DNA of 64,000 nt from NCBI GenBank assembly GCA_902618025.1, contig CACMYY010000001.1, forward strand, positions 62,001 to 126,000, given 5' to 3'. How positions within the stretch are numbered: the stretch's first letter is position 1; each line of letters opens with the position of its first letter. Made by a program: the position numbers and the translations under genes. Under the pieces are notes generated by a model. The model had not been told where the DNA came from. It ran no database searches and was given only the letters and a program-made list of their open reading frames with translations. Source of the stretch: an uncultured SAR116 cluster alpha proteobacterium (GTDB lineage Bacteria; Pseudomonadota; Alphaproteobacteria; Puniceispirillales; Marisalimonadaceae). This document shows, piece by piece, positions 1 through 64,000 of this stretch.

Positions 1-232
1 TTAAAAGTTTTAAAAGTTCGAATTTTTTATCAAGTTTTTCTTCAAAATCAATATCTTCATCAATTGCTTTAGTTTCATGTTCATAACAACTAAAACAAAG
101 TTCAATTTTTCTGCCTTTTTTTGATTTAAAAACTTTTATTGGAATTGTTTCAAAGTTGAAATCTGGATGCGGGTTTTTTGTTCTCTTACACCACATGCAT
201 CTTGCATCATTTTTATTATAGATAAAGGACAC
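1..232 (-). CDS. Small cysteine-pair protein, C-terminus cut by window edge
   Basis: An open frame on the minus strand runs off the left edge with no stop inside the window, so only about 77 residues are visible. It is not in the ORF track. The protein has a CMWC pair near the start and a CFSC pair about 40 residues later, which is the layout of a small zinc ribbon, followed by an acidic and basic tail. The best start is GTG at 232; no ATG lies upstream in frame before a TAA. It begins 11 nt after the sodium-channel stop, so the two are probably cotranscribed. I do not recognise the family, and zinc binding is inferred only from the paired cysteines. Confidence 0.55.
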   Translation of the reverse strand, partial: MSFIYNKNDARCMWCKRTKNPHPDFNFETIPIKVFKSKKGRKIELCFSCYEHETKAIDEDIDFEEKLDKKFELLKLL

Positions 233-243
233 TAATATCTCAT

Positions 244-1023
244 TTATTTTTTATTTAACAATTTTGTTATTTCTTTCAATTGTAATTCCATAGATATTAT
301 TTTTTTTTGCAAATCTAGTTCAGATTTTTTTTCTTCATGATTACCATCTTTTGATATTTGTTGCATTGCATCTACAATTATACCTATAAACAAGTTTAGT
401 ATTGCAAATGTTGTAACTAAGATAAAGGGCACAAAAAACAACCAGGCTAATGGAAATTCTTGCATTACTGGCCTTACTATACCCATTGACCAACTTTCTA
501 AAGTCATTATTTGGAAAAGTGTATACATTGAATTTCCAATTGTGCCAAACCATTCATAAAATCTTTCTCCAAAAAAAGTAGTAGTAAGGACTGAAGAAAT
601 ATAAAATATCAATATAATAATTGTTCCAACAGACAAAATGCCAGGAATAGAAATAAATATAGCTTGTATTATCCTCTTCATTGACGGGACAATTGATAAC
701 AATCTTAAAGTTCTAAAAATACGAAAGGCTCTTAAAACTGAGAATGGACCTGATGCAGGAATAAGAGAAACTGCTACAATTAAAAAATCAAAAATATTCC
801 AACCATCTTTAAAAAATCTTAGTTTGTAAACTGCAATTTTTGAAATTAATTCAATTGTAAAAATTGTTAATGCAACTCTATCAATTATAGACAAAATAAT
901 ACCAAATTCTTCTTTAATTTTAGGACTGGTCTCTAGTCCGAGAGTAATAGCATTAATTATAATTACTATTGTTATAAAAGTAACAAAATACTTATTCTCT
1001 AAAATTTTTTTAATTGAATCCAT
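244..1023 (-). CDS. Bacterial voltage-gated sodium channel (NavAb/NaChBac type)
   Basis: This is a one-domain, six-helix voltage-gated channel that would form a homotetramer in the inner membrane and pass Na+. Helices S1 to S3 occupy about residues 13-90. S4 carries arginines every third position (R98, R101, R104, R107). The selectivity filter TLESWSM is at 174-180, and the sequence after it (GIVRPVM) is nearly that of NavAb and NavSp1. S6 ends in NLFIGIIVDAM, and residues about 231-258 look like the C-terminal coiled coil. At 259 aa it is of normal family length. As in NavAb, the S6 hinge glycine of NaChBac is replaced (VTTF). It is divergent from the small gene at 1181. A role in motility or pH and ion homeostasis is likely but not shown here. 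Confidence 0.93.
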   Translation of the reverse strand: MDSIKKILENKYFVTFITIVIIINAITLGLETSPKIKEEFGIILSIIDRVALTIFTIELISKIAVYKLRFFKDGWNIFDFLIVAVSLIPASGPFSVLRAFRIFRTLRLLSIVPSMKRIIQAIFISIPGILSVGTIIILIFYISSVLTTTFFGERFYEWFGTIGNSMYTLFQIMTLESWSMGIVRPVMQEFPLAWLFFVPFILVTTFAILNLFIGIIVDAMQQISKDGNHEEKKSELDLQKKIISMELQLKEITKLLNKK

Positions 1024-1180
1024 CAGAATAGTTTAAAATATGTTTTAAATTGTTTTAATAAAATTTTAGAATTTTACAAGTGTAAAAGATTTAGTAATGT
1101 CATTAAAAGTTTAAAGCTTTACCATAAATAAATTCTTTGATTAAATACTAAATATCTAAATTTAGTTATAGGTGAATTTA

Positions 1181-1525
1181 ATGTATGTAAGGACCATAAA
1201 AATAACATTTAAAGATAAAATGTCTAAAAATATGTTTGTTAATTACACTGATACTAAAGCAGATGCTGAGGGTTTTCAAAATGGTACACTGATGAAATTA
1301 ATTTTTAGTAATTCTGATGTAATTGCTACTTTGGTTCCGATTTTTCCAGATCATAAAACATTTGTGAGAGATCATAATAATACAGCTGGTCCCATAATAG
1401 ATTCTTTTAAAGAACAAGGTTTAAAGATTGAGCTAAATGACGGTGAAGTTTCAGGTACAACAGCTGTATCATCCAAATTTTTAGAAATCTTAACTAAAGA
1501 GGGCACCTTTTATAAAAGTGACTAG
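1181..1525 (+). CDS. Unknown 114-aa protein
   Basis: The ORF track starts at a GTG at 1172, but that GTG is part of the Shine-Dalgarno sequence AGGTG, and an ATG follows 6 nt later at 1181, so I prefer the ATG. The product has no signal peptide or membrane segment. It alternates predicted strands and helices (RTIKITFKD near the start; FPDHKTFVRDH mid-protein), which could fit a small dimeric alpha/beta barrel fold, but I cannot assign a family. It is the first of four consecutive plus-strand small genes facing away from the sodium channel. Confidence 0.65.
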   Translation: MYVRTIKITFKDKMSKNMFVNYTDTKADAEGFQNGTLMKLIFSNSDVIATLVPIFPDHKTFVRDHNNTAGPIIDSFKEQGLKIELNDGEVSGTTAVSSKFLEILTKEGTFYKSD

Positions 1526-1559
1526 TCAAATATCAATAAGATTATTGTGATGAAAATCA

Positions 1560-1757
1560 ATGAGTAATTGGAAAAATGATTTTGAGGTAAAATTTTCACT
1601 TGAATTCAAGCATTTTAATGGAAGAAAAGAAATTAAAAATAATACGTTGATTGTAGAAGCAGAAAGTGAAGATAAAGCAATTGAAATGATAATAAATCAA
1701 TATGATAATAGCGTATTTTTAAAAATAGATGAGGTTAAGAAAATTTGGAGCTACTGA
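1560..1757 (+). CDS. Unknown 65-aa protein
   Basis: A short soluble protein rich in K and E, with an ATG start at 1560 and a tail ending KKIWSY. It lies 34 nt after the previous gene, and its end overlaps the start of the next gene by 13 nt, which supports a small operon. No family is recognised. The coding call rests on operon position and amino-acid composition typical of the window rather than on a known motif. Confidence 0.5.
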   Translation: MSNWKNDFEVKFSLEFKHFNGRKEIKNNTLIVEAESEDKAIEMIINQYDNSVFLKIDEVKKIWSY

Positions 1758-2017
1758 TTGCTAAATTATCCAAAGATAAATTTGAAATTACTGTTAAAGC
1801 AAATCAAATCACTAAACATGTTGTTTACGTCACTGATGAAATGCTTTTCAACCTAACTAAGAATAAAATTTCAAAAAAAGAACTTTTAAATTTTAGTTTT
1901 AATTTTCTCCTTGAAAGAGAGACAAATACTTCGATACTTTCTTCTTTTGATCTTACAGTGATCTCAAAATATTTTCCTGAATATACAAAAAAAGTTAGTC
2001 ATAAATGTAATTTATAG
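1745..2017 (+). CDS. Unknown 90-aa protein
   Basis: It starts at TTG 1745, inside the end of the upstream gene. The C-terminal half contains the phrase SSFDLTVISKYFPEYTKKV, which I associate with a small conserved alphaproteobacterial protein of unknown function. The N-terminal half looks like beta strands (LIAKLSKDKFEITVKA). There is no signal peptide or membrane segment. The start could be later, since no good Shine-Dalgarno is visible at the TTG. Function is not assignable. Confidence 0.6.
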   Translation: MELLIAKLSKDKFEITVKANQITKHVVYVTDEMLFNLTKNKISKKELLNFSFNFLLERETNTSILSSFDLTVISKYFPEYTKKVSHKCNL

Positions 2018-2039
2018 AAATATATTTAGTGGTTAGTAA

Positions 2040-2393
2040 TTGCAATCTTATCAATTATTTATAAACGTAACAAAAGAGATAAATTTAAAAGTTGGAAAAC
2101 TTGGAAAACTTGGAAAATTTATTTTTCCAGTTGGATCTTATGTCTACACAGGATCAGCCAAAAAAAATATCGATAAAAGAATTAAAAGGCATCTTTCTAA
2201 GAAAAAAAAACTTCATTGGCATATAGATTATTTACTCAATAATGATGCTGTACAAATTATTAATACAAAGAAATCACAAATGACTGAATGTAATTTAAAT
2301 AAAAAAACAAAGGGAACAATAATTATAGATGGTTTTGGTAGTTCGGATTGTAATTTATCATGCAAAAGTCATTTGAAATTTAAAGGGAATTAA
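2040..2393 (+). CDS. DUF123 / GIY-YIG-like family protein
   Basis: The 117-aa product matches the DUF123 family, related to GIY-YIG nucleases. It has an N-terminal strand (YQLFINV), then KVGKLGK..FIFPVGSYVYTGSA, a helix with RIKRHL, the signature LHWHIDYLL and a C-terminal GFGSSDCNLSCKSHL. The usual start of the family coincides with the TTG at 2040; no ATG is nearby. A tandem 9-nt repeat lengthens the first loop (see the repeat feature). The biochemical role of the family is not well known; nuclease activity is inferred from fold only. Confidence 0.82.
   Translation: MQSYQLFINVTKEINLKVGKLGKLGKFIFPVGSYVYTGSAKKNIDKRIKRHLSKKKKLHWHIDYLLNNDAVQIINTKKSQMTECNLNKKTKGTIIIDGFGSSDCNLSCKSHLKFKGN
2092..2118 (+). 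repeat. Three tandem 9-nt units inside the DUF123 gene
   Basis: The unit ttggaaaac occurs twice, with a third copy differing in its last base. It encodes the repeat K-L-G-K-L-G-K where family members normally have a single R/K-L-G. This looks like a recent in-frame slippage duplication. Confidence 0.8.
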
Positions 2394-2434
2394 TCATTAC
2401 CTAAATTATCAGCTAATGCCTTAGGAGGTTATAA

Positions 2435-2458
2435 ATGAAAAATTATTATTTTATCTAA
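2435..2458 (+). other. Seven-codon ORF behind a perfect AGGAGG
   Basis: AGGAGG at 2423-2428 is followed 6 nt later by an ATG and the short frame MKNYYFI before TAA. A second mini-ORF of 23 codons (2509-2580) has GAGG at 2498 with 7-nt spacing, and overlaps the pseudogene on the other strand. These may be leader peptides or the remains of deleted genes. The rest of 2394-2535 holds nothing I recognise. Confidence 0.35.
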
Positions 2459-2535
2459 TCAGCGAATCAAAAATAATGACTTAAATTTGAAATGAATGAG
2501 GTAAATTAATGGCAAATATTCAAATAAAAATACAT

Positions 2536-3298
2536 TTAATTCAAATTTTTGAAACATCTAAATCCAATATAAACTGCTGACATATTTTTATCTTTTCTTG
2601 CTTGATGGCCTAGGCGCATCTGTTCTTTTCCATACCACCAAGAACCACCTTTGGTGGCTTTGGTTCTTTTGTTCTTTATGTTAGCCCATTCCCAAACATT
2701 TGCACCCATATCATACAAACCATTTATTCCTTTTTTTGTAACACCAACTTAAGAATGACCATTACCTCTTGATAATAGCTTTTTGTAATTTACATTATTT
2801 TCGAATTTACAATCTTCCAAATAATTTACACCTTCAGGTGTGTCACCAACTGGATACTCATAAGTTTGTCCATATATAAAATTACTAGATGATTTTTTTC
2901 GCATTTCCGTGTATGCTGCATATATCCATTCTTCTTCACTAGGAAGTCTTTTGTCTTTCCATTTGCAAAACATTCGAGCTTCATCAAAGTTTATATGCAC
3001 AGCAGGTTCATTTGATTCTCCTTTTATTCCATAAGGTTTTTTCCAATTCCAGCCATCTTTTTTTATCCATCCTGATGAATACACATAACCCCATCCTCTT
3101 TTTTCGGCCTCTGTAATATAATTTGTAGTATTAGTGAATTTATTGAATTCACCAATTGATACTTCAGTAAGATCAATTGAAAAATAAGAAATTTTTTGCA
3201 TTCTATCATCTTTCGCCAATGCGCAATTGGCAAAAAAAATAAAAGAAAGGTTAAAAAAATAATTAAAAAACCTTGGTAGTAAAATGTTTAAATAGCAT
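2536..3298 (-). pseudogene. Decayed secreted SUMF1/FGE-like (formylglycine-generating enzyme family) gene
   Basis: Two ORF-track pieces (2749-3219 and 2536-2718) belong to one reading frame interrupted by an in-frame TAA at 2749-2751. Before the stop lie SIDLTEVSIGEFNKFT, the GWGYVY segment, EPAVHINFDEARMFCKW and KRLPSEEEW. After it come VGVTKKGINGLYDM, ANVWEW, KGGSWW and IGFRCF. This is the motif order of SUMF1/EgtB/PvdO-type proteins. Upstream of the TTG at 3219 the same frame continues as a signal peptide (SFIFFANCALA then KDD), but no standard start precedes it before a stop. An ATG at 3298 reads into it only if the T-run near 3265-3270 changes by one base; the sole in-frame alternative is ATT at 3285. 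So there are one certain lesion and one probable lesion. A sequencing error or stop readthrough remains possible. Confidence 0.8.
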
Positions 3299-3340
3299 AT
3301 ATCTAATTTATTTTATCATGATAAATTTGCATGCTAAATA

Positions 3341-3349
3341 TGCTATAAT
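3341..3349 (+). promoter_or_regulatory. Extended -10 promoter TGCTATAAT
   Basis: A perfect extended -10 (TG, one base, TATAAT) lies 56 nt upstream of the 51-aa gene at 3405. No clear -35 is visible, which is acceptable for extended -10 promoters. The direct repeats ATGCTA at 3331-3336 and 3340-3345 overlap it, with an inverted copy TAGCAT at 3293-3298. Confidence 0.45.
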
Positions 3350-3404
3350 GATGGTGATTTTAATTAAATTAATAAATTACTATAAGATGTATAATTAAAA
3401 TTTA

Positions 3405-3560
3405 ATGGATCAGTCTGATATGATAAATAAATTTAAAGCATGGCATATAGATTTAATTGAAAAAGTTCAAAAAATTACTGGTTTATCAAATTACCAGATA
3501 ATTTGGATTAGTTTTGCTGAAGGTTTAATAATTGGGTTATTTGTTTGTTACCTTATATGA
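3405..3560 (+). CDS. 51-aa single-pass membrane protein
   Basis: This gene is too short for the ORF track. The ATG at 3405 opens a frame with a charged amphipathic N-terminal half (KFKAWHIDLIEKVQKITG) and one C-terminal membrane helix with a small-residue face (FAEGLIIGLFVCYLI). An extended -10 promoter lies just upstream, and the frame ends 37 nt before the convergent gene. The sequence resembles the short single-helix proteins common in streamlined marine alphaproteobacteria, but I cannot name it. The coding call rests on composition and promoter. Confidence 0.6.
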   Translation: MDQSDMINKFKAWHIDLIEKVQKITGLSNYQIIWISFAEGLIIGLFVCYLI

Positions 3561-3596
3561 ACTAGATTTACTTTCTTAAAAACAAATTTTTATTCT

Positions 3597-3896
3597 TTAA
3601 AATATGTCCTTATAAAATTCACTTTCATCCATATGTTTTGGATTTTTATTTCCCGTGAATGCTTGTATTTTTTTTATTAAAGTTTCAATTTCTATCTTTG
3701 AGAAATTGATTTTAGTCCATTTATTATTTTTAATTACTTCAGTCTTAATACCAGGAAGATCAACAGGTAATTTAGCTCTATTAAAGATTGTACATGAGTA
3801 GGAGCTTTTATCTTGAGATGAAGTGAAAGAAATTACATAATAATTATAATCAAGTTGACAAATCCCGTTAATAAACTTTAATTCTTTAAATTTCAT
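3597..3896 (-). CDS. Unknown 99-aa protein
   Basis: A soluble protein starting MKFKELKFINGICQLDYNYYVISF, with no signal peptide and no membrane helix. It has alternating strand-like stretches and a short C-terminal helix (IEIETLIKKIQAFTG). It lies downstream of the secreted protein at 3969 on the same strand with a 72-nt gap, so the two may share a transcript. No family is recognised. Confidence 0.55.
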   Translation of the reverse strand: MKFKELKFINGICQLDYNYYVISFTSSQDKSSYSCTIFNRAKLPVDLPGIKTEVIKNNKWTKINFSKIEIETLIKKIQAFTGNKNPKHMDESEFYKDIF

Positions 3897-3968
3897 TTTT
3901 ATATTATGTTTAATTTCTACATTTATATTTTATGTTAAGATTTTTTACAATTTTACTTGTTAATTGTT

Positions 3969-4340
3969 TTAAATTAACACACATGATAATTCTTCAGGTA
4001 ATGTATCTAATTTTATAGTTCCTTTACTCAATAAGACTGGTTTCAATTTAAGAGTATTTTTATCATAATGCCAGGCAAAATCTACTCCAAGGTAAGCATA
4101 TTTATCTTCAAATAAGATAAATGTATCTTTTTTTTGACCAACCACTTCTCCAATTTCAATAAAATTATTTTTTATCTTTTTGAACACCGTTGTGTACAGT
4201 TCGTTATCTTTATTTATTTTAAAATCTAAAATTGTATTGTCATTTAAGCTTTTGCATTTTATAAAAAGATGTTTTTCCTCAGCTTTAACTAATTTAATGA
4301 TTAGCAATGATAAGAATAACGAAATCCAAAGAAATTTCAT
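3969..4340 (-). CDS. Secreted or periplasmic protein of unknown function, 123 aa
   Basis: The N-terminus MKFLWISLFLSLLIIKLVKAEE is a typical signal peptide with cleavage after KA. The mature part of about 103 aa is mostly beta-strand-like, with one cysteine near its start (KCKS) and one near its end (SCVL), which could form a disulfide in the periplasm. It is the first gene of a short minus-strand pair with 3597-3896 and is divergent from the zinc-ribbon gene at 4477. No family is recognised. Confidence 0.65.
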   Translation of the reverse strand: MKFLWISLFLSLLIIKLVKAEEKHLFIKCKSLNDNTILDFKINKDNELYTTVFKKIKNNFIEIGEVVGQKKDTFILFEDKYAYLGVDFAWHYDKNTLKLKPVLLSKGTIKLDTLPEELSCVLI

Positions 4341-4476
4341 ACTTTATAACCGAATAATCTAAACTTACTTACTCTACTAAACTTCTTAAATGTAAACAAT
4401 TTTATTTGATTAATTAATAATAAATTAGTTAAATTGCATCATTATTAATCTTCAATTCAGGAAATGATATTTTAAA

Positions 4477-4641
4477 ATGAATACTAAGCTTCCTTGCCCA
4501 TACTGTTCAAGTAAAAAGGGGTATGTATATATCCAATCACATTATCAATGTCTTGAATGCAAGAGGGTCGTTGATGATTGTTGTAGTGGAGAAGTCCTAA
4601 GCTGTAATTCTCAAAAAGAACTCCAACAAGATACCCAATAA
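4477..4641 (+). CDS. 54-aa zinc-ribbon protein
   Basis: Missing from the ORF track because of its length. The ATG at 4477 follows aggaaatga by about 12 nt. The product has CPYC at residues 7-10 and CLEC at 25-28, the spacing of a classic zinc ribbon, then a CC pair and one more cysteine (VVDDCCSGEVLSC) and a polar glutamine-rich tail. This is the layout of a small nucleic-acid-binding or adaptor zinc ribbon, but no partner can be named. The following 219 nt up to the RraA-family gene hold nothing I recognise. Confidence 0.65.
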   Translation: MNTKLPCPYCSSKKGYVYIQSHYQCLECKRVVDDCCSGEVLSCNSQKELQQDTQ

Positions 4642-4860
4642 AAAATTTTAAAACTTATCGTTTATCTATAATATTAGTAAAAATGAATACTTATGTTAGC
4701 TGATATTCTATTGCTTTTGGTAGATTTTTTTTGAAAAAAATTTTAGAAAATTGTAGATAGAAAAACAAATTAATAATTTTAATAAAGCTAGATGTTTCAA
4801 TTGTGTCGACTTTAAATATTACTTAATGATAAGATCTATAAAATTCAATGGAGTTAAGGT

Positions 4861-5508
4861 ATGACTGATTTAACAAGCCGTCTTTCAAAATGTTATGCCA
4901 GTGCTATTCATGACGTCCTAAGAGAAAAGGGGTATGGAAATTGTGTCCTTCCACCTGAAATACAAGCTTTAGAAAGGGGTCAAAAGCTATTTGGAGAAAT
5001 TTACACAGTATCTGGTCATGTGGACAAAACACTATCTAGACACGAATCTCTTCTTTTATGGTCTCAAGTTTTATCAAAGGTTCCAAATGATAAAGTTATT
5101 GTTTGTCAACCAAACACACATTCAATTGCACTTATGGGAGAATTATCTGCTCGAGCATTAATGGTAAAAGGAACTAAAGGTTATTTAATGGATGGGCACT
5201 GTAGGGACGTTGAAGAAATTATAGATGCTAAATTTCCAGTTTTTTGTAGGTTGTCAACTCCTGCTGATATCGTAGAAAGATGGAAATATAACTCTCTTGG
5301 ACAACCTGTCACTATTGGAAGCGTCACGATATGTTCAGGTGACTTTATTATAGCTGATATGGATGGAGCTGTAATAATACCTCAAAATGTAGCAGAAGAA
5401 GTAATACAAAAGACCGAAGAAGTTATGGATACTGAAAGTGAAATGAGAAAAGCTATATTAGATGGTATCGACCCTGAACAAGCTTATCTAAAATTTAGAA
5501 AATTTTAG
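4861..5508 (+). CDS. RraA / HMG-aldolase family protein
   Basis: The 215-aa protein belongs to the RraA-like superfamily, whose members include 4-hydroxy-4-methyl-2-oxoglutarate or oxaloacetate aldolases and the RNase E regulator RraA. The core signature is KGYLMDGHCRDVEEI near residues 107-120, where the arginine and aspartate (R115, D116) bind substrate and metal. The C-terminal strand FIIADMDGAVIIP is also typical. A good ribosome site (GGAGTTAAGG) precedes the ATG. Substrate cannot be told from sequence; a small 2-keto-acid aldolase or decarboxylase is most likely. It is followed after 21 nt by a MATE exporter. Confidence 0.83.
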   Translation: MTDLTSRLSKCYASAIHDVLREKGYGNCVLPPEIQALERGQKLFGEIYTVSGHVDKTLSRHESLLLWSQVLSKVPNDKVIVCQPNTHSIALMGELSARALMVKGTKGYLMDGHCRDVEEIIDAKFPVFCRLSTPADIVERWKYNSLGQPVTIGSVTICSGDFIIADMDGAVIIPQNVAEEVIQKTEEVMDTESEMRKAILDGIDPEQAYLKFRKF

Positions 5509-5529
5509 TTTCTTCCTGGTCTAAATTAT

Positions 5530-6846
5530 ATGATTATTAACAGAAGAAATATTTGGTCATTATCTTGGCCATTGATAATTGCAAATTTCACCATCCCCTT
5601 AGTAGGCCTTACCGATACCATAATTATGGGTCATATGCCTGAAAGCACTTATATTGCAGCAATTGCACTTGGGGGTATAGTATTCAACTTTATGTATGCA
5701 GGACTAAATTTTCTAAGGATGGGAACTACTGGAATAGTATCTCAAAAACTAGGTTCTAAAGATTTCGATGAAGTATTGTTAAGTTTGTTAAGACCATTAT
5801 TTATAGCCCTTTTAATTGGAATAATTTTATTTTTATCAAAAGAATTTCTGTTCAATTTATCAGTTTATTTTTTAACTCCTGAGGAAAAACTACAAATATT
5901 ATATAAAGAATATCTCTTTGTAAGAATGATTGGCTTGCCGGCTGGGTTGCTGAATTTAGTATTTTTAGGTTGGTTTTTTGGTATGCAAAAAACAAGAGCA
6001 GTGATGGTTCAACTTATCACTATCAATGTTGTAAATGTAATTTGTTCTTTATATTTAGCAGTGATTTTAGATTATGGCATTTTTGGTGTTGCGCTAGGTA
6101 GTGTTTTAGCACAATTTTCTGGTCTTATTATTTCAATTACAATTTTTTCATATTCAATAAAAAAATTAAATTTAGAAACTTTAAATCTTAAAAAGTTTAA
6201 AAGTATATCAGGATTTCTTAAATTATTTTCTATCAGTAAAGATTTATTTATAAGAACAATGCTAATGGTTTCAGTACAAGCATATGTGATCAAAAAAGCA
6301 GGTCTTATTGGTGTTGACGAGCTTGCTACAATTGAGATTTTATTAGTAATTTTTAGTTTGTCATCATATTCGTTAGATGCATTTGCACATTCTGCAGAGT
6401 CTTGTGTAGGTGTTGCTATTGGGTCTCAAAATAAAAGAAATATTTATAAAGCCATAAGAATTACAACTGAATTTGCTTTATTTTTTTCAATATTTATTGG
6501 TATTATTTTGTACCTTTTCGAATTTTATCTAATTTCTATTTTTACTGATATAAGCGTATTAAGAGATTTGACATTAGGATTATGGGGATTAGTTATTATT
6601 ACACCATTTATATCTATGTCAGCTTTTCAATTAGATGGAATTTTTATTGGCTCAACATTAGCTAAAGAAATGCGTAATTGTATAATATTTTCATCGTTAT
6701 TTTTTTTCATTATTTCAGAATATTGGTTTAAAAATAATTTAGATTTAAAAGAGTTATATTCCTGTTTTCTTTTATTTCTAATTTCAAGGGGAGTTTTTTT
6801 AACGATATATTTACCTCGCGTTTTCAAATTGGTTAAAATTGATTAA
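5530..6846 (+). CDS. MATE family multidrug/metabolite exporter (DinF-like)
   Basis: The 438-aa product shows about 12 hydrophobic segments. Its N-terminus, with WSLSWPLIIANFTIPLVGLTDTIIMGH, is the standard start of the MATE fold, followed by the RMGTTGIVSQ helix seen in the DinF branch. Function would be Na+- or H+-driven export of an unknown organic compound across the inner membrane. It starts 21 nt after the RraA-family gene and ends 9 nt before a small membrane protein, so all three are probably one transcript. Confidence 0.9.
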   Translation: MIINRRNIWSLSWPLIIANFTIPLVGLTDTIIMGHMPESTYIAAIALGGIVFNFMYAGLNFLRMGTTGIVSQKLGSKDFDEVLLSLLRPLFIALLIGIILFLSKEFLFNLSVYFLTPEEKLQILYKEYLFVRMIGLPAGLLNLVFLGWFFGMQKTRAVMVQLITINVVNVICSLYLAVILDYGIFGVALGSVLAQFSGLIISITIFSYSIKKLNLETLNLKKFKSISGFLKLFSISKDLFIRTMLMVSVQAYVIKKAGLIGVDELATIEILLVIFSLSSYSLDAFAHSAESCVGVAIGSQNKRNIYKAIRITTEFALFFSIFIGIILYLFEFYLISIFTDISVLRDLTLGLWGLVIITPFISMSAFQLDGIFIGSTLAKEMRNCIIFSSLFFFIISEYWFKNNLDLKELYSCFLLFLISRGVFLTIYLPRVFKLVKID

Positions 6847-6855
6847 GGTTTATTA

Positions 6856-7287
6856 ATGAATAATGATAAAGTAGAAACTAATAAAATATTTTTTAGAAGA
6901 ATTATTTTATTAATGATTTTTACAATAATATTGACAGGTCTAATTCCAAGTGTTTTTGATTTTGAAAAATATTATGGGATTAGTCGTTTCATAAATCCAG
7001 GTTACACATCAGTATTATTAGAGGGTAAATTTGAACTATATGCTACAATATTTATGGCTTTTTTTTCTCTTAGTAGTCTAATTTTAATATATTTTTTTGT
7101 ACCAATTGGGAAATATTTTTTCTTAACATATTTTTCTTTAAATTTTTTTTTAATTATGTTTGGTGGTGATATTATCAATTACGGCTTTTTGTATCCTTTA
7201 GAGTGGTTAAAAAATGTAACTGAAGCTCTACTGTTATATGAAATGTTCTTAGGAGGAAATAAAGAAAATTTTCGAACAAAAATTTAA
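6856..7287 (+). CDS. Unknown four-helix membrane protein, 143 aa
   Basis: Hydropathy by eye gives four membrane helices: IILLMIFTIILTGLIPSVF, a middle pair around YATIFMAFFSLSSLILIYFF and YFFLTYFSLNFFLIMFGG, and a weaker last one near WLKNVTEALLLYEM. It sits 9 nt behind the MATE exporter and converges on the photolyase gene, separated by 45 nt with no clear terminator hairpin. No family is recognised. Confidence 0.7.
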   Translation: MNNDKVETNKIFFRRIILLMIFTIILTGLIPSVFDFEKYYGISRFINPGYTSVLLEGKFELYATIFMAFFSLSSLILIYFFVPIGKYFFLTYFSLNFFLIMFGGDIINYGFLYPLEWLKNVTEALLLYEMFLGGNKENFRTKI

Positions 7288-7332
7288 AATTAACTATTCA
7301 TTTTAAAAACTTTAGAATTAAATTTCATTAAT

Positions 7333-8847
7333 TTAAATTAGAGTCTTTTTTTCAATGAAATCATTTGCTTTTTCAAATATCAATTGTTTTCTATCTTCAT
7401 TCATTCTCTCCAATGATTTAACCAAAATTGCAAGTCTTGGATTACTTTGGAAAAAAGCAATATTGTCATTCATAAACATCCAATATAATCCATCCACAAC
7501 ATTGCACCACTCATCTTTTTTATAATTACTCATTTTTAAAATATAATTTGAGCCACATGAATAAGGTTTTGTTGCAAATATTCCACCATCTGCGAATGTA
7601 CCCATTCCATAAACGTTAGGAACCATCACCCAATCTGAGGAATCTACAAACATTTCCATAAACCATTTGTATATTTCATTTGGATCTATTTTTGACAGAT
7701 TCATTATATTACAAATAATCATTAACCTTGGTATGTGATGTGTGTAACCATATTTTATACAATCTTTAATTGCATCATCTAATGGTGTTATACCCGTTGT
7801 CCCTTCATACCAATCAGTAGTTAACTTTCGATCATGTTTCCAAAAATTAGAAGTTTGTTCTTCTTTACCTTTGTAATGGTATATTCCTCTAATAAATTCT
7901 CTCCATCCAATAATTTGCCGAATAAAGCCCTCTAAGGAATTGATAGGAATTGAATTTAACTTTGCAAAATCTAACGCTTTTTGAATTACTTCATTAGGTG
8001 TTAAGAGTCCCATATTAAGAATTGGGCTAATTGCACTATGAAAAAGAAAATTGTTTTCTGAAACCACAGCATCTTCGTAATCTCCAAAATTGAAAAATTT
8101 TTCTTTGAAAAAAATATCTAACCATTTTAATGAATCTTCTCTGTTCGTTGGCATCCATAAGTTATCCACCAAGCCTGGATGATGTTTAAATTTCGCATTA
8201 ATAATAGACTTTAACTCATTGATATCATTTTTAATTTTAATATTAGGTATTGTTGGTATTAAAGTATTTTTAGGAATTTTTTTTCTATTATCCTCGTCAT
8301 AAGACCATTTTCCTCCAATTGGTTTATTGTTTTCATCAATAAGAATATTCATTTTAGTTCTTATTTTTTGATAAAAACTTGCCATGCGGATTAATTTTTT
8401 TTGTTCTTTAGCGAACTCAAAAAATTCTTTTCTTGAAGTGAGAAACATAGGAGTTTGAAATACTTCTTTATGAATATTTTGTTTATTTATAAAATTAACA
8501 ATTTTATCTTCAAAATCTTTATCTTCAATTTCAAAATATTTTAATTTTGTGATTTTATTATTTTTAATTACTTTAAATAATTTATCTTCATACTTTTCAT
8601 GAAAAATTTCTTCATCAATTGAGTGATAATATACAGTGTAACCATTCTTAATAAGATTGTCCCTATACTGCCTCATTGACCATAAAAACATCAAAATTTT
8701 TAATTTATGATGTTTATGATTTGTAGTTAGACCAAAATCTTCAGCCATAAAAACTTTGCTGACTTTAGTTTTTTTAATATGCTCAAGTGGAAACAATTGG
8801 TTGCCAAGAATAATCAATACATCATTACTTAACATTCCATTACTCAA
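7333..8847 (-). CDS. Cryptochrome/photolyase-related protein, FeS-BCP type lacking cluster cysteines
   Basis: The 504-aa protein matches the prokaryotic (6-4) photolyase family (PhrB / FeS-BCP). It has an N-terminal Rossmann-like part (LIILGNQLFP at 12-20), then FAD-binding helices with GWREFIRGIYHY (314-324), GYTHHIPRLM (367-376), DWVMVPNVYGMGTFADGG (405-422) and KPYSCGSNYI. Known members use four cysteines for a 4Fe-4S cluster, one in GYCHHIERLM and a CxxC after MSDY. Here the first is threonine (T369), and the CxxC segment is replaced by SNYKKDEWC. So it is likely a variant without a cluster. It overlaps the enolase-superfamily gene upstream by 8 nt. Light-driven DNA repair is expected; signalling is possible. 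Confidence 0.88.
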   Translation of the reverse strand: MSNGMLSNDVLIILGNQLFPLEHIKKTKVSKVFMAEDFGLTTNHKHHKLKILMFLWSMRQYRDNLIKNGYTVYYHSIDEEIFHEKYEDKLFKVIKNNKITKLKYFEIEDKDFEDKIVNFINKQNIHKEVFQTPMFLTSRKEFFEFAKEQKKLIRMASFYQKIRTKMNILIDENNKPIGGKWSYDEDNRKKIPKNTLIPTIPNIKIKNDINELKSIINAKFKHHPGLVDNLWMPTNREDSLKWLDIFFKEKFFNFGDYEDAVVSENNFLFHSAISPILNMGLLTPNEVIQKALDFAKLNSIPINSLEGFIRQIIGWREFIRGIYHYKGKEEQTSNFWKHDRKLTTDWYEGTTGITPLDDAIKDCIKYGYTHHIPRLMIICNIMNLSKIDPNEIYKWFMEMFVDSSDWVMVPNVYGMGTFADGGIFATKPYSCGSNYILKMSNYKKDEWCNVVDGLYWMFMNDNIAFFQSNPRLAILVKSLERMNEDRKQLIFEKANDFIEKKTLI

Positions 8848-10015
8848 AAACAGTTACATTGGTTGTGTTAGCTTTAATAAAATCCCAATCATATTTAACT
8901 CCCAATCCAATTCCATCAGGAACTGATACAAAGCCATTGTTATTTATGCAATCAATCATATCACTATAGCCACAAGTGTATACTGGAGCCATTGTATTTG
9001 GGCAATCTGGACCAACTAGAGCAACTTCATAAAAATTTGTGTTTCTAGTAGCAGCCATTACATGCCTGTGAGCAGGGCCGCAGGCATGGATTTCTACATC
9101 TACACCAAAAGATTCTGCTAAGTGTGAAATTTTTATTGCTCCAGTTATGCCCATATCATATTCTGGATCAGATCTAAGAAAGTCAGTTCCTCCAGCAATA
9201 AGAAAATCACATTTGGTTTCTAATCCTCTAATATGTTCTGTTTGCAATATTGGAGTATTCAACATTTCCCTAAGACGTTTATGTGAAAAAGCAGAAACTC
9301 CACTATCTCTATATGGATCTTCTAACCAAAAGAAATTTGCTTCATCACAAGCTCTCCCAACATAAAGTGCATCGGCAAAAGTTTTTAGTTGGCATGCCGG
9401 GTCAAGCATTAAAGTCATTTTATCTCCAACTTTTTTTGCCACATGTAAAACATTTTCTGCTTCTTCTTTTGCATCTCCTTCATGCCATCCGTGTATTTTA
9501 AAGGCTTTGTAACCCATATCAAAACATTGCTCAGCAAAATCAGCAAAAGCTTCCTTGCTATCCAAACCACCATTTCTGTCACCATGATATGTACTTGCAT
9601 ATGCTTTAAGATATTTTCTGTAACTTCCTAATAATACAGAAATTGAACAATTTAATTTCTTGCCAGCCCAATCCCACAATGCAATATCTAATGGGCCATG
9701 ACCCATGTGATCAAACTGCCTAAGTTCTCTTTTAAAGTCATCGTATATTTTTTCTCTTTCTTCGGCATTATATTTTAATAATTTAGGTGCCAAAATTTTA
9801 GCTTGTGCGCAAGCTACTTGATTGCCTCCCCAGTGAGTGACGTACTCACCCCTACATCCATCTTTAGTCTCTATCACAACCGCAAACTTATCCAATTTAA
9901 TAGATTGACCTTTGGAATATCCAACTGCTCCAATTGTGTTTGCATTAGTCAATAGACCTAAATTTGTTGCTGAGTGTGTAAATTCGTGTATTTCAACTCT
10001 TTTAATTTGGTTCAT
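8840..10015 (-). CDS. Mandelate racemase/muconate lactonizing family (enolase superfamily) enzyme
   Basis: The 391-aa protein has the N-terminal capping domain and a C-terminal TIM barrel. Visible active-site groups are the lysine of FKIHG (K173), metal ligands D205 (LMLDPA), E232 (FWLEDP) and E260 (QTEH), and a His-Asp dyad candidate with H310 (EIHACGPAH) and D283 or D287. This fits the MR-type subgroup, which abstracts the proton alpha to a carboxylate, typically a sugar-acid dehydratase. The exact substrate cannot be read from sequence. It is the first gene of a two-gene minus-strand unit with the photolyase and is divergent from an FMN 2-hydroxy-acid dehydrogenase, which would suit sugar-acid or hydroxy-acid catabolism. 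Confidence 0.9.
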   Translation of the reverse strand: MNQIKRVEIHEFTHSATNLGLLTNANTIGAVGYSKGQSIKLDKFAVVIETKDGCRGEYVTHWGGNQVACAQAKILAPKLLKYNAEEREKIYDDFKRELRQFDHMGHGPLDIALWDWAGKKLNCSISVLLGSYRKYLKAYASTYHGDRNGGLDSKEAFADFAEQCFDMGYKAFKIHGWHEGDAKEEAENVLHVAKKVGDKMTLMLDPACQLKTFADALYVGRACDEANFFWLEDPYRDSGVSAFSHKRLREMLNTPILQTEHIRGLETKCDFLIAGGTDFLRSDPEYDMGITGAIKISHLAESFGVDVEIHACGPAHRHVMAATRNTNFYEVALVGPDCPNTMAPVYTCGYSDMIDCINNNGFVSVPDGIGLGVKYDWDFIKANTTNVTVFE

Positions 10016-10067
10016 TTATTTCCCATTTAAAATTTACATAGACAAAATTTAAAAAACTTATATTTAT

Positions 10068-10080
10068 GTAGCTACTAGTA
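10068..10080. promoter_or_regulatory. Overlapping palindromes in a divergent promoter
   Basis: GTAGCTAC (10068-10075) and TACTAGTA (10073-10080) are two overlapping perfect 8-bp palindromes. They lie midway between the divergent enolase-superfamily gene and the FMN dehydrogenase gene, a sensible place for a shared operator. No regulator gene is adjacent, so this is only a candidate. Confidence 0.3.
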
Positions 10081-10140
10081 AAATTATCAAGGATTATTAT
10101 TTAAAATAATTATTACTTTGTTTCATGTAAAGGAAATTAA

Positions 10141-11289
10141 ATGAATTTAAATGATTGTCATAACTTTCAAGATTTCAGAAAACTAGCTAGAAAAAGACTT
10201 CCTTCACCTATATTTCACTACATAGATGGTGCAGCAGATGATGAGGTTACTTATAATAGAAATACTGCTGCTTATAATGATGCTGATTTAATCCCAAATG
10301 TTCTTAGAGGGGTTGAAAATGTTGATTTATCTACTACTATTTTTGGAAAAAAATTAGATTTACCCTTTTATTGCGCTCCAACCGCTTTACAAAGACTATT
10401 TCATTATGATGGAGAAAGAGCAGTTGGAAAAGCAGCACAAAAATTTGGAACTATGTTTGGAGTTTCTTCATTAGGTACAGTAAGTGTTGAAGAAATATCT
10501 TCTATTGTTTCAACACCTAAAATGTTTCAATTTTATTTTCATAAAGACAGGGGTCTTAATGACAGTATGCTTGAGAGGGTTAAGGCAGCTAAATTTGATG
10601 TTTTGGCTCTTACTGTAGATACAATCACAGGGGGAAATCGAGAAAGAGATCTCAGAACTGGTTTTACATCGCCACCTAGACTAACTCTAGCTAGCCTATT
10701 TAGTTTTGCTTCTAAGCCAATGTGGGCAATAAATTATTTGACAAAACCTAAATTTGAGTTACCACAATTACAAGATCATGTAAGTGAAGGTACAAACACA
10801 GCAACGTCTATAGGTAATTATTTTTCATCTATGTTAGACCAGTCTATGAATTGGAAAGATGCTGAACGTTTAAGTTCAAAATGGGGTGGTCATTTTGCTC
10901 TAAAAGGTATAATGAGCGTTGAAGATGCAAAAAAAGCTGTTGATATTGGCTGTACTGGTATAATGGTTTCAAATCATGGTGGTCGTCAATTAGATGGAGC
11001 ACGAGCACCTTTTGATCAATTAGCTGAAATTGTTGATGCTGTAGGTGATAAAATTGATGTTATTTGTGAAGGAGGAATCCAAAGAGGCACTCATATACTA
11101 AAAGCACTTTCAGTTGGTGCAAAAGCTTGCTCTGGTGGGAGGTTATACTTATATGCATTGGCTGCAGCTGGTCAAAAGGGTGTTGAAAAAGCCTTAGGTT
11201 TATATCGCAGTGAAATAGAAAGAGATATGAAACTAATGGGATGCACAAGCATAAAAGAATTAAATAGATCAAATATAAAATTTAGATAA
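10141..11289 (+). CDS. FMN-dependent alpha-hydroxy-acid dehydrogenase (LldD/glycolate oxidase family)
   Basis: The 382-aa TIM-barrel flavoprotein oxidises an L-2-hydroxy acid such as lactate to the 2-keto acid. Visible motifs are the N-terminal FHYIDGAADDE, the CAPTALQRL strand, the flavin-contacting lysine K255 (ALKGIMS), the catalytic SNHGGRQLD with H279, and the phosphate-binding GGIQRG (311-316). The usual GRP near the C-terminus reads GGRLYLYAL, a proline-to-leucine change. AAAGGAAA precedes the ATG. A keto-acid-type TRAP transporter lies elsewhere in this window, so 2-oxo and 2-hydroxy acids may be growth substrates. Confidence 0.92.
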   Translation: MNLNDCHNFQDFRKLARKRLPSPIFHYIDGAADDEVTYNRNTAAYNDADLIPNVLRGVENVDLSTTIFGKKLDLPFYCAPTALQRLFHYDGERAVGKAAQKFGTMFGVSSLGTVSVEEISSIVSTPKMFQFYFHKDRGLNDSMLERVKAAKFDVLALTVDTITGGNRERDLRTGFTSPPRLTLASLFSFASKPMWAINYLTKPKFELPQLQDHVSEGTNTATSIGNYFSSMLDQSMNWKDAERLSSKWGGHFALKGIMSVEDAKKAVDIGCTGIMVSNHGGRQLDGARAPFDQLAEIVDAVGDKIDVICEGGIQRGTHILKALSVGAKACSGGRLYLYALAAAGQKGVEKALGLYRSEIERDMKLMGCTSIKELNRSNIKFR

Positions 11290-11309
11290 AAAGTTTAATT
11301 GGAAAATTA

Positions 11310-11984
11310 TTGAAATCATATTTCAAACTAATTTCAAAAGTTTTTTTGATAACTTCTGTTCCTCGAACAACTTGGAGTTCACATAAACCTAATAATATAA
11401 AGCCAAAATTGGAAACTTTTTTTTTACTATGTTTTGGTTTGTTTCTATTTGGTTTAGGTGAAAGTATATTAGTAATTTCTGAAAATGGCGTTACACCATG
11501 GACAGTCTTAGCCGAGGGCATTGCTAGGGAATTTGATATTGGTGTAGGCTTATCTACATTTTATATAAGTTGTGCAATATTAATTTTATGGTTCCCATTA
11601 AAACTTAAACCTGGATTAGGTACAATCATGAATATTATTATAATTGCATTAACAATGGGTGTTTTAATACCATTAATTCAATTTTTTAATGAAATCTTTA
11701 ATCCTTTGTTTTTATCTATTTCAGGAACATTTATAGTTGCTTTTGGAAGTGGTATTTATTTAATTGCTAATCTTGGTCCTGGGACTAGAGATGGTTTAAT
11801 GACTGGAATTGCTAAAAACTTTGACAAACCTATTAGCTTAATTCGTTTCAGCATAGAATTTTTTATAGTTTTTTTAGGCTGGCTTTTAGGAGGTACTTTT
11901 GGTGTTGGAACAATTATTTTTGCAATTTTCATAGGACCGTTTATATCCTTAAGCCTAAAGTTAGTTCCTGTTTTAAAAAAATAA
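11310..11984 (+). CDS. YczE/YyaS/YitT-type integral membrane protein
   Basis: The 224-aa protein has about five membrane helices starting near residue 36 (FFLLCFGLFLFGLGESILV). The motifs NGVTPWTVLAEGIA and NLGPGTRDGLMTGIAK match the YczE group. Its transported substrate is unknown. The start is TTG at 11310, about 20 nt after the FMN dehydrogenase; ggaaaatta lies just upstream. The first 35 residues are not membrane and could be an over-long N-terminus. It converges on the TauE-like gene with only 5 nt between the stops. Confidence 0.8.
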   Translation: MKSYFKLISKVFLITSVPRTTWSSHKPNNIKPKLETFFLLCFGLFLFGLGESILVISENGVTPWTVLAEGIAREFDIGVGLSTFYISCAILILWFPLKLKPGLGTIMNIIIIALTMGVLIPLIQFFNEIFNPLFLSISGTFIVAFGSGIYLIANLGPGTRDGLMTGIAKNFDKPISLIRFSIEFFIVFLGWLLGGTFGVGTIIFAIFIGPFISLSLKLVPVLKK

Positions 11985-11989
11985 TTTAT

Positions 11990-12733
11990 TTAAACTGTTT
12001 TAATAAAAAGCATTATACCAAGAATAACTAATGTTACTAGAATACAGTTTCTAAACTGTTTTTGATTAATTTTATTCCTTATTTTTGTTCCAATTTGTTG
12101 GGCTATCAAAGCGGGTATTATTAATAGCAAGCTCATAATAAGATCTTGTTTTGTAGCAAATCCGTAATAAATCAATGAGCCATATAATGGAAAAGAACCT
12201 ATAAAGTACATAGTTGATACAGTTCTTACAAATTTCTCTTTTGGTAGGTCCACTGCAACTAAATAAGCTAACATTGGTGGTCCATAGACTGTTGATAATC
12301 CCCCTAATATCCCAGAACCAAAGCCAATAATAGATGTGATTATTTTTTCGTGTTTTTTATTAATATTATTATTGATTTTAAAGCCAAAACAATTAACTAC
12401 AGCCGCAAATATTATTAAAATTGCGATTATTTGAGTAATAGTATTTAAATTTATTTCAAGTATCAGCCTTGCACCTATAATTAGTCCAATAACTAGGAAC
12501 AAAAACATTGGCAAGAATCTATAACTACTGATACCTTGCTTAAATTTTATTTGTAAAAAATTAGTTAAAAAAATAGGTGCGCAGAGTAAAACCATAGCTG
12601 TGGTGACTGGTACAGCGAATGCAATTAATGGCAAAGCTACCATCGGCATCCCAAATCCAATTGTACCTTTAATTAGTCCACCAGCCATTACAGCAAATAT
12701 TATCACAATAACTATTGTTGGGTCATTATACAT
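11990..12733 (-). CDS. TauE/SafE family sulfite/anion exporter
   Basis: The 247-aa protein has about eight membrane helices in two repeats, the TauE/SafE (formerly DUF81) pattern. It includes an N-terminal GGLIKGTIGFGMPMVALPL and a repeat-2 counterpart GFGSGILGGLSTVYGPPMLAYLV. Members export sulfite, sulfoacetate or other small organic anions. Substrate is not resolvable. It is divergent from the nitroreductase gene. Confidence 0.88.
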   Translation of the reverse strand: MYNDPTIVIVIIFAVMAGGLIKGTIGFGMPMVALPLIAFAVPVTTAMVLLCAPIFLTNFLQIKFKQGISSYRFLPMFLFLVIGLIIGARLILEINLNTITQIIAILIIFAAVVNCFGFKINNNINKKHEKIITSIIGFGSGILGGLSTVYGPPMLAYLVAVDLPKEKFVRTVSTMYFIGSFPLYGSLIYYGFATKQDLIMSLLLIIPALIAQQIGTKIRNKINQKQFRNCILVTLVILGIMLFIKTV

Positions 12734-12818
12734 TGTTATTCTTAAAAAAAGTATGGCATTGGTAGTTACGTTTGTATTATAATATGTCTTAAGTAAAGCT
12801 TTATTTTTGTTTAATTCA

Positions 12819-13394
12819 ATGAATGATGTAATAAATTTTCTAAAAACAAGAAGGTCTACAACTGCGAAGACTATGATATCGGGTCACATTAATAAAAGTG
12901 ATCTTAATGAAATATTAGCCTGCGGTATAAGAGTTCCAGATCATGGTGCTTTGAACCCTTGGTCTATTACAGTTATTAAAGATAATGCTAGATCTAGAAT
13001 AGGTAGAGATATTCTAGCTCCTGAATACATTTTAAATAATCCTGAAGCAACAGAAGAAGAAATAGATTTTGAAAAAAATAGATTTTTAAGAGCTAGTGCA
13101 GTGATAGCTGTATTATTTAAACCTGTTTCTCATCCAAAAATACCATTATGGGAAATGGAATTATCTACTGGAGCGGTATGTTTAAATATACTATTATCGG
13201 CTCAGTCTTTGGGTTATGCCGCTCAATGGTTAACAGAATGGTATTCTTACAATGATAGGATGATTAATGAAGTAGGTGGAAAACCTCAAACTGATAAACT
13301 TGCTGGTTTTATTTATGTTGGAGATAAAGAAAAAGAGCCAGTTGAAAGAAGAAGACCTAAGAAAGAAAACGTTATTAATTTTTTAACGGAATAA
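12819..13394 (+). CDS. Nitroreductase family FMN oxidoreductase
   Basis: The 191-aa protein shows the nitroreductase pattern: MNDVINFLKTRRS (flavin-binding RRS), then GIRVPDHGALNPWSITVI, a central membrane-like AVCLNILLSAQSLGYAAQWLT helix, and the C-terminal GFIYVGDKEKEP with RRRP. The ORF track begins at TTG 12807, but the ATG at 12819 fits the family start better. It probably reduces quinones or nitro compounds using NAD(P)H. Its stop is 2 nt from the convergent threonine dehydratase stop. Confidence 0.88.
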   Translation: MNDVINFLKTRRSTTAKTMISGHINKSDLNEILACGIRVPDHGALNPWSITVIKDNARSRIGRDILAPEYILNNPEATEEEIDFEKNRFLRASAVIAVLFKPVSHPKIPLWEMELSTGAVCLNILLSAQSLGYAAQWLTEWYSYNDRMINEVGGKPQTDKLAGFIYVGDKEKEPVERRRPKKENVINFLTE

Positions 13395-13396
13395 TT

Positions 13397-14380
13397 TTAA
13401 ATTTCTCTCTGGCTCAAGCATTTTTCAAAAATATCCTTATCAACATTTCCACCAGATGCTATTACTAAAACATTTTTATCTCTAATATCTATCTTTCTAA
13501 AAATTGCAGCAGCTAACGCAACTGCACCGCCAGGTTCAAGAACAATTTTAAGATGTCTAAATGCTGTATTCATTGCAATTAAGGATTCCTTGTCTGTAAC
13601 TGATATGCCAGCAGTTAGATTTAATCTGTTAATTTTAAATGTAATTTTTCCTGGTTTGTCTGCTAAAAGTGCATCACAAATAGATTTATATTTCATTGAA
13701 TTTGAAATTATAGATTTTTTTTCAAGAGATTTTTTTGTATCATCAAAATTCTCAGGTTCAACAGAATATATTTTAGCATTTTTAAACTTTTCTTTCATCG
13801 CTGTACTAATCCCAGCAATAAGACCACCTCCACCGCAACAACATAAAACAATATCAGGTATAATATGAATTTCATTTAATTGTTCTATACATTCTATACC
13901 AGCAGTACCTTGTCCAATTATAACTTTTTCATCGTCAAATGGGGGAATAATCGTGGCATTTAACTGCTTAGCTATTTTTATTCCAATTTCTTCTCTGTTT
14001 TCTTTATTCCTATTATACTTTATAATATTAGCGCCCCAAAAAGCTGTTCCATTCAGTTTTGCTTTTGGAGAATCTTCTGGCATTACAATTGTTGCCTGAC
14101 GACCTGTTATTTTTGAAGCAGCAGCAACTGCTTGTGCATGATTTCCACTTGACCATGCTACAACTTTTTTAATATCTGATGGAAGCTGTAAAATTGAATT
14201 CATAGCACCTCTAAATTTAAATGCCCCAATAGTCTGTAGATTTTCAGCTTTTAAAAAGATATTAGATTCTAATTTTTCATTAATATATTTTGATTGTAAG
14301 ATAGGTGTCCTTACAATTTTCCCTTCTAATCTCTTAGATGCCTCAAAAATAGAATTGTATGTTACCCGACTATTAACCAT
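13397..14380 (-). CDS. PLP-dependent threonine/serine dehydratase
   Basis: The 327-aa fold-type II PLP enzyme has the Schiff-base lysine K55 in GAFKFRGA, the VAWSSGNHAQAVA loop, and the glycine-rich phosphate cup CCGGGGLIAG. It lacks the C-terminal ACT-like regulatory domains of biosynthetic IlvA, so it is of the catabolic TdcB or serine racemase type. It would convert threonine to 2-oxobutyrate, or serine to pyruvate, or racemise serine. It is divergent from dapA. Confidence 0.88.
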   Translation of the reverse strand: MVNSRVTYNSIFEASKRLEGKIVRTPILQSKYINEKLESNIFLKAENLQTIGAFKFRGAMNSILQLPSDIKKVVAWSSGNHAQAVAAASKITGRQATIVMPEDSPKAKLNGTAFWGANIIKYNRNKENREEIGIKIAKQLNATIIPPFDDEKVIIGQGTAGIECIEQLNEIHIIPDIVLCCCGGGGLIAGISTAMKEKFKNAKIYSVEPENFDDTKKSLEKKSIISNSMKYKSICDALLADKPGKITFKINRLNLTAGISVTDKESLIAMNTAFRHLKIVLEPGGAVALAAAIFRKIDIRDKNVLVIASGGNVDKDIFEKCLSQREI

Positions 14381-14472
14381 TAATATTTTCCTAGATTATT
14401 TTATTCTATATCTTGTTAAATTTTTATCACATGATTATGATAAAGAAATATTTTTTTTTGACGAGGTATTTT

Positions 14473-15348
14473 ATGTTATTTCATGGTTCTTACACTGCTT
14501 TATTAACTCCATTTAAAGACAGTAAAGTTGATTTTGATGCTTATCGAAAATTAATAGATTTTCAAATAGAAAATGGAACACATGGTTTGGTTCCAGTTGG
14601 AACAACTGGTGAGTCACCTACTTTATCTCATGAAGAACATAAGAAACTTGTGGAAGTATGTATAAACCAAACAAATGGAAGAGTTCCGGTTATAGCAGGT
14701 GCAGGTTCAAATTCTACAAATGAAGCTGTTGATTTCGTGAGACACGCATGTTCAGCTGGTGCTGATGGTTTGTTAGTTGTTACGCCTTATTATAATAAAC
14801 CTACTCAGTTAGGTTTAATCGCTCATTATAATGAGCTTATAAAAAATTCAAGTAAGCCAATAATTATATATGATATACCAGGTCGTTCAGTAATAAAGAT
14901 GAATGATTCCACTATGGCTAAATTAGCCGAAAATGATCTAATTGTAGGTGTAAAAGATGCAACTGCTGATTTAGCAAGACCTACAAGATTACAAAATTTA
15001 ATTGGTGAGGATTTTATTCAACTGTCCGGTGAAGATGGGACCGCATTAGCTTATTTAGCTGCAGGTGGTCATGGCTGTATATCTGTTACCTCAAATATCG
15101 CTCCTAAATTACTTTCAAGTATGCACAATGCATGGAAACAAGGTGATATTTCAACTGCTCAAGATATAAATAAAAAACTTATGCCTTTACATGATGCATT
15201 ATTTTATGAAACTAGTCCAGGTCCACTTAAATACGCTGCATCATTGCTAGGATTATGTTCTTCTGAAGCAAGACTTCCAATTGTAGAAATTGAAGAAGTG
15301 AGTAAATCAAATGTCAAAGATGCTCTTGGAAAAGCAGGGTTAATATAA
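14473..15348 (+). CDS. dapA: 4-hydroxy-tetrahydrodipicolinate synthase
   Basis: DapA condenses pyruvate with aspartate semialdehyde, the first committed step of lysine and diaminopimelate synthesis. The ORF track begins 60 nt earlier, but GAGG precedes the ATG at 14473. With that start the catalytic residues fall at the E. coli numbers: T44/T45 (GTTGESP), Y107 (PYYNKPT), Y133 (IYDIPGR) and the Schiff-base K161 (VGVKDATAD). Length is then 291 aa, as usual. It opens the dapA-smpB-folK-rpoZ-rsh cluster. ATP or NAD cofactors are not needed. Confidence 0.96.
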   Translation: MLFHGSYTALLTPFKDSKVDFDAYRKLIDFQIENGTHGLVPVGTTGESPTLSHEEHKKLVEVCINQTNGRVPVIAGAGSNSTNEAVDFVRHACSAGADGLLVVTPYYNKPTQLGLIAHYNELIKNSSKPIIIYDIPGRSVIKMNDSTMAKLAENDLIVGVKDATADLARPTRLQNLIGEDFIQLSGEDGTALAYLAAGGHGCISVTSNIAPKLLSSMHNAWKQGDISTAQDINKKLMPLHDALFYETSPGPLKYAASLLGLCSSEARLPIVEIEEVSKSNVKDALGKAGLI

Positions 15349-15363
15349 ACATTTGTGTTTTGA

Positions 15364-15849
15364 ATGAATAAAAAACAAATAAAAAAAGTTAGTTCTCAAG
15401 GAAGAGTTGCTGAAAATAGACGTGCTAAATTTGACTATCTAATTATTGACACTGTAGAAGCTGGAATTGTTTTATTAGGCAGTGAAGTAAAAAGTTTAAG
15501 ACTTGGTAGAGCTAGCATTAACGAATCATATGCAACTAATGAATTTGGACATATCGTTTTAGTAAATTCAAATATTCCAGAATATAAATTAGCAGCATCA
15601 GGTCAAAATCATGATCCAAAGAGAGTTAGACGACTATTAGTACATAAAAAAGAAAGAGATAAAATTTTAGGACAAATACAGAAAGACGGATGCACAGTAG
15701 TGCCTTTAAGTTTATATTTTAACAATAGAGGCTTGGCCAAAATATCCTTAGGGATTGCAGAGGGTAAAAAGAAAATTGATAAGAGAGAAGTAATTAAAAA
15801 ACGAGATTGGGATAGAGAAAAACATAGAATATTGAAAAATAATAATTAA
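15364..15849 (+). CDS. smpB: SsrA-binding protein SmpB
   Basis: The 161-aa protein carries tmRNA to stalled ribosomes. The beta-barrel core shows AKFDYLIIDTVEAGIVLLGSEVKSLR and the RGLAKISLGIAEGKK strand. The basic tail REVIKKRDWDREKHRILK, which folds into the empty mRNA channel, is complete. It follows dapA by 15 nt, the standard alphaproteobacterial order. The tmRNA gene (ssrA) is not in the window. Confidence 0.97.
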   Translation: MNKKQIKKVSSQGRVAENRRAKFDYLIIDTVEAGIVLLGSEVKSLRLGRASINESYATNEFGHIVLVNSNIPEYKLAASGQNHDPKRVRRLLVHKKERDKILGQIQKDGCTVVPLSLYFNNRGLAKISLGIAEGKKKIDKREVIKKRDWDREKHRILKNNN

Positions 15850-15887
15850 ATATTATATCTTATTCGAAATAACCTCTATATCAATTC

Positions 15888-16403
15888 ATGCAAAATCAAA
15901 AAATAATAATTGGCATTGGTGGAAATATTTTTTCCGAAGACGGAAGCCATCCTATTAAGGTTGCTATGAAGGCAATTAAGTATTTTAAAGATTACTCAAT
16001 TAACATTACTAAACAGTCAAGCTGGTATGAAACAGAACCAATTCCTAAATGTGATCAGCCAAATTTTTTTAATTGTGTTGTTTTTGCGAATACAAATTTA
16101 AATGAGTTAGATGTATTAAAGTCGTTACATGAAATAGAACATAAACTTGGTAGAAGAAGAAAACTGTTAAATGAATCTAGAGTTATAGATTTAGATCTTA
16201 TTGATTATTCTAATAGAGTATTAAAAAATAACGAAATAATAATTCCTCATTCAAGAGCTCATAAAAGAAGGTTTGTTATGGAACCATTAGCTGAATTAAA
16301 TCCTAATTGGGTTCATCCAATTTTAAAGAAAGATGTTTTTGAAATTTTAAAAAAATTAAATAATCAAAATGTCAAAATAGTTAATAAAGAAAAATTAATT
16401 TGA
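15888..16403 (+). CDS. folK: HPPK: 2-amino-4-hydroxy-6-hydroxymethyldihydropteridine diphosphokinase
   Basis: FolK transfers pyrophosphate from ATP to the pterin in folate synthesis. Family marks are IIIGIGGNI at the N-terminus, SSWYETEPIP with QPNFFNCVV, HEIEHKLGRRRK and the signature RVIDLDLIDY. The IPHSRAHKRRFVMEPLAELNP segment completes the fold. The product is 171 aa. It is placed between smpB and rpoZ, as in other alphaproteobacteria. Confidence 0.95.
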   Translation: MQNQKIIIGIGGNIFSEDGSHPIKVAMKAIKYFKDYSINITKQSSWYETEPIPKCDQPNFFNCVVFANTNLNELDVLKSLHEIEHKLGRRRKLLNESRVIDLDLIDYSNRVLKNNEIIIPHSRAHKRRFVMEPLAELNPNWVHPILKKDVFEILKKLNNQNVKIVNKEKLI

Positions 16404-16455
16404 TTTTTTAGTATTTATTATTTAATTAGTCATAATTATTGTTGGAGATTATATT

Positions 16456-16860
16456 ATGGCACGTGTTACTGTAGAAGACTGTGTAAAAAAAATACCTAAT
16501 AGATTTGATCTTGTTATTGCTGCCGCTCAACGTTCAAGGGAAATTTCGAATGGAATTCCAATAGAAGTTGACAGGGATAATGACAAAAACCCAGTTGTGT
16601 CTCTTCGCGAAATAGCATCAGAAGCTGTGGATGCTGAAAGTTTGCAAGAAAGGTTCATCCGTTCCATGCAAAAAAATTTGATAAAAGAGGAAAGTAATGA
16701 AGAAAATGAAGCTTCTTTGGAAGAGGAATTTGCTGCATACTTAAATGATACAAAAACTGAATCAATTATTGATCAAGATTTAATTTTTAATAAAAGCACA
16801 CCTGATGATGAAGGCTCATTTATTGATGTGCCTGACGAAATGATAAAAAATGAAGATTAA
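16456..16860 (+). CDS. rpoZ: RNA polymerase omega subunit
   Basis: The N-terminal omega domain is clear: [30 protein letters not shown], then the [10 protein letters not shown] segment. The last half is an acidic tail common in alphaproteobacterial omega. GGAG precedes the ATG. Omega helps assemble RNA polymerase and forms part of a ppGpp site. The downstream neighbour is the ppGpp synthetase-hydrolase, a widespread pairing. Confidence 0.96.
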
Positions 16861-16918
16861 AAGATAATTCACAAGATCTTTTATCATTTCAATATAGATA
16901 TCATAATTTTTATGATAT
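16858..16918 (+). promoter_or_regulatory. Two inverted repeats between rpoZ and rsh
   Basis: TAAAAGAT and ATCTTTTA (16858-16865 and 16876-16883) could form an 8-bp stem that includes the rpoZ stop codon. ATATCATAA and TTATGATAT (16898-16906 and 16910-16918) form a perfect 9-bp inverted repeat ending 11 nt before the rsh ATG. Both are AT-only or nearly so. The second may be an operator or a translational hairpin. Confidence 0.35.
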
Positions 16919-16929
16919 AATATTTAAAG

Positions 16930-19047
16930 ATGAGTATAACAGCATCGCAACTTTATAAAAAAATTTCCAAATATGACACTGTTGTTTCAGAAGAAGCAAT
17001 AAAAAAAGCTTACAATTTTTCCAAAAAAGCTCATTTAAATCAATATAGGGGAAGTGGAGAAGAGTATTTTACACACCCGCTAGCTGTTGCAGATTATCTG
17101 ACACAAATGAAATTAGATTCTTCAACTATAATTACCGCACTCCTTCATGATGTTGTTGAAGATTGTGAAATTTCTATTCAAAATATTAAAGATGAATTTG
17201 GATATGAAATTTCAAAACTCGTTGATGGTGTTACAAAGTTATCTAAGTTAGATTTAAAGTTTGGATTTGCTCAAGCTGAAAATTTCAGAAAGCTCTTATT
17301 TGCTTCATCTGATGATATAAGAGTGTTATTAGTAAAACTAGCTGATAGATTACACAATATTAGGACAATTAATGGAATTAAAAATCAAACAAAAAGATCT
17401 AAAATTTGTTACGAAACTCTTGAAATTTTTGCACCATTAGCTGAACGTTTAGGAATAAATGCTATTCAAAGAGAGTTGGAAGATAGATGTTTTGCTGTTT
17501 TAAAGCCAGACACCCGTGATTCAATTTTAAAGCGCTTAAAATTAATATATTCTCAAGACGAGCTTAATATCCCACATATTACAGAAGAAATCGAAACTCT
17601 TCTAAAAAAAAATGATATAAACTGTTTTGTTACCGGAAGAATTAAAAGCAGTTATTCAATTTGGAAAAAAATGCAATACAAAAATTTAAGTATGGATCAA
17701 TTGTCAGACATAATGGCATTTAGAGTTATAGTTAATGATGTCCCAAGCTGCTACAAAACTCTTGGATTATTACATCAAGAATATTCAGCGATAATGGGTC
17801 GTTTTAAAGATTATATCTCTGCTCCAAAGCGAAATGGCTATCAATCACTTCATTCAAGTTTGATTGGTCCAAAGAAAACGAAAATTGAAGTTCAAATTAG
17901 AACATCTATCATGAACGAATTTGCATTAAATGGAATTGCAGCGCACTGGACTTATAAAGAAGGCGCAAAATGGGCAGAAGGAATTAAATACAAGTGGGTA
18001 AGGGAACTTATTCAGATTATAGAGGAAAGTAATGATCCAGAGGAATTTTTAGAAAACACAAAGTTAGAACTATATAATGATCAAGTTTTTTGTTTTACTC
18101 CAAAAGGTAATTTAATAATTTTACCAAAAGGAGCAAATGCTATTGACTTTTCCTACGCTGTTCATTCTGAAATTGGTAATTCAGCAGTTGGTGCCAAAAT
18201 TAATAATAAAAATAGGTTAATGACTACTGAACTCCAAAATGGAGATCAGGTTGAAATTTTAACTTCGAAAAATGGGTTTCCAGATCCAAAGTGGATGGAA
18301 TTTTGCATTACTGGAAAAGCTAAATCAGCAATAAAAAGATTTATTAGAAACAGGGAAATAAAAGAATTTCTTCAGTTAGGTACGGCATTGCTTCAAAAAG
18401 AATATAGGCAGCAAAACAAAAGAATGCATGAAAAAAGTTTAATTCGAGTTATTAATAAATTTGATCTTTTAGATTTAGAGGAATTACTTATTGAGATTGG
18501 TAAAGGTAATATTAAATCAAGAGAAGTTTTAAATTATTTATATCCAGAAAAGAAAGATTCCAAAAATAAATTACCAGTATTAAAAAAACCTAACTTGCAT
18601 AAATCTATGAAAATTAAAGGAGTTATTTCAGGGATGGCAATACATTATGCACACTGTTGCCATCCATTACCGGGTGAAAGAATAGTAGGAATAGTTACTG
18701 CAGGTAAAGGAATTACAGTGCATGCAATAGATTGCTTCGCATTAGAAAAATTTAATGATATGCCTGAAGTATGGTTAGAAATTTCTTGGGATAGAGAAGG
18801 TGAATCATTTCATAAAGGTAGTTTAGTCACTGTTTTATCAAATGAACCTGGAAGTTTGGCTGATGTAACAAAAATAATAAGTCTTAATGATGGAAATATT
18901 TCAAACATTCAAGTTGTTTCAAGGGATTTGGATTACTATAAATTTAATATTGATTTAGAAATTAGAAACATTAATCATTTAAATCAAATCATTGCTGCTA
19001 TGAGATTGTCACAATTTGTTGAAAGTGTCCAAAGAGGCAAAGACTAA
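16930..19047 (+). CDS. Bifunctional (p)ppGpp synthetase/hydrolase, Rsh (SpoT/RelA)
   Basis: The 705-aa protein has the full long-RSH layout. The HD hydrolase domain comes first (HPLAVADYLTQ and LLHDVVED near residue 75), so hydrolase activity should be intact. The synthetase domain has RFKDYISAPKRNGYQSLHSS, then come the TGS domain (VFCFTPKGNLIILPKGANAIDF), a middle region with HCCHPLPGERIVG, and a C-terminal ACT domain (PGSLADVTKII). Alphaproteobacteria usually carry one such bifunctional enzyme. It controls the stringent response. Start ATG at 16930. Confidence 0.96.
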   Translation: MSITASQLYKKISKYDTVVSEEAIKKAYNFSKKAHLNQYRGSGEEYFTHPLAVADYLTQMKLDSSTIITALLHDVVEDCEISIQNIKDEFGYEISKLVDGVTKLSKLDLKFGFAQAENFRKLLFASSDDIRVLLVKLADRLHNIRTINGIKNQTKRSKICYETLEIFAPLAERLGINAIQRELEDRCFAVLKPDTRDSILKRLKLIYSQDELNIPHITEEIETLLKKNDINCFVTGRIKSSYSIWKKMQYKNLSMDQLSDIMAFRVIVNDVPSCYKTLGLLHQEYSAIMGRFKDYISAPKRNGYQSLHSSLIGPKKTKIEVQIRTSIMNEFALNGIAAHWTYKEGAKWAEGIKYKWVRELIQIIEESNDPEEFLENTKLELYNDQVFCFTPKGNLIILPKGANAIDFSYAVHSEIGNSAVGAKINNKNRLMTTELQNGDQVEILTSKNGFPDPKWMEFCITGKAKSAIKRFIRNREIKEFLQLGTALLQKEYRQQNKRMHEKSLIRVINKFDLLDLEELLIEIGKGNIKSREVLNYLYPEKKDSKNKLPVLKKPNLHKSMKIKGVISGMAIHYAHCCHPLPGERIVGIVTAGKGITVHAIDCFALEKFNDMPEVWLEISWDREGESFHKGSLVTVLSNEPGSLADVTKIISLNDGNISNIQVVSRDLDYYKFNIDLEIRNINHLNQIIAAMRLSQFVESVQRGKD

Positions 19048-19068
19048 TGGAGAGTTTGTATAATTAAT

Positions 19069-19557
19069 TTGAGTTATTTTTATAAAAACATATCTGGTAA
19101 AGTTAAAAGATTAATATCTTATTATAAATTAAGATTAGCTCGTTTACCAGCATCTAATTATGCAATATCTGCAGGTTTTGCATGTGGATCCATGGTTTCT
19201 TTTACTCCCCTTTTAGGTTTACATTTCGTTTTAGCAGTAATATTTGCCTTTTTAATAAGAGGTAATTTTATTGCGGCTTTAATTGGAACTGTTGTTGGAA
19301 ATCCACTAACTTTTCCCTTTATCTGGGGATTTATATATAAAATTGGGTCTTATTTTACAACTATTAAGCATTTTGATATTAGTTATGAAATCAATTTTGA
19401 TATGATAATTAATCAAACATACGAGATTTTTTTTCCAATGTTATTGGGTGGTATTATCATAGCACCTTTAGTCTGGATAATAAGCTATTTTATTATTTAC
19501 AGTTTTATTTCTTCTTATAAAAGAAGAAAAAACAAAACAGAGAGAAGGTCATTGTAG
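19069..19557 (+). CDS. DUF2062 family membrane protein
   Basis: The 162-aa protein matches DUF2062: the conserved SAGFACGSMVSFTPLLGLHFVLA and the ATVVGNPLTFPFIW-type motif (here GTVVGNPLTF), with three to four membrane helices. The start is TTG at 19069. Its stop overlaps the pdxJ start by one base (TAGTG). It is often found between rsh and pdxJ in alphaproteobacteria. Its function is unknown. Confidence 0.9.
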   Translation: MSYFYKNISGKVKRLISYYKLRLARLPASNYAISAGFACGSMVSFTPLLGLHFVLAVIFAFLIRGNFIAALIGTVVGNPLTFPFIWGFIYKIGSYFTTIKHFDISYEINFDMIINQTYEIFFPMLLGGIIIAPLVWIISYFIIYSFISSYKRRKNKTERRSL

Positions 19558-20294
19558 TGAAAAGATATGTTAGATTAGGTATTAATATAGACCATGTTGC
19601 TACCTTAAGAAATGCTCGTGGTGAAAATTATCCAGAAGTAATTGAGGCTGCGAAAATTGTAGAAAAATCAGGTGCTGATTTGATAACTGTTCATTTAAGA
19701 GAAGATAGAAGACATATTAATGAAAAAGACTTAGAAAATATTTTAAATAAGATTAGTATACCTTTGAATCTTGAAATAGCTACAAACACAGAAATGGTTA
19801 ATATTGCCACCAAGTTTAAGCCTAATTCTATATGCTTTGTTCCGGAAAATAGACAAGAAATTACTACAGAGGGCGGTTTAGACGTCATCAAAAATTTTGA
19901 TCATATAAAAAAAATTCTTACAAATTTTTCTGATTTAGATATTAATTTAGCAATTTTTCTCGATCCTGACATTGATCAAATAATAGCAACTCAAAAATTA
20001 GGTATAGACACTATTGAGTTTCATACTGGTAGTTATGCAAATGCTTTTTTAACTGAACGCAATATCGAGCTTGAATTGGAAAAAATTAGAGAAAGCACTA
20101 ATTTTGCAAAAAAATTAGGTTTTAATTGTCATGCAGGTCATGGTTTGACATTTGATAACGTAAGTTCTATTGCATCAATAAAAGAAATTGTTGAATTAAA
20201 TATAGGACATTTTATCATTGGAAACGCTATATTTAACGGTTTAGAAAACTCTATAATAAAAATGCGCAATATAATTTCAAAAGCAGTGAAATGA
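19557..20294 (+). CDS. pdxJ: Pyridoxine 5'-phosphate synthase
   Basis: PdxJ condenses 1-deoxyxylulose 5-phosphate with 3-amino-2-oxopropyl phosphate to make vitamin B6. The 245-aa barrel shows RLGINIDHVATLRNARG, VHLREDRRHI, LNLEIATN, CFVPENRQEITTEGGLDV and CHAGHGLTFDNV. The GTG start sits in the TAGTG overlap with the DUF2062 stop, and the end overlaps acpS by 4 nt (ATGA). The substrate DXP feeds the isoprenoid pathway too, whose dxr is also in this window. Confidence 0.97.
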   Translation: MKRYVRLGINIDHVATLRNARGENYPEVIEAAKIVEKSGADLITVHLREDRRHINEKDLENILNKISIPLNLEIATNTEMVNIATKFKPNSICFVPENRQEITTEGGLDVIKNFDHIKKILTNFSDLDINLAIFLDPDIDQIIATQKLGIDTIEFHTGSYANAFLTERNIELELEKIRESTNFAKKLGFNCHAGHGLTFDNVSSIASIKEIVELNIGHFIIGNAIFNGLENSIIKMRNIISKAVK

Positions 20295-20698
20295 TTATTG
20301 GAGTTGGCATAGACATACTTAATTCAACAAGAATTAATGATATAATAAAAAGATATGATAAAAAATTTATAGATCGCATTTATGGAAAAAACGAAATTCA
20401 AATTTTGCAAAATGAAATAAAAAACCCTGAAAATTATTTTGGAAAAAGATTTGCTGCTAAAGAAGCTACTTGGAAGGCTTTAAGTGAAATAAGAGGTCAA
20501 GGAATATTTTTTAAAGAGATTGAAGTTTTAAACGATTTTAATGGCAAGCCATATTTATTTTTTTCGGGAAAAACAAAAAAATATATTGGAAAAAAAGAAA
20601 AAAATTTAAAAGGTAAATTAAAGTTTGATATTTCTCTTTCTGACGATAAGCCTTTTGTTGTTGCATTTGTAGTAATTTCACTTGCTCCTTATGTTTAG
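20291..20698 (+). CDS. acpS: Holo-[acyl-carrier-protein] synthase
   Basis: AcpS attaches the phosphopantetheine arm of CoA to acyl carrier protein. The 135-aa product begins MIIGVGIDILNSTRI and has YFGKRFAAKEATWKAL, the Mg and CoA-binding signature with D8 and the KE pair. The C-terminal FDISLSDDKPFVVAFVV completes it. It is translationally coupled to pdxJ by a 4-nt overlap. Confidence 0.96.
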   Translation: MIIGVGIDILNSTRINDIIKRYDKKFIDRIYGKNEIQILQNEIKNPENYFGKRFAAKEATWKALSEIRGQGIFFKEIEVLNDFNGKPYLFFSGKTKKYIGKKEKNLKGKLKFDISLSDDKPFVVAFVVISLAPYV

Positions 20699-20749
20699 GT
20701 ATTGCATAAAGTAAAGTGTATAGATAATCCACATTTTTGGAGTATTTTA

Positions 20750-21475
20750 ATGAAGAATTCTATTAAAGAGCTTTTTAAAACTCTTTTAATTGCAGGGTCA
20801 ATAGCAATTTTTTTTCGTTCTATATTCTTTGAACCTTTTAATATCCCTTCTGGCTCAATGATCCCAACTTTATTAGTAGGTGATTATTTGTTTGTCTCGA
20901 AATATTCATATGGATATTCACAATATAGTTTTCCACTTGGCTTGGGACCAATAAAAGATAGAGTTTTATACAAAACTCCGCAACGAGGAGATGTGATTGT
21001 TTTTAGAAAACCAGGGGATGAAACTATTGATTATATTAAAAGATTAGTAGCGCTTCCAAATGATACAGTTCAAGTTAAAGAGGGTATACTTTATATCAAC
21101 TCAAAAAAAGCTCAAAGAATTAAAACAAACATTGGTATAATAAAAAATATATTTGGTGATGAAAAAGTTTTTACACAATACGATGAGACTTTTGAAGGTT
21201 CAAAGACTCATCAAATTATAGAGTCTAGTGATAATGATACATTTGATGATACAATTTTATTTAAAGTTCCTCCAAATCATTTCTTTTTTATGGGAGACAA
21301 TAGAGATAATAGTAGAGACAGTAGAACACCAGAAGTCGGTTTTGTTCCTAAAAAAAATTTAATTGGTAGGGCTGAAATAATCTTTTTTTCTCATAATAAT
21401 TCAGCGTCTTTTTTTGAATTTTGGAAGTGGCACAATGCAATAAGGTTTTCAAGAATAGGGATGAAAATAGAATAG
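20750..21475 (+). CDS. lepB: Signal peptidase I
   Basis: LepB removes signal peptides in the inner membrane. The ORF track uses TTG at 20702, but GGAG lies just before the ATG at 20750. From that ATG the protein (241 aa) begins with one membrane anchor (LLIAGSIAIFFRSIFF), then the catalytic serine in FNIPSGSMIPT (S36), the general-base lysine in DYIKRLVALPND, and the box GDNRDNSRDSR. Its stop overlaps the rnc GTG start (TAGTG). Confidence 0.95.
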   Translation: MKNSIKELFKTLLIAGSIAIFFRSIFFEPFNIPSGSMIPTLLVGDYLFVSKYSYGYSQYSFPLGLGPIKDRVLYKTPQRGDVIVFRKPGDETIDYIKRLVALPNDTVQVKEGILYINSKKAQRIKTNIGIIKNIFGDEKVFTQYDETFEGSKTHQIIESSDNDTFDDTILFKVPPNHFFFMGDNRDNSRDSRTPEVGFVPKKNLIGRAEIIFFSHNNSASFFEFWKWHNAIRFSRIGMKIE

Positions 21476-22146
21476 TGTCCATAAATAAACTTCAAAAAAA
21501 AATTAATCACAATTTTAAAAATATTGAATTATTAGAAGAAGCTACTACTCATTCAAGTTATCAAAAAAATAATTCTAAAACAAATGACAACAATTACGAA
21601 AGACTTGAATTTTTGGGAGATAGAGTATTAGGTTTAGTATTATCAGAATATTTTTACAAAACTTTTCCACAGGCAAAAGAAGGTGTGTTAGATAATTATC
21701 TTCAGGGATACGCAAATCAAGATAATCTTTTTAATTATGCAAAAAAAATCAATCTTTCAATTTACTTGAAAACACAAAAAGGTGATAATTTAGAAAACAA
21801 CAAATCAATATTAAGTGACGTTGTAGAAGCCATAATTGGAGCAATTTTTATTGATTCTGGTCTTCAAAATTGTAAAGAGTTTATTTTAAATAATATTATT
21901 GACAAAACTTTAATTAATACTGTGCCCGTAAAACACCCTAAATCTACTCTCCAAGAGTATTGTTTAGAAAAATATAAGACACTACCTAAATACAGCATTT
22001 TAAATAAATTTGGAAATGAACATTCACCAATTTATGAAGTATGTGTGAGTGTTCAAAATCATGATTTAGTATCAGCAACTGGTTCTAATTTAAAAAATGC
22101 GGAAGAAGCTGCTGCTGCTAAATTTTTAAATATTTTAAAAATTTAA
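21475..22146 (+). CDS. rnc: Ribonuclease III
   Basis: RNase III cuts double-stranded RNA in rRNA and mRNA processing. The ORF track begins inside lepB; the GTG at 21475, overlapping the lepB stop, gives the normal 223-aa protein beginning VSINKLQKKI. The nuclease signature is YERLEFLGDRVLGLVLSEYF, and the second acidic motif is SDVVEAIIGAIFIDSG. The dsRNA-binding domain fills the last 70 residues (KSTLQEYCLEKY to EEAAAAKFL). The usual alanine in GDAVL is arginine here. Confidence 0.95.
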   Translation: MSINKLQKKINHNFKNIELLEEATTHSSYQKNNSKTNDNNYERLEFLGDRVLGLVLSEYFYKTFPQAKEGVLDNYLQGYANQDNLFNYAKKINLSIYLKTQKGDNLENNKSILSDVVEAIIGAIFIDSGLQNCKEFILNNIIDKTLINTVPVKHPKSTLQEYCLEKYKTLPKYSILNKFGNEHSPIYEVCVSVQNHDLVSATGSNLKNAEEAAAAKFLNILKI

Positions 22147-22177
22147 AATGTTAAACTGAAAGCAGTGTTATAGTTCT

Positions 22178-23095
22178 TTGAAAAAAAACATTTCAAAATC
22201 AGGTTTTGTTAATTTGGTTGGCATTCCTAATTCTGGAAAGTCTACCCTTATAAACAAGTTAGTTGGAAAAAAAATATCTATTGTATCTCACAAAGTACAA
22301 ACGACTAGATTTTGTATTAGAGGCATATATAATTTTAATTTAAGTAGTAAATTAAAATCACAAATTATTTTTGTTGACACTCCTGGTATTTTTTTACCAA
22401 AAAGAAGACTTGAAAAAGCTATGGTTAATTCTGCATGGTCTGAATTAAAATCAGCGAATAAAGTTGTTTTTATTCATGACGTTTTAAAAAAAATAGATAA
22501 CAACACAAAAGAAATTATTGAAAAAATTTTTGAAATAAAATCAGATGTAATTTTAATTTTAAATAAAATTGACTTGTTACCAAAAGAGGATCTCCTCAAA
22601 AAAATTTCTGAAATTAAAAATTTATATAACTTTGAAGAAACATTTTTGATTTCTGCAAAAAATGGTAGTGGATGTAAAAAATTATTAGAATATTTAGCAA
22701 AAAAAATGCCACCTCATCCCTTTTTTTATGATGAAAATACTATTTCAGATTTACCTCAATCTATTTTAGCTTCTGAAATCACAAGGGAAAAGTTATTTAA
22801 AAATCTCAACCAAGAATTACCATACAATCTTACTGTTGAAACAGAAAAGTGGGTAATTAACTCTGATGAAAGTGTAAATATTCAGCAAACGATATACATT
22901 AATAAACAAGGCTATAAACCTATAATATTAGGAAAACAAGGTCAGAACATAAAAAGAATTGGTACTTTGGCTCGCAAAGAACTTGAAAAATTATTAGATT
23001 GTAAAATTCATTTATTTTTGCATATTAAATTTAGAAAAAATTGGATGGATGACCCATCCAAATATTCATCTGTTGGCTTGAATTATAATGCCTGA
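22178..23095 (+). CDS. era: GTPase Era
   Basis: Era binds the 3' end of 16S rRNA during 30S assembly. The G domain has GIPNSGKSTLINKLVG (G1), VDTPGIFLPKRR (G3) and LNKIDLL (G4). The KH RNA-binding domain follows, with ILGKQGQNIKRIG. The start is TTG at 22178 and the length is 305 aa. The gene overlaps recO by 8 nt, in the conserved lepB-rnc-era-recO order. Confidence 0.96.
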   Translation: MKKNISKSGFVNLVGIPNSGKSTLINKLVGKKISIVSHKVQTTRFCIRGIYNFNLSSKLKSQIIFVDTPGIFLPKRRLEKAMVNSAWSELKSANKVVFIHDVLKKIDNNTKEIIEKIFEIKSDVILILNKIDLLPKEDLLKKISEIKNLYNFEETFLISAKNGSGCKKLLEYLAKKMPPHPFFYDENTISDLPQSILASEITREKLFKNLNQELPYNLTVETEKWVINSDESVNIQQTIYINKQGYKPIILGKQGQNIKRIGTLARKELEKLLDCKIHLFLHIKFRKNWMDDPSKYSSVGLNYNA

Positions 23096-23846
23096 ATGGA
23101 ATGACGTTGGGATAATTTTATCTGCAAAAAAATATGGTGAAAAAGGCCTGATAATAAATATTTTGACAGAGGCTCATGGACGTTATGTAGGCTGGGTTAA
23201 TAATTATAAAACCAAAAGTATTCTATCTAGTGTTCAACCTGGCAATTTAGTTACAGTATTTTGGAAATCTAGAATAATTGAACAAATGGGAAACTTTAAA
23301 ATTGAACAGATTTCTTCAATTTCAGGAAAGATTTTTGACGAGAAACTTAAGTTACAAGCATTAATATCATTATGTTCTTTATTAGAGAAATTTTTACCTG
23401 AAAGAGAAAGTTATTCTGAGGTTTTTTTTGCAACTAAGGCATTCTTAAATGTTTTAGCAATAAACAATGAACTTGATAATAAACTATGGATTAAAGGGTA
23501 TTTGAAATGGGAAATTGGATTATTATCATCAATCGGTTTTTCTTTAGACTTAAAACAATGTGCTGTAACAGGACAAAAAAATAATTTATACTATGTAAGC
23601 CCGAAAACTGGAAAGGCAGTATCCAAGGAAGGAGCTGGGAAATTTGCTCCTAAACTTTTAAAATTGCCAATGTTTTTAGGAGGAACAGAAATTATTGGCT
23701 CAACTCTTAATGAGGAGATTATTATGGGGATAAATTTAACAACATATTTCTTCAAAAATAAATTATTACAATCTATTAATGATACTAGAATTACGAATTT
23801 ACCAAATTCTAGAAATAGATTAGAAAATATGATTAAAAAACTATAA
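23088..23846 (+). CDS. recO: DNA repair protein RecO
   Basis: RecO helps RecR load RecA on single-stranded gaps. The 252-aa protein has the N-terminal OB-fold ([30 protein letters not shown]) and a helical middle. The zinc-binding CxxC pairs known in many RecO proteins are not visible: only CSLLEK and CAVTGQ cysteines occur. It overlaps era by 8 nt, and parC follows 17 nt later. Confidence 0.92.
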
Positions 23847-23863
23847 TTATAGCGAGTTATTTT

Positions 23864-26080
23864 ATGGAAAATGAAGATTTACAAAATGAAAATATAAGTC
23901 TTGCCCCTTTTTCAAAAGCAATTTCAGAACGATATCTTGCGTATGCATTATCAACGATAACATCAAGATCTTTGCCAGACGTTAGAGATGGTTTAAAGCC
24001 TGTTCATAGGAGAGTTTTGTTTGCGATGATGCAATTAAAACTGAGTCATAACGTTAGCTTTAAAAAGTCTGCGCGTGTTGTTGGTGATGTTATGGGAAAA
24101 TTTCATCCACATGGAGATGCTGCAATTTATGAATCAATGGTAAGAATGGCTCAAGATTTTGCTTTAAGATACCCTTTGGTTGATGGTCAAGGTAATTTTG
24201 GTAATGTCGATGGAGATAATGCGGCAGCTATGAGATATACAGAAGCAAGAATGACTAAAGCAGCTGAATTAATGCTCTTAGATATTGATAAAGATACTGT
24301 TGATTTTAGGGTTACATATGATGACGAAGGTAAAGAGCCTGTTGTGCTGCCTTCAGCTTTCCCTAATTTACTTGCTAATGGATCGCAAGGTATTGCGGTT
24401 GGGATGGCAACTTCAATTCCCCCTCATAACATTAATGAATTAATCGATGCTCTTCTTCATTTAATCAAATTTCCAAATGCCTCTGATATTACAATTTCCA
24501 ATTTTGTAAAAGGACCAGATTTTCCAACTGGAGGAATTTTAGTTGAGCCAAAATCATCAATCGAAAACTCTTACAAAAATGGAAAAGGAAGTTTTAGATT
24601 AAGAGCAAGATGGAATATTGAAAATATAAAAGGTGGGCAATGGAAAATAATAGTAACTGAAATCCCATATCAAGTCCAAAAAAGTAGATTGTTAGAAAAA
24701 ATTTCTGAGTTGATGGATAATAAAGTTCTTCCAATGCTTTCGGATGTAAGAGATGAAAGTACAGAAAATGTAAGGATAATAATTTATCCTAAAAGTCGAA
24801 ATTTATCACCTGAAATGATTATGGAAACACTTTTTAAAAAAACTGACTTAGAGGTAAGAGTTTCTCTTAATTTGAATGTAATTGATGATAAAAACATACC
24901 GGGTGTGAAATCTCTAAGAGAAGCACTGAGATCTTGGTTGAGACATAGACAAATCATTCTTCAAAGAAAAAGTAAATATAGATTAAATCAAATTGAAAAT
25001 AGAATTAATATTTTAAATGGTTATATAGTTGTTTATTTGAACCTTGATAAAGTTATTGAAATTATAAGAGAACAAGACAATCCTAAAGAAGTTTTAATAT
25101 CCTATTTTAAAATAAACGAAATTCAGGCAATTGCTATTTTAGATATGCGGTTGCGATCCCTAAGAAAATTAGAAGAAATTGAGCTTAGAAATGAACTCCA
25201 TAAATTAGAAAATGAAAAGAACAATCTAAATGAAATTTTAAATAATATTGATGTTCAATGGAAAGAAATTCATTCAGAAATAAAAAATCTAAAGAAAGAT
25301 TTTCAAAATATTTCACATCGAAAAACAGAAATTAGTGACTTACCTCAAGTTGAAGAATTTGATGAAGATCAATTTTTAACTAAAGAACCTATAACAATCA
25401 TTTTATCTGATCAAGGTTGGATTCGAACTCATAAAAGTCATTTAAATGATGATGTCAAACTTAAATATAGGGAAGGTGATAAAGATAAATTAAAGATACA
25501 TGCCTTTACCACTGATAAAATAATTTTCTTTGCGGACAATGGAAGGTTTTTTAGTGTTTCTGCAAATAAACTTCCATCCGGAAGAGGGTTTGGAGAGCCT
25601 ATAACTCTTATAATAGATCTCAAAGCGGAAGATAAAATAATATCTTGCTTTCCATTTTTCGAAGGAAATATAGTTTTAGCACTTGAGTCAGGTCATGGTT
25701 TTAAAATTAATACTTCAAATATTGTTGCACAGACAAAATCTGGAAAACAAATATTAAATGCCAAAGCTGATAATAAAGCAAAAATATGTAAAATTATTCA
25801 AGGAGATACTATTGCTGTTGTTGGAAATAATAGAAAATTGTTAGTGTATTCAATAGATGAAGTTCCTGAATTAAACAAAGGAAAAGGAGTTATACTTCAA
25901 AGATATAAAGACGGTACATTGTCTGATATAACTACTTTCAATAAAGAAGATGGAATAATATGGAAAATGACTGGGGGACGTCAGAGAACAGAAAAAGATT
26001 TATTAACATGGCAGGGTAAAAGGGGTGGTGCAGGTAGGATGGTTCCTAATGGCTTTCCAAGACCACCATTTTTTAATTAA
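23864..26080 (+). CDS. parC: DNA topoisomerase IV subunit A
   Basis: ParC is the DNA-cutting subunit of topoisomerase IV, which unlinks sister chromosomes. The 738-aa protein starts with [32 protein letters not shown], has the quinolone-region helix [24 protein letters not shown], and the active-site tyrosine in [11 protein letters not shown] beta-pinwheel C-terminal domain follows. It resembles the alphaproteobacterial ParC (about 740 aa) rather than GyrA in length. parE is not in the window. No terminator hairpin follows. Confidence 0.95.
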
Positions 26081-26245
26081 AATTTATTTTCATATATTAT
26101 ATTAATTAAGAATTGTCCAATATTTATGCATATTTATTTGAGAAAATTTATTTTTAAATAATTAAATAAACTTCTTTAAATTAAGCTTAAATTTGTGTAC
26201 TAATGATAAAATTAAATTCAAATCTTAAATAATATTACAAAATAT

Positions 26246-26253
26246 AGGGAGGA
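26246..26253 (+). promoter_or_regulatory. Strong ribosome binding site of dctP
   Basis: AGGGAGGA sits 6 nt before the dctP ATG. Most starts in this window have only GGAG or nothing, so dctP looks set for high translation, as expected for an abundant substrate-binding protein. The 179 nt between parC and dctP hold no other signal I can defend. Confidence 0.6.
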
Positions 26254-26259
26254 CGTTTT

Positions 26260-27360
26260 ATGAAACGTAGAGATTTTATTAGTAAAGCAGGTGTAGGCGT
26301 TGTAGCAGGTGTTGCTGGAGCATCTACATTATCTGCACCTGCTATTGCAGGAGGTCATAAAGAGATTAATATTGTATCAACTTGGCCAAGAGATTTTCCA
26401 GGTTTAGGCTTATCAGCACAAAGATTATCAGCCAGAATTACTGAACTTTCTAAAGGAAAGTTGAAGGTAAATTATTTCGCTGCAGGTGAAAAAGTTGGAG
26501 CATTTGATGTTTTTGATGAAGTTGCATCTGGAAACTCTGAAGCTTATATCGCTGCTGATTATTATTGGAAAGGTAAACATCCAGGTTTTGCATATTTTAC
26601 ATCAGTTCCATTTGGGATGACGACCGTTGAGTGGAATGCTTGGATTAAGTTTGGTGGAGGTCAAGAACTTTGGGACGAAATGTCAGGTGAATTTGGCCTT
26701 AAAGCTCTTCCATGTGGTGGAACTGGTACACAAGCTGGTGGATGGTTCAACAAAGAAATAAATTCTAGCGAAGATTTAAAGGGCTTAAAAATGAGAATTC
26801 CAGGATTAGGTGGAACTGTTATGTCTAAACTTGGAGCTTCTCCTGTATCTTTACCTGGAGGTCAAATTTATGAAAATCTTGTTTCAGGTTCTATTGATGC
26901 TACTGAATGGGTTGGTCCTTACAATGATTATTTCTTAAAATTCTATGAAGCGGCAAAGTATTACTACACAGGTGGTATGCATGAACCTGGTTCTTGCTTG
27001 GCTATGGCTTTTAATGGAAGTTTTTGGGGAAAATTAACTGATAATGAAAAAGCTCTCATAACAGCTGCTTCAATGGAAGAGCATGCTGCTCAGTATGAAG
27101 AAACATGTGCTAAAAATGGTGAATATTTAGCCAAATTAATTAATGAACATGGTGTCAAAGTTAGGGCATTTAATGATGATGTATGGGATTCTTTCGGAGA
27201 AGCATCAGCAGAAGTTTTTGAAGAAACTAGAAACCATTCAGCATTGGCTAAAAAGATTGATACTGCATATCAAGATTTCATGAAAGAATGTGGTGGCATG
27301 ATGGCTAAATTTGAAATATCATACGTTAACCAAAGAAACAGAGTTTTAGGACTTTCTTAA
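26260..27360 (+). CDS. TRAP transporter substrate-binding protein (TakP-like, 2-oxo-acid type)
   Basis: The 366-aa periplasmic protein has a twin-arginine signal (KRRDFISKAG, cleavage after APAIAGG). The mature protein matches the TakP branch of DctP: AGEKVGAFDVFDEVASG, PFGMTTVEWNAW, the ligand arginine in LKMRIPGLGG, and DATEWVGPYND. TakP of Rhodobacter binds 2-oxo acids through Na+; other relatives bind different monocarboxylates, so the ligand is inferred. It begins the operon dctP-dctQ-dctM-GGT. A hairpin follows directly. Confidence 0.92.
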   Translation: MKRRDFISKAGVGVVAGVAGASTLSAPAIAGGHKEINIVSTWPRDFPGLGLSAQRLSARITELSKGKLKVNYFAAGEKVGAFDVFDEVASGNSEAYIAADYYWKGKHPGFAYFTSVPFGMTTVEWNAWIKFGGGQELWDEMSGEFGLKALPCGGTGTQAGGWFNKEINSSEDLKGLKMRIPGLGGTVMSKLGASPVSLPGGQIYENLVSGSIDATEWVGPYNDYFLKFYEAAKYYYTGGMHEPGSCLAMAFNGSFWGKLTDNEKALITAASMEEHAAQYEETCAKNGEYLAKLINEHGVKVRAFNDDVWDSFGEASAEVFEETRNHSALAKKIDTAYQDFMKECGGMMAKFEISYVNQRNRVLGLS

Positions 27361-27370
27361 AACAATAATG

Positions 27371-27391
27371 GGAGCCAGTATTCCTGGCTCC
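27371..27391 (+). terminator. Intercistronic hairpin after dctP
   Basis: GGAGCCAG, five loop bases and CTGGCTCC form a perfect GC-rich 8-bp stem 10 nt after the dctP stop, 12 nt before the dctQ ATG. The run after it is TAACTTTATTT, a poor U-tract, so it is more likely a partial terminator or an mRNA stabiliser than a full stop. It would keep dctP mRNA above dctQM levels. Confidence 0.7.
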
Positions 27392-27403
27392 TAACTTTAT
27401 TTA

Positions 27404-28369
27404 ATGGAAAATAAAATTTATATTTATTATCGATTATTTGGTTGGTTTATTATTGCAGCCGTATTTGCGTTTTTAGTGAATAATGTTTTACAACTAAGCT
27501 TTGGTTTTGAAAGTATATTTTCAGTCGATAATAAGTTTTCGATTACATCAATTTTTGAACTAATAGTATACTTGTTTAGTTTCATAATATCATTTATTTT
27601 GGTGTCGAAGTTTAATAATCAACCTCTAAGATTTGACTCCAAAATATTGCATAATTTTAATGTTTATTTAATTCGATCTTGTTTTTGGGTTATTTTTTTA
27701 GTTGGTATAGTTGATATTACTATATCATTCCTAAGAGTAGAGAAACTATTTGAACTTTTTTTAAGTAAGGAATTAACAAGTCAATTCACTCGTCCAGTTT
27801 TTGTGGGTATTTTTATTCATGTTCCTTTAATTATTATAGGTTTTATTATAGGTATGTTTACTAGAACTCTTGGTTTTCAATGGTTATCTCTATTAATTGT
27901 TGCAAGTGAACTTGTAATAGTGATTACTAGATTTATTTTTTCATATGAACAAACATTTATGGGTGATCTTGTAAGATATTGGTATGCTGGATTGTTTTTA
28001 TTTGCGTCAGCATATACACTTTATGATGAGGGTCATGTAAGGGTTGATATTTTATACCAAGGACTAAAAGATAAAACTAAAGGTTTAGTGAATTCAATTG
28101 GTTCGATAACACTTGGAGTATCTACATCTTTAACAATTATTTTTATAGGTTTCCATGGGAAACAATCAATAATTAATAGTCCAGTTTTAAACTTTGAAAT
28201 AACTCAACAAGGAACTGTAGGTATGTTTATCAAATATCACCTCGCATTGTTTTTAGGTATTTTTGGTTTAACTATGCTTATTCAATTTATAAGTTACTTT
28301 TTTGAATCACTAGCTGATTATTATGGCGAAAAAGGTAAAAGAATAATTGAAAATCAGATTGGTCATTAA
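27404..28369 (+). CDS. TRAP transporter small permease DctQ with extra N-terminal helices
   Basis: The 321-aa protein is nearly double the usual DctQ size (about 160-200 aa). The C-terminal half is the DctQ domain, with the alphaproteobacterial motif GDLVRYWYAGLFLFASAYTLYDEGHVRVD. The N-terminal part of about 165 residues adds roughly four membrane helices (for example WFIIAAVFAFLVNNVL and FWVIFLVGIVDITISF). No Shine-Dalgarno is visible before the ATG. The stop is 3 nt before dctM. It should form the membrane complex with DctM. Confidence 0.88.
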   Translation: MENKIYIYYRLFGWFIIAAVFAFLVNNVLQLSFGFESIFSVDNKFSITSIFELIVYLFSFIISFILVSKFNNQPLRFDSKILHNFNVYLIRSCFWVIFLVGIVDITISFLRVEKLFELFLSKELTSQFTRPVFVGIFIHVPLIIIGFIIGMFTRTLGFQWLSLLIVASELVIVITRFIFSYEQTFMGDLVRYWYAGLFLFASAYTLYDEGHVRVDILYQGLKDKTKGLVNSIGSITLGVSTSLTIIFIGFHGKQSIINSPVLNFEITQQGTVGMFIKYHLALFLGIFGLTMLIQFISYFFESLADYYGEKGKRIIENQIGH

Positions 28370-28372
28370 TTT

Positions 28373-31027
28373 ATGGAATTAATTTTTTTATTATTGTTAA
28401 TAGTTCTAATGGCAATATCCCTAGGTTCAGGTTTTCCTGTAGCCTTTGCTCTTCCAGGTTCCGCTATTATATCAATAGGAGTAGCTGCATTTTTTGGGTA
28501 TTTACTTGAAAATAATGCGGATGCTTATTTTTTCTCTGGTGGACCATCTGAATGGCTGTCAGCTGGTGTTACTAATCTCAGAGGAGTATATTGGGAAGTA
28601 GAAAGGGATACATTAATTGCTATTCCTTTATTTATTTTTATGGGCTTAATGCTTCAAAGATCTAAAATTGCTGAAGATTTACTTGTAACTATGGCACAAC
28701 TATTTGGACCTGTCAGAGGTGGTTTGGGTATATCAGTTGTGTTTGTAGGTGCATTATTAGCCGCAACCACTGGAATAGTAGGTGCAACTGTTGTAGCTAT
28801 GGGATTAATTTCTTTGCCAGCAATGCTAAGGAATAAATACTCTGCACCACTTGCTACTGGAACAATAGCTGCATCAGGAACTTTGGGACAAATAATACCT
28901 CCTTCAATCGTTTTGATAATTTTAGCTGATCAACTTGCAACAGCATCCGATCAAGCAGGTACAATGCGTAAAGCTTTGTACAAAGAAGCAACAGGCGAGA
29001 TATCGATGCCTTCGATATTTGATGTTACTTCAACTAGTGCAGGAGAAATGTTTTTAGGAGCTTTTCTTCCTGGTGTTTTACTTGTTGGTATATATATGCT
29101 TTTTATTTTAGTACTTGCATTTGTCTCACCTAAAAGTGCACCTTCAGTTCCATATGAAGGTAAAATGGACAAAAAATTTTGGCTAAATGTTATGTTGATT
29201 TTAATACCGCCATTAACATTAATTATATTAGTTTTGGGTTCAATCATTACTGGAATTGCAACAGTAAATCAAGCAGGAGCCATAGGAGCTGCTGGTGCTA
29301 TAATTATGGCAGGCTATAGGCAAACGGAAGGTTTAAAATCTTCATTATATCCAGCTTTTTTGGTTCTAATTTCTATTTTTTTACTAGCTTATGCAGTTAG
29401 TAATTACACCATGAATGTTAAATTAATAAATACTTTTGAAGATAAAATTGGAATATTTATTGGCGTTATTGGATCGACTTTACTTTTAATTGCTATCATA
29501 TGGAGTAGTTGGAGACTATTTAAATTTAACAACACCATGCAGGGTGTTATGATGGAAACAGCCAAAACTACTTCTTTAGTTTTTATAATCCTTTTAGGAG
29601 CTGCAATGCTTACAGCTGCTTTTAGAGCATTTGGAGGAGAAGAACTTGTAAAAGAATATTTAAATTCTTTACCTGGAGGTTTTTGGTCAAAATTCATAAT
29701 TGTAATGGTAGTTATTTTTATATTGGGCTTTTTTCTAGATTTCATTGAAATTGCAGTTGTAGTAGTTCCAATTGTTGCTCCTATCTTACTTGCTGATCCT
29801 TCAGCAAATATAACTGCTGTATGGCTAGGGGTCATGATTGGTCTAAATATTCAGACATCTTTTTTAACTCCTCCTTTTGGTTTCGCTTTATTTTATTTAA
29901 GAGGTGTTGCTTCAAAGGCAGTTAAAACTATCCAAATGTATAAAGGTGTAGTGCCATTTATAACTCTACAATTGATAGCTCTAGCAGTTGTAGGCTCATA
30001 TCCGTTTTTAGTAAATTATTTACCTAATAGATTAAATTTTCTTTCAGAGACGTCTCCCCCACCTAAGAATCCAAAATTACAACTGTGTACAGAAAAATAT
30101 ATGAAAGACAATATGTTAAATCCAAATAGTTTAACAAAAGTATCAATTATTAATCTATCTAAAGCAGATTTATCTTCAATGTCCCGAAAATATCAGAATA
30201 TAATTAAAAACTCTATAAGCTCAATCGAAGATGGGTTTTTAAACTTAAACAAAGCATTTGAAATTGAAGAAAAAATACAAGATCAATCTATAAATTATTT
30301 ACCACTTTTAAAAGTAGTAAGAAATAAAGAAAAAAATATTAGAGAACTTGAAACCTTAATTAAAAATAATGAAATAACCATTTCAAGACTTGATAATAAT
30401 GATAATCAAAAAATTTCATTGTTGAAGTCAGAAAATAAAAAACTAAAAAATAATATTCAAAATGAAAAGCAAGGTATTCCAGAAAATTGGTCTGATACCT
30501 ATAAAAATTTTCAGAAATTAATAAAAGAAGAAAATTTAAATAGAAACAAATATAGAAGAGCAATGGATAATTCTTATGACGAAATGACAATATTGCTTAA
30601 CATTCTATTATCAAAAACGGAATTTTATAAATTAAGAGATAAGTTTGAAAAAATAAGTAAAATATTAGAGACTAGTGAGCCAAAATCTTTATCAAATGAA
30701 ATTAAGGTTTTTTCAAAAAAGGTTTCACGTTTACCTGATAATTCAAAAATTACGTCCAAACTCTCTAAAGTATCTAGAAACTTAAAAAAGAAAAAAGTGA
30801 ATTATAAAAAAGTTATCAAAGATTTTAATCTTTCTTTCGTAGAGTATGAAAAAAAATATAATGATCTTAAAAAAATTGATAATAAAGTAATCGACGCCTT
30901 ATCAGTATTTCTTGATAGTACAAAATTTACAATAGGATTAAGACAACAGCAAAATATTCCTAAGGATATTGCTTTGTTTTTAGCAGGCTGTAAATCTGAT
31001 CATCGTGATTTGTCCTTATACTTTTGA
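28373..31027 (+). CDS. TRAP transporter large permease DctM with a C-terminal coiled-coil extension
   Basis: The first 550 or so residues are a DctM permease of the larger TakM type: SLGSGFPVAFALPGSA, IPLFIFMGLMLQRSKI, GIVGATVVAMGLISLP, TLGQIIPPSIVLIIL and LNIQTSFLTPPFGFALFYLRG are all present. From about residue 560 (TSPPPKNPK) a soluble, lysine-rich, mostly helical region of about 325 aa follows, with coiled-coil stretches (for example LKSENKKLKNNIQNEK). The tail has only two cysteines, one at each end (KLQLCTEK and LAGCKSD). Regular DctM proteins are about 430-620 aa and end at the last helix. Composition and frame are continuous, so it is not an assembly artefact by eye. Permease call firm; tail function unknown. 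Confidence 0.92.
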   Translation: MELIFLLLLIVLMAISLGSGFPVAFALPGSAIISIGVAAFFGYLLENNADAYFFSGGPSEWLSAGVTNLRGVYWEVERDTLIAIPLFIFMGLMLQRSKIAEDLLVTMAQLFGPVRGGLGISVVFVGALLAATTGIVGATVVAMGLISLPAMLRNKYSAPLATGTIAASGTLGQIIPPSIVLIILADQLATASDQAGTMRKALYKEATGEISMPSIFDVTSTSAGEMFLGAFLPGVLLVGIYMLFILVLAFVSPKSAPSVPYEGKMDKKFWLNVMLILIPPLTLIILVLGSIITGIATVNQAGAIGAAGAIIMAGYRQTEGLKSSLYPAFLVLISIFLLAYAVSNYTMNVKLINTFEDKIGIFIGVIGSTLLLIAIIWSSWRLFKFNNTMQGVMMETAKTTSLVFIILLGAAMLTAAFRAFGGEELVKEYLNSLPGGFWSKFIIVMVVIFILGFFLDFIEIAVVVVPIVAPILLADPSANITAVWLGVMIGLNIQTSFLTPPFGFALFYLRGVASKAVKTIQMYKGVVPFITLQLIALAVVGSYPFLVNYLPNRLNFLSETSPPPKNPKLQLCTEKYMKDNMLNPNSLTKVSIINLSKADLSSMSRKYQNIIKNSISSIEDGFLNLNKAFEIEEKIQDQSINYLPLLKVVRNKEKNIRELETLIKNNEITISRLDNNDNQKISLLKSENKKLKNNIQNEKQGIPENWSDTYKNFQKLIKEENLNRNKYRRAMDNSYDEMTILLNILLSKTEFYKLRDKFEKISKILETSEPKSLSNEIKVFSKKVSRLPDNSKITSKLSKVSRNLKKKKVNYKKVIKDFNLSFVEYEKKYNDLKKIDNKVIDALSVFLDSTKFTIGLRQQQNIPKDIALFLAGCKSDHRDLSLYF

Positions 31028-31038
31028 TAGGCATTATT

Positions 31039-32631
31039 ATGCTTTCTTCAAAACTTTCTTATAATTATATGATGACTGCTCCTCATCATTTAGCAACAAA
31101 AACTGGCTCTGATATTTTAAAAAACGGTGGTAACGCTGTTGAAGCAATGATTGCTTCTGCTGCAATGATATCAGTTGTATATCCTCATATGAATTCTATG
31201 GGTGGTGATAATTTCTGGTTAATTTCTGATAAAAACAAAAATGTTCATGCAATTGATTCCTGTGGTCCAGCGTCAAATAATGCAAATGTGGAATTCTATA
31301 AAAATCAAGGCTTTAGCTCTATTCCTTCACGTGGACCATTATCAGCCTTAACTGTTCCAGGTGCTGTTGCAGGTTGGAAGCTGGCATATGATTTTAGCAT
31401 TAAAAATTTAGGGGGTAAAATTCCAATAAGTAGACTTTTGCTTGATGCGGAACAAGCTGCTAAAGAAGGAATTGCAGTAACTAATACTCTAAGAAATAAT
31501 TTAAAATCAAAATTAAATCAGCTTGTTAACGTTATAGGTTTCAAAGATGTTTATTTAAAAAATGGTAAAATTCCAAATGTTGGAGATAGATTAATTATTC
31601 CAAATTTGTCGAATACTTTTTCCTGCCTAATAAAAAATGGGTTAGAGGACTTTTATTCAGGTGAAGTCTTCAGTAAGATCATTTCTGATTTAAATAATTT
31701 AGGATCTCCATTAAATTCAGACGATTTTAAAAGTTATAAAGCAACTTTTGTAGATCCCTTAGAATTAAAAATTAAAGATGCTAAATTATTTAACTTACCG
31801 CCTCCCACTCAAGGATTAGCATCAATATTAATTTTAGGTGTGCTTGATGAATTATCAATTACTTGCAAAAATAATGATGAATTAATCCATAATATTGTGG
31901 AGATAACAAAAGCAGTTTTTAAGATAAGAGATGAATATATATCTGATCCAAGATATATGAGCTCTAATGTTAGTGAATTTTTAACAAAAAATTTCATTAA
32001 AAAATTAGCTAAGGAAATTAATTTTGAAAAAGTTGCACCTTGGCCTGCTTCTTCTCCAGGTGGTGATACTGTTTGGTTAGGTGCAACCGATACATATGGA
32101 AATACTGTTAGTTTTATACAGAGTATTTATTGGGAGTTTGGTTCTGGTTTAGTTTTACCTAATACTGGTATAACAATGCAAAATAGAGGTATTAGTTTTT
32201 CTCTTGATCCAAAAAGTCATAATCATTTATTACCTGCTCGGAAACCATTTCATACAATTCAACCAGCATTAGCTCATTTCGATGATGGTAGGGTAATGTC
32301 ATATGGGACTATGGGTGGAGAAGGGCAACCTCAGACACAAGCTGCGATTTTTTATAGATATAATGTTCAAAATTTAAATCTACAAAATGCAATTAATAAA
32401 CCAAGATGGTTATTAGGCAAGACATGGGGTGAGGAAACGACCTCATTGAAAATTGAAGAACGTTTTTCTGCTGATACTTTTGATAAATTAATATCAATGG
32501 GTCATATCGTTGAAAAAGTCGGAGCATTTGAAGAAATAATGGGTCATGCTGGAGCATTAGTCAGTTACCCTTCCGGTCTTAAAGAAGGGGGGTATGACTT
32601 AAGGAGTGATGGTGCTGCTATTGGAGGATAA
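31039..32631 (+). CDS. Gamma-glutamyltransferase family protein
   Basis: The 530-aa protein matches the Ntn-hydrolase family of gamma-glutamyltranspeptidase and YwrD-like proteins: TAPHHLATKTGSDILKNGGNAVEA near the start, SMGGDNFWL, LTVPGAVAGW, then the proposed processing site and threonine nucleophile in SPGGDTVWLGATD, and PNTGITMQNRG. The ORF track start (TTG 31024) overlaps dctM; GATAGG before the ATG at 31039 favours that start. No signal peptide is visible, so it may act in the cytoplasm. The link to the TRAP operon suggests it acts on an imported compound. Confidence 0.88.
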   Translation: MLSSKLSYNYMMTAPHHLATKTGSDILKNGGNAVEAMIASAAMISVVYPHMNSMGGDNFWLISDKNKNVHAIDSCGPASNNANVEFYKNQGFSSIPSRGPLSALTVPGAVAGWKLAYDFSIKNLGGKIPISRLLLDAEQAAKEGIAVTNTLRNNLKSKLNQLVNVIGFKDVYLKNGKIPNVGDRLIIPNLSNTFSCLIKNGLEDFYSGEVFSKIISDLNNLGSPLNSDDFKSYKATFVDPLELKIKDAKLFNLPPPTQGLASILILGVLDELSITCKNNDELIHNIVEITKAVFKIRDEYISDPRYMSSNVSEFLTKNFIKKLAKEINFEKVAPWPASSPGGDTVWLGATDTYGNTVSFIQSIYWEFGSGLVLPNTGITMQNRGISFSLDPKSHNHLLPARKPFHTIQPALAHFDDGRVMSYGTMGGEGQPQTQAAIFYRYNVQNLNLQNAINKPRWLLGKTWGEETTSLKIEERFSADTFDKLISMGHIVEKVGAFEEIMGHAGALVSYPSGLKEGGYDLRSDGAAIGG

Positions 32632-32633
32632 AT

Positions 32634-33353
32634 TCAAAAATTTTTCCAATTATTGCTACTTAATATCTGTCCTGGTCTAAATCTTGACTTATATGACATA
32701 CTTGAAAGTCCATCAATATAATACCCAAGATATAAATATTTAAAATTGTTACTCTTACCAAATAATAAACATTGTGCAATCATATAATTCCCTAGTCCTA
32801 ACTTATTAAATTTTGGATCAAAAAAACTATAAACAGCTGATAAGTTTTTTTCATCAATATCTAAAAGAAGTACACCTGCTAAATTTTTACATTGATCTCT
32901 AAACTCCATAAGCACTGTCTTAATTGGTGAAGTTTCTATCATTGACGAAAATTCATCTACATTCATATCTGACATTGAACCACCAGAATGTCTCTCTAAT
33001 TGATATTTTTTAAAAATTTTAAAATGTTCATCAGTTGAATTATTATTGACAAAAGTATAACTAAAATTTCTAAAATTTTTTAAAACCCTTTTTAAACTTT
33101 TTGTTAATTTAAAATTTTTTATGTCAACTCTATAAGATTTGCAGGCACTACAATTATCGCAAACAGGCCTATACATCCAATTTTCAACTCTTCTAAAACC
33201 ATTAATTGAGAGTTCTTCATAAATTTTTTGATTATTTGTAATGTCAGTTGCTATTCTTTTTTCAACTTTTCCTCTTAAATATGGGCATGAAGTAGCTTTA
33301 GTTAGCATATATATTGGTTGTTCTAAGACACTTTCTGGTTTTATATCAATCAT
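32634..33353 (-). CDS. bpt: Aspartate/glutamate leucyltransferase (Bpt)
   Basis: Bpt adds leucine to proteins with N-terminal Asp or Glu, marking them for ClpAP by the N-degron route. The 239-aa protein has the ATE-family N-terminus with SCPYLRGKVEKRI, then RRVENWMYRPVCDNCSACKSYRVDI, and the C-terminal GYYIDGLSSMSYKSRFRP. The cysteines of CPYL and CxxC are kept. Its stop lies 2 nt from the convergent GGT-like stop. The next gene upstream on this strand is hemB, 33 nt away. Confidence 0.93.
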   Translation of the reverse strand: MIDIKPESVLEQPIYMLTKATSCPYLRGKVEKRIATDITNNQKIYEELSINGFRRVENWMYRPVCDNCSACKSYRVDIKNFKLTKSLKRVLKNFRNFSYTFVNNNSTDEHFKIFKKYQLERHSGGSMSDMNVDEFSSMIETSPIKTVLMEFRDQCKNLAGVLLLDIDEKNLSAVYSFFDPKFNKLGLGNYMIAQCLLFGKSNNFKYLYLGYYIDGLSSMSYKSRFRPGQILSSNNWKNF

Positions 33354-33386
33354 AATCTATATACGGCTTCTTATTTTATATTTTTA

Positions 33387-34412
33387 TTAAATTTTTTTAA
33401 TCAAATTTTTCGCGATATAAGGAGCAAAATAAGTTATGATCGCATCACAACCAGCTCTTTTAAAACACAACATAGTTTCAAATATAATGTTTTTTTCATC
33501 TAACCATCCATTTTGAATAGAATTTTTTAACATAGAATACTCACCAGATACTTGGTAAGCGACAATAGGAAAGTTAAATTCTTTTTTGGCTTTGCTGATG
33601 ATATCTAAATAAGGCATTCCCGGTTTTACTATTATCATGTCAGCCCCTTCATTTATATCAAGTCTAATTTCTCTTAATGCTTCGTCTGAATTTGCAGGAT
33701 CCATTTGATAGCTTTTTTTTGTTTTTTTGGATAAATTCGAAGCTGATCCAATAGCATCTCTAAAAGGACCATAAAAAGATGACGCATATTTAGCAGCATA
33801 TGACATGATTTGAACGTTAATAAGCCCATAATCATCTAAAGAATCTCTTATTGCACCAACCCTACCATCCATCATATCACTTGGTGCTACGATATCACAT
33901 CCTGCTTCAGCTTGTACAATTGCTTGTTTACATAAAATATCTAGTGTTAAGTCGTTATCAATCTCATTATTATGTAATACGCCATCATGGCCGTGATTTG
34001 TATAAGGATCAAGTGCAACATCAGTAATAACACCTAGATTTGGGTTAACTTTTTTTGTAATTTTAATAGCCTTGCATAACAAATTATTTTTATTTAGCGC
34101 TTCTTCACCATTAGGTGTTTTTAATTCATTTTCAATTTTTGGAAACAGAGCGATCGCAGGAATTTCTAAAGAAGAAATATAATCAATTTCTTTATAAAGT
34201 AAATCTGTTGAAATTCTGTAAATTCCTGGCATGGAGCTTATTTCTTCTTTTATATTTGAGCCATAAGTAATAAAAATTGGATAAATTAAGTCATTAATTG
34301 ACAAAATATTTTCAGACATTAGTCTTCTTGAAAAATCTGATAAACGATTTCTTCTCATTCTTACTCTTGGAAAACTATTTATAGAAAATTGTTTATTTGA
34401 GGGTTGTTTCAT
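33387..34412 (-). CDS. hemB: Delta-aminolevulinic acid dehydratase (porphobilinogen synthase)
   Basis: HemB joins two 5-aminolevulinate molecules in heme synthesis. The 341-aa protein has RMRRNRLSDFSRRL, the metal-region segment DVALDPYTNHGHDG, which has the aspartate-rich type rather than the zinc-cysteine triad, PSDMMDGRVGAIRD, and the Schiff-base lysine in MIIVKPGMPYLDI. AGGA lies 8 nt before the ATG. It is divergent from proS. Confidence 0.95.
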   Translation of the reverse strand: MKQPSNKQFSINSFPRVRMRRNRLSDFSRRLMSENILSINDLIYPIFITYGSNIKEEISSMPGIYRISTDLLYKEIDYISSLEIPAIALFPKIENELKTPNGEEALNKNNLLCKAIKITKKVNPNLGVITDVALDPYTNHGHDGVLHNNEIDNDLTLDILCKQAIVQAEAGCDIVAPSDMMDGRVGAIRDSLDDYGLINVQIMSYAAKYASSFYGPFRDAIGSASNLSKKTKKSYQMDPANSDEALREIRLDINEGADMIIVKPGMPYLDIISKAKKEFNFPIVAYQVSGEYSMLKNSIQNGWLDEKNIIFETMLCFKRAGCDAIITYFAPYIAKNLIKKI

Positions 34413-34523
34413 GTTGATGTCCTGTCAATAATTCCATAAGTTGTAATTTATACTGCTATAAACTTTCAATCAAATTAGTTTTAATTTATTTTTAGATATA
34501 AGCTTTATAAGGGAACAATTACA

Positions 34524-35843
34524 ATGTTATTATCTAAATTTTTTATTCCAATATTAAAAGAAAATCCAAAAGAAGCTGAGATTATATCGCATATCTATAT
34601 GCTAAGATCTGGTATGATCCAACTATCAGCATCTGGAATTTATTCATGGTTGCCACTTGGAAAAATAGTATTAGAAAAAATCACAGAAATTTGCAGACAA
34701 GAAATGTTAAAAGCTGGAGCTAATGAAATTTTAATGCCTACGATTCAGCCTGCTGAGATCTGGAAAGAATCTGGACGATACGATGATTATGGTAAAGAAA
34801 TGCTTCGCATTAAAGATAGGAATAATAGAGATTTGCTATATGGGCCTACTAATGAAGAACTTGTAACTGAAATATTTAGAACTCATGTAAAAAGCTATAA
34901 AGAACTACCTCTTAATCTTTTTCATATTCAGTGGAAGTTTAGAGATGAACTAAGGCCTAGATTTGGTGTAATGAGAGGAAGAGAATTTTTAATGAAAGAT
35001 GCATATTCTTTTGATAATGACTACAAGTCATCAATAAATTCATACAATAAAATGTTTATAGCCTACATACAATTATTCAAAAAAATGGGTCTGAAAGCGG
35101 TACCAATGAAAGCTGATACAGGACCAATAGGAGGTGATTTAAGTCACGAATTTATAATAATTGCAGATACTGGAGAAAGTGTAGTTTACATAGAAAAAGA
35201 ATTATTAAATTTTAATATATCGTCCTTGAATGTTAATTATGACGATAATCTTCAAGATGAAGTAAATAAATACACATCTTTTTATGCAGCAACTGAAGAA
35301 AAGCATAACATGAATAAATTTGATAACAAAATAAATAATTTAATTAAAAAAAGAGGCATCGAGGTCGGTCATATTTTTCATTTTGGCCAAAAATATTCTA
35401 TGCCTATGAAAGCTACAATAAGTGACAAAGAAGGGAAAAATATTCCAGTTTTTATGGGTTCTTATGGTGTAGGCCTTTCAAGATTAGTTGGCGCTGTTAT
35501 TGAAGCTAATCATGACCAAAATGGTATAATTTGGCCTAAAGAAATTTCTCCTTGGGATTATAATATAATAAATTTAAAAAGTGGAGATGTTAATTGTGAC
35601 AATATTTGTTTAAAATTATATAATATTATGAAAAATAAAGGCTTAAACATTTTGTATGATGATACTGACGAAAGGGCAGGTGTTAAGCTTGCTAGAGCAG
35701 ATTTGATTGGTTTACCTTATCAAATCATAATTGGTCCTAAGGGAATAAAAGAACAATCATATGACATAAAGTGTAGAAAAAGTGGAGATATATCTAAATT
35801 ATCATACAATGAATTATTAAATCTTGTTCAAACAAAAAAATAA
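34524..35843 (+). CDS. proS: Prolyl-tRNA synthetase, short alphaproteobacterial type
   Basis: ProS charges tRNA-Pro. At 439 aa it lacks the editing insertion of the E. coli enzyme, as is normal for alphaproteobacteria. Class II motifs are visible: motif 1 around [20 protein letters not shown], motif 2 [25 protein letters not shown], and motif 3 [13 protein letters not shown]. The anticodon-binding domain is at the C-terminus ([21 protein letters not shown]-like). lolC follows 6 nt later, the common alphaproteobacterial pair. Confidence 0.95.
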
Positions 35844-35849
35844 AAGCAT

Positions 35850-37109
35850 ATGGAATATTTTATTTTTAATGAAACTGAAAAAATAATTGCTATTAGGTAT
35901 ATTAAATCAAGGCGTGTAGAAGGTTTTATATCTATTTCTGCATGGTTTTCTCTAATTGGTATTATTTTAGGTGTTGCTACTCTTATAGTTGTAATGTCAG
36001 TAATGAATGGTTTTAGAACTGAATTAGTCGATAGAATTTTAGGGATAAATGGTCATCTTATTATTTACAAGAAAAATGGACTATCTATAGAAAACTACAA
36101 CAGAATTGTAAAACAAGTCTCAGATACAGAAAATGTAATTGCAGTTACTCCTCACTTGGAAGGACAAGCTCTTGCTAATACAAAGTATACTGCTTCAGGA
36201 GTTATTATTAGAGGAACTAAATGGTCAGACTTACCAGCTAAAAAATTGCTTTGGAAATCTCTTGATAAAACAACAATAGATAATTTTAAAATAAAACAAA
36301 ATATAATTTTAGGATATAGATTAGCACAAAGATTAAATGTAAGTGTAGGGGATTACATATCTCTTATATCTCCAAACGTAATGCAAACTGCCATTGGTGT
36401 TTTGCCAATTAGACAAAACTTTAGGGTTGGCGGATTTTTTGATATTGGGATGTATGAATATGATAATAATTTTATATTTATACCTTGGGAAAAAGCAGAA
36501 AACTTTCTTTCAACAAAACAAGTAGCCCATGGAATCGAAATTTTCTTGGAAAACCCAAAATTTACTCAGTCTGTCTACTCTGACTTAAATACAAAATTAG
36601 ATAACGATTTAATCATAATTGATTGGAAAAAAAGAAATTCTTCATTTATGAATGCCCTTGAAGTTGAAAAAAACGTGATGTTTGTGATCTTAACTTTGAT
36701 TATTCTTGTAGCAACTTTTAACATAATATCTTCAATGATAATGTTGGTTCAAACAAAAAAGTCTGATATAGCACTGATGAGAACAATGGGGGCCTCAAAA
36801 TATTTAATTATAAGAATTTTTATCCTTACAGGTTCAATAATTGGTATTTTAGGTACATTTATAGGTGCATTAATAGGAATAGTTGTATCCACTAACATTG
36901 AAACTATAAGAGGTTATATATCATTCTTATTTGGACAAGAATTATTTTCGCCTGAGGTATACTTTTTGTCTACATTACCTTCAAATATAAACTTTAATGA
37001 AGTTTTAGTGGTAATATTTTTGTCAATTATTTTGACTTTGTTAGCTAGTACCTTTCCTGCTTGGAAAGCTTCAAAAATATCTCCAGCAGAGGCATTGAGA
37101 TATGAGTAG
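35850..37109 (+). CDS. lolC: Lipoprotein-releasing ABC transporter permease LolC/LolE
   Basis: LolC releases lipoproteins from the inner membrane for transport to the outer membrane. The 419-aa protein has the N-terminal helix after RYIKSRRVEGFISISAWFSL, a periplasmic domain of about 220 aa, and the FtsX-type C-terminal helices with MIMLVQTKKSDIALMRTMGASK and a PAWKASKISPAEALRYE end. Only one permease gene is present, so it probably works as a homodimer (LolF type). It overlaps lolD by 8 nt. Confidence 0.94.
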   Translation: MEYFIFNETEKIIAIRYIKSRRVEGFISISAWFSLIGIILGVATLIVVMSVMNGFRTELVDRILGINGHLIIYKKNGLSIENYNRIVKQVSDTENVIAVTPHLEGQALANTKYTASGVIIRGTKWSDLPAKKLLWKSLDKTTIDNFKIKQNIILGYRLAQRLNVSVGDYISLISPNVMQTAIGVLPIRQNFRVGGFFDIGMYEYDNNFIFIPWEKAENFLSTKQVAHGIEIFLENPKFTQSVYSDLNTKLDNDLIIIDWKKRNSSFMNALEVEKNVMFVILTLIILVATFNIISSMIMLVQTKKSDIALMRTMGASKYLIIRIFILTGSIIGILGTFIGALIGIVVSTNIETIRGYISFLFGQELFSPEVYFLSTLPSNINFNEVLVVIFLSIILTLLASTFPAWKASKISPAEALRYE

Positions 37110-37815
37110 ATTAACTGGTAAAAGAGACTTATTAATTTTAAAGAATATTACTCATGTTTATAATCAACAATCCCAAAAAATTAAAGTTCTTAATAACATA
37201 AATCTTAGAGTATTTAGGGGGGAAATAATTTCTTTAATAGGTCCCAGTGGTACTGGAAAATCAACTTTATTAAATATTGCAGGTTTACTTGAGCAACCGA
37301 CATTTGGAACAATTAGTTTAAGTGGACACAATTGCACAAAATTAAGTGAAGACAGCAAAACAATACTGAGAGGATCTAAAATTGGTTTTGTTTTTCAGTC
37401 TCACCGTCTTTTTCATGAGTTTTCCGCTGTTGAAAATGTAATGTTACCGCAATTAATTATGGGTAAATCTAAAATAGTATCAAAAAAACATTCAATAGAG
37501 TTGTTATCTATATTAGGTTTAAAAAACAGACTTGACTTTAGACCTGCTAAATTGTCTGGGGGAGAAGCTCAAAGAGTTGCTATCGCAAGAGCTTTAGCTA
37601 ATTCTCCAAGTTTAATATTAGCAGATGAACCTACTGGAAATTTGGATGCAACAAGTGCAAAAAATGTTTTTGATATTTTATACAAATTAGTCAAATCTTT
37701 AGATATAAGTTGTATTTTTGCAACCCACAATAATGATTTAGCAAAATTAATGGATAGGAAGATAATATTAAAAAACGGTTCTATTAGTGAACAATATTTA
37801 CAAGAACTGGATTAA
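37102..37815 (+). CDS. lolD: Lipoprotein-releasing ABC transporter ATPase LolD
   Basis: The 237-aa ABC ATPase powers LolC. Motifs are Walker A GPSGTGKSTLLN, the Q-loop FVFQSHRLFHEFSAVENV, signature LSGGEAQRVAIARAL, Walker B LILADEPTGNLD and the H-loop FATHN. It overlaps lolC and is followed by dnaE after 5 nt. Confidence 0.96.
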   Translation: MSRLTGKRDLLILKNITHVYNQQSQKIKVLNNINLRVFRGEIISLIGPSGTGKSTLLNIAGLLEQPTFGTISLSGHNCTKLSEDSKTILRGSKIGFVFQSHRLFHEFSAVENVMLPQLIMGKSKIVSKKHSIELLSILGLKNRLDFRPAKLSGGEAQRVAIARALANSPSLILADEPTGNLDATSAKNVFDILYKLVKSLDISCIFATHNNDLAKLMDRKIILKNGSISEQYLQELD

Positions 37816-37820
37816 AAAAA

Positions 37821-40800
37821 ATGAAAGATTTGTTTATCCATTTAAGATTACATTCTAATTTTTCATTAGCTGAAGGCATGCTATCTTTTGATTACATATC
37901 TAAATTTTGTATAGAGAACAATCAGCCTGCAATAGCTATTACAGATACATCCAATCTTTTTGGAGCCCTAGAATTTTCTTTAAAAATGACCTCTTTTGGT
38001 ATTCAGCCTATAATTGGTATTCAAGTAAATATATGTCATAATGAACATAATGAAAAAAATGTTGGTGAGGTTGTTTTAATAGCTAAAAATGATATTGGTT
38101 ACAAAAATCTACTTTTTTTAACAAGTAGTATTTCAAATGATGAAAATTATTACAAAATCATAAATACTTATGATTTAGAAAGATATAAAGATGGTCTTAT
38201 TTTACTTACAGGAGGGGTTGAGAATGGTTTCATAGGCAAACCAGCATCTTTAAATAATATTAATTTAGCTTATGAACGTTTAAAATATTTAAAAATTTTT
38301 TTTCATGATAATATCTATGTTGAACTTCAAAGGCATGGTATAGGTAATCAAGTTATTGCTGAAAAAAATCTGTTGGACTTAGCAGATAAGCTTGAAATTC
38401 CTCTAGTAGCAACTAATGATTGTTTCTTTGAAAATGAACATAAATTTAATGCACATCAAGTTCTTACATGTATAGATAAAGGGCAGACTATTTCCTCTGA
38501 TAATACTAGAATTTTAACAAAAGAACATTATCTCAAAGATCCCAAAAAAATGATATCATTATTTAAAGATATTCCAGAAGCAATTAAAAATACTGTTATA
38601 ATAGCTAAAAGATGCTCATTTTTTGTTAAAACACGTGATCCAATACTTCCTAAATATCCTGGTTTAGAAAATATCAGTGAAGCAGAATATCTTTCTAATA
38701 TTTCCTACAAAGGTTTAATGAAAAGAATAGAGGCATCTAAGGAAATATTTTCTGAAAATAAAAAAAATGAATATAAAAACCGTCTTAAAAAAGAGCTTAA
38801 AATTATCACTGAGATGGGGTTTTCTGGTTATTTTTTAATAGTTTTTGATTTTATAAATTGGTCAAAAAATAATAAGATCCCCGTGGGTCCTGGTCGTGGT
38901 TCTGGAGCCGGGTCAATTGTGGCATGGTCACTTAACATAACAGATCTTGATCCAATTAAATGGGGGTTATTGTTTGAACGTTTCCTTAATCCTGAACGTA
39001 TATCAATGCCTGATTTTGATATAGATTTTTGTCAAGATAGAAGGGAGGAGGTTATAAGTTATGTAAGAAATAGATATGGAAAAGATAAAGTTGCTCAAAT
39101 AATAACTTTTGGAAGTCTTCAGGCAAAAGCCGCTATTCGAGATGTTGGTAGGGTATTGGAAATGCCCTATGGACAGGTAGATAAAATTGCAAAGTTAATA
39201 CCATTTATTCCCTCAAAACCTATTACAATTAGAGAAGCTATCGAAACGAACGACACTCTTAAACATGAAATCGCTGAAAATGAGCAAGTGCAAAACTTAA
39301 TAGATACTGCTATTAATATAGAAGGTCTAAACAGACATGTTTCAACTCATGCTGCTGGTATAGTAATTGGTGATAGGCCACTACATAAAATACTCCCATT
39401 GTACAAATTTGGTGAACTTGAAATGCCAGCTACTCAATTTAACATGAAATATGTTGAAAAAGCTGGACTTGTTAAATTTGATTTTCTTGGTCTGAAAACA
39501 TTAACAATCATTGCTAAAGCTGAATATCTAATTAAAAAAAGAAATGTAAATTTTGAACTTAGTCAAATATCGTTAGAAGATAAAAAAACATATGAAATGT
39601 TATCATCTGGCGCTACAACAGGGATTTTTCAATTAGAATCTGCTGGGATGAAGGATGTTCTAATTGGTCTTAAACCAGATCGGTTTGAAGACATTATTGC
39701 TGTTGTGTCATTATACAGGCCAGGTCCGATGGAAAATATTCCTAGTTACATTAATAGAAAACATAAAAAAGAAAATATTGTATATATGCACGCAAGTTTA
39801 GAACCTATTTTGGCAGAAACTTATGGAATATTTATTTATCAAGAGCAAGTATTAAGAGCAGCACAAATATTAGCAGACTTTTCGTTAGCGAAAGCTGACA
39901 TTCTAAGAAGAGCAATGGGGAAAAAAGATAAAAATGAAATGTCCGAACAAAAGAGATTTTTTTTATTGGGTGCGAAAAAAAAGGGAATTACTGAAAAAAA
40001 TGCTATTGAGATTTTTGATCAAATTGCAGCTTTTGCCGGTTATGGTTTTAATAAATCGCATGCAGCAGCTTATGCTTTAATTGCTTACCAAACTGCTTGG
40101 ATTAAGACAAATTACCCTTATGAGTTTTTTGTATCAATGATGACTATAGAAAATAATAACACTGAAAAATTATCATCTTTTGTTGAAGATTCAAAAAATC
40201 TTGGCATACAAATACTCAAGCCATGTATAAACAAAAGCAGTCACGAATTTATAATTGAAGAAATATCAAAAGGAAAAATTGGCATAAGATATTCGTTATC
40301 GTCCTTAAAAAACGTCGGTACTGATGCTATTAAACAAATTGTTAGAATTAGGAATAAATTTGGAATTTTTAAAGATATTGACGATTTTTTAGATAAAGTT
40401 CCATATGGCTTGTTAACAAAAAAATCATTTGAAAGTTTAATTATGTCTGGAGCTTTTGACCCAATTGAAAAAAATAGGAGTAAATTATTTAATTCCATTG
40501 ATTTGATTTTAAATCATTCACAATACATAGAAAAGGAAAAGCGCTCTTATCAATCAAATCTTTTTAATAATTGTAGTGACAACAAATTATTTATTGATCT
40601 TCCAAATATAACAGAGTGGGGATTTCAAGAAAGTATTAATAATGAATTTTTATCTCTTGGATTATATTTGTCATCTCACCCATTAGATAGTTATTCTAAA
40701 ATATTATCAAAAACAAAAATAAAAAACGTGAGTGAAATTTTAAAAAAACCACAAAAATACTATAATAAAAATTTAAAATTATGTGGTTTACTTACTAAAA

Positions 40801-41246
40801 TACAAAAAAAACAATCTTTTCGTGGTAGATGGGCCACAATACAGTTAAGTGATTTAAGCGGTTCTTGTGAAATTTTAATTTATTCTGATATTTTAAATAA
40901 GTACGAAAATTATTTAACTGAAAGAAATTTAATTTTAATAGATGTACAAATAAAAACTGAAAATAATCAAGTACCTAGAATAATTGCAAATAGGGTAATT
41001 TCTTTAAATGAATTTGTTGCAGAAAGTAAGTGTAATATGACTTTGTTTACGAAAGGTGACGAATATTTACAAAAACTTGTTCCATTATTAAATGTTTTAG
41101 AATTTGGAAAATCTAATATTTTAATAAATAAGTCAAATGACAAACAGCAAGTCGAAATTAAAATAAAAGAAGATATAAAATTATCATCAAAACTTATTCA
41201 TGATATTTCTAAAGTAAAAGGTATAAATAACATTATTTTTTCATAA
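37821..41246 (+). CDS. dnaE: DNA polymerase III alpha subunit
   Basis: The 1141-aa replicative polymerase has the N-terminal PHP domain (FIHLRLHSNFSLAEGML) and the polymerase catalytic aspartates in PDFDIDFCQDRRE, with GPGRGSGAGSIVAW and YRPGPMENIPSYI around them. A helix-hairpin-helix and an OB fold (LCGLLTKIQKKQSFRGRWATIQLSD) follow. It is of normal size. The end is followed by a candidate promoter for rpsB within 20 nt. Confidence 0.97.
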   Translation: MKDLFIHLRLHSNFSLAEGMLSFDYISKFCIENNQPAIAITDTSNLFGALEFSLKMTSFGIQPIIGIQVNICHNEHNEKNVGEVVLIAKNDIGYKNLLFLTSSISNDENYYKIINTYDLERYKDGLILLTGGVENGFIGKPASLNNINLAYERLKYLKIFFHDNIYVELQRHGIGNQVIAEKNLLDLADKLEIPLVATNDCFFENEHKFNAHQVLTCIDKGQTISSDNTRILTKEHYLKDPKKMISLFKDIPEAIKNTVIIAKRCSFFVKTRDPILPKYPGLENISEAEYLSNISYKGLMKRIEASKEIFSENKKNEYKNRLKKELKIITEMGFSGYFLIVFDFINWSKNNKIPVGPGRGSGAGSIVAWSLNITDLDPIKWGLLFERFLNPERISMPDFDIDFCQDRREEVISYVRNRYGKDKVAQIITFGSLQAKAAIRDVGRVLEMPYGQVDKIAKLIPFIPSKPITIREAIETNDTLKHEIAENEQVQNLIDTAINIEGLNRHVSTHAAGIVIGDRPLHKILPLYKFGELEMPATQFNMKYVEKAGLVKFDFLGLKTLTIIAKAEYLIKKRNVNFELSQISLEDKKTYEMLSSGATTGIFQLESAGMKDVLIGLKPDRFEDIIAVVSLYRPGPMENIPSYINRKHKKENIVYMHASLEPILAETYGIFIYQEQVLRAAQILADFSLAKADILRRAMGKKDKNEMSEQKRFFLLGAKKKGITEKNAIEIFDQIAAFAGYGFNKSHAAAYALIAYQTAWIKTNYPYEFFVSMMTIENNNTEKLSSFVEDSKNLGIQILKPCINKSSHEFIIEEISKGKIGIRYSLSSLKNVGTDAIKQIVRIRNKFGIFKDIDDFLDKVPYGLLTKKSFESLIMSGAFDPIEKNRSKLFNSIDLILNHSQYIEKEKRSYQSNLFNNCSDNKLFIDLPNITEWGFQESINNEFLSLGLYLSSHPLDSYSKILSKTKIKNVSEILKKPQKYYNKNLKLCGLLTKIQKKQSFRGRWATIQLSDLSGSCEILIYSDILNKYENYLTERNLILIDVQIKTENNQVPRIIANRVISLNEFVAESKCNMTLFTKGDEYLQKLVPLLNVLEFGKSNILINKSNDKQQVEIKIKEDIKLSSKLIHDISKVKGINNIIFS

Positions 41247-41265
41247 TTTCCATAAACATAAAAAC

Positions 41266-41294
41266 TTGCAATCTCAATAAAATTGATCTATGAA
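41266..41294 (+). promoter_or_regulatory. Candidate promoter for the rpsB operon
   Basis: TTGCAA (41266-41271) and TATGAA (41289-41294) are 17 nt apart, each matching 4 of 6 consensus bases. A start near 41300 would place the whole structured leader in the transcript. Confidence 0.4.
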
Positions 41295-41309
41295 ATACCA
41301 ATCTTGTGT

Positions 41310-41365
41310 AATGTTAGGTTTTACAACCGTCCGGTGTTCGTGAACATTACTATAACATTAACCGG
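41310..41365 (+). ncRNA. Structured rpsB leader with a possible pseudoknot
   Basis: AATGTT (41310-41315) can pair with AACATT (41343-41348), enclosing the hairpin GGTT-ttac-AACC (41317-41328). CCGGT (41331-41335), inside that loop, can pair with ACCGG (41361-41365) just before the ribosome site AAAAGGAAA of rpsB. AACATT can alternatively pair with the nearby TGTT (41335-41338). This is a plausible switch at the S2 start. S2 leaders that control rpsB by feedback are known in E. coli, and rpsB leader motifs have been proposed in alphaproteobacteria. Membership of that class is inferred. Confidence 0.55.
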
Positions 41366-41379
41366 TAAAAGGAAATATT

Positions 41380-42222
41380 ATGACTTCATCACCAACATTT
41401 ACAATGCGTCAGTTGTTAGAAGCTGGCGTCCACTTTGGTCACCATACTAGAAGATGGAACCCCAAAATGGAACCATATATTTTTGGAAAAAGAAATAGTA
41501 TTCATATAATTAACTTAGAAAAAACAGTTCCAATGTTATATGAAGCTTTAGAGGCAATTCAATCCATAGCTAAAAATGGTGGTAAATTTTTATTTGTAGG
41601 CACTAAACGTTCTGCATCTGATTTGATTGCTCAAGCTGCAAATGATTGTGGTCAATATTATGTCAATCATAGATGGCTAGGTGGAATGCTTACTAATTGG
41701 GAAACAGTATCAAAATCTATAAAAAAACTCAAAAATCTTGAAGAAAGAATCTCGTCTGGTGAAATTAATAGTTTAACAAAAAAAGAAAGACTTAATATTG
41801 AAAGGCAAAAAGAAAAGCTAGATCTGACTTTAGGCGGTATTAAAAATATGAATGGTATTCCTGATGCAATATTTATCATAGACACAAATAAAGAGGCAAT
41901 AGCTGTTTTGGAAGCCAACAATCTAAATATTCCTGTAATTGCAGTATGTGATACTAATACTAATCCATCTGGAGTTGATTATCCGATACCCGGAAATGAT
42001 GACGCGTTAAGAGCTATCTCTCTTTATTGTAATCTAGTTGCTGCCTCTGTTCTTAAAGGCTTGGAGAGTAATTTAGAACAAAGTGGTATTGATATTGGAG
42101 AAGCACCTGATCTTGAAGAAAAAAATGTTGAAGAAGATAATTTGATTAAAGAAAATTTAAGTGATAAAGATTCTGATGAGCAAATTCCAAATGAAGAAGT
42201 TTCAAATGCAGTTGTTTCATAA
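41380..42222 (+). CDS. rpsB: 30S ribosomal protein S2
   Basis: The 280-aa protein begins [23 protein letters not shown] and has [27 protein letters not shown] and [14 protein letters not shown]. The last 45 residues are an acidic extension ([10 protein letters not shown]), common in alphaproteobacteria. AAAGG lies before the ATG and may be masked by the leader. It heads the operon with tsf. Confidence 0.97.
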
Positions 42223-42293
42223 AACATTAACAATCAGACTATTTGAATATTACTAAAAATACTATTGTGTTATATTTGTTGAAAGGAAATTAA

Positions 42294-43220
42294 ATGAATT
42301 TGTCAGCTTCGATGGTAAAAGAATTAAGAGAAAAGAGCGGTGCAGGCATGATGGACTGTAAAAAAGCTCTTATTGCAACAAATGGCATTGTTGAAGATGC
42401 GATCGATTGGCTCAGAAAGCAAGGTCTTTCTGCTGTTGCTAAAAAGTCAGATAGAATAGCTGCTGAAGGATTAATTGGCATAACTATAAAAGGCACTAAA
42501 GGAGCTCTTATTGAAGTTAACTCTGAAACAGACTTCGTAGCAAGGAATGAATTATTTCAAAAATTTGTGAAAACTTGTAGTCAACTTGCACTTGAAAGTA
42601 AAAGTGACATTAATTTTTTAAAAACACTTCTTTTTCCTAATACTGATAAGACAGTAAACCAAGAGCTTACAAATAATATTGCAACAATCGGTGAAAACAT
42701 GAATATTAGACGTGCAGAATATTTAGAAGTGTCCGAAGGGATTTTAGTTTCTTACATTCATAATAAAGTTACAGATGATTTAGGTAAATTGGGAGTAATC
42801 GTAGCTATTGAAACAAAGGCAAACGATAAACAAATAATAGAAACTGGGAAGAAAATAGCCATGCATATTGCTGCAACTTCTCCTAAATCTCTAAATATTA
42901 ATGACCTTAATAAAGATTTAGTTGATAGAGAAAAAAATGTTTTTATGGATCAAGCAATTGCGTCAGGGAAACCTGTAGAGATTGCAGAAAAAATGGTTCA
43001 AGGAAGAATGCAGAAATTTTTTAAAGATGTTGTTCTTAATGAACAGATTTCTGTAATTGATGGTGAATCTAAAATTAAAGATATAGTTAGGGATTTATCT
43101 GAGAATGTTGGCACTCAGGTTGTAATAAAAGATTTTAAGATACTAAAATTAGGTGAAGGTATAGAAGTTATTGAAAGCGATTTTGCATCTGAAGTCGCAG
43201 CAACAGCGTCCATGAATTAA
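42294..43220 (+). CDS. tsf: Elongation factor Ts
   Basis: EF-Ts recycles EF-Tu by releasing GDP. The 308-aa protein has SASMVKELREKSGAGMMDCKKAL and the LIEVNSETDFVARN motif that contacts EF-Tu. It is followed by pyrH after 21 nt, the common bacterial order. AAAGGAAA precedes the ATG. Confidence 0.97.
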   Translation: MNLSASMVKELREKSGAGMMDCKKALIATNGIVEDAIDWLRKQGLSAVAKKSDRIAAEGLIGITIKGTKGALIEVNSETDFVARNELFQKFVKTCSQLALESKSDINFLKTLLFPNTDKTVNQELTNNIATIGENMNIRRAEYLEVSEGILVSYIHNKVTDDLGKLGVIVAIETKANDKQIIETGKKIAMHIAATSPKSLNINDLNKDLVDREKNVFMDQAIASGKPVEIAEKMVQGRMQKFFKDVVLNEQISVIDGESKIKDIVRDLSENVGTQVVIKDFKILKLGEGIEVIESDFASEVAATASMN

Positions 43221-43241
43221 TTACTTACCTAAGGGATAGTT

Positions 43242-43952
43242 TTGAATAACTTTAAATGGAAAAAAATCCTTCTAAAAATTTCAGGTGAGTCCTTAATGGG
43301 ACAAGATTCTTTTGGTATAAATCCAAAAGTAATAAAATCATTTGCTAATAAGGTTGAAGAAGTTGTTAATTCTGGTGTTCAACTATGTATAGTTGTTGGT
43401 GGAGGTAATATTTATAGAGGTATTTCAAATACTAAAAGTGGTATGGACAGAGCTACTGGTGATTATATGGGCATGCTAGCTACTGTGATGAATAGCCTTG
43501 CAATTCAAAATGCAATGGAGCAAATTGGAATTCAAACAAGAGTACAGTCAGCTTTGCCAATTTCTGCTGTTTGTGAACAATATATTAGAAGAAGAGCCAA
43601 AAGACATATGGAAAAAGGAAGAGTTGTAATTTTTGCAGCGGGAACTGGTAATCCCTATTTTACAACTGATACAGCAGCAGCGCTTAGAGCATCAGAGATG
43701 GATTGTGATGTTATTATAAAAGCAACACTTGTAGATGGTGTTTATTCTGCTGATCCCAAAAAAGACAAAAAAGCCTTCAAATATAATAATCTGAGTTATT
43801 TAGATGTTTTAAGTAAAGATCTTAAAGTAATGGATGCATCTGCAATATCGCTTGCAAGAGAAAACAAAATACCAATTTTGGTTTGCTCTATTAACAAAAA
43901 TCTTAATAAAGTTTTGAATGGTAAGGGCTCTTATACTATCATTTCTGATTAG
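43242..43952 (+). CDS. pyrH: UMP kinase
   Basis: PyrH phosphorylates UMP to UDP. The 236-aa amino-acid-kinase fold protein has [39 protein letters not shown] and [21 protein letters not shown]-like (here [16 protein letters not shown]). The start is TTG at 43242, with AAGGGA 5 nt upstream. Confidence 0.96.
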
Positions 43953-43964
43953 GAAGGAATTTTA

Positions 43965-44522
43965 ATGACAGAATTAAATTCTAATGAGATAAAAAGTCGA
44001 ATGGAAAAAGCTGTCGATTCATTAAAAAAAGATTTGAGTGGTCTTAGGGTTGGCAGAGCATCCTCATCAATGTTAGATCAAATAAACGTTAGTGCATACG
44101 GAAGTATAATGCCTTTAAATCAGGTCAGCACTGTAAGCGTTCCAGAAGCAAGGTTATTGCTAGTAAATGTATGGGATAGTTCGTTGGTAACTACCATTGA
44201 TAAAAGTATCAGAGAAAGTCCATTGGGACTTAACCCTATGGTAGAAGGTAATGTAATAAGAATAAATATTCCTCCTTTATCTGAGGAAAGAAGGCTAGAA
44301 ATTACCAAGGTGGCAGCAAAGTATGCTGAAACTTCAAAAATTGCTGTTAGAAATATTAGACGTGATTATGTAGAAAGTGTAAGAAAACTTCAGAAAAATG
44401 GGGAAATTAGCGAAGATCAAAAACATCAAGATGAAATTTTGATACAAGAAATTACAGATATAATGATCAAAAATATTGATACGGTTTTATTAAATAAAGA
44501 AAAAGAAATTTTAGAAAATTAA
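43965..44522 (+). CDS. frr: Ribosome recycling factor
   Basis: Frr splits ribosomes after termination together with EF-G. The 185-aa protein has KSRMEKAVDSLKKDLSGLRVGRASSSML-type N-terminus, and the LTEERR-like motif (PPLSEERRLEITKVAAKYAE) and RNIRRD. The order pyrH-frr-uppS is standard. The stop lies 2 nt before uppS. Confidence 0.97.
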   Translation: MTELNSNEIKSRMEKAVDSLKKDLSGLRVGRASSSMLDQINVSAYGSIMPLNQVSTVSVPEARLLLVNVWDSSLVTTIDKSIRESPLGLNPMVEGNVIRINIPPLSEERRLEITKVAAKYAETSKIAVRNIRRDYVESVRKLQKNGEISEDQKHQDEILIQEITDIMIKNIDTVLLNKEKEILEN

Positions 44523-44524
44523 TT

Positions 44525-45211
44525 ATGAAACTAGATCATCTGGCTATCATAATGGATGGTAATAGGCGTTGGGCGCGTGCCAATAATTTGCCATCTTACG
44601 AAGGTCACCGTAAGGGTGCAAATAACTTATGGGATATAATAAACAGTGTCCAAAAATTAAAATTAAAATTTCTTACTGTATTTGTTTTTTCAACAGAAAA
44701 TTGGAAAAGATCGAGTAGTGAAATTTCTTTTTTAATGAAATTATTAAACCAATTCCTAGATGAAACAATTTCAAAAATTGATAAAAATAGCTTTAAAATT
44801 AGATTTATTGGTGATTTTTTACCATTTGAAAAACAAGTTAAAGAAAAAATTAATATTATAACTAAGACTTCCAGTAATAATAAAGGAGTTGTAATTACCT
44901 TAGCCCTAAATTACGGTGGTAGATTAGACATAATTTCAGCTATAAACAAAATTTTAATTAATGGTAAAAAAACTAATCTAATTAATGAAATTGAATTTAA
45001 AAAATATACATTGAATAAAGATATACCTGATCCTGATCTTTTGATACGAACTGGTGGTGAAATGAGATTATCTAATTTTCTTTTATGGGATTTAGCTTAT
45101 ACAGAATTAATGTTTGTTAGAGAAATGTGGCCAGACTTTAATAAATCAATTTTAGAAAATTGTATGGTAGAATATGCCAAGAGAAATAGAAAATATGGTG
45201 GAGATAATTAA
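44525..45211 (+). CDS. uppS: Undecaprenyl diphosphate synthase
   Basis: UppS builds the C55 lipid carrier for cell-wall synthesis. The 228-aa cis-prenyltransferase has HLAIIMDGNRRWARA with the Mg-binding Asp, GHRKGANNL, FVFSTENWKR, and the C-terminal DPDLLIRTGGEMRLSNFLLWDLAYTEL. It links to cdsA and dxr in the same operon. Confidence 0.97.
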   Translation: MKLDHLAIIMDGNRRWARANNLPSYEGHRKGANNLWDIINSVQKLKLKFLTVFVFSTENWKRSSSEISFLMKLLNQFLDETISKIDKNSFKIRFIGDFLPFEKQVKEKINIITKTSSNNKGVVITLALNYGGRLDIISAINKILINGKKTNLINEIEFKKYTLNKDIPDPDLLIRTGGEMRLSNFLLWDLAYTELMFVREMWPDFNKSILENCMVEYAKRNRKYGGDN

Positions 45212-46030
45212 ATTTTTTTTAGAATAATTAGCCTATTAAATCTTCAAGAATTTAGACAAAGATTTATTTCGACGATAACTCTAGTTTTTTTGTTTAGTTT
45301 TTTATTATATTTGGGTACTCCTTTTCTAACAATTTTATTTTGTTTTCTTTTTAGTCTTGTATTACTTGAATTTGAAAGTTTATCATCAATCCTTAAGAAG
45401 AGAATACAATATTTTAAAATTGTGTTATTACAAATAATTTTATTAGTTTACACAATTTTTGAAATTAATAATTACGATATTTTACCAATTATTATCAACA
45501 ATTTTATTTTTTTTCTGATTTTTTCCTTCTTAATTAATTTATTTTTTTTTATTTTTAATAAAACTAATTTAATAAAATTTATCTTATCAAATCTTATAAT
45601 TTTTTCTTTTTTTTCATTAATTGGTATTCTGCATAAACCTAATGGTTTATATGTAATTTTATATATTGTTATCTTAGTTAGTACTATGGATATATTTGCA
45701 TATTTAGGGGGTAAAATATTAGGCAAAAATAAAATAATTCCTAGTATTAGTAAGGGTAAAACTATAGAAGGTACTGCTATTGGGTTAGTATTTATCATTA
45801 TTACATCTTTCATGGTAAAAGATTTAATAAATTATAATATTATCTATTCTATTATGTACGGTTTGATAATTGGTATTTTATCCTTTTTTGGAGACTTAAT
45901 TGAATCTGTTTTCAAAAGAGACGTTGGGGTTAAAGATAGTGGCAAATTAATTCCTGGTCACGGAGGTTTGATGGATAGATTTGACGGTTATTTTTTAGTT
46001 ATACCTTTTTGTTATATTTTTATTAATTAA
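45212..46030 (+). CDS. cdsA: Phosphatidate cytidylyltransferase with a probable ATT start
   Basis: CdsA makes CDP-diacylglycerol for phospholipid synthesis. The signature SVFKRDVGVKDSGKLIPGHGGLMDRFDG is at the C-terminus (here ESVFKRD... then DRFDGYF), with several membrane helices before it. The ORF track begins at TTG 45290, but the same frame runs further upstream as LLNLQEFRQRFISTITLV, the usual CdsA start, and has no ATG, GTG or TTG before the stop. ATT at 45212, directly after the uppS stop and 8 nt behind GGAG, is the best start; ATT 45227 is a second choice. Length is then 272 aa. Confidence 0.9.
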   Translation: MFFRIISLLNLQEFRQRFISTITLVFLFSFLLYLGTPFLTILFCFLFSLVLLEFESLSSILKKRIQYFKIVLLQIILLVYTIFEINNYDILPIIINNFIFFLIFSFLINLFFFIFNKTNLIKFILSNLIIFSFFSLIGILHKPNGLYVILYIVILVSTMDIFAYLGGKILGKNKIIPSISKGKTIEGTAIGLVFIIITSFMVKDLINYNIIYSIMYGLIIGILSFFGDLIESVFKRDVGVKDSGKLIPGHGGLMDRFDGYFLVIPFCYIFIN

Positions 46031-46044
46031 AAAGTAATTTAAAA

Positions 46045-47193
46045 ATGAATGATAGAAAAAATATTATTTTATTGGGCTCAACCGGTTCTATTGGTGAATC
46101 TTGTTTGCGTTTATTAAGAAATAATAGAGAAAAATTTAATCTTGTTGGTGTTTCTGCTCACAATAATGCTAAATTATTAAGCGAGATTGTTAATGAATTT
46201 GATGTTCCAAATGTTGTTCTATCTAATGCTAAAAATGCTAAATCTTATTATGGTAAAAATGAACTAAGCTTAGGACAATCTAGTTTAATTGAATTAGCAA
46301 AAATAGATTGTGATATTGTAATTTCTGGTATCATTGGAATTATAGGTTTGTATCCAGCATTTGCAGCAATAAGTGTTGGAAATGATTTGGCGATAGCTAA
46401 TAAAGAGACATTAGTTTCTGCAGGTAAAATTTTTTTGGAAAAAAGTGTCCAGAAAAATGCTAAAATTTTTCCAGTAGATTCTGAACATAGTGCAATTTTT
46501 CAATGCTTAGACAAAAATAACTTTTCTAAAGTTGATTTCATAACACTTACAGCTTCAGGCGGACCTTTTTTAAATACCCCATTTCAAGATTTTAAAAATA
46601 TTAGACCCAAAGATGCAATAAAACATCCAGTTTGGAAAATGGGTCAAAAAATTTCTGTAGATAGTGCAACTATGTTTAATAAAGCATTGGAAATAATTGA
46701 AGCTTCTGTACTATTTGACATAAATAGCGATAATATTGAAGTGGTAATCCATCCAGAACATATCATTCATGGATTGGTTCATTATAAAGACGGATCAATT
46801 TTAGCTAATTTAGGGTTCCCCGACATGATTACCCCTTTAAGTGTAGCACTTAATTGGCCTGAAAGATTAGATTTAAATTTAAAAAAAATGTCCTTAAGTT
46901 CTATAAGTAGTCTAACTTTTCATGAACCAGACTTTAAAAAATTTCCTGGTTTGAAGTTAGGATGGGAAGCTCTTCAAAATCCTTATTGTTCTCCAATAGT
47001 TCTTAATGCATCAAACGAAATTGCTGTTGATGCTTTTTTAACACAAAAAATCAAATTTACAGAAATTTACAATATTGTTTATGAAACATTAAATTGTTAT
47101 AATCCTTCTATTCCAAATAGTATTGAAGATGTCATAGAAATAGACAAAATTTCTAGAATAAATTCATCGGAACTTGTTAAAAGGCGTCTATAA
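46045..47193 (+). CDS. dxr: 1-deoxy-D-xylulose 5-phosphate reductoisomerase
   Basis: Dxr (IspC) catalyses the second step of the MEP isoprenoid pathway. The 382-aa protein has the NADPH-binding LLGSTGSIGESCL, ANKETLVSAGKIF, the metal-binding PVDSEHSAIFQCL and LTASGGPF, and MGQKISVDSATMFNKALEIIEA. Its place between cdsA and rseP is the standard order. Confidence 0.97.
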   Translation: MNDRKNIILLGSTGSIGESCLRLLRNNREKFNLVGVSAHNNAKLLSEIVNEFDVPNVVLSNAKNAKSYYGKNELSLGQSSLIELAKIDCDIVISGIIGIIGLYPAFAAISVGNDLAIANKETLVSAGKIFLEKSVQKNAKIFPVDSEHSAIFQCLDKNNFSKVDFITLTASGGPFLNTPFQDFKNIRPKDAIKHPVWKMGQKISVDSATMFNKALEIIEASVLFDINSDNIEVVIHPEHIIHGLVHYKDGSILANLGFPDMITPLSVALNWPERLDLNLKKMSLSSISSLTFHEPDFKKFPGLKLGWEALQNPYCSPIVLNASNEIAVDAFLTQKIKFTEIYNIVYETLNCYNPSIPNSIEDVIEIDKISRINSSELVKRRL

Positions 47194-47194
47194 A

Positions 47195-48265
47195 ATGTTT
47201 GAAAGTAGTTTTTTTACATCACTAATTGGGTTTTTTATTGTCTTAACACCATTAGTTTTCTTCCACGAACTAGGTCATTATTATGCTGCGATAAAATCTG
47301 GAGTAAAAGTAGAGTCTTTTTCTATAGGCTTTGGTCCTGAAATTTTTGGTTTTACGGATAAAAAAAATACAAGATGGAAGTTTTCGTTAATACCATTAGG
47401 TGGTTACGTCAAAATGAAAGGTGAATTAGTAAATTTTTCGAATAAAATTTTAAAAAACTCTTTTGAAAAAGATACCTTTTTACATGCAAATTTGTTTTCT
47501 AGATTTTTTATTGTATTGTCAGGCCCATTAGCCAATCTTTTATTAGGTTTACTTTTAATTACTAGTCTTTATGTTTTCCATGGAAGATATACAACACCTC
47601 CAATTATAAACGAAATAATTGATGACAAGCCAGCTATGAGAGCAGGTTTAGTGTCTGATGATAAAATAATAAGCATTAATAAAATAGAAATTAAAGATTT
47701 TATAGATATTAAAAAAATTGTTGAAAATAATCCTAATAATTCACTTTCATTTGATATTTTAAGGAATGACAATGTTATAACTGTTACAGTTATTCCCTCT
47801 AAATTTTATGATGAAAAATTAAATAAAGTAGTTGGAAGGATTGGTGTTACAGCTGTTGAACCTCAATTCAAAACTTTATCTATTTTGTCAGCTGTTAAAT
47901 TTGGATTTTTAGACTCTATTAATATTACTTTCGAGTGGCTAAAAGGTATAAAGGCTTTATTTGTTTTTGAAATTCAAAAAAAAGATGTTTTAGGTCCTAT
48001 AGGTATAGCTAAAATTTCTGGTTCAAGTTTAGATAGAGGATTTTCTTCTATAATTTTTTTGATGGCTATCTTATCTATAAACTTAGGTTTAATAAATTTA
48101 TTACCCATACCAGCTCTAGATGGTGGTTATATTTTACTATTTACGTATGAATTAATTTTCAGAAAGCCCTTATCTAGTAAAATACAATTATATTTATTAA
48201 AATTTGGATTTTTATTTATTTTATCTTTGATGATATTAGTCACAGCGTTCGATTTAGGTTTATAA
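47195..48265 (+). CDS. rseP: Site-2 metalloprotease RseP
   Basis: RseP cleaves transmembrane proteins inside the inner membrane, including anti-sigma factors and signal peptide remnants. From the ATG at 47195 (the track's TTG lies inside dxr) the 356-aa protein has the zinc motif HELGHYYAA in the first helix, the GGYVKMKGE loop, a PDZ domain (PAMRAGLVSDDKIISIN), and the third metal ligand motif NLLPIPALDGGYI. One PDZ domain is visible rather than the two of E. coli. Confidence 0.95.
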   Translation: MFESSFFTSLIGFFIVLTPLVFFHELGHYYAAIKSGVKVESFSIGFGPEIFGFTDKKNTRWKFSLIPLGGYVKMKGELVNFSNKILKNSFEKDTFLHANLFSRFFIVLSGPLANLLLGLLLITSLYVFHGRYTTPPIINEIIDDKPAMRAGLVSDDKIISINKIEIKDFIDIKKIVENNPNNSLSFDILRNDNVITVTVIPSKFYDEKLNKVVGRIGVTAVEPQFKTLSILSAVKFGFLDSINITFEWLKGIKALFVFEIQKKDVLGPIGIAKISGSSLDRGFSSIIFLMAILSINLGLINLLPIPALDGGYILLFTYELIFRKPLSSKIQLYLLKFGFLFILSLMILVTAFDLGL

Positions 48266-48309
48266 ATATAAATGCTATACATTGATGAAAAAGGATATAA
48301 AATAATATT

Positions 48310-50580
48310 ATGATTTACACCTTTAGTAAAATTTTAATATTTATTAAACTTTTAGTTATATTTTTTAATTCCTCAATATCTTTTGGAGATCAGTTAAATA
48401 TTAAAAAAATTATAATTGATGGCGAACAGAGATTATCTGAGTCATATATACTTAATTTTCTTCCTGATTATAAAAATATAAAATTAAATAGTGAAATTTT
48501 AAATAAATTCACTAAAGACTTATATAATACTGGTTTGTTTTCTAGAATTAATTTGAATATCAATGGTAATACTCTAAAAATTAATGTACAGGAACACCCA
48601 ATTATTAATGAAATTTTTTTTAGTGGTAACGATTTAATTGACAGTGAATCTCTGAGTGAAACTATCTCAATAAAAACAAGAGATGTTTTTAATGAAAATG
48701 AATTAAATGATGCAATTCAGAATGTTAAATTAGAATATCAAAAAATTGGTCGTTATCTAGCTGAAGTTACTATTAAAAAAATTGAATTAAGTGAAGGCAG
48801 AGTAAATTTAAATTTTGAAATCAAAGAGGGCCCTTTACTTGTAGTTAAAAACATTAATTTTCAAGGTAACAAAAATTTCTCTGATAGTGAATTAAAATCA
48901 AATATTTCTACTAAGGAAGATGCATGGTATAAAATTTTTGGTTCAGATAAATTTATTCCTGAACGTTTAGAGTATGATAAGGAAAAGTTAAAAGAATTTT
49001 ACAATAGAAGGGGATATATAGATTTTAATGTTATTGTTGCTAGAGGAGACTTGCTTCCTAATTTTTCAGGATTTAATTTGAATTTCATTGTAAATGAAGG
49101 TCAAAAATACACTATAAACAAAATAAATATTATCACATCTTTAATTGATAACGACAAATCTAAATTGCTTTTAGAACAATTAGATTTAGAAAAAGATGAA
49201 ATTTACGATTCTAGAGCTGTTGAGGAGACTTCAAAGTTCCTTATTAATTATTTTGAAAATGAGGGATTTAATTTTGTAAGAGTAGTTCCTTCTTTAAATA
49301 AAAATAAAAACCTTGTAGATGTGAATTTTAATATTAGAAAAGGGAAAGAGAAATATATAAATAAAATAATTATAGTTGGAAATAATAGAACTAACGATAG
49401 TGTTATTAGAAGAGAGTTGAGTTTTTTAGAAGGTGACCCTTTCAACAAATATAAACTCAATTCATCAATTAATTCTATAAAAAGATTAGGTTACTTTGAA
49501 ACAGTCGATTACAGTTTGAATGACTCAAACTTGAATAACTCCTTGGATATAACAATCAAAGTAAAAGAAATGAATACTGGTTCAGTAAGTTTTGGAATAG
49601 GATATTCATCACTTAATGATACAAATATGTCTTTTGGGCTAAATGAGAGAAACTTTCTTGGTGAGGGAAAAAAAATGCGTTTACAAGCAGATTTATCGTC
49701 AAGAAAATCTACATACAGTTTAGGAATGACAGAACCTTATTTTTTAGATAGACCTCTTTCTCTTTTTGGTAATGTTTTTGACCAAGAAAGTGAAAACGAT
49801 AAAGGAGATATAAAATCAAATAGTTCAGGATTTGATATTGGATTTGGATTTAAATCAAATGAGATTTCACAAAAAATAACATATCGATTGATTAGGTCTG
49901 AAACTACTACATCTAGTACTTCAACGGCTGCTTCCGTAACTGGAGAAGAAGGAGTGGAGATTATAACTTCTTCAGTTTCTCTAGGTCTTTCAGAAGATAC
50001 GAGAGATAGCTATTTTAACCCTACTTCTGGTTACAAATGGAGTTTTCAAAATACAATTGCAGGAATTGGAGGTGACTCCAATTTTTTTAAATCTCTATTC
50101 AATTATAAATCATATTATCCAATAGAATACGGAGATTATATTTTTGGTCTTAAATCAGGTGCTGGTCTTGTTACCTCATTTGACGATAAAATTACGTCAT
50201 CAAATCGTTTTTTCTTGGGTGGAAAAACCTTAAGAGGTTTTGATAGTGATGGTGTAGGGCCACGTGACACGGGTAATAATCAAGCTATAGGTGGAAATAA
50301 TTTTTACAATTTATCGTTGGAGATGAAATCTGATAAACTAATGCCTGAAGATACTGGATTAAAATGGTTTATTTTCTCTGATATTGGTTCAATATGGGGA
50401 ACAGATTACGAAACAGGTGTAAAAGGATACGACGATAAGGCTCCTAGAATAACGAATGGTTTTGGATTGTCAATGACCACACCAGTTGGACCATTGGAAA
50501 TGGTCTGGGGATTTCCAGTTAAGAGTAAGAATTATGATATTGAAGAAAATTTTCAATTTTCTATAGGTACAAGTTTTTAA
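48310..50580 (+). CDS. bamA: Outer membrane protein assembly factor BamA
   Basis: BamA inserts beta-barrel proteins into the outer membrane. The 756-aa protein begins with a signal peptide (cleavage near SFGDQ), then five POTRA repeats to about residue 420, then a 16-strand barrel with the conserved RFFLGGKTLRGFDSDGVGPRD (lid-loop motif VRGF/Y type) and a C-terminal phenylalanine (FSIGTSF). It sits between rseP and skp, as in most proteobacteria. Confidence 0.96.
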   Translation: MIYTFSKILIFIKLLVIFFNSSISFGDQLNIKKIIIDGEQRLSESYILNFLPDYKNIKLNSEILNKFTKDLYNTGLFSRINLNINGNTLKINVQEHPIINEIFFSGNDLIDSESLSETISIKTRDVFNENELNDAIQNVKLEYQKIGRYLAEVTIKKIELSEGRVNLNFEIKEGPLLVVKNINFQGNKNFSDSELKSNISTKEDAWYKIFGSDKFIPERLEYDKEKLKEFYNRRGYIDFNVIVARGDLLPNFSGFNLNFIVNEGQKYTINKINIITSLIDNDKSKLLLEQLDLEKDEIYDSRAVEETSKFLINYFENEGFNFVRVVPSLNKNKNLVDVNFNIRKGKEKYINKIIIVGNNRTNDSVIRRELSFLEGDPFNKYKLNSSINSIKRLGYFETVDYSLNDSNLNNSLDITIKVKEMNTGSVSFGIGYSSLNDTNMSFGLNERNFLGEGKKMRLQADLSSRKSTYSLGMTEPYFLDRPLSLFGNVFDQESENDKGDIKSNSSGFDIGFGFKSNEISQKITYRLIRSETTTSSTSTAASVTGEEGVEIITSSVSLGLSEDTRDSYFNPTSGYKWSFQNTIAGIGGDSNFFKSLFNYKSYYPIEYGDYIFGLKSGAGLVTSFDDKITSSNRFFLGGKTLRGFDSDGVGPRDTGNNQAIGGNNFYNLSLEMKSDKLMPEDTGLKWFIFSDIGSIWGTDYETGVKGYDDKAPRITNGFGLSMTTPVGPLEMVWGFPVKSKNYDIEENFQFSIGTSF

Positions 50581-50601
50581 TTTATTTGTGTTGAACTTAA
50601 A

Positions 50602-51210
50602 ATGTTTTTTACAAATTTTATATTTTTTTCCAGCCTGATTAGTGTTAGTAATTATAATTTTAACAAGTATGTCAGTTATGATAGCCCATTAATCAAAGTT
50701 AAAAATAATATCAAAACACCTTCAAATTTTGAGATAAATAAAATCGGAATAATAGATTTTAGATTTATATTAAAGAAATCAAACGCTATGAAAATATTAG
50801 GAAATAAATTTTTAACTTTAGAAAAAGAAATTAATAAAAAAATAAAACAAAAACAAATATATTTCAAAAAGAAAGAGGATATTCTGAAAAAAAGTAAAGC
50901 CGATCTCTCTGAAGCAGAATATAAAAAAAGAATAAAATTATTTAAAGCTGAGGTGTTTGAAATTCAGAATAAATATAAAGAAGAAAGAAGTTTACTTAAC
51001 AAATCTTTTCAAAAGATACAAAAAGATGTAAAGGATTTGTTGGCACAGGTTATAAAGGACGTTTCAATTAAAAAAAAAATAAACATTGTATTGCTTAAAG
51101 AAAATGTTTTTTTATTTAATGATAAAAATATTGATTTTACTAACGAAGTTCTTGAATTATTTAACGAAAGGACAAAATCAATGAAAATTATTATTACGCC
51201 CACTAATTAG
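50602..51210 (+). CDS. OmpH/Skp-family periplasmic chaperone
   Basis: The 202-aa protein has a weak signal-like start (FFTNFIFFSSLISVSNY), then the Skp-type strand KIGIIDFRFILKKS and a long charged coiled coil (about residues 70-150, rich in K and E), ending with IVLLKENVFLFNDKNIDFTNEVLELF. Position between bamA and lpxD is where skp normally is. It would escort unfolded outer-membrane proteins to BamA. The signal peptide is unusual, so the start may not be exact. Confidence 0.85.
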   Translation: MFFTNFIFFSSLISVSNYNFNKYVSYDSPLIKVKNNIKTPSNFEINKIGIIDFRFILKKSNAMKILGNKFLTLEKEINKKIKQKQIYFKKKEDILKKSKADLSEAEYKKRIKLFKAEVFEIQNKYKEERSLLNKSFQKIQKDVKDLLAQVIKDVSIKKKINIVLLKENVFLFNDKNIDFTNEVLELFNERTKSMKIIITPTN

Positions 51211-51223
51211 CATAGTTGTTATA

Positions 51224-52276
51224 ATGAATAAACATTTTTTTAAAATAAATCACAGAATAAAATTACTAGATATTTTAAATTTTTTAGAAATATCACAGGA
51301 TTATTTTTTTTCTCAACAAAGTAATACAAGGTTTTCTCTTGAAAGTATATACGTTCAAGACTTTGTTTCGTTTGAAAATTTAAAAAAAAATAAATTATCT
51401 TTTTTTACAAATACAAAAAAAAACATTCAAAATATCACCTCTGGAATATGTATTGTTGAAAAAAAAAATTTTAAATTTTTACATGAAAATATAATAAAAA
51501 TTCCATTTAAAAATCCTAAAGAAGGTTTTTCAAAGTTACTAAAGCAATATTTTGACGCCTATCCCCAAAATTTTGGAAATCAAAAAATAGATTCTACAGC
51601 TATTATTCATAAATCTGCAAAAATTGGTAGAAATGTCTTTATTGGTGCTTATTCTATTATTAATGAAGGTGTAATAATCGAAGATAATGCATATATATCT
51701 GAACGAGTTACTATTTTTTCAAATTGTAAAATAGGCAAACAATGTTTCATTGGTGTTGGTGTGGTTATAGAATGTACAATTTTGAAAAAGATGGTTACTA
51801 TAGCTCATAATTCTGTATTAGGTAAAACAGGTTTTGGCTTCATCCCAAATAAGAGTAAAACTAGTCTAACTCCACATGTTGGTGGGCTTATAATTGACGA
51901 AGGTACTTTTATTGGATCATGTTGTACCATTGATAGAGGATTAATTGACAATACTTCAATCGGAAAATATGTTATGATAGATAATCATGTCCACATTGGA
52001 CATAACTGCATTGTTGATGATTTTTGTATTTTAGCTGGTAAAGTAGGATTATCTGGTTCCGTTTTTTTAGAAAAAAATGTTGTTCTGGGTGGAGATGTAA
52101 GTGTGAAAGACAACATTAGGATTGGGCAAGATACAGTAATTGCTGGAGCTTCTAAAGTTTTTAATAACTTTCCCAAAGGTAGCAGAATAGGAGGAAGTCC
52201 AGCGATTGATATTAATTCTTGGAAAAGAATCATTGCGTCTCAAAGATTAAATTATATTAAAAGAAAGAATAAATGA
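51224..52276 (+). CDS. lpxD: UDP-3-O-acylglucosamine N-acyltransferase LpxD
   Basis: LpxD adds the second fatty acid in lipid A synthesis. The 350-aa protein has an N-terminal uridine-binding domain (FSLESIYVQDF and KLSFFTNTKK) and a left-handed beta-helix with many hexapeptide repeats (IGRNVFIGAYSIINEGVIIEDN). The acyl-transfer histidine is in IDNHVHIGHNCIV. The order lpxD-fabZ-lpxA-lpxI-lpxB is typical. Confidence 0.95.
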   Translation: MNKHFFKINHRIKLLDILNFLEISQDYFFSQQSNTRFSLESIYVQDFVSFENLKKNKLSFFTNTKKNIQNITSGICIVEKKNFKFLHENIIKIPFKNPKEGFSKLLKQYFDAYPQNFGNQKIDSTAIIHKSAKIGRNVFIGAYSIINEGVIIEDNAYISERVTIFSNCKIGKQCFIGVGVVIECTILKKMVTIAHNSVLGKTGFGFIPNKSKTSLTPHVGGLIIDEGTFIGSCCTIDRGLIDNTSIGKYVMIDNHVHIGHNCIVDDFCILAGKVGLSGSVFLEKNVVLGGDVSVKDNIRIGQDTVIAGASKVFNNFPKGSRIGGSPAIDINSWKRIIASQRLNYIKRKNK

Positions 52277-52277
52277 C

Positions 52278-52757
52278 ATGGTTCTTAGAGATGATAAGGG
52301 AGAAATATTAACACTTTTACATAATGATATAATTAAATTAATACCACACAGACACCCTTTTTTATTAATAGATAAAGTAACTGACATTATTATTAATCAA
52401 TCTATCACAGGTATTAAAGCTGTGACATATAATGAACCTTATTTTTTAGGACATTTTCCTGAACACCCTGTTATGCCTGGAGTATTAATTTTAGAATCTA
52501 TGGCTCAAACTGCGGCATGTTTAGTGTCTTATGAAGACTTTTCTTTATCTTTAAATAATCTTGTTTTTTTTACAGGTATAGAAAAAGCAAAATTTAGAAA
52601 ACCTGTTACGCCTGGACATGAATTATTTTTAAGAATCAACCTTATTTCACGCAAACGTACTTTATATAAATTTAATGGTGAAGCCTTTGTCCAAAATCAA
52701 CTAGTAGCTTCTTCTGATTTTTCTGCAATGCTTGTTAATCAGGAAAAAGCAAAATGA
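52278..52757 (+). CDS. fabZ: 3-hydroxyacyl-ACP dehydratase FabZ
   Basis: FabZ dehydrates 3-hydroxyacyl-ACP in fatty acid synthesis, competing with LpxA and LpxD for the same pool. The 159-aa hotdog-fold protein has LIPHRHPFLLIDKV, the catalytic-histidine motif FLGHFPEHPVMPGVLILESMAQ with its glutamate, and KAKFRKPVTPGHEL-like KFRKPVTPG. It overlaps lpxA by 4 nt. Confidence 0.96.
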   Translation: MVLRDDKGEILTLLHNDIIKLIPHRHPFLLIDKVTDIIINQSITGIKAVTYNEPYFLGHFPEHPVMPGVLILESMAQTAACLVSYEDFSLSLNNLVFFTGIEKAKFRKPVTPGHELFLRINLISRKRTLYKFNGEAFVQNQLVASSDFSAMLVNQEKAK

Positions 52758-53557
52758 GTTATAATATACATCCAACATCAATAATTCATAAAGGGTCTGA
52801 AATTGGAGATAATGTTACTGTTGGAGCTTTTTCCATTATTGGTCCAAATGTAAAAATAGGAAAAAATTCTATAATCCATTCTCACGTATTGATAGATGGA
52901 CACACTACGATTGGCTTAAACAATGAATTTTTTTCATTTTCGGTTATAGGATCCAATCCTCAGCATTTAAAATATGATGGTGAAATGACTCAACTTATCG
53001 TTGGTAATAATAATGTATTCAGAGAACATGTAACAGTTCATCCTGGGACAAATTTGGGAACAAAAAAAACAATTATTGGTAACAATGGATTTTTTATGGT
53101 TGGTTCACATGTTGCTCATGATTGCTTGGTAGGAAATAACGTTGTTTTTGTAAATAATGCTGTAATAGGAGGGCATGTAGAGATATCTGATTATGTTTAT
53201 CTAGGTGGTCAAAGTGCTGTACACCAATATTGTAGAATTGGAAAGCATGCTATTATTGGAGCAGGCACTACTATTGATGGTGATGTAATTCCATTTACAT
53301 CAGTTATTGGAAGTAGGGGGTATCTTAGTGGTTTGAATTTAGTTGGTCTAAAAAGAAGATCATTTAAAAAAGAACAAATTAAGACCTTAAGAAATGTTTA
53401 TAGACTTTTATTTGCTCCAGAAGGTACTTTTAACGAAAGATTGACAGAAGTTAGAGAGACATATAAGGAGAATGAACTAGTAAAGGAAATATTGTTTTTT
53501 CTTAAAGAAAACCTCAACCGACCACTAGTGCATCCTAAAATGGATAAACACTTATGA
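52754..53557 (+). CDS. lpxA: UDP-N-acetylglucosamine acyltransferase LpxA
   Basis: LpxA catalyses the first step of lipid A synthesis. The 267-aa protein is a left-handed beta-helix (IHPTSIIHKGSEIGDNVTVG) with the catalytic histidine in NGFFMVGSHVAHDC and the C-terminal helical part GLNLVGLKRRSFKKEQI. It overlaps fabZ at the start and lpxI at the end, each by 4 nt. Confidence 0.96.
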   Translation: MSYNIHPTSIIHKGSEIGDNVTVGAFSIIGPNVKIGKNSIIHSHVLIDGHTTIGLNNEFFSFSVIGSNPQHLKYDGEMTQLIVGNNNVFREHVTVHPGTNLGTKKTIIGNNGFFMVGSHVAHDCLVGNNVVFVNNAVIGGHVEISDYVYLGGQSAVHQYCRIGKHAIIGAGTTIDGDVIPFTSVIGSRGYLSGLNLVGLKRRSFKKEQIKTLRNVYRLLFAPEGTFNERLTEVRETYKENELVKEILFFLKENLNRPLVHPKMDKHL

Positions 53558-54363
53558 AAATAGCTATAATAGCTGGTAGTGGAGATTTTCCTAAACAAAT
53601 TGCAAAAGAAAATCCAGATGCTTTTGTTTTGTGTATTGAAGATCATTCATCTACAAGTACATTTAAAAATAAGTCTGAAATTATTTCTTTAAATGATCCA
53701 TTAAATTGGATTTCAGTATTGAAGAAAAATAAAATTACCCATTTGGTAATGGCAGGTAAGATAAATAGAATTTCAAATGAAAAATTTCATGATAATGAAT
53801 TATCTCATGACCTAATTAAAAAAACATTTTCTTTAGGTGATAATTCGGCCTTAAATCTTATTCAAGATTTTTTTAATGAACATGGTTTTGAAATTATACC
53901 AGTTAGATCTATACTTAAGGATTGTTTTTTTACAAAAGGTTTTTACAAAGAAGAGTTTTTTTCAAAAAAATTAAAAGATTTTGTACTTCAAAATGCTAAA
54001 TTTGGTACTAAATTCCTTGATAAAATGTCTGAATTTGACGCTGGTCAATCTGTAGTTGTGAGTAACACAATAGTATATGCTATTGAGGCTTTAGAAGGTA
54101 CTGATGAAATGTTAATAAGAGCAGGAGAATTATATAATAATTACTTCCAAAACAGTATTTTTGGGCCAGTTTTAATTAAAATTCCTAAATTAAAACAAAA
54201 TTTTAATATGGATTTACCAGTTATAGGTTTAGAAACAATAAAAAAATGTAATGAATTAGGTTTTAGTTCAATCGTTTTATCCTCAAAGGGTACTTTGATT
54301 ACAGAAATTGACATTGTTAAAAATTATTTAAAAAAAAATAAGTTTTGCATTTTTGCAATTTAA
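53554..54363 (+). CDS. lpxI: UDP-2,3-diacylglucosamine pyrophosphatase LpxI
   Basis: LpxI (formerly DUF1009) hydrolyses UDP-diacylglucosamine to lipid X in alphaproteobacteria in place of LpxH. The 269-aa protein begins MKIAIIAGSGDFPKQIA and has MAGKINR, FDAGQSVVVSNTIVYAIEALEGTDEML and GPVLIKIPKLKQNFNMDLPVIGLET. It fits exactly between lpxA and lpxB. Confidence 0.95.
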   Translation: MKIAIIAGSGDFPKQIAKENPDAFVLCIEDHSSTSTFKNKSEIISLNDPLNWISVLKKNKITHLVMAGKINRISNEKFHDNELSHDLIKKTFSLGDNSALNLIQDFFNEHGFEIIPVRSILKDCFFTKGFYKEEFFSKKLKDFVLQNAKFGTKFLDKMSEFDAGQSVVVSNTIVYAIEALEGTDEMLIRAGELYNNYFQNSIFGPVLIKIPKLKQNFNMDLPVIGLETIKKCNELGFSSIVLSSKGTLITEIDIVKNYLKKNKFCIFAI

Positions 54364-54387
54364 AATTTTAATTTTGATCATAAAATT

Positions 54388-55584
54388 ATGAAATTAAACA
54401 ACAATAATAAAATTTTTATTTTAGCAGGAGAAACCTCAGGAGATTATATTGGTACCTGTATTATGAGAGGTATTAAACAAAATAATAATAACATCAAATT
54501 TTTAGGAGTTGGTGGAAGTTTAATGGAAAATGAGGGTTTAAACTCTCTATATAATATAAAAGAATTTAATGTAATAGGTTTTTTAAATACAGTTGTAAAA
54601 CTAAAAAAACTAAGAAATTATGTTAATGAAATTGTAAAATTTATTATCAAAGAAGAACCAAAAATTGTTATCACAATTGATACTAAGGGTTTTTCTCTTG
54701 CGTTAGCAAAATCTTTGAAAATTGCTTTTAAAAATTCTAATTACAAATGTCCTTTAATCCATTTTGTACCTCCAACAATATGGGCTTATGGAAAATCAAG
54801 ATTAAAAAAATGGAAAAATATACATGATGAACTAATTTGTCTTTATAAAATTGAAGAAGACATTTTCAAAAAATATAATACTAAGTGTGTTTATTTAGGT
54901 AACCCAATCATAGAAAAATTTTTAGATCTTGAAGTGTCTAAAAAAATTAAAAAATATTATATTAGTCGTTCAAAAAAAAATAATATTCTATTATTACCAG
55001 GAAGCAGAAGTAGTGAAATAAAATATGTTCTTCCTGAATTTATTAAATTAATAAAAAATACAAATAATAAATTTAAAAATATTAATTGGATTATACCAAC
55101 AACAAAATCACAATACTCAAATGTTTTATCAAAAGTAAATGAAATAAAATCTTACCCTATAGAAGTAATTATTTTAGAAGATAATTATGAAATACTTAAG
55201 CATGCAAACTTTGCGATTGCATGTAGTGGAACTGTTACCCTAGAATTAGTATTGTTCAAAATCCCTACTGTTGCCGTCTATAAAACAGATTTTGTCAGCG
55301 CTCTTATAGGAAGAATGTTAGTAAATTTCAAAAATGTAATTTTACCAAATTTTTTATTAAAAGAAAATGTTGTGCCATTTCTTTTTCAAGAAAAATGTAA
55401 TTATATTCAAATGCAAAAAGTATTAATTAATTTCATGAATAATATTGAGATACAAAATAAACTATATGAGAATTATTCAAAAAATATACTTAAAGACATG
55501 GGGTACTTAAATAGTAAATCGAAAAATTTTACAATCAACTCTGGTAAAATGGTAATCAATCTAATTAATAATTATAAAAGATAA
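54388..55584 (+). CDS. lpxB: Lipid-A-disaccharide synthase LpxB
   Basis: LpxB joins lipid X with UDP-diacylglucosamine to form the lipid A disaccharide. The 398-aa GT19 glycosyltransferase has ILAGETSGDYIGT, VITIDTKGFSLALAK, HFVPPTIWAYGKSR and LLPGSRSSEIKYVLP. The stop touches the convergent gltA stop with no base between. LpxK and later steps are not in the window. Confidence 0.95.
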   Translation: MKLNNNNKIFILAGETSGDYIGTCIMRGIKQNNNNIKFLGVGGSLMENEGLNSLYNIKEFNVIGFLNTVVKLKKLRNYVNEIVKFIIKEEPKIVITIDTKGFSLALAKSLKIAFKNSNYKCPLIHFVPPTIWAYGKSRLKKWKNIHDELICLYKIEEDIFKKYNTKCVYLGNPIIEKFLDLEVSKKIKKYYISRSKKNNILLLPGSRSSEIKYVLPEFIKLIKNTNNKFKNINWIIPTTKSQYSNVLSKVNEIKSYPIEVIILEDNYEILKHANFAIACSGTVTLELVLFKIPTVAVYKTDFVSALIGRMLVNFKNVILPNFLLKENVVPFLFQEKCNYIQMQKVLINFMNNIEIQNKLYENYSKNILKDMGYLNSKSKNFTINSGKMVINLINNYKR

Positions 55585-56886
55585 TTATCTATTTTTTAAT
55601 TCAACAAAATCTCTAATAGTGTTGCCTGTATAGAGTTGTCTAGGTCTGCCAATCCTTTGAACTGGATCAGTTATCATTTCGTTCCATTGAGCCACCCAAC
55701 CAACTGTTCTAGCTACCGCAAATAGGACTGTAAACATGTCTGTGGGAAAATTCATTGCTTTTAGAATTATTCCTGAATAAAAATCAACATTAGGATAAAG
55801 CTTCTTTTCAATAAAATAATCATCGTTGAGAGCAATTTTCTCTAATTCCATTGCTATTTTTAAAAGTGGATCATTTTTTATTCCTAACAAATCTAAAACT
55901 TCATGACATGAAACTCTCATTACAGCTGCTCTTGGATCATAATTTTTATAAACCCTATGACCAAATCCAAATAATCTAAAAGGATCATTTTTATCTTTTG
56001 CTCTGTTTACAAATTCATCAATTCTATCTACAGTTCCTATTTCTGATAACATTTTTAATACAGCTTCGTTTGCTCCACCATGAGCAGGGCCCCACAATGA
56101 AGCAATACCTGCTGCAATGCAAGCAAAGGGGTTTGCACCAGAAGATCCAGCAATCCTTACAGTTGAAGTTGAGGCATTTTGTTCGTGATCAGCATGTAAA
56201 ATTAAAATTTTATCCATGGCTCTAGCGATTATTGGATCTATTTTATATTTTTCAGCAGGGACTGAAAAACACATATGTAAAAAGTTTTCTGCATAACTTA
56301 AATCATTTTGAGGATAATTAAATGGTTGGCCAAGTGAATATTTATAAGCCATTGCTGCAATAGTTGGGATCTTAGCTATCATTCTTCTTGAAGAAACAAG
56401 TCTTTCATATGGATCATTTATATTAGTTGAATCTGGATAAAATGATGAAAGAGCACCAACTACACCGACCATAATCGCCATTGGATGTGCATCACGTCTA
56501 AAGCCTCTATAAAAATTTATTAATTGTTCATGTACCATAGTGTGATAGGTTATGGCATTTTCAAATTCTTCTTTTTCAGGTTTATTAGGTAAATCTCCAT
56601 TAAGCAGTAAGTAAGCGACTTCTAAAAAACTACTTTTTTCAGCTAGTTGATCAATGGAATAACCTCTATGCAGTAATATTCCTTGTTCTCCATCTATATA
56701 GGTAATGCCTGACTCACATGAACCAGTCGATCCGTAACCTGGATCATAGGTAAAAATACCTAGATCACTATAAAGTGATCTTATATCTACTACAGACGGC
56801 CCAACAGTCCCGGATAAAGTGTTTAATACCATTTCTTTGCCATTAAATACAATTTTATTTTTATCTGATGATGAGTCGTTTGACAT
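55585..56886 (-). CDS. gltA: Type II citrate synthase
   Basis: GltA condenses acetyl-CoA with oxaloacetate at the entry to the TCA cycle. The 433-aa protein has the N-terminal beta-domain ([24 protein letters not shown]), [12 protein letters not shown], the active-site [23 protein letters not shown] and [14 protein letters not shown] with the catalytic His, and [15 protein letters not shown] at the end. This is the hexameric, NADH-type length. It is downstream of gltX on the same strand by 48 nt. Confidence 0.97.
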
Positions 56887-56934
56887 GTTTATTACCTACT
56901 TTACTTATTAAGACTTATTTGGATTTTTCTATAA

Positions 56935-58308
56935 CTAGTATTTATAATTTAGTCGATTTACAGTAATAGTACAACCTAGTTCATAAATAATTGAGATTAA
57001 ATCAGGAGAATTTGTTTTACCAGTTAGAGCCATTCTTAAAATTGGTCCAATATCTTTGAATGTTAATGATTTATCTTGAATGTACTGATTAAGTATGTGT
57101 TTAATATTGTCCACACTCCACTCACACGCTTTTAATTGTGACCCAATTTCTTTGAGCATTAAATTATTTTTTTGTAATATTAATTGATAATTTTTATCTT
57201 TGCAAAAAAAGTTTTTTTGAAAAAGCCAATCAAATTCAAATTCTAAGTCAGTGTAAACTTGAACTCTTTTTAAGAGTTCAGGTAGTAAAGATTTAAATCT
57301 CTTTTGTTCCTCATTATTCAAAGAGAGCTTAAATCTATCAATAACCAACTTGTATATATCACTTGTTTTCATACTTTTTAGATTTTTAGCGTTAATATTA
57401 TTAAGTTTTTTTATATCAAATTTTGCTGGGGATTTACTCACATTTTCGAGAGCAAATAACTTGGCTGCTTTGTCAATACAAAAGACTTCATAATTTTTAG
57501 CTGTCCATCCTAATTGAAGTAAATATGAAAACATTGCATCACTAGTGTAACCTAAATCATGATAATCAAAAAGACTTGTGGCTCCGTGTCTTTTAGATAG
57601 TTTTGCTCCATCTGTGCCATGAATTAGGGGTATATGTGCGTAATATGGTATGTTCCAGTTAAGAAATTTAATAATTTGTATTTGTCTAAATGCATTGTTA
57701 AAATGATCATCACCTCTGATTACATGGGTAATTCTCATGTCATTGTCATCTACAACTGAAGATAACATATAAGTTGGAGTATTATCTGATCTTAAAATTA
57801 CCATATCATCTAGGATTTCATTTTTAACAGTCACTTTTCCTTGAACTATATCGTCAATTGTTGTTGTACCGTCAGATGGCATTTTTAAACGTATAACAAA
57901 TTCTCTATTTTTATTATCATATAGTTCTTTTTTGTTTCTCCATGGTGATTTTATTGGGATACCATTTTCACGGCTTTTTTTTCTTAATTTTTCTAATTCA
58001 TCAGAATTTAAATAACATTTGTAAGCGTGGCCTTTCTCTAAAAGTTCATGAGCAACTTTAATATGAGAATTAAAGTTTTGAGATTGGTAAATTACGTCAT
58101 GTTCAGAATTCACATTCAGCCAATTTAAACCTTTGTGTATAGCCTTAATCGCTTCTTCAGAAGATCTATTTTTATCGGTATCTTCAATTCTAACTAAATA
58201 TTTACCTGAGTGTTTTTTTGCAAACAAATAGTTGAATATTGCAGTTCTAGCCCCTCCAATATGTAAATGTCCTGTAGGTGAAGGTGCAAATCTTGTAACT
58301 ACGTTCAA
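56935..58308 (-). CDS. gltX: Glutamyl-tRNA synthetase
   Basis: GltX charges tRNA-Glu, and in alphaproteobacteria often tRNA-Gln as well. The ORF track start (58347) has no ribosome site; TTG at 58308 has AAGGG 7 nt upstream and gives the family N-terminus NVVTRFAPSPTGHLHIGGART. The class I motif GHLHIGG and the KMSKS equivalent AKLSKRHG are both present. Length is 457 aa. Confidence 0.96.
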   Translation of the reverse strand: MNVVTRFAPSPTGHLHIGGARTAIFNYLFAKKHSGKYLVRIEDTDKNRSSEEAIKAIHKGLNWLNVNSEHDVIYQSQNFNSHIKVAHELLEKGHAYKCYLNSDELEKLRKKSRENGIPIKSPWRNKKELYDNKNREFVIRLKMPSDGTTTIDDIVQGKVTVKNEILDDMVILRSDNTPTYMLSSVVDDNDMRITHVIRGDDHFNNAFRQIQIIKFLNWNIPYYAHIPLIHGTDGAKLSKRHGATSLFDYHDLGYTSDAMFSYLLQLGWTAKNYEVFCIDKAAKLFALENVSKSPAKFDIKKLNNINAKNLKSMKTSDIYKLVIDRFKLSLNNEEQKRFKSLLPELLKRVQVYTDLEFEFDWLFQKNFFCKDKNYQLILQKNNLMLKEIGSQLKACEWSVDNIKHILNQYIQDKSLTFKDIGPILRMALTGKTNSPDLISIIYELGCTITVNRLNYKY

Positions 58309-58383
58309 ATTACTTCCCTTAAGTAAATTAAATAAAATATTTGGCATAATTTTATATAAATTTAAAGGATTTTTGATATAATT

Positions 58384-59067
58384 TTAAAAATATTTTCTTA
58401 TAAGTGCACACATTTTCCCTTGTATTGTAACCCTGTCAGGTCCATATATTTGGGTTTTATAATGTTTATTAGCAGGTTCAAGTGCGATACTATCTCCCTT
58501 TTTTCTGAATTTTTTTAATGTTGCTTCTTCTTTGTCAATTAAAGCAACAACAATATCTCCATTATTAACATTTGTTATTTTACTTATTAAGACTGTATCT
58601 CCATCAAATATACCTTCATCTATCATTGAGTCTCCCTCTACAGTTAAGGCAAAACTTTCTTCGGAAAGTAAATAATTTTTAGGTACTTCTATAAGTTGGT
58701 CATAATTTGATATTGCTTCAATTGGTGTTCCTGCTGCAATTTTCCCCAGCATTGGTATTTTTTTTATGTCTTCATTCGATATTTCTGTAATGTCTCTATC
58801 TTTTGGATGTAATATCTTATTAATATCGATCACATTGCTAATATACGGTTGACCATTGGGGTATTTAGTTGGAGCAATTGCTCTAGCTTTATTTTCTAGA
58901 TGTTGAATATATCCTCTTTCTTCAAGAGCTTTTACAATTCTGTGAATGCCAGATTTAGATTTTAAATTAAGCTCTAAACAAATTTCTTCATATGAAGGGG
59001 AAACACCATCTTGTTCTATACGTAGAATTAAGAAATTTAATAATTGATTTTGTTTGTTTGTTAACAT
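58384..59067 (-). CDS. lexA: SOS repressor LexA
   Basis: LexA represses DNA-damage genes and cuts itself when RecA is active. The protein has an N-terminal winged helix (LTNKQNQLLNFLILRI and SKSGIHRIVKALEERGYI), the cleavage bond in GKIAAGTPIEA, the serine in EGDSMIDEGI and the lysine of EEATLKKF. Two ATGs are adjacent (59070 and 59067); AGGA is 1 nt from the first and 4 nt from the second, so I chose the second. A LexA box lies just upstream. Confidence 0.96.
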   Translation of the reverse strand: MLTNKQNQLLNFLILRIEQDGVSPSYEEICLELNLKSKSGIHRIVKALEERGYIQHLENKARAIAPTKYPNGQPYISNVIDINKILHPKDRDITEISNEDIKKIPMLGKIAAGTPIEAISNYDQLIEVPKNYLLSEESFALTVEGDSMIDEGIFDGDTVLISKITNVNNGDIVVALIDKEEATLKKFRKKGDSIALEPANKHYKTQIYGPDRVTIQGKMCALIRKYF

Positions 59068-59078
59068 CATTTCCTCGT

Positions 59079-59093
59079 GTTCACTATTTGTTC
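59079..59093. promoter_or_regulatory. LexA (SOS) box GTTC-N7-GTTC
   Basis: GTTC, seven bases (ACTATTT) and GTTC form the alphaproteobacterial LexA consensus exactly. It lies 2 nt upstream of the ribosome site of lexA, so it should mediate autorepression. I noticed no second box of this form in the window. Confidence 0.85.
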
Positions 59094-59121
59094 TAATGCA
59101 TTTTTAAGCAAAATACAAGTT

Positions 59122-60354
59122 TTAAATATTATTTGGGAATTTTAATACTTTTACATTTTCACCATTGCTTATTGATTTTTCGAATGGGTCTCTTACAATC
59201 AAACAGTCAGCTCTTGAAAAATTTGTAATCATAGAGCTATCTTGCAATTTAAATGGTGTAACGTTTAACTTACCATTATTATAGCTTGATTTTGCTCTTA
59301 CAAAATCTAGTCTTTTATCATTTTTGAGCATTTTTCCATTTAAAACACCATTTTCAAAATTTGGAAAAGAACTATTGTCACCTAACATTTTTCTTATAGC
59401 TATATTTACAAATATTAATGAGCAAACACCTGAAGACACAGGATTTCCAGGTAATCCCATTAATGGAGTTTTATTTATTTTTGAAAAAAGTAAAGGTTTT
59501 CCAGGTCTCATAGCTATTTTCCAGAATTCAATCTTGTTCTTAAATTTTGATAAAGCTTTTTGTATTAGATCATATTTTCCAACAGAAACTCCTCCAGTTG
59601 TTATAATTAAATCACTATCAAGAGCATTCTCTAAAATTTCAAAAATATCTTGTAAATTATCTTTAGCAACTGGTAAAATTCTTGCTATTCCTCCAAACTC
59701 CTGAACCATAGATGCTAACATAAGGCTGTTTCCATTAGGAATTTTATCTTTTGATATTTGCTCTCCTACTTTTAAAATTTCATTACCAGTAGATAAAATA
59801 GAGACTGTTGGTTTTCTAGATACTGTCAACCAAGCTTGTCCAGTCATAGCAATAGATCCAAGGTGACGTGATTTTAGAATCGTACCTTCTTTAAAAAGTA
59901 TGTTGTTTTTTTCAAAATCTAACCCTTTTTTACGAACAAACTGATTTTTTTTAGGAGTTTCTTCAACTATTATAAAATTTTCATTATTTAAAATTTTAAC
60001 ATCCTCTTGAATAATTACTGTATTGCTACCTTTAGGTAATTTAGCACCTGTAAAAATTCTGACTGTTTCTAATGTGTTAATTTTTTTAGTATAAGGAATA
60101 CCAGCAGAGGATTCTCCAACAATTTTGAACTTTTTAATTCTATCGTCTTTTACTTTAATAAAATCTCTGTAATTTACGGCATATCCATCCATTGAAGAAA
60201 CATCATACTTAGGGTTGTCTATGTCACTTATTATGGGTTTGGCGAGGCACCTTCCTAAAGCATCATTTAGAAAAATCTCTTCATTACTAATTTTTTGAAA
60301 GCTTAATTTAATTTTATTGATTGCTTCATCTAAGGACAGCAAATCAGACTGCAT
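59122..60354 (-). CDS. moeA: Molybdopterin molybdenumtransferase MoeA
   Basis: MoeA inserts molybdenum into molybdopterin. The track start at GTG 60375 lies deep in moaC; the ATG at 60354 has GGAG 6 nt upstream and is preferred, giving about 410 aa and an 11-nt overlap with moaC. Motifs are SSMDGYAVNYRDF, GESSAGIPY, RIFTGAKLPKGSNTVI, LSTGNEIL, the MPT-binding TTGGVSVGKYD and MRPGKPLLFSKI with GLPGNPVSSGV. Molybdoenzymes are therefore expected in the organism; none is in the window. Confidence 0.95.
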   Translation of the reverse strand: MQSDLLSLDEAINKIKLSFQKISNEEIFLNDALGRCLAKPIISDIDNPKYDVSSMDGYAVNYRDFIKVKDDRIKKFKIVGESSAGIPYTKKINTLETVRIFTGAKLPKGSNTVIIQEDVKILNNENFIIVEETPKKNQFVRKKGLDFEKNNILFKEGTILKSRHLGSIAMTGQAWLTVSRKPTVSILSTGNEILKVGEQISKDKIPNGNSLMLASMVQEFGGIARILPVAKDNLQDIFEILENALDSDLIITTGGVSVGKYDLIQKALSKFKNKIEFWKIAMRPGKPLLFSKINKTPLMGLPGNPVSSGVCSLIFVNIAIRKMLGDNSSFPNFENGVLNGKMLKNDKRLDFVRAKSSYNNGKLNVTPFKLQDSSMITNFSRADCLIVRDPFEKSISNGENVKVLKFPNNI

Positions 60355-60826
60355 TGAATTCTCCAGATTTTCCACCAGATTTATGAATTAGTTTTATATT
60401 TGTTAATATCATTTCTCTGTCAATCGCCTTACACATGTCATAAATGGTAAGGCCAGCAACTGAGACTGCAGTTAAAGCTTCCATTTCAACTCCAGTTTTC
60501 CCAACAAGAGAGGCTTCAGCAGTAATTTTTACACAAGATTCTTCAATATTTGGTTCTAAATCAACATTAACATATGATAAGGGAATAGAGTGACATAAGG
60601 GGATAAGTTCATCTGTTTTTTTTGCGGCCATTATACCTGCTAACTTTGCAACATTAAGAACTTCACCTTTTTTAATTTGTAATTCTAATATTTTTTTTAG
60701 AGTATTTGCTTTCATAATGATTTTACCAGTTGCAATAGCTACGCGAACGGTAGAGTCTTTTTCGTTTATATTCACCATTGACGGGTTTCCGTTTTTATCA
60801 ACATGTGTAAGTTCATTCTTGCTCAA
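60344..60826 (-). CDS. moaC: Cyclic pyranopterin monophosphate synthase MoaC
   Basis: MoaC works with MoaA to make cyclic pyranopterin monophosphate, the first step of molybdenum cofactor synthesis. The 160-aa protein has TVRVAIATGKI, AKLAGIMAAKKTDELIPLCHSIPL and GVEMEALTAVSVAGLTIYDMCKAID. It lies between trpC and moeA, the usual alphaproteobacterial trpD-trpC-moaC-moeA-lexA order. Confidence 0.96.
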   Translation of the reverse strand: MSKNELTHVDKNGNPSMVNINEKDSTVRVAIATGKIIMKANTLKKILELQIKKGEVLNVAKLAGIMAAKKTDELIPLCHSIPLSYVNVDLEPNIEESCVKITAEASLVGKTGVEMEALTAVSVAGLTIYDMCKAIDREMILTNIKLIHKSGGKSGEFNAV

Positions 60827-60828
60827 TT

Positions 60829-61611
60829 TTAAATTCCTAATATTGTTTTTGTTGCTAAAGTTAAGTTTTTTTCTTTCATAAGGCTTTCTCCAATTAAAAA
60901 ATTTATTATCCCATTTTCTTTTAAGAACCTAAGTTCTGTTTGTGTTTTTAATCCACTTTCTGCCACGATAATTTTGTCTGGATCAATAAATTTTTTTAAT
61001 TTTATAGTATTATTAATATCTACTTCCATTGTTTTTAAATTTCGATTATTAACGCCAATTAATTTTGATTTAAGTTTATTAGCCATCTTAATTTCTTCGT
61101 GAGTATGTGTCTCAACAAGCACATCCATACCTAAATCTAAAGCCTCTTTTTCTAGTAAAATTGCTTCATCTAAATTAAGTGCTGCCATTATTAACAATAT
61201 ACAATCAGCACCTAATGACCTAGATTCTTTTATTTGCCAAGGATCAATTATAAAATCCTTCCTCAAAATTGGTAAATCAATTTCTTTTTTTATAATATTA
61301 ATATATTTATTATTTCCTTGAAAATATTTCTCATCAGTTAAAACAGATAAACAAGATGCACCTCCATCTTGATAACATTTTGCCAGTTCTAATGGATCAA
61401 AATCTTTTCTTATTAATCCTTTGCTCGGTGACGCTTTTTTTATTTCTGCTATGAGGTTAAACTTATTTGGATTATTAAGGTTTTCTATGAATTTTCTTGG
61501 TTTTGTTTGTTTGTCAATTTTCGATTGAAGATCAAAGTTATTTGCTTGATTTCTTCTAAAAGTAAATTCTTCTTTTTTATAGTTTATGATTTCTTGAAGC
61601 TTTATAACCAT
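60829..61611 (-). CDS. trpC: Indole-3-glycerol phosphate synthase
   Basis: TrpC closes the indole ring in tryptophan synthesis. The ORF track starts at TTG 61623, only 1-2 nt from AGGA; the ATG at 61611 (beginning MVIKLQEIINYKKEEF) is more plausible and fits the family start. Motifs are NLIAEIKKASPSKGLIRKDF, LSVLTDEKYFQG, RKDFIIDPWQI and NNRNLKTMEVD. It is monofunctional, not fused to TrpF. Confidence 0.95.
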   Translation of the reverse strand: MVIKLQEIINYKKEEFTFRRNQANNFDLQSKIDKQTKPRKFIENLNNPNKFNLIAEIKKASPSKGLIRKDFDPLELAKCYQDGGASCLSVLTDEKYFQGNNKYINIIKKEIDLPILRKDFIIDPWQIKESRSLGADCILLIMAALNLDEAILLEKEALDLGMDVLVETHTHEEIKMANKLKSKLIGVNNRNLKTMEVDINNTIKLKKFIDPDKIIVAESGLKTQTELRFLKENGIINFLIGESLMKEKNLTLATKTILGI

Positions 61612-61625
61612 TTTAAATTTCAATC

Positions 61626-62648
61626 CTATAAATTAGTCATTTCTATTAACTTTTCTAATTTTTCCATAGCTTTTCCATTGTCTAGTGAATCCACTGATTT
61701 TAATGCACCCTCTCTAAGGTTTTGTGCATTGTCTGTTGCAACTAAAGCAGAGGCAGAGTTTAAAATAACTACATCTCTAAACTTACTTTTTTTTCCATTA
61801 AACAATTCAATGATTTCTCTAGCATTTTCTTCTGGTTCTCCGCCAATAATATCAGAAATTTTAGCAGTGGGAAGGTCTATATCTGATGGATTTATTGAAA
61901 ATTCTTTTATTATTCCATTTTTAAGTTCGGCGCAATAAGTCTCACCGGTTATTGTAACTTCGTCTAATCCGTCACTCCCATGGACTATCCATGCATGTGT
62001 AGATCCAAGATTTTTTAATGATTCTGCAAATGGTAAAATAAGAGATTTGTCATAAACACCTAATAATTGTTTCTTAACTAAAGCTGGGTTGGATAAAGGT
62101 CCTAACAAATTAAAAATAGTTCTTATGCCCATTTCTTGTCTTATTTTACCAACATATTTCATTGCAATGTGATGTTTTGGAGCAAGAAGAAAACAAATAC
62201 CAATTTCATCTAAACATTTTTCTACTATATCAAGCTCACAATCAATATTAACTGACAGAGATTTTAAAACATTTGCAGCCCCTGACTTAGAGGTAGCAGA
62301 ATAGTTTCCGTGTTTTGCTACGGGGATATTTGTTCCTGCTAGTACAAATGAAACAGCAGTTGATATATTTAATGTACCTAAATTGTCTCCTCCAGTTCCT
62401 ACAACATCGATTGTATTTTCTTTAGACTTAATTTTTGAACATTTATCTCTTAGAATTTCTGCTCCAGCTGCAATAACAGTTGGGTTATGGTTTTGCATTT
62501 TGATAGCTGTCAAAAAAGATGAAATTTGAGCGTCAGTTGCTTTTCCAGACATAATTATCTCAAATGCTGATTTACTTAATTGATAACTTAATTCTTTTCC
62601 ATCAGTAACAATTTTTAAAATGTTTTTTAATTCCAAATCATAATTCAT
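61626..62648 (-). CDS. trpD: Anthranilate phosphoribosyltransferase
   Basis: TrpD joins anthranilate to PRPP. The 340-aa protein has the PRPP-binding DVVGTGGDNLGTLNISTAVSFVLAG, KHGNYSATSKSGAANVLKSL, GIRTIFNLLGPLSNPA and VHGSDGLDEVTITG. It is the first gene of the minus-strand run that continues through lexA. trpE and trpG are not adjacent within the window. Confidence 0.96.
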   Translation of the reverse strand: MNYDLELKNILKIVTDGKELSYQLSKSAFEIIMSGKATDAQISSFLTAIKMQNHNPTVIAAGAEILRDKCSKIKSKENTIDVVGTGGDNLGTLNISTAVSFVLAGTNIPVAKHGNYSATSKSGAANVLKSLSVNIDCELDIVEKCLDEIGICFLLAPKHHIAMKYVGKIRQEMGIRTIFNLLGPLSNPALVKKQLLGVYDKSLILPFAESLKNLGSTHAWIVHGSDGLDEVTITGETYCAELKNGIIKEFSINPSDIDLPTAKISDIIGGEPEENAREIIELFNGKKSKFRDVVILNSASALVATDNAQNLREGALKSVDSLDNGKAMEKLEKLIEMTNL

Positions 62649-62745
62649 TTATTAACTCATTCATAATTGTGTTAAAATAATATTAATTTATACTAGAGTT
62701 ATTTATTAATTTAATCTATCTTTCTTTATCAGTTATTATCATGTG

Positions 62746-62757
62746 GTATTATAATAC
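62746..62757. promoter_or_regulatory. Palindromic -10 region between trpD and rplM
   Basis: GTATTATAATAC is a perfect 12-bp palindrome that contains TATAAT on the plus strand (62750-62755) and TATAAT on the minus strand (62748-62753). It lies 98 nt upstream of trpD and 118 nt upstream of rplM. No convincing -35 is visible on either side, so this is a candidate only. Confidence 0.4.
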
Positions 62758-62875
62758 TCACTATATTAAGTAATTGAAATTATTATAAAATAATAGGAAC
62801 TTTTTAATTGACTGTTAAAGATAATAAGGTTAATTAAGCATAAATTTAAAGAAATTTTTATTAAGGAATGATGAT

Positions 62876-63340
62876 ATGGCCTTAAAAGGTACTTATTCAG
62901 CAAAACCAAAAGATATTAATAAAGATTGGTTTGTCGTAGACGCAGAAGGGTTAGTCTTAGGACGCTTGGCTGCGATTATTGCAAATAGATTAAGAGGCAA
63001 ACACAAGGTTGGATACACTCCACATATGGCATGTGGTGACAATATAGTCGTAGTTAATTGTGAAAAAGTTGTTTTGACTGGAAACAAAAGAACTCAAAAA
63101 ACGTATTATTGGCATACAGGATACCCTGGAGGTATTAAGGAAAGAAAAGCTGATAAAATTTTAGATGGAAGATTTCCAGATAGAGTTATTCGTAAAGCTG
63201 TAGAAAGAATGGTTCCTCGTGGCCCACTTGGACGTCAAGTTATGAGGCAACTATATATATATGCAGGCAATAATCATCCTCATGAAGCTCAATCTCCAGT
63301 AACATTAGATGTAAAATCTATGAATAGAAAAAATAGTTAA
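62876..63340 (+). CDS. rplM: 50S ribosomal protein L13
   Basis: The 154-aa protein has [29 protein letters not shown], the [18 protein letters not shown] strand and the [21 protein letters not shown] segment. AAGGAATGATG precedes the ATG at 62876. rplM and rpsI are paired in nearly all bacteria. Confidence 0.97.
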
Positions 63341-63349
63341 AGGTTTAAA

Positions 63350-63838
63350 ATGGCTGAAGAAAATAATAAAACAAATAATCTTGACGCTTTATCTAAATTA
63401 AAAGTTGATGATAAGAAAGAAGCTATCGTTAACGACCCTAAAATTGATACTCTTGGAAGGTCTTACGCAACAGGAAGAAGAAAAGAATCTACTGCTCGTG
63501 TATGGGTAAAACGAGGCACTGGAAAGATTTCTATTAATGGCAAAGAAATGATAAATTACTTTGCAAGACCAGTTCTTCAAATGCAACTGAATTTTGTGTT
63601 TGACGTGACTGAAAGAAAAGATCAGTTTGACGTTATTGCGACAGTAAAAGGTGGAGGATTGTCTGGGCAGGCAGGAGCTGTTAGACACGGTTTGAGTAGA
63701 GCTTTAAGCCTTTTTGAACCAGATCTCAGGAAACCATTAAAGTCTGCTGGAATGTTAACCAGAGATTCTAGAGTTGTAGAACGTAAAAAATATGGTAGAG
63801 CGAAAGCTAGAAAAAGTTTTCAATTTTCAAAACGATAA
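63350..63838 (+). CDS. rpsI: 30S ribosomal protein S9
   Basis: The 162-aa protein has the S9 core [28 protein letters not shown], the [21 protein letters not shown] motif and the basic C-terminal end [17 protein letters not shown]. The last residue is Arg of SKR, which reaches the P-site tRNA. The first 35 residues are an acidic and lysine-rich extension, as in other alphaproteobacteria. Confidence 0.97.
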
Positions 63839-63864
63839 AGATAATAATGATGATTTAATTAACG

Positions 63865-63890
63865 AGGTGTGCAAAGCACACCTTTTTTTT
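63865..63890 (+). terminator. Intrinsic terminator after rpsI
   Basis: AGGTGTGC, loop AAA and GCACACCT form a perfect 8-bp stem followed by a run of T (CCTTTTTTTT). It lies 27 nt after the rpsI stop. It is the only textbook rho-independent terminator I noticed in the window. Confidence 0.9.
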
Positions 63891-63943
63891 ATCTTAAAAA
63901 TATTTTATAAATATTTTGTTATTTTAAATGAGAAGGAAATTTT

Positions 63944-64000
63944 ATGAAACCTATAAAAATAGGAATCGCAGGGCTTGGAAATGTAGGTGAAGAAGTAGCT
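63944..64000 (+). CDS. hom: Homoserine dehydrogenase, 5' end only
   Basis: The ATG at 63944, with AAGGAA upstream, opens MKPIKIGIAGLGNVGEEVA, the Rossmann NADP-binding start typical of homoserine dehydrogenase (GxGxVG). Only 19 residues are visible. It would be the branch point to methionine and threonine. Other Rossmann enzymes cannot be fully excluded. Confidence 0.75.
   Translation, partial: MKPIKIGIAGLGNVGEEVA

Follow-up and report, generated by a model that had tools for sequence, protein, structure and literature searches.

A TRAP transporter permease of SAR116 bacteria with a long, predicted periplasmic helical tail bearing two invariant cysteines

The stretch of DNA analysed here (the window, 64,000 nucleotides of contig CACMYY010000001.1 from an uncultured SAR116 cluster alphaproteobacterium) carries the genes of a TRAP transporter in the order P-Q-M at positions 26260-31027, an arrangement that is kept in distant families. 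The first gene (26260..27360, + strand) encodes DctP, a 366 aa solute-binding protein related to TakP, with a twin-arginine-type signal. It is followed by dctQ (27404..28369, +), the 321 aa product of which is about twice the usual size, and by dctM (28373..31027, +), an open reading frame of 884 codons without interruption, in which a permease is continued by a C-terminal tail. Beyond DctP and DctQ, no broadly recurring gene neighbour was found among the fetched loci. In the window, an open reading frame for a gamma-glutamyltransferase (31024-32631) overlaps the end of dctM, and among the fetched loci a gene of this kind lies 3' of dctM in the SAR116 group. An acetolactate synthase-like gene is present close to the operon of the tailed transporter in twelve loci (L099, L103, L109, L115, L117, L128, L129, L131, L147, L149, L153 and L162), a neighbourhood in keeping with the use of 2-oxo acids. 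Directly after the tailed DctM, loci L124, L150 and L161 encode another DctQ-DctM pair, of ordinary form and with sizes of 168-189 and 431-461 aa.

The permease part of DctM includes residues 1-552 (28373..30028, +) and belongs to the DctM family (Pfam PF06808, E=8.2e-61, 206.5 bits against a cut-off of 23.8). The score of the protein against TIGR00786 was 254 bits, slightly below the cut-off of 268; that it runs on past the last helix is a departure from the usual form of DctM and not a defining failure. Using a permease model of modest confidence, Foldseek placed SiaQM and IseQM at the top of its matches, with E=1.3e-6 and a TM-score of 0.69 on the target for 7qha_B. The sole large insert relative to SiaM, evident as a gap in the alignment with 7qha_B, covers about 65 residues (320-384; 29330..29524, +) and is predicted to form two extra transmembrane helices, modelled at 326-344 and 355-384. 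The permease part as such is an M subunit of the ordinary TRAP type.

The chains of solved M subunits extend no more than 4-7 residues past the position equivalent to residue 552, and all ten tail-less sister proteins described below end at this point, in agreement with the statement of the earlier note that ordinary DctM proteins finish at the last helix. DctM from the window continues for 332 residues beyond 552, with no hydrophobic segment detected by hydropathy after residue 550. The long tail reported in the earlier note is thus present, though it starts at about residues 553-558 (30029-30044) rather than at 30050, and amounts to 327 aa counted from S558.

As folding of the full protein gave a permease part of low confidence, the tail was folded alone. 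AlphaFold2 modelling of residues 558-884 from 74 sequences returned a pLDDT of 91.9 and a pTM of 0.82 (mean pLDDT 90.0-91.9 over the five models), so that tail and linker together (residues 553-884; 30029..31024, +) are confidently predicted to be all helical, as the description of the tail as helical and partly coiled-coil had anticipated. In full-protein numbering, the modelled helices are 567-581, which holds C572, 587-596, 605-672, 678-700 and 706-746, followed by short helices up to 864-872, with C873 directly next. Helix 605-672 (68 residues; 30185..30388, +) has a hydrophobic period of 3.46, and none of 500 shuffled sequences gave an equally high periodicity. The two helices 678-700 and 706-746 (30404..30610, +), separated by a conserved IPxxW break that includes P703 and W706, make up a return of equal length, and these predicted lengths suggest that the two arms are folded back on each other as an antiparallel hairpin. 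The positions of insertions and deletions are consistent with such a fold. Small ones cluster at its presumed tip (664-681), and in three sampled relatives (L023, L024 and L078) deletions of 84-87 residues span 750-836 as one block, which marks this segment (30620..30880, +) as a removable helical module. L023 and L024 are close kin and L078 lies elsewhere in the tree, so the module was probably lost at least twice. The tail of SAR116 locus L144 is about 53 residues shorter than usual and retains both cysteines.

Conservation within the tail is concentrated at its two ends, [AS]PPPxNPxLQxC at the start and GLRxQ...C...HRD[IL]SLxF at the C-terminus (residues 855-884; 30935..31024, +). The hairpin arms are poorly conserved, with about 25% identity where the permease has 70%, apart from V649, R650, P703 and W706 in mid-hairpin, which are invariant or nearly so. 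The long hairpin first proposed for this tail agrees with the predicted helix lengths but is a simplification, as there are also the removable module and the small helices, and the cysteines are situated in the conserved ends. The tail from the window is rich in lysine (63 K+R against 42 D+E); this basic charge is not a trait of the family, many members of which are acidic. Taken as a whole, the anatomy of the tail set out here is very probably correct.

None of the searched libraries disclosed a relative of the tail, in accord with the earlier note, which had recognised no domain in it. Pfam gave no family at E <= 0.001 for the tail of the window, and a sequence search of the PDB found no relative; likewise, Foldseek returned no match at E <= 0.001 for the tail model in the PDB and BFVD, and a search of NCBIfam found no known domain. 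Pfam matches among 74 members were to assorted unrelated families, none of which was matched by more than two members. DUF4363 was discarded as an identity of the tail, since its match (E=0.0056) is below the cut-off of that family and was read as a chance coiled-coil similarity. Generic helical or coiled-coil domains such as spectrin, BAR and EzrA-like domains share long helices with the tail but gave no Foldseek match to it (PDB and BFVD, E <= 0.001). The tail is thus a confidently predicted helical fold that lacks a match in the libraries searched.

The two cysteines noticed near the ends of the tail, Cys572 in the motif KLQLC (30086..30088, +) and Cys873 in the motif LAGC, the twelfth residue from the C-terminus (30989..30991, +), are the only cysteines of the entire 884 aa protein, and each is invariant in alignment A4 (67 of 67 sequences). 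No third cysteine occurs in 77 complete tails (25,163 residues), whereas the permease parts hold 35 at scattered positions. If cysteine were as frequent in the tails as in the permease parts, about 20 more would be expected there, and the nominal Poisson probability of finding none is 1e-9; this figure is indicative only, since the sequences share ancestry and soluble and membrane parts may differ in their rate of cysteine. Both cysteines were present in 79 of 80 fetched loci, the lone exception being truncated by a stop. This DctM (L010 / L092, SAR116 AG-321-K23) ends at 823 aa and has lost the second cysteine, and is either a decayed copy or the product of a sequencing error. A disulfide from the tail to DctP or DctQ was considered and rejected, as no invariant cysteine was found in the relatives of either partner. 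Of 21 genomes from the genus and order, 14 encode DsbB; it was not found in the assembly of the window, which is 75% complete. Judged from the sequence pattern, it is likely that C572 and C873 form a disulfide that closes the base of the tail.

The tail is not confined to this contig. Within a sample of 41 genomes, made up of the source genome of the window and 40 others from its order, the full-length permease-tail protein recurred at 53-94% identity, in several cases in a genome assembled as one contig: 20 other genomes encode the whole fusion in one frame, in three more it runs up to the end of a contig, and in one the tail is interrupted by a stop. In an even sample of the class, 32 of 385 genomes gave matches to a tail profile; for 31 of them these are in open reading frames of 838-960 aa, and the remaining one (E=1e-3, in an open reading frame of 131 aa) is probably a chance coiled-coil match. 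In a sample of the phylum (399 genomes) every convincing match was within the alphaproteobacteria, and a single match outside them (E=7.8e-4, in an open reading frame of 484 aa) was likewise judged to be due to chance. A scan for the linker motif among GTDB representatives gave at least 578 loci. The 80 that were kept are nearly all labelled as alphaproteobacteria (SAR116, Rhodobacteraceae, Nisaea, Geminicoccaceae and others), and contigs titled Granulosicoccaceae, Acidiferrobacteraceae and Flavobacteriia may be misnamed bins. The closest named relatives are SAR116 cluster genomes.

When the permease alone was used as the query, 32 places matched at 60% identity or more, in open reading frames of 838-960 aa, the odd case being a 375 aa fragment with 62% identity that extends to the edge of a small contig. 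A clean gap set these apart from the matches below 60% identity, for which the open reading frames did not exceed 737 aa and were mostly of 520-600 aa. In a permease tree from which the tail had been left out, a branch with a support of 100/100 set 23 tailed proteins apart from the rest; the sister rows of this tree were picked from the matches of the permease query, and its outgroup branches are long. The simplest reading of these sequences is that the tail had a single origin. The genome of the window also encodes two tail-less DctM paralogues (463 and 438 aa), which sit near open reading frames of the size of a small subunit (158-203 aa).

Enlargement of the permease is paralleled by that of DctQ, and this, which the earlier note had not mentioned, is the best clue to the function of the tail. 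Only residues 172-301 of DctQ matched the Pfam DctQ family. Hydropathy indicates about four extra transmembrane helices in the N-terminal extension (residues 1-160; 27404..27883, +), which in the window carries conserved polar and charged residues and had no significant match in Pfam. The possibility that it is a duplicated DctQ was rejected, as hhalign found no similarity to the DctQ half. DctQ has 305-383 aa in 64 intact relatives of the tailed clade and 171-238 aa in nine of ten tail-less sister systems; in the tenth it lies in an overlong frame. The N-terminal extension is absent from this sister clade. The association of tail and DctQ extension in one operon indicates a function inside the transporter.

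DctP was assigned to the Pfam family DctP (E=1.3e-49) and matched TakP and other ketoacid-binding proteins in the PDB. TakP holds Na+ and pyruvate by six residues (PMC1839085), all of which are kept in the window (Y102, Q158, R179, E216, W217 and E242); among relatives, Q158, R179, E216 and E242 are present in 59 of 59 sequences, and Y102 and W217 in 57 of 59. The two proteins are of nearly the same length (366 and 365 aa), with an alignment that ends at residue 343. On these sequence grounds, the transporter is probably a TakPQM-type TRAP importer, coupled to Na+, for pyruvate-like 2-oxo acids. TakP forms a stable and tight dimer with swapped helices, and those who described it suggested that the binding protein may stay attached to the membrane subunits (PMC1839085).

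The side of the membrane on which the tail lies was deduced from SiaQM, the M subunit of which is N-out/C-out and has a transport (elevator) domain that includes TM4-6 and TM10-12 (PMC9971032). The final helix of DctM from the window aligns with the final helix of the solved M subunits, and the insert, having an even number of helices (two), should not change the side of the C-terminus. For these reasons the tail should be periplasmic, as the earlier note had implied, and joined to TM12 of the moving transport domain, so that it would travel with the elevator, a point absent from that note.

We propose that the M subunit continues past TM12 into a folded periplasmic arm. A proline-rich linker would lead to a small base, built from the two conserved ends and closed by the C572-C873 disulfide, from which would emerge the long antiparallel hairpin (605-672 against 678-746) and, at its side, the removable module 750-836. 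Carried by the elevator domain through TM12, this arm would act jointly with the enlarged DctQ of the scaffold side and retain the TakP-like binding protein on the transporter; alternatively, it might couple the movement of the elevator to the docking and opening of the binding protein. As a whole, a 2-oxo-acid TRAP transporter with a disulfide-closed arm that works with DctQ on the binding protein is the best explanation at hand, put forward tentatively. Its central element, a role of the arm on the binding protein, is held at most as firmly, and the more specific version, in which a rigid, disulfide-locked elevator arm and the four-helix extension of DctQ keep a dimeric DctP in place and couple release to the stroke, is rather doubtful. 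Two observations bear on this choice: the sister clade has TakP-like binding proteins and no tail, hence the arm is not needed for such proteins, and the poor conservation of the hairpin arms is easier to reconcile with a spacer than with a surface for specific docking.

A role in oligomerisation or bracing is nearly as likely as one on the binding protein, if somewhat doubtful in itself. Here the tails of two transporters would pair, or the tail would pack on DctQ, stiffening or limiting the elevator and leaving DctP untouched. Long amphipathic helices of weak conservation are a usual mark of coiled coils, the DctQ extension accompanies the tail and is absent from the sister clade, and conservation concentrated at the base of the arm would also be accommodated; yet the tail is confidently predicted as a folded single chain, for which a partner is seemingly not needed. 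The arm might instead be a link toward the peptidoglycan or an outer-membrane porin that sites the transporter at the entry point of nutrients, as a helix of 68 residues measures about 100 Angstrom (1.5 Angstrom per residue) and would reach far into the periplasm. This is unlikely, as no known peptidoglycan-binding or outer-membrane domain was found, DctP and DctQ alone are conserved as neighbours, the length of the presumed tip varies and the conserved ends are at the base and not at the tip. A redox switch, by which the state of the periplasm would turn the transporter on and off, could explain the invariant pair in a domain otherwise devoid of cysteine; a purely structural disulfide accounts for the same pattern, the two residues do not make up a CxxC motif and the loci do not regularly encode a redox partner, so that this reading is improbable. 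Less probable still is a cytoplasmic, regulatory tail whose cysteines serve another use: it would fit the lysine-rich composition in the window, but it is opposed by the C-out topology of M subunits (PMC9971032), by the acidic tails of many relatives and by the combination of one invariant pair with exclusion of other cysteines, which suits an oxidising compartment. Finally, a frameshift or mis-join fusing an unrelated gene is excluded, as the same fused reading frame recurs in tens of independent genomes and assemblies, single-contig ones included.

How TRAP permeases are coupled to their binding proteins has been described as poorly understood (PMC9971032), and the tailed transporter is common among alphaproteobacteria of the sea, SAR116 and Rhodobacteraceae included, whose uptake of small organic acids is of importance to the carbon cycle. 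No description of a tailed DctM was found in the openly licensed literature, and the combination of tail and enlarged DctQ is a TRAP variant that was not found described there. SiaQM of Photobacterium profundum (7qha) and Haemophilus influenzae (7qe5/8thi) has the same permease fold as DctM of the window and is the source of the N-out/C-out topology and of the elevator mechanism used above; it differs in that M ends a few residues past TM12, Q has four helices and the substrate is another. TakPQM, the 2-oxo-acid TRAP transporter of Rhodobacter (TakP, 2hzk/2hzl), shares with the window the family of DctP, the six site residues, a near-equal length of P and the adjacency of the P, Q and M genes. 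In the window, DctQ has about four extra helices and DctM the 327-residue tail. The tail-less sister clade (DctM of about 525 aa, e.g. loci L172-L181) is 42-47% identical over the whole permease and, like the tailed clade, has adjacent P, Q and M genes; the DctP proteins beside eight of ten of its systems are TakP-like, with 41-49% identity to that of the window. Unlike the tailed clade, it has no tail and an ordinary DctQ. The two related clades, whose binding proteins belong to one family, thus form a natural experiment, one with the arm and the large DctQ and the other without them.
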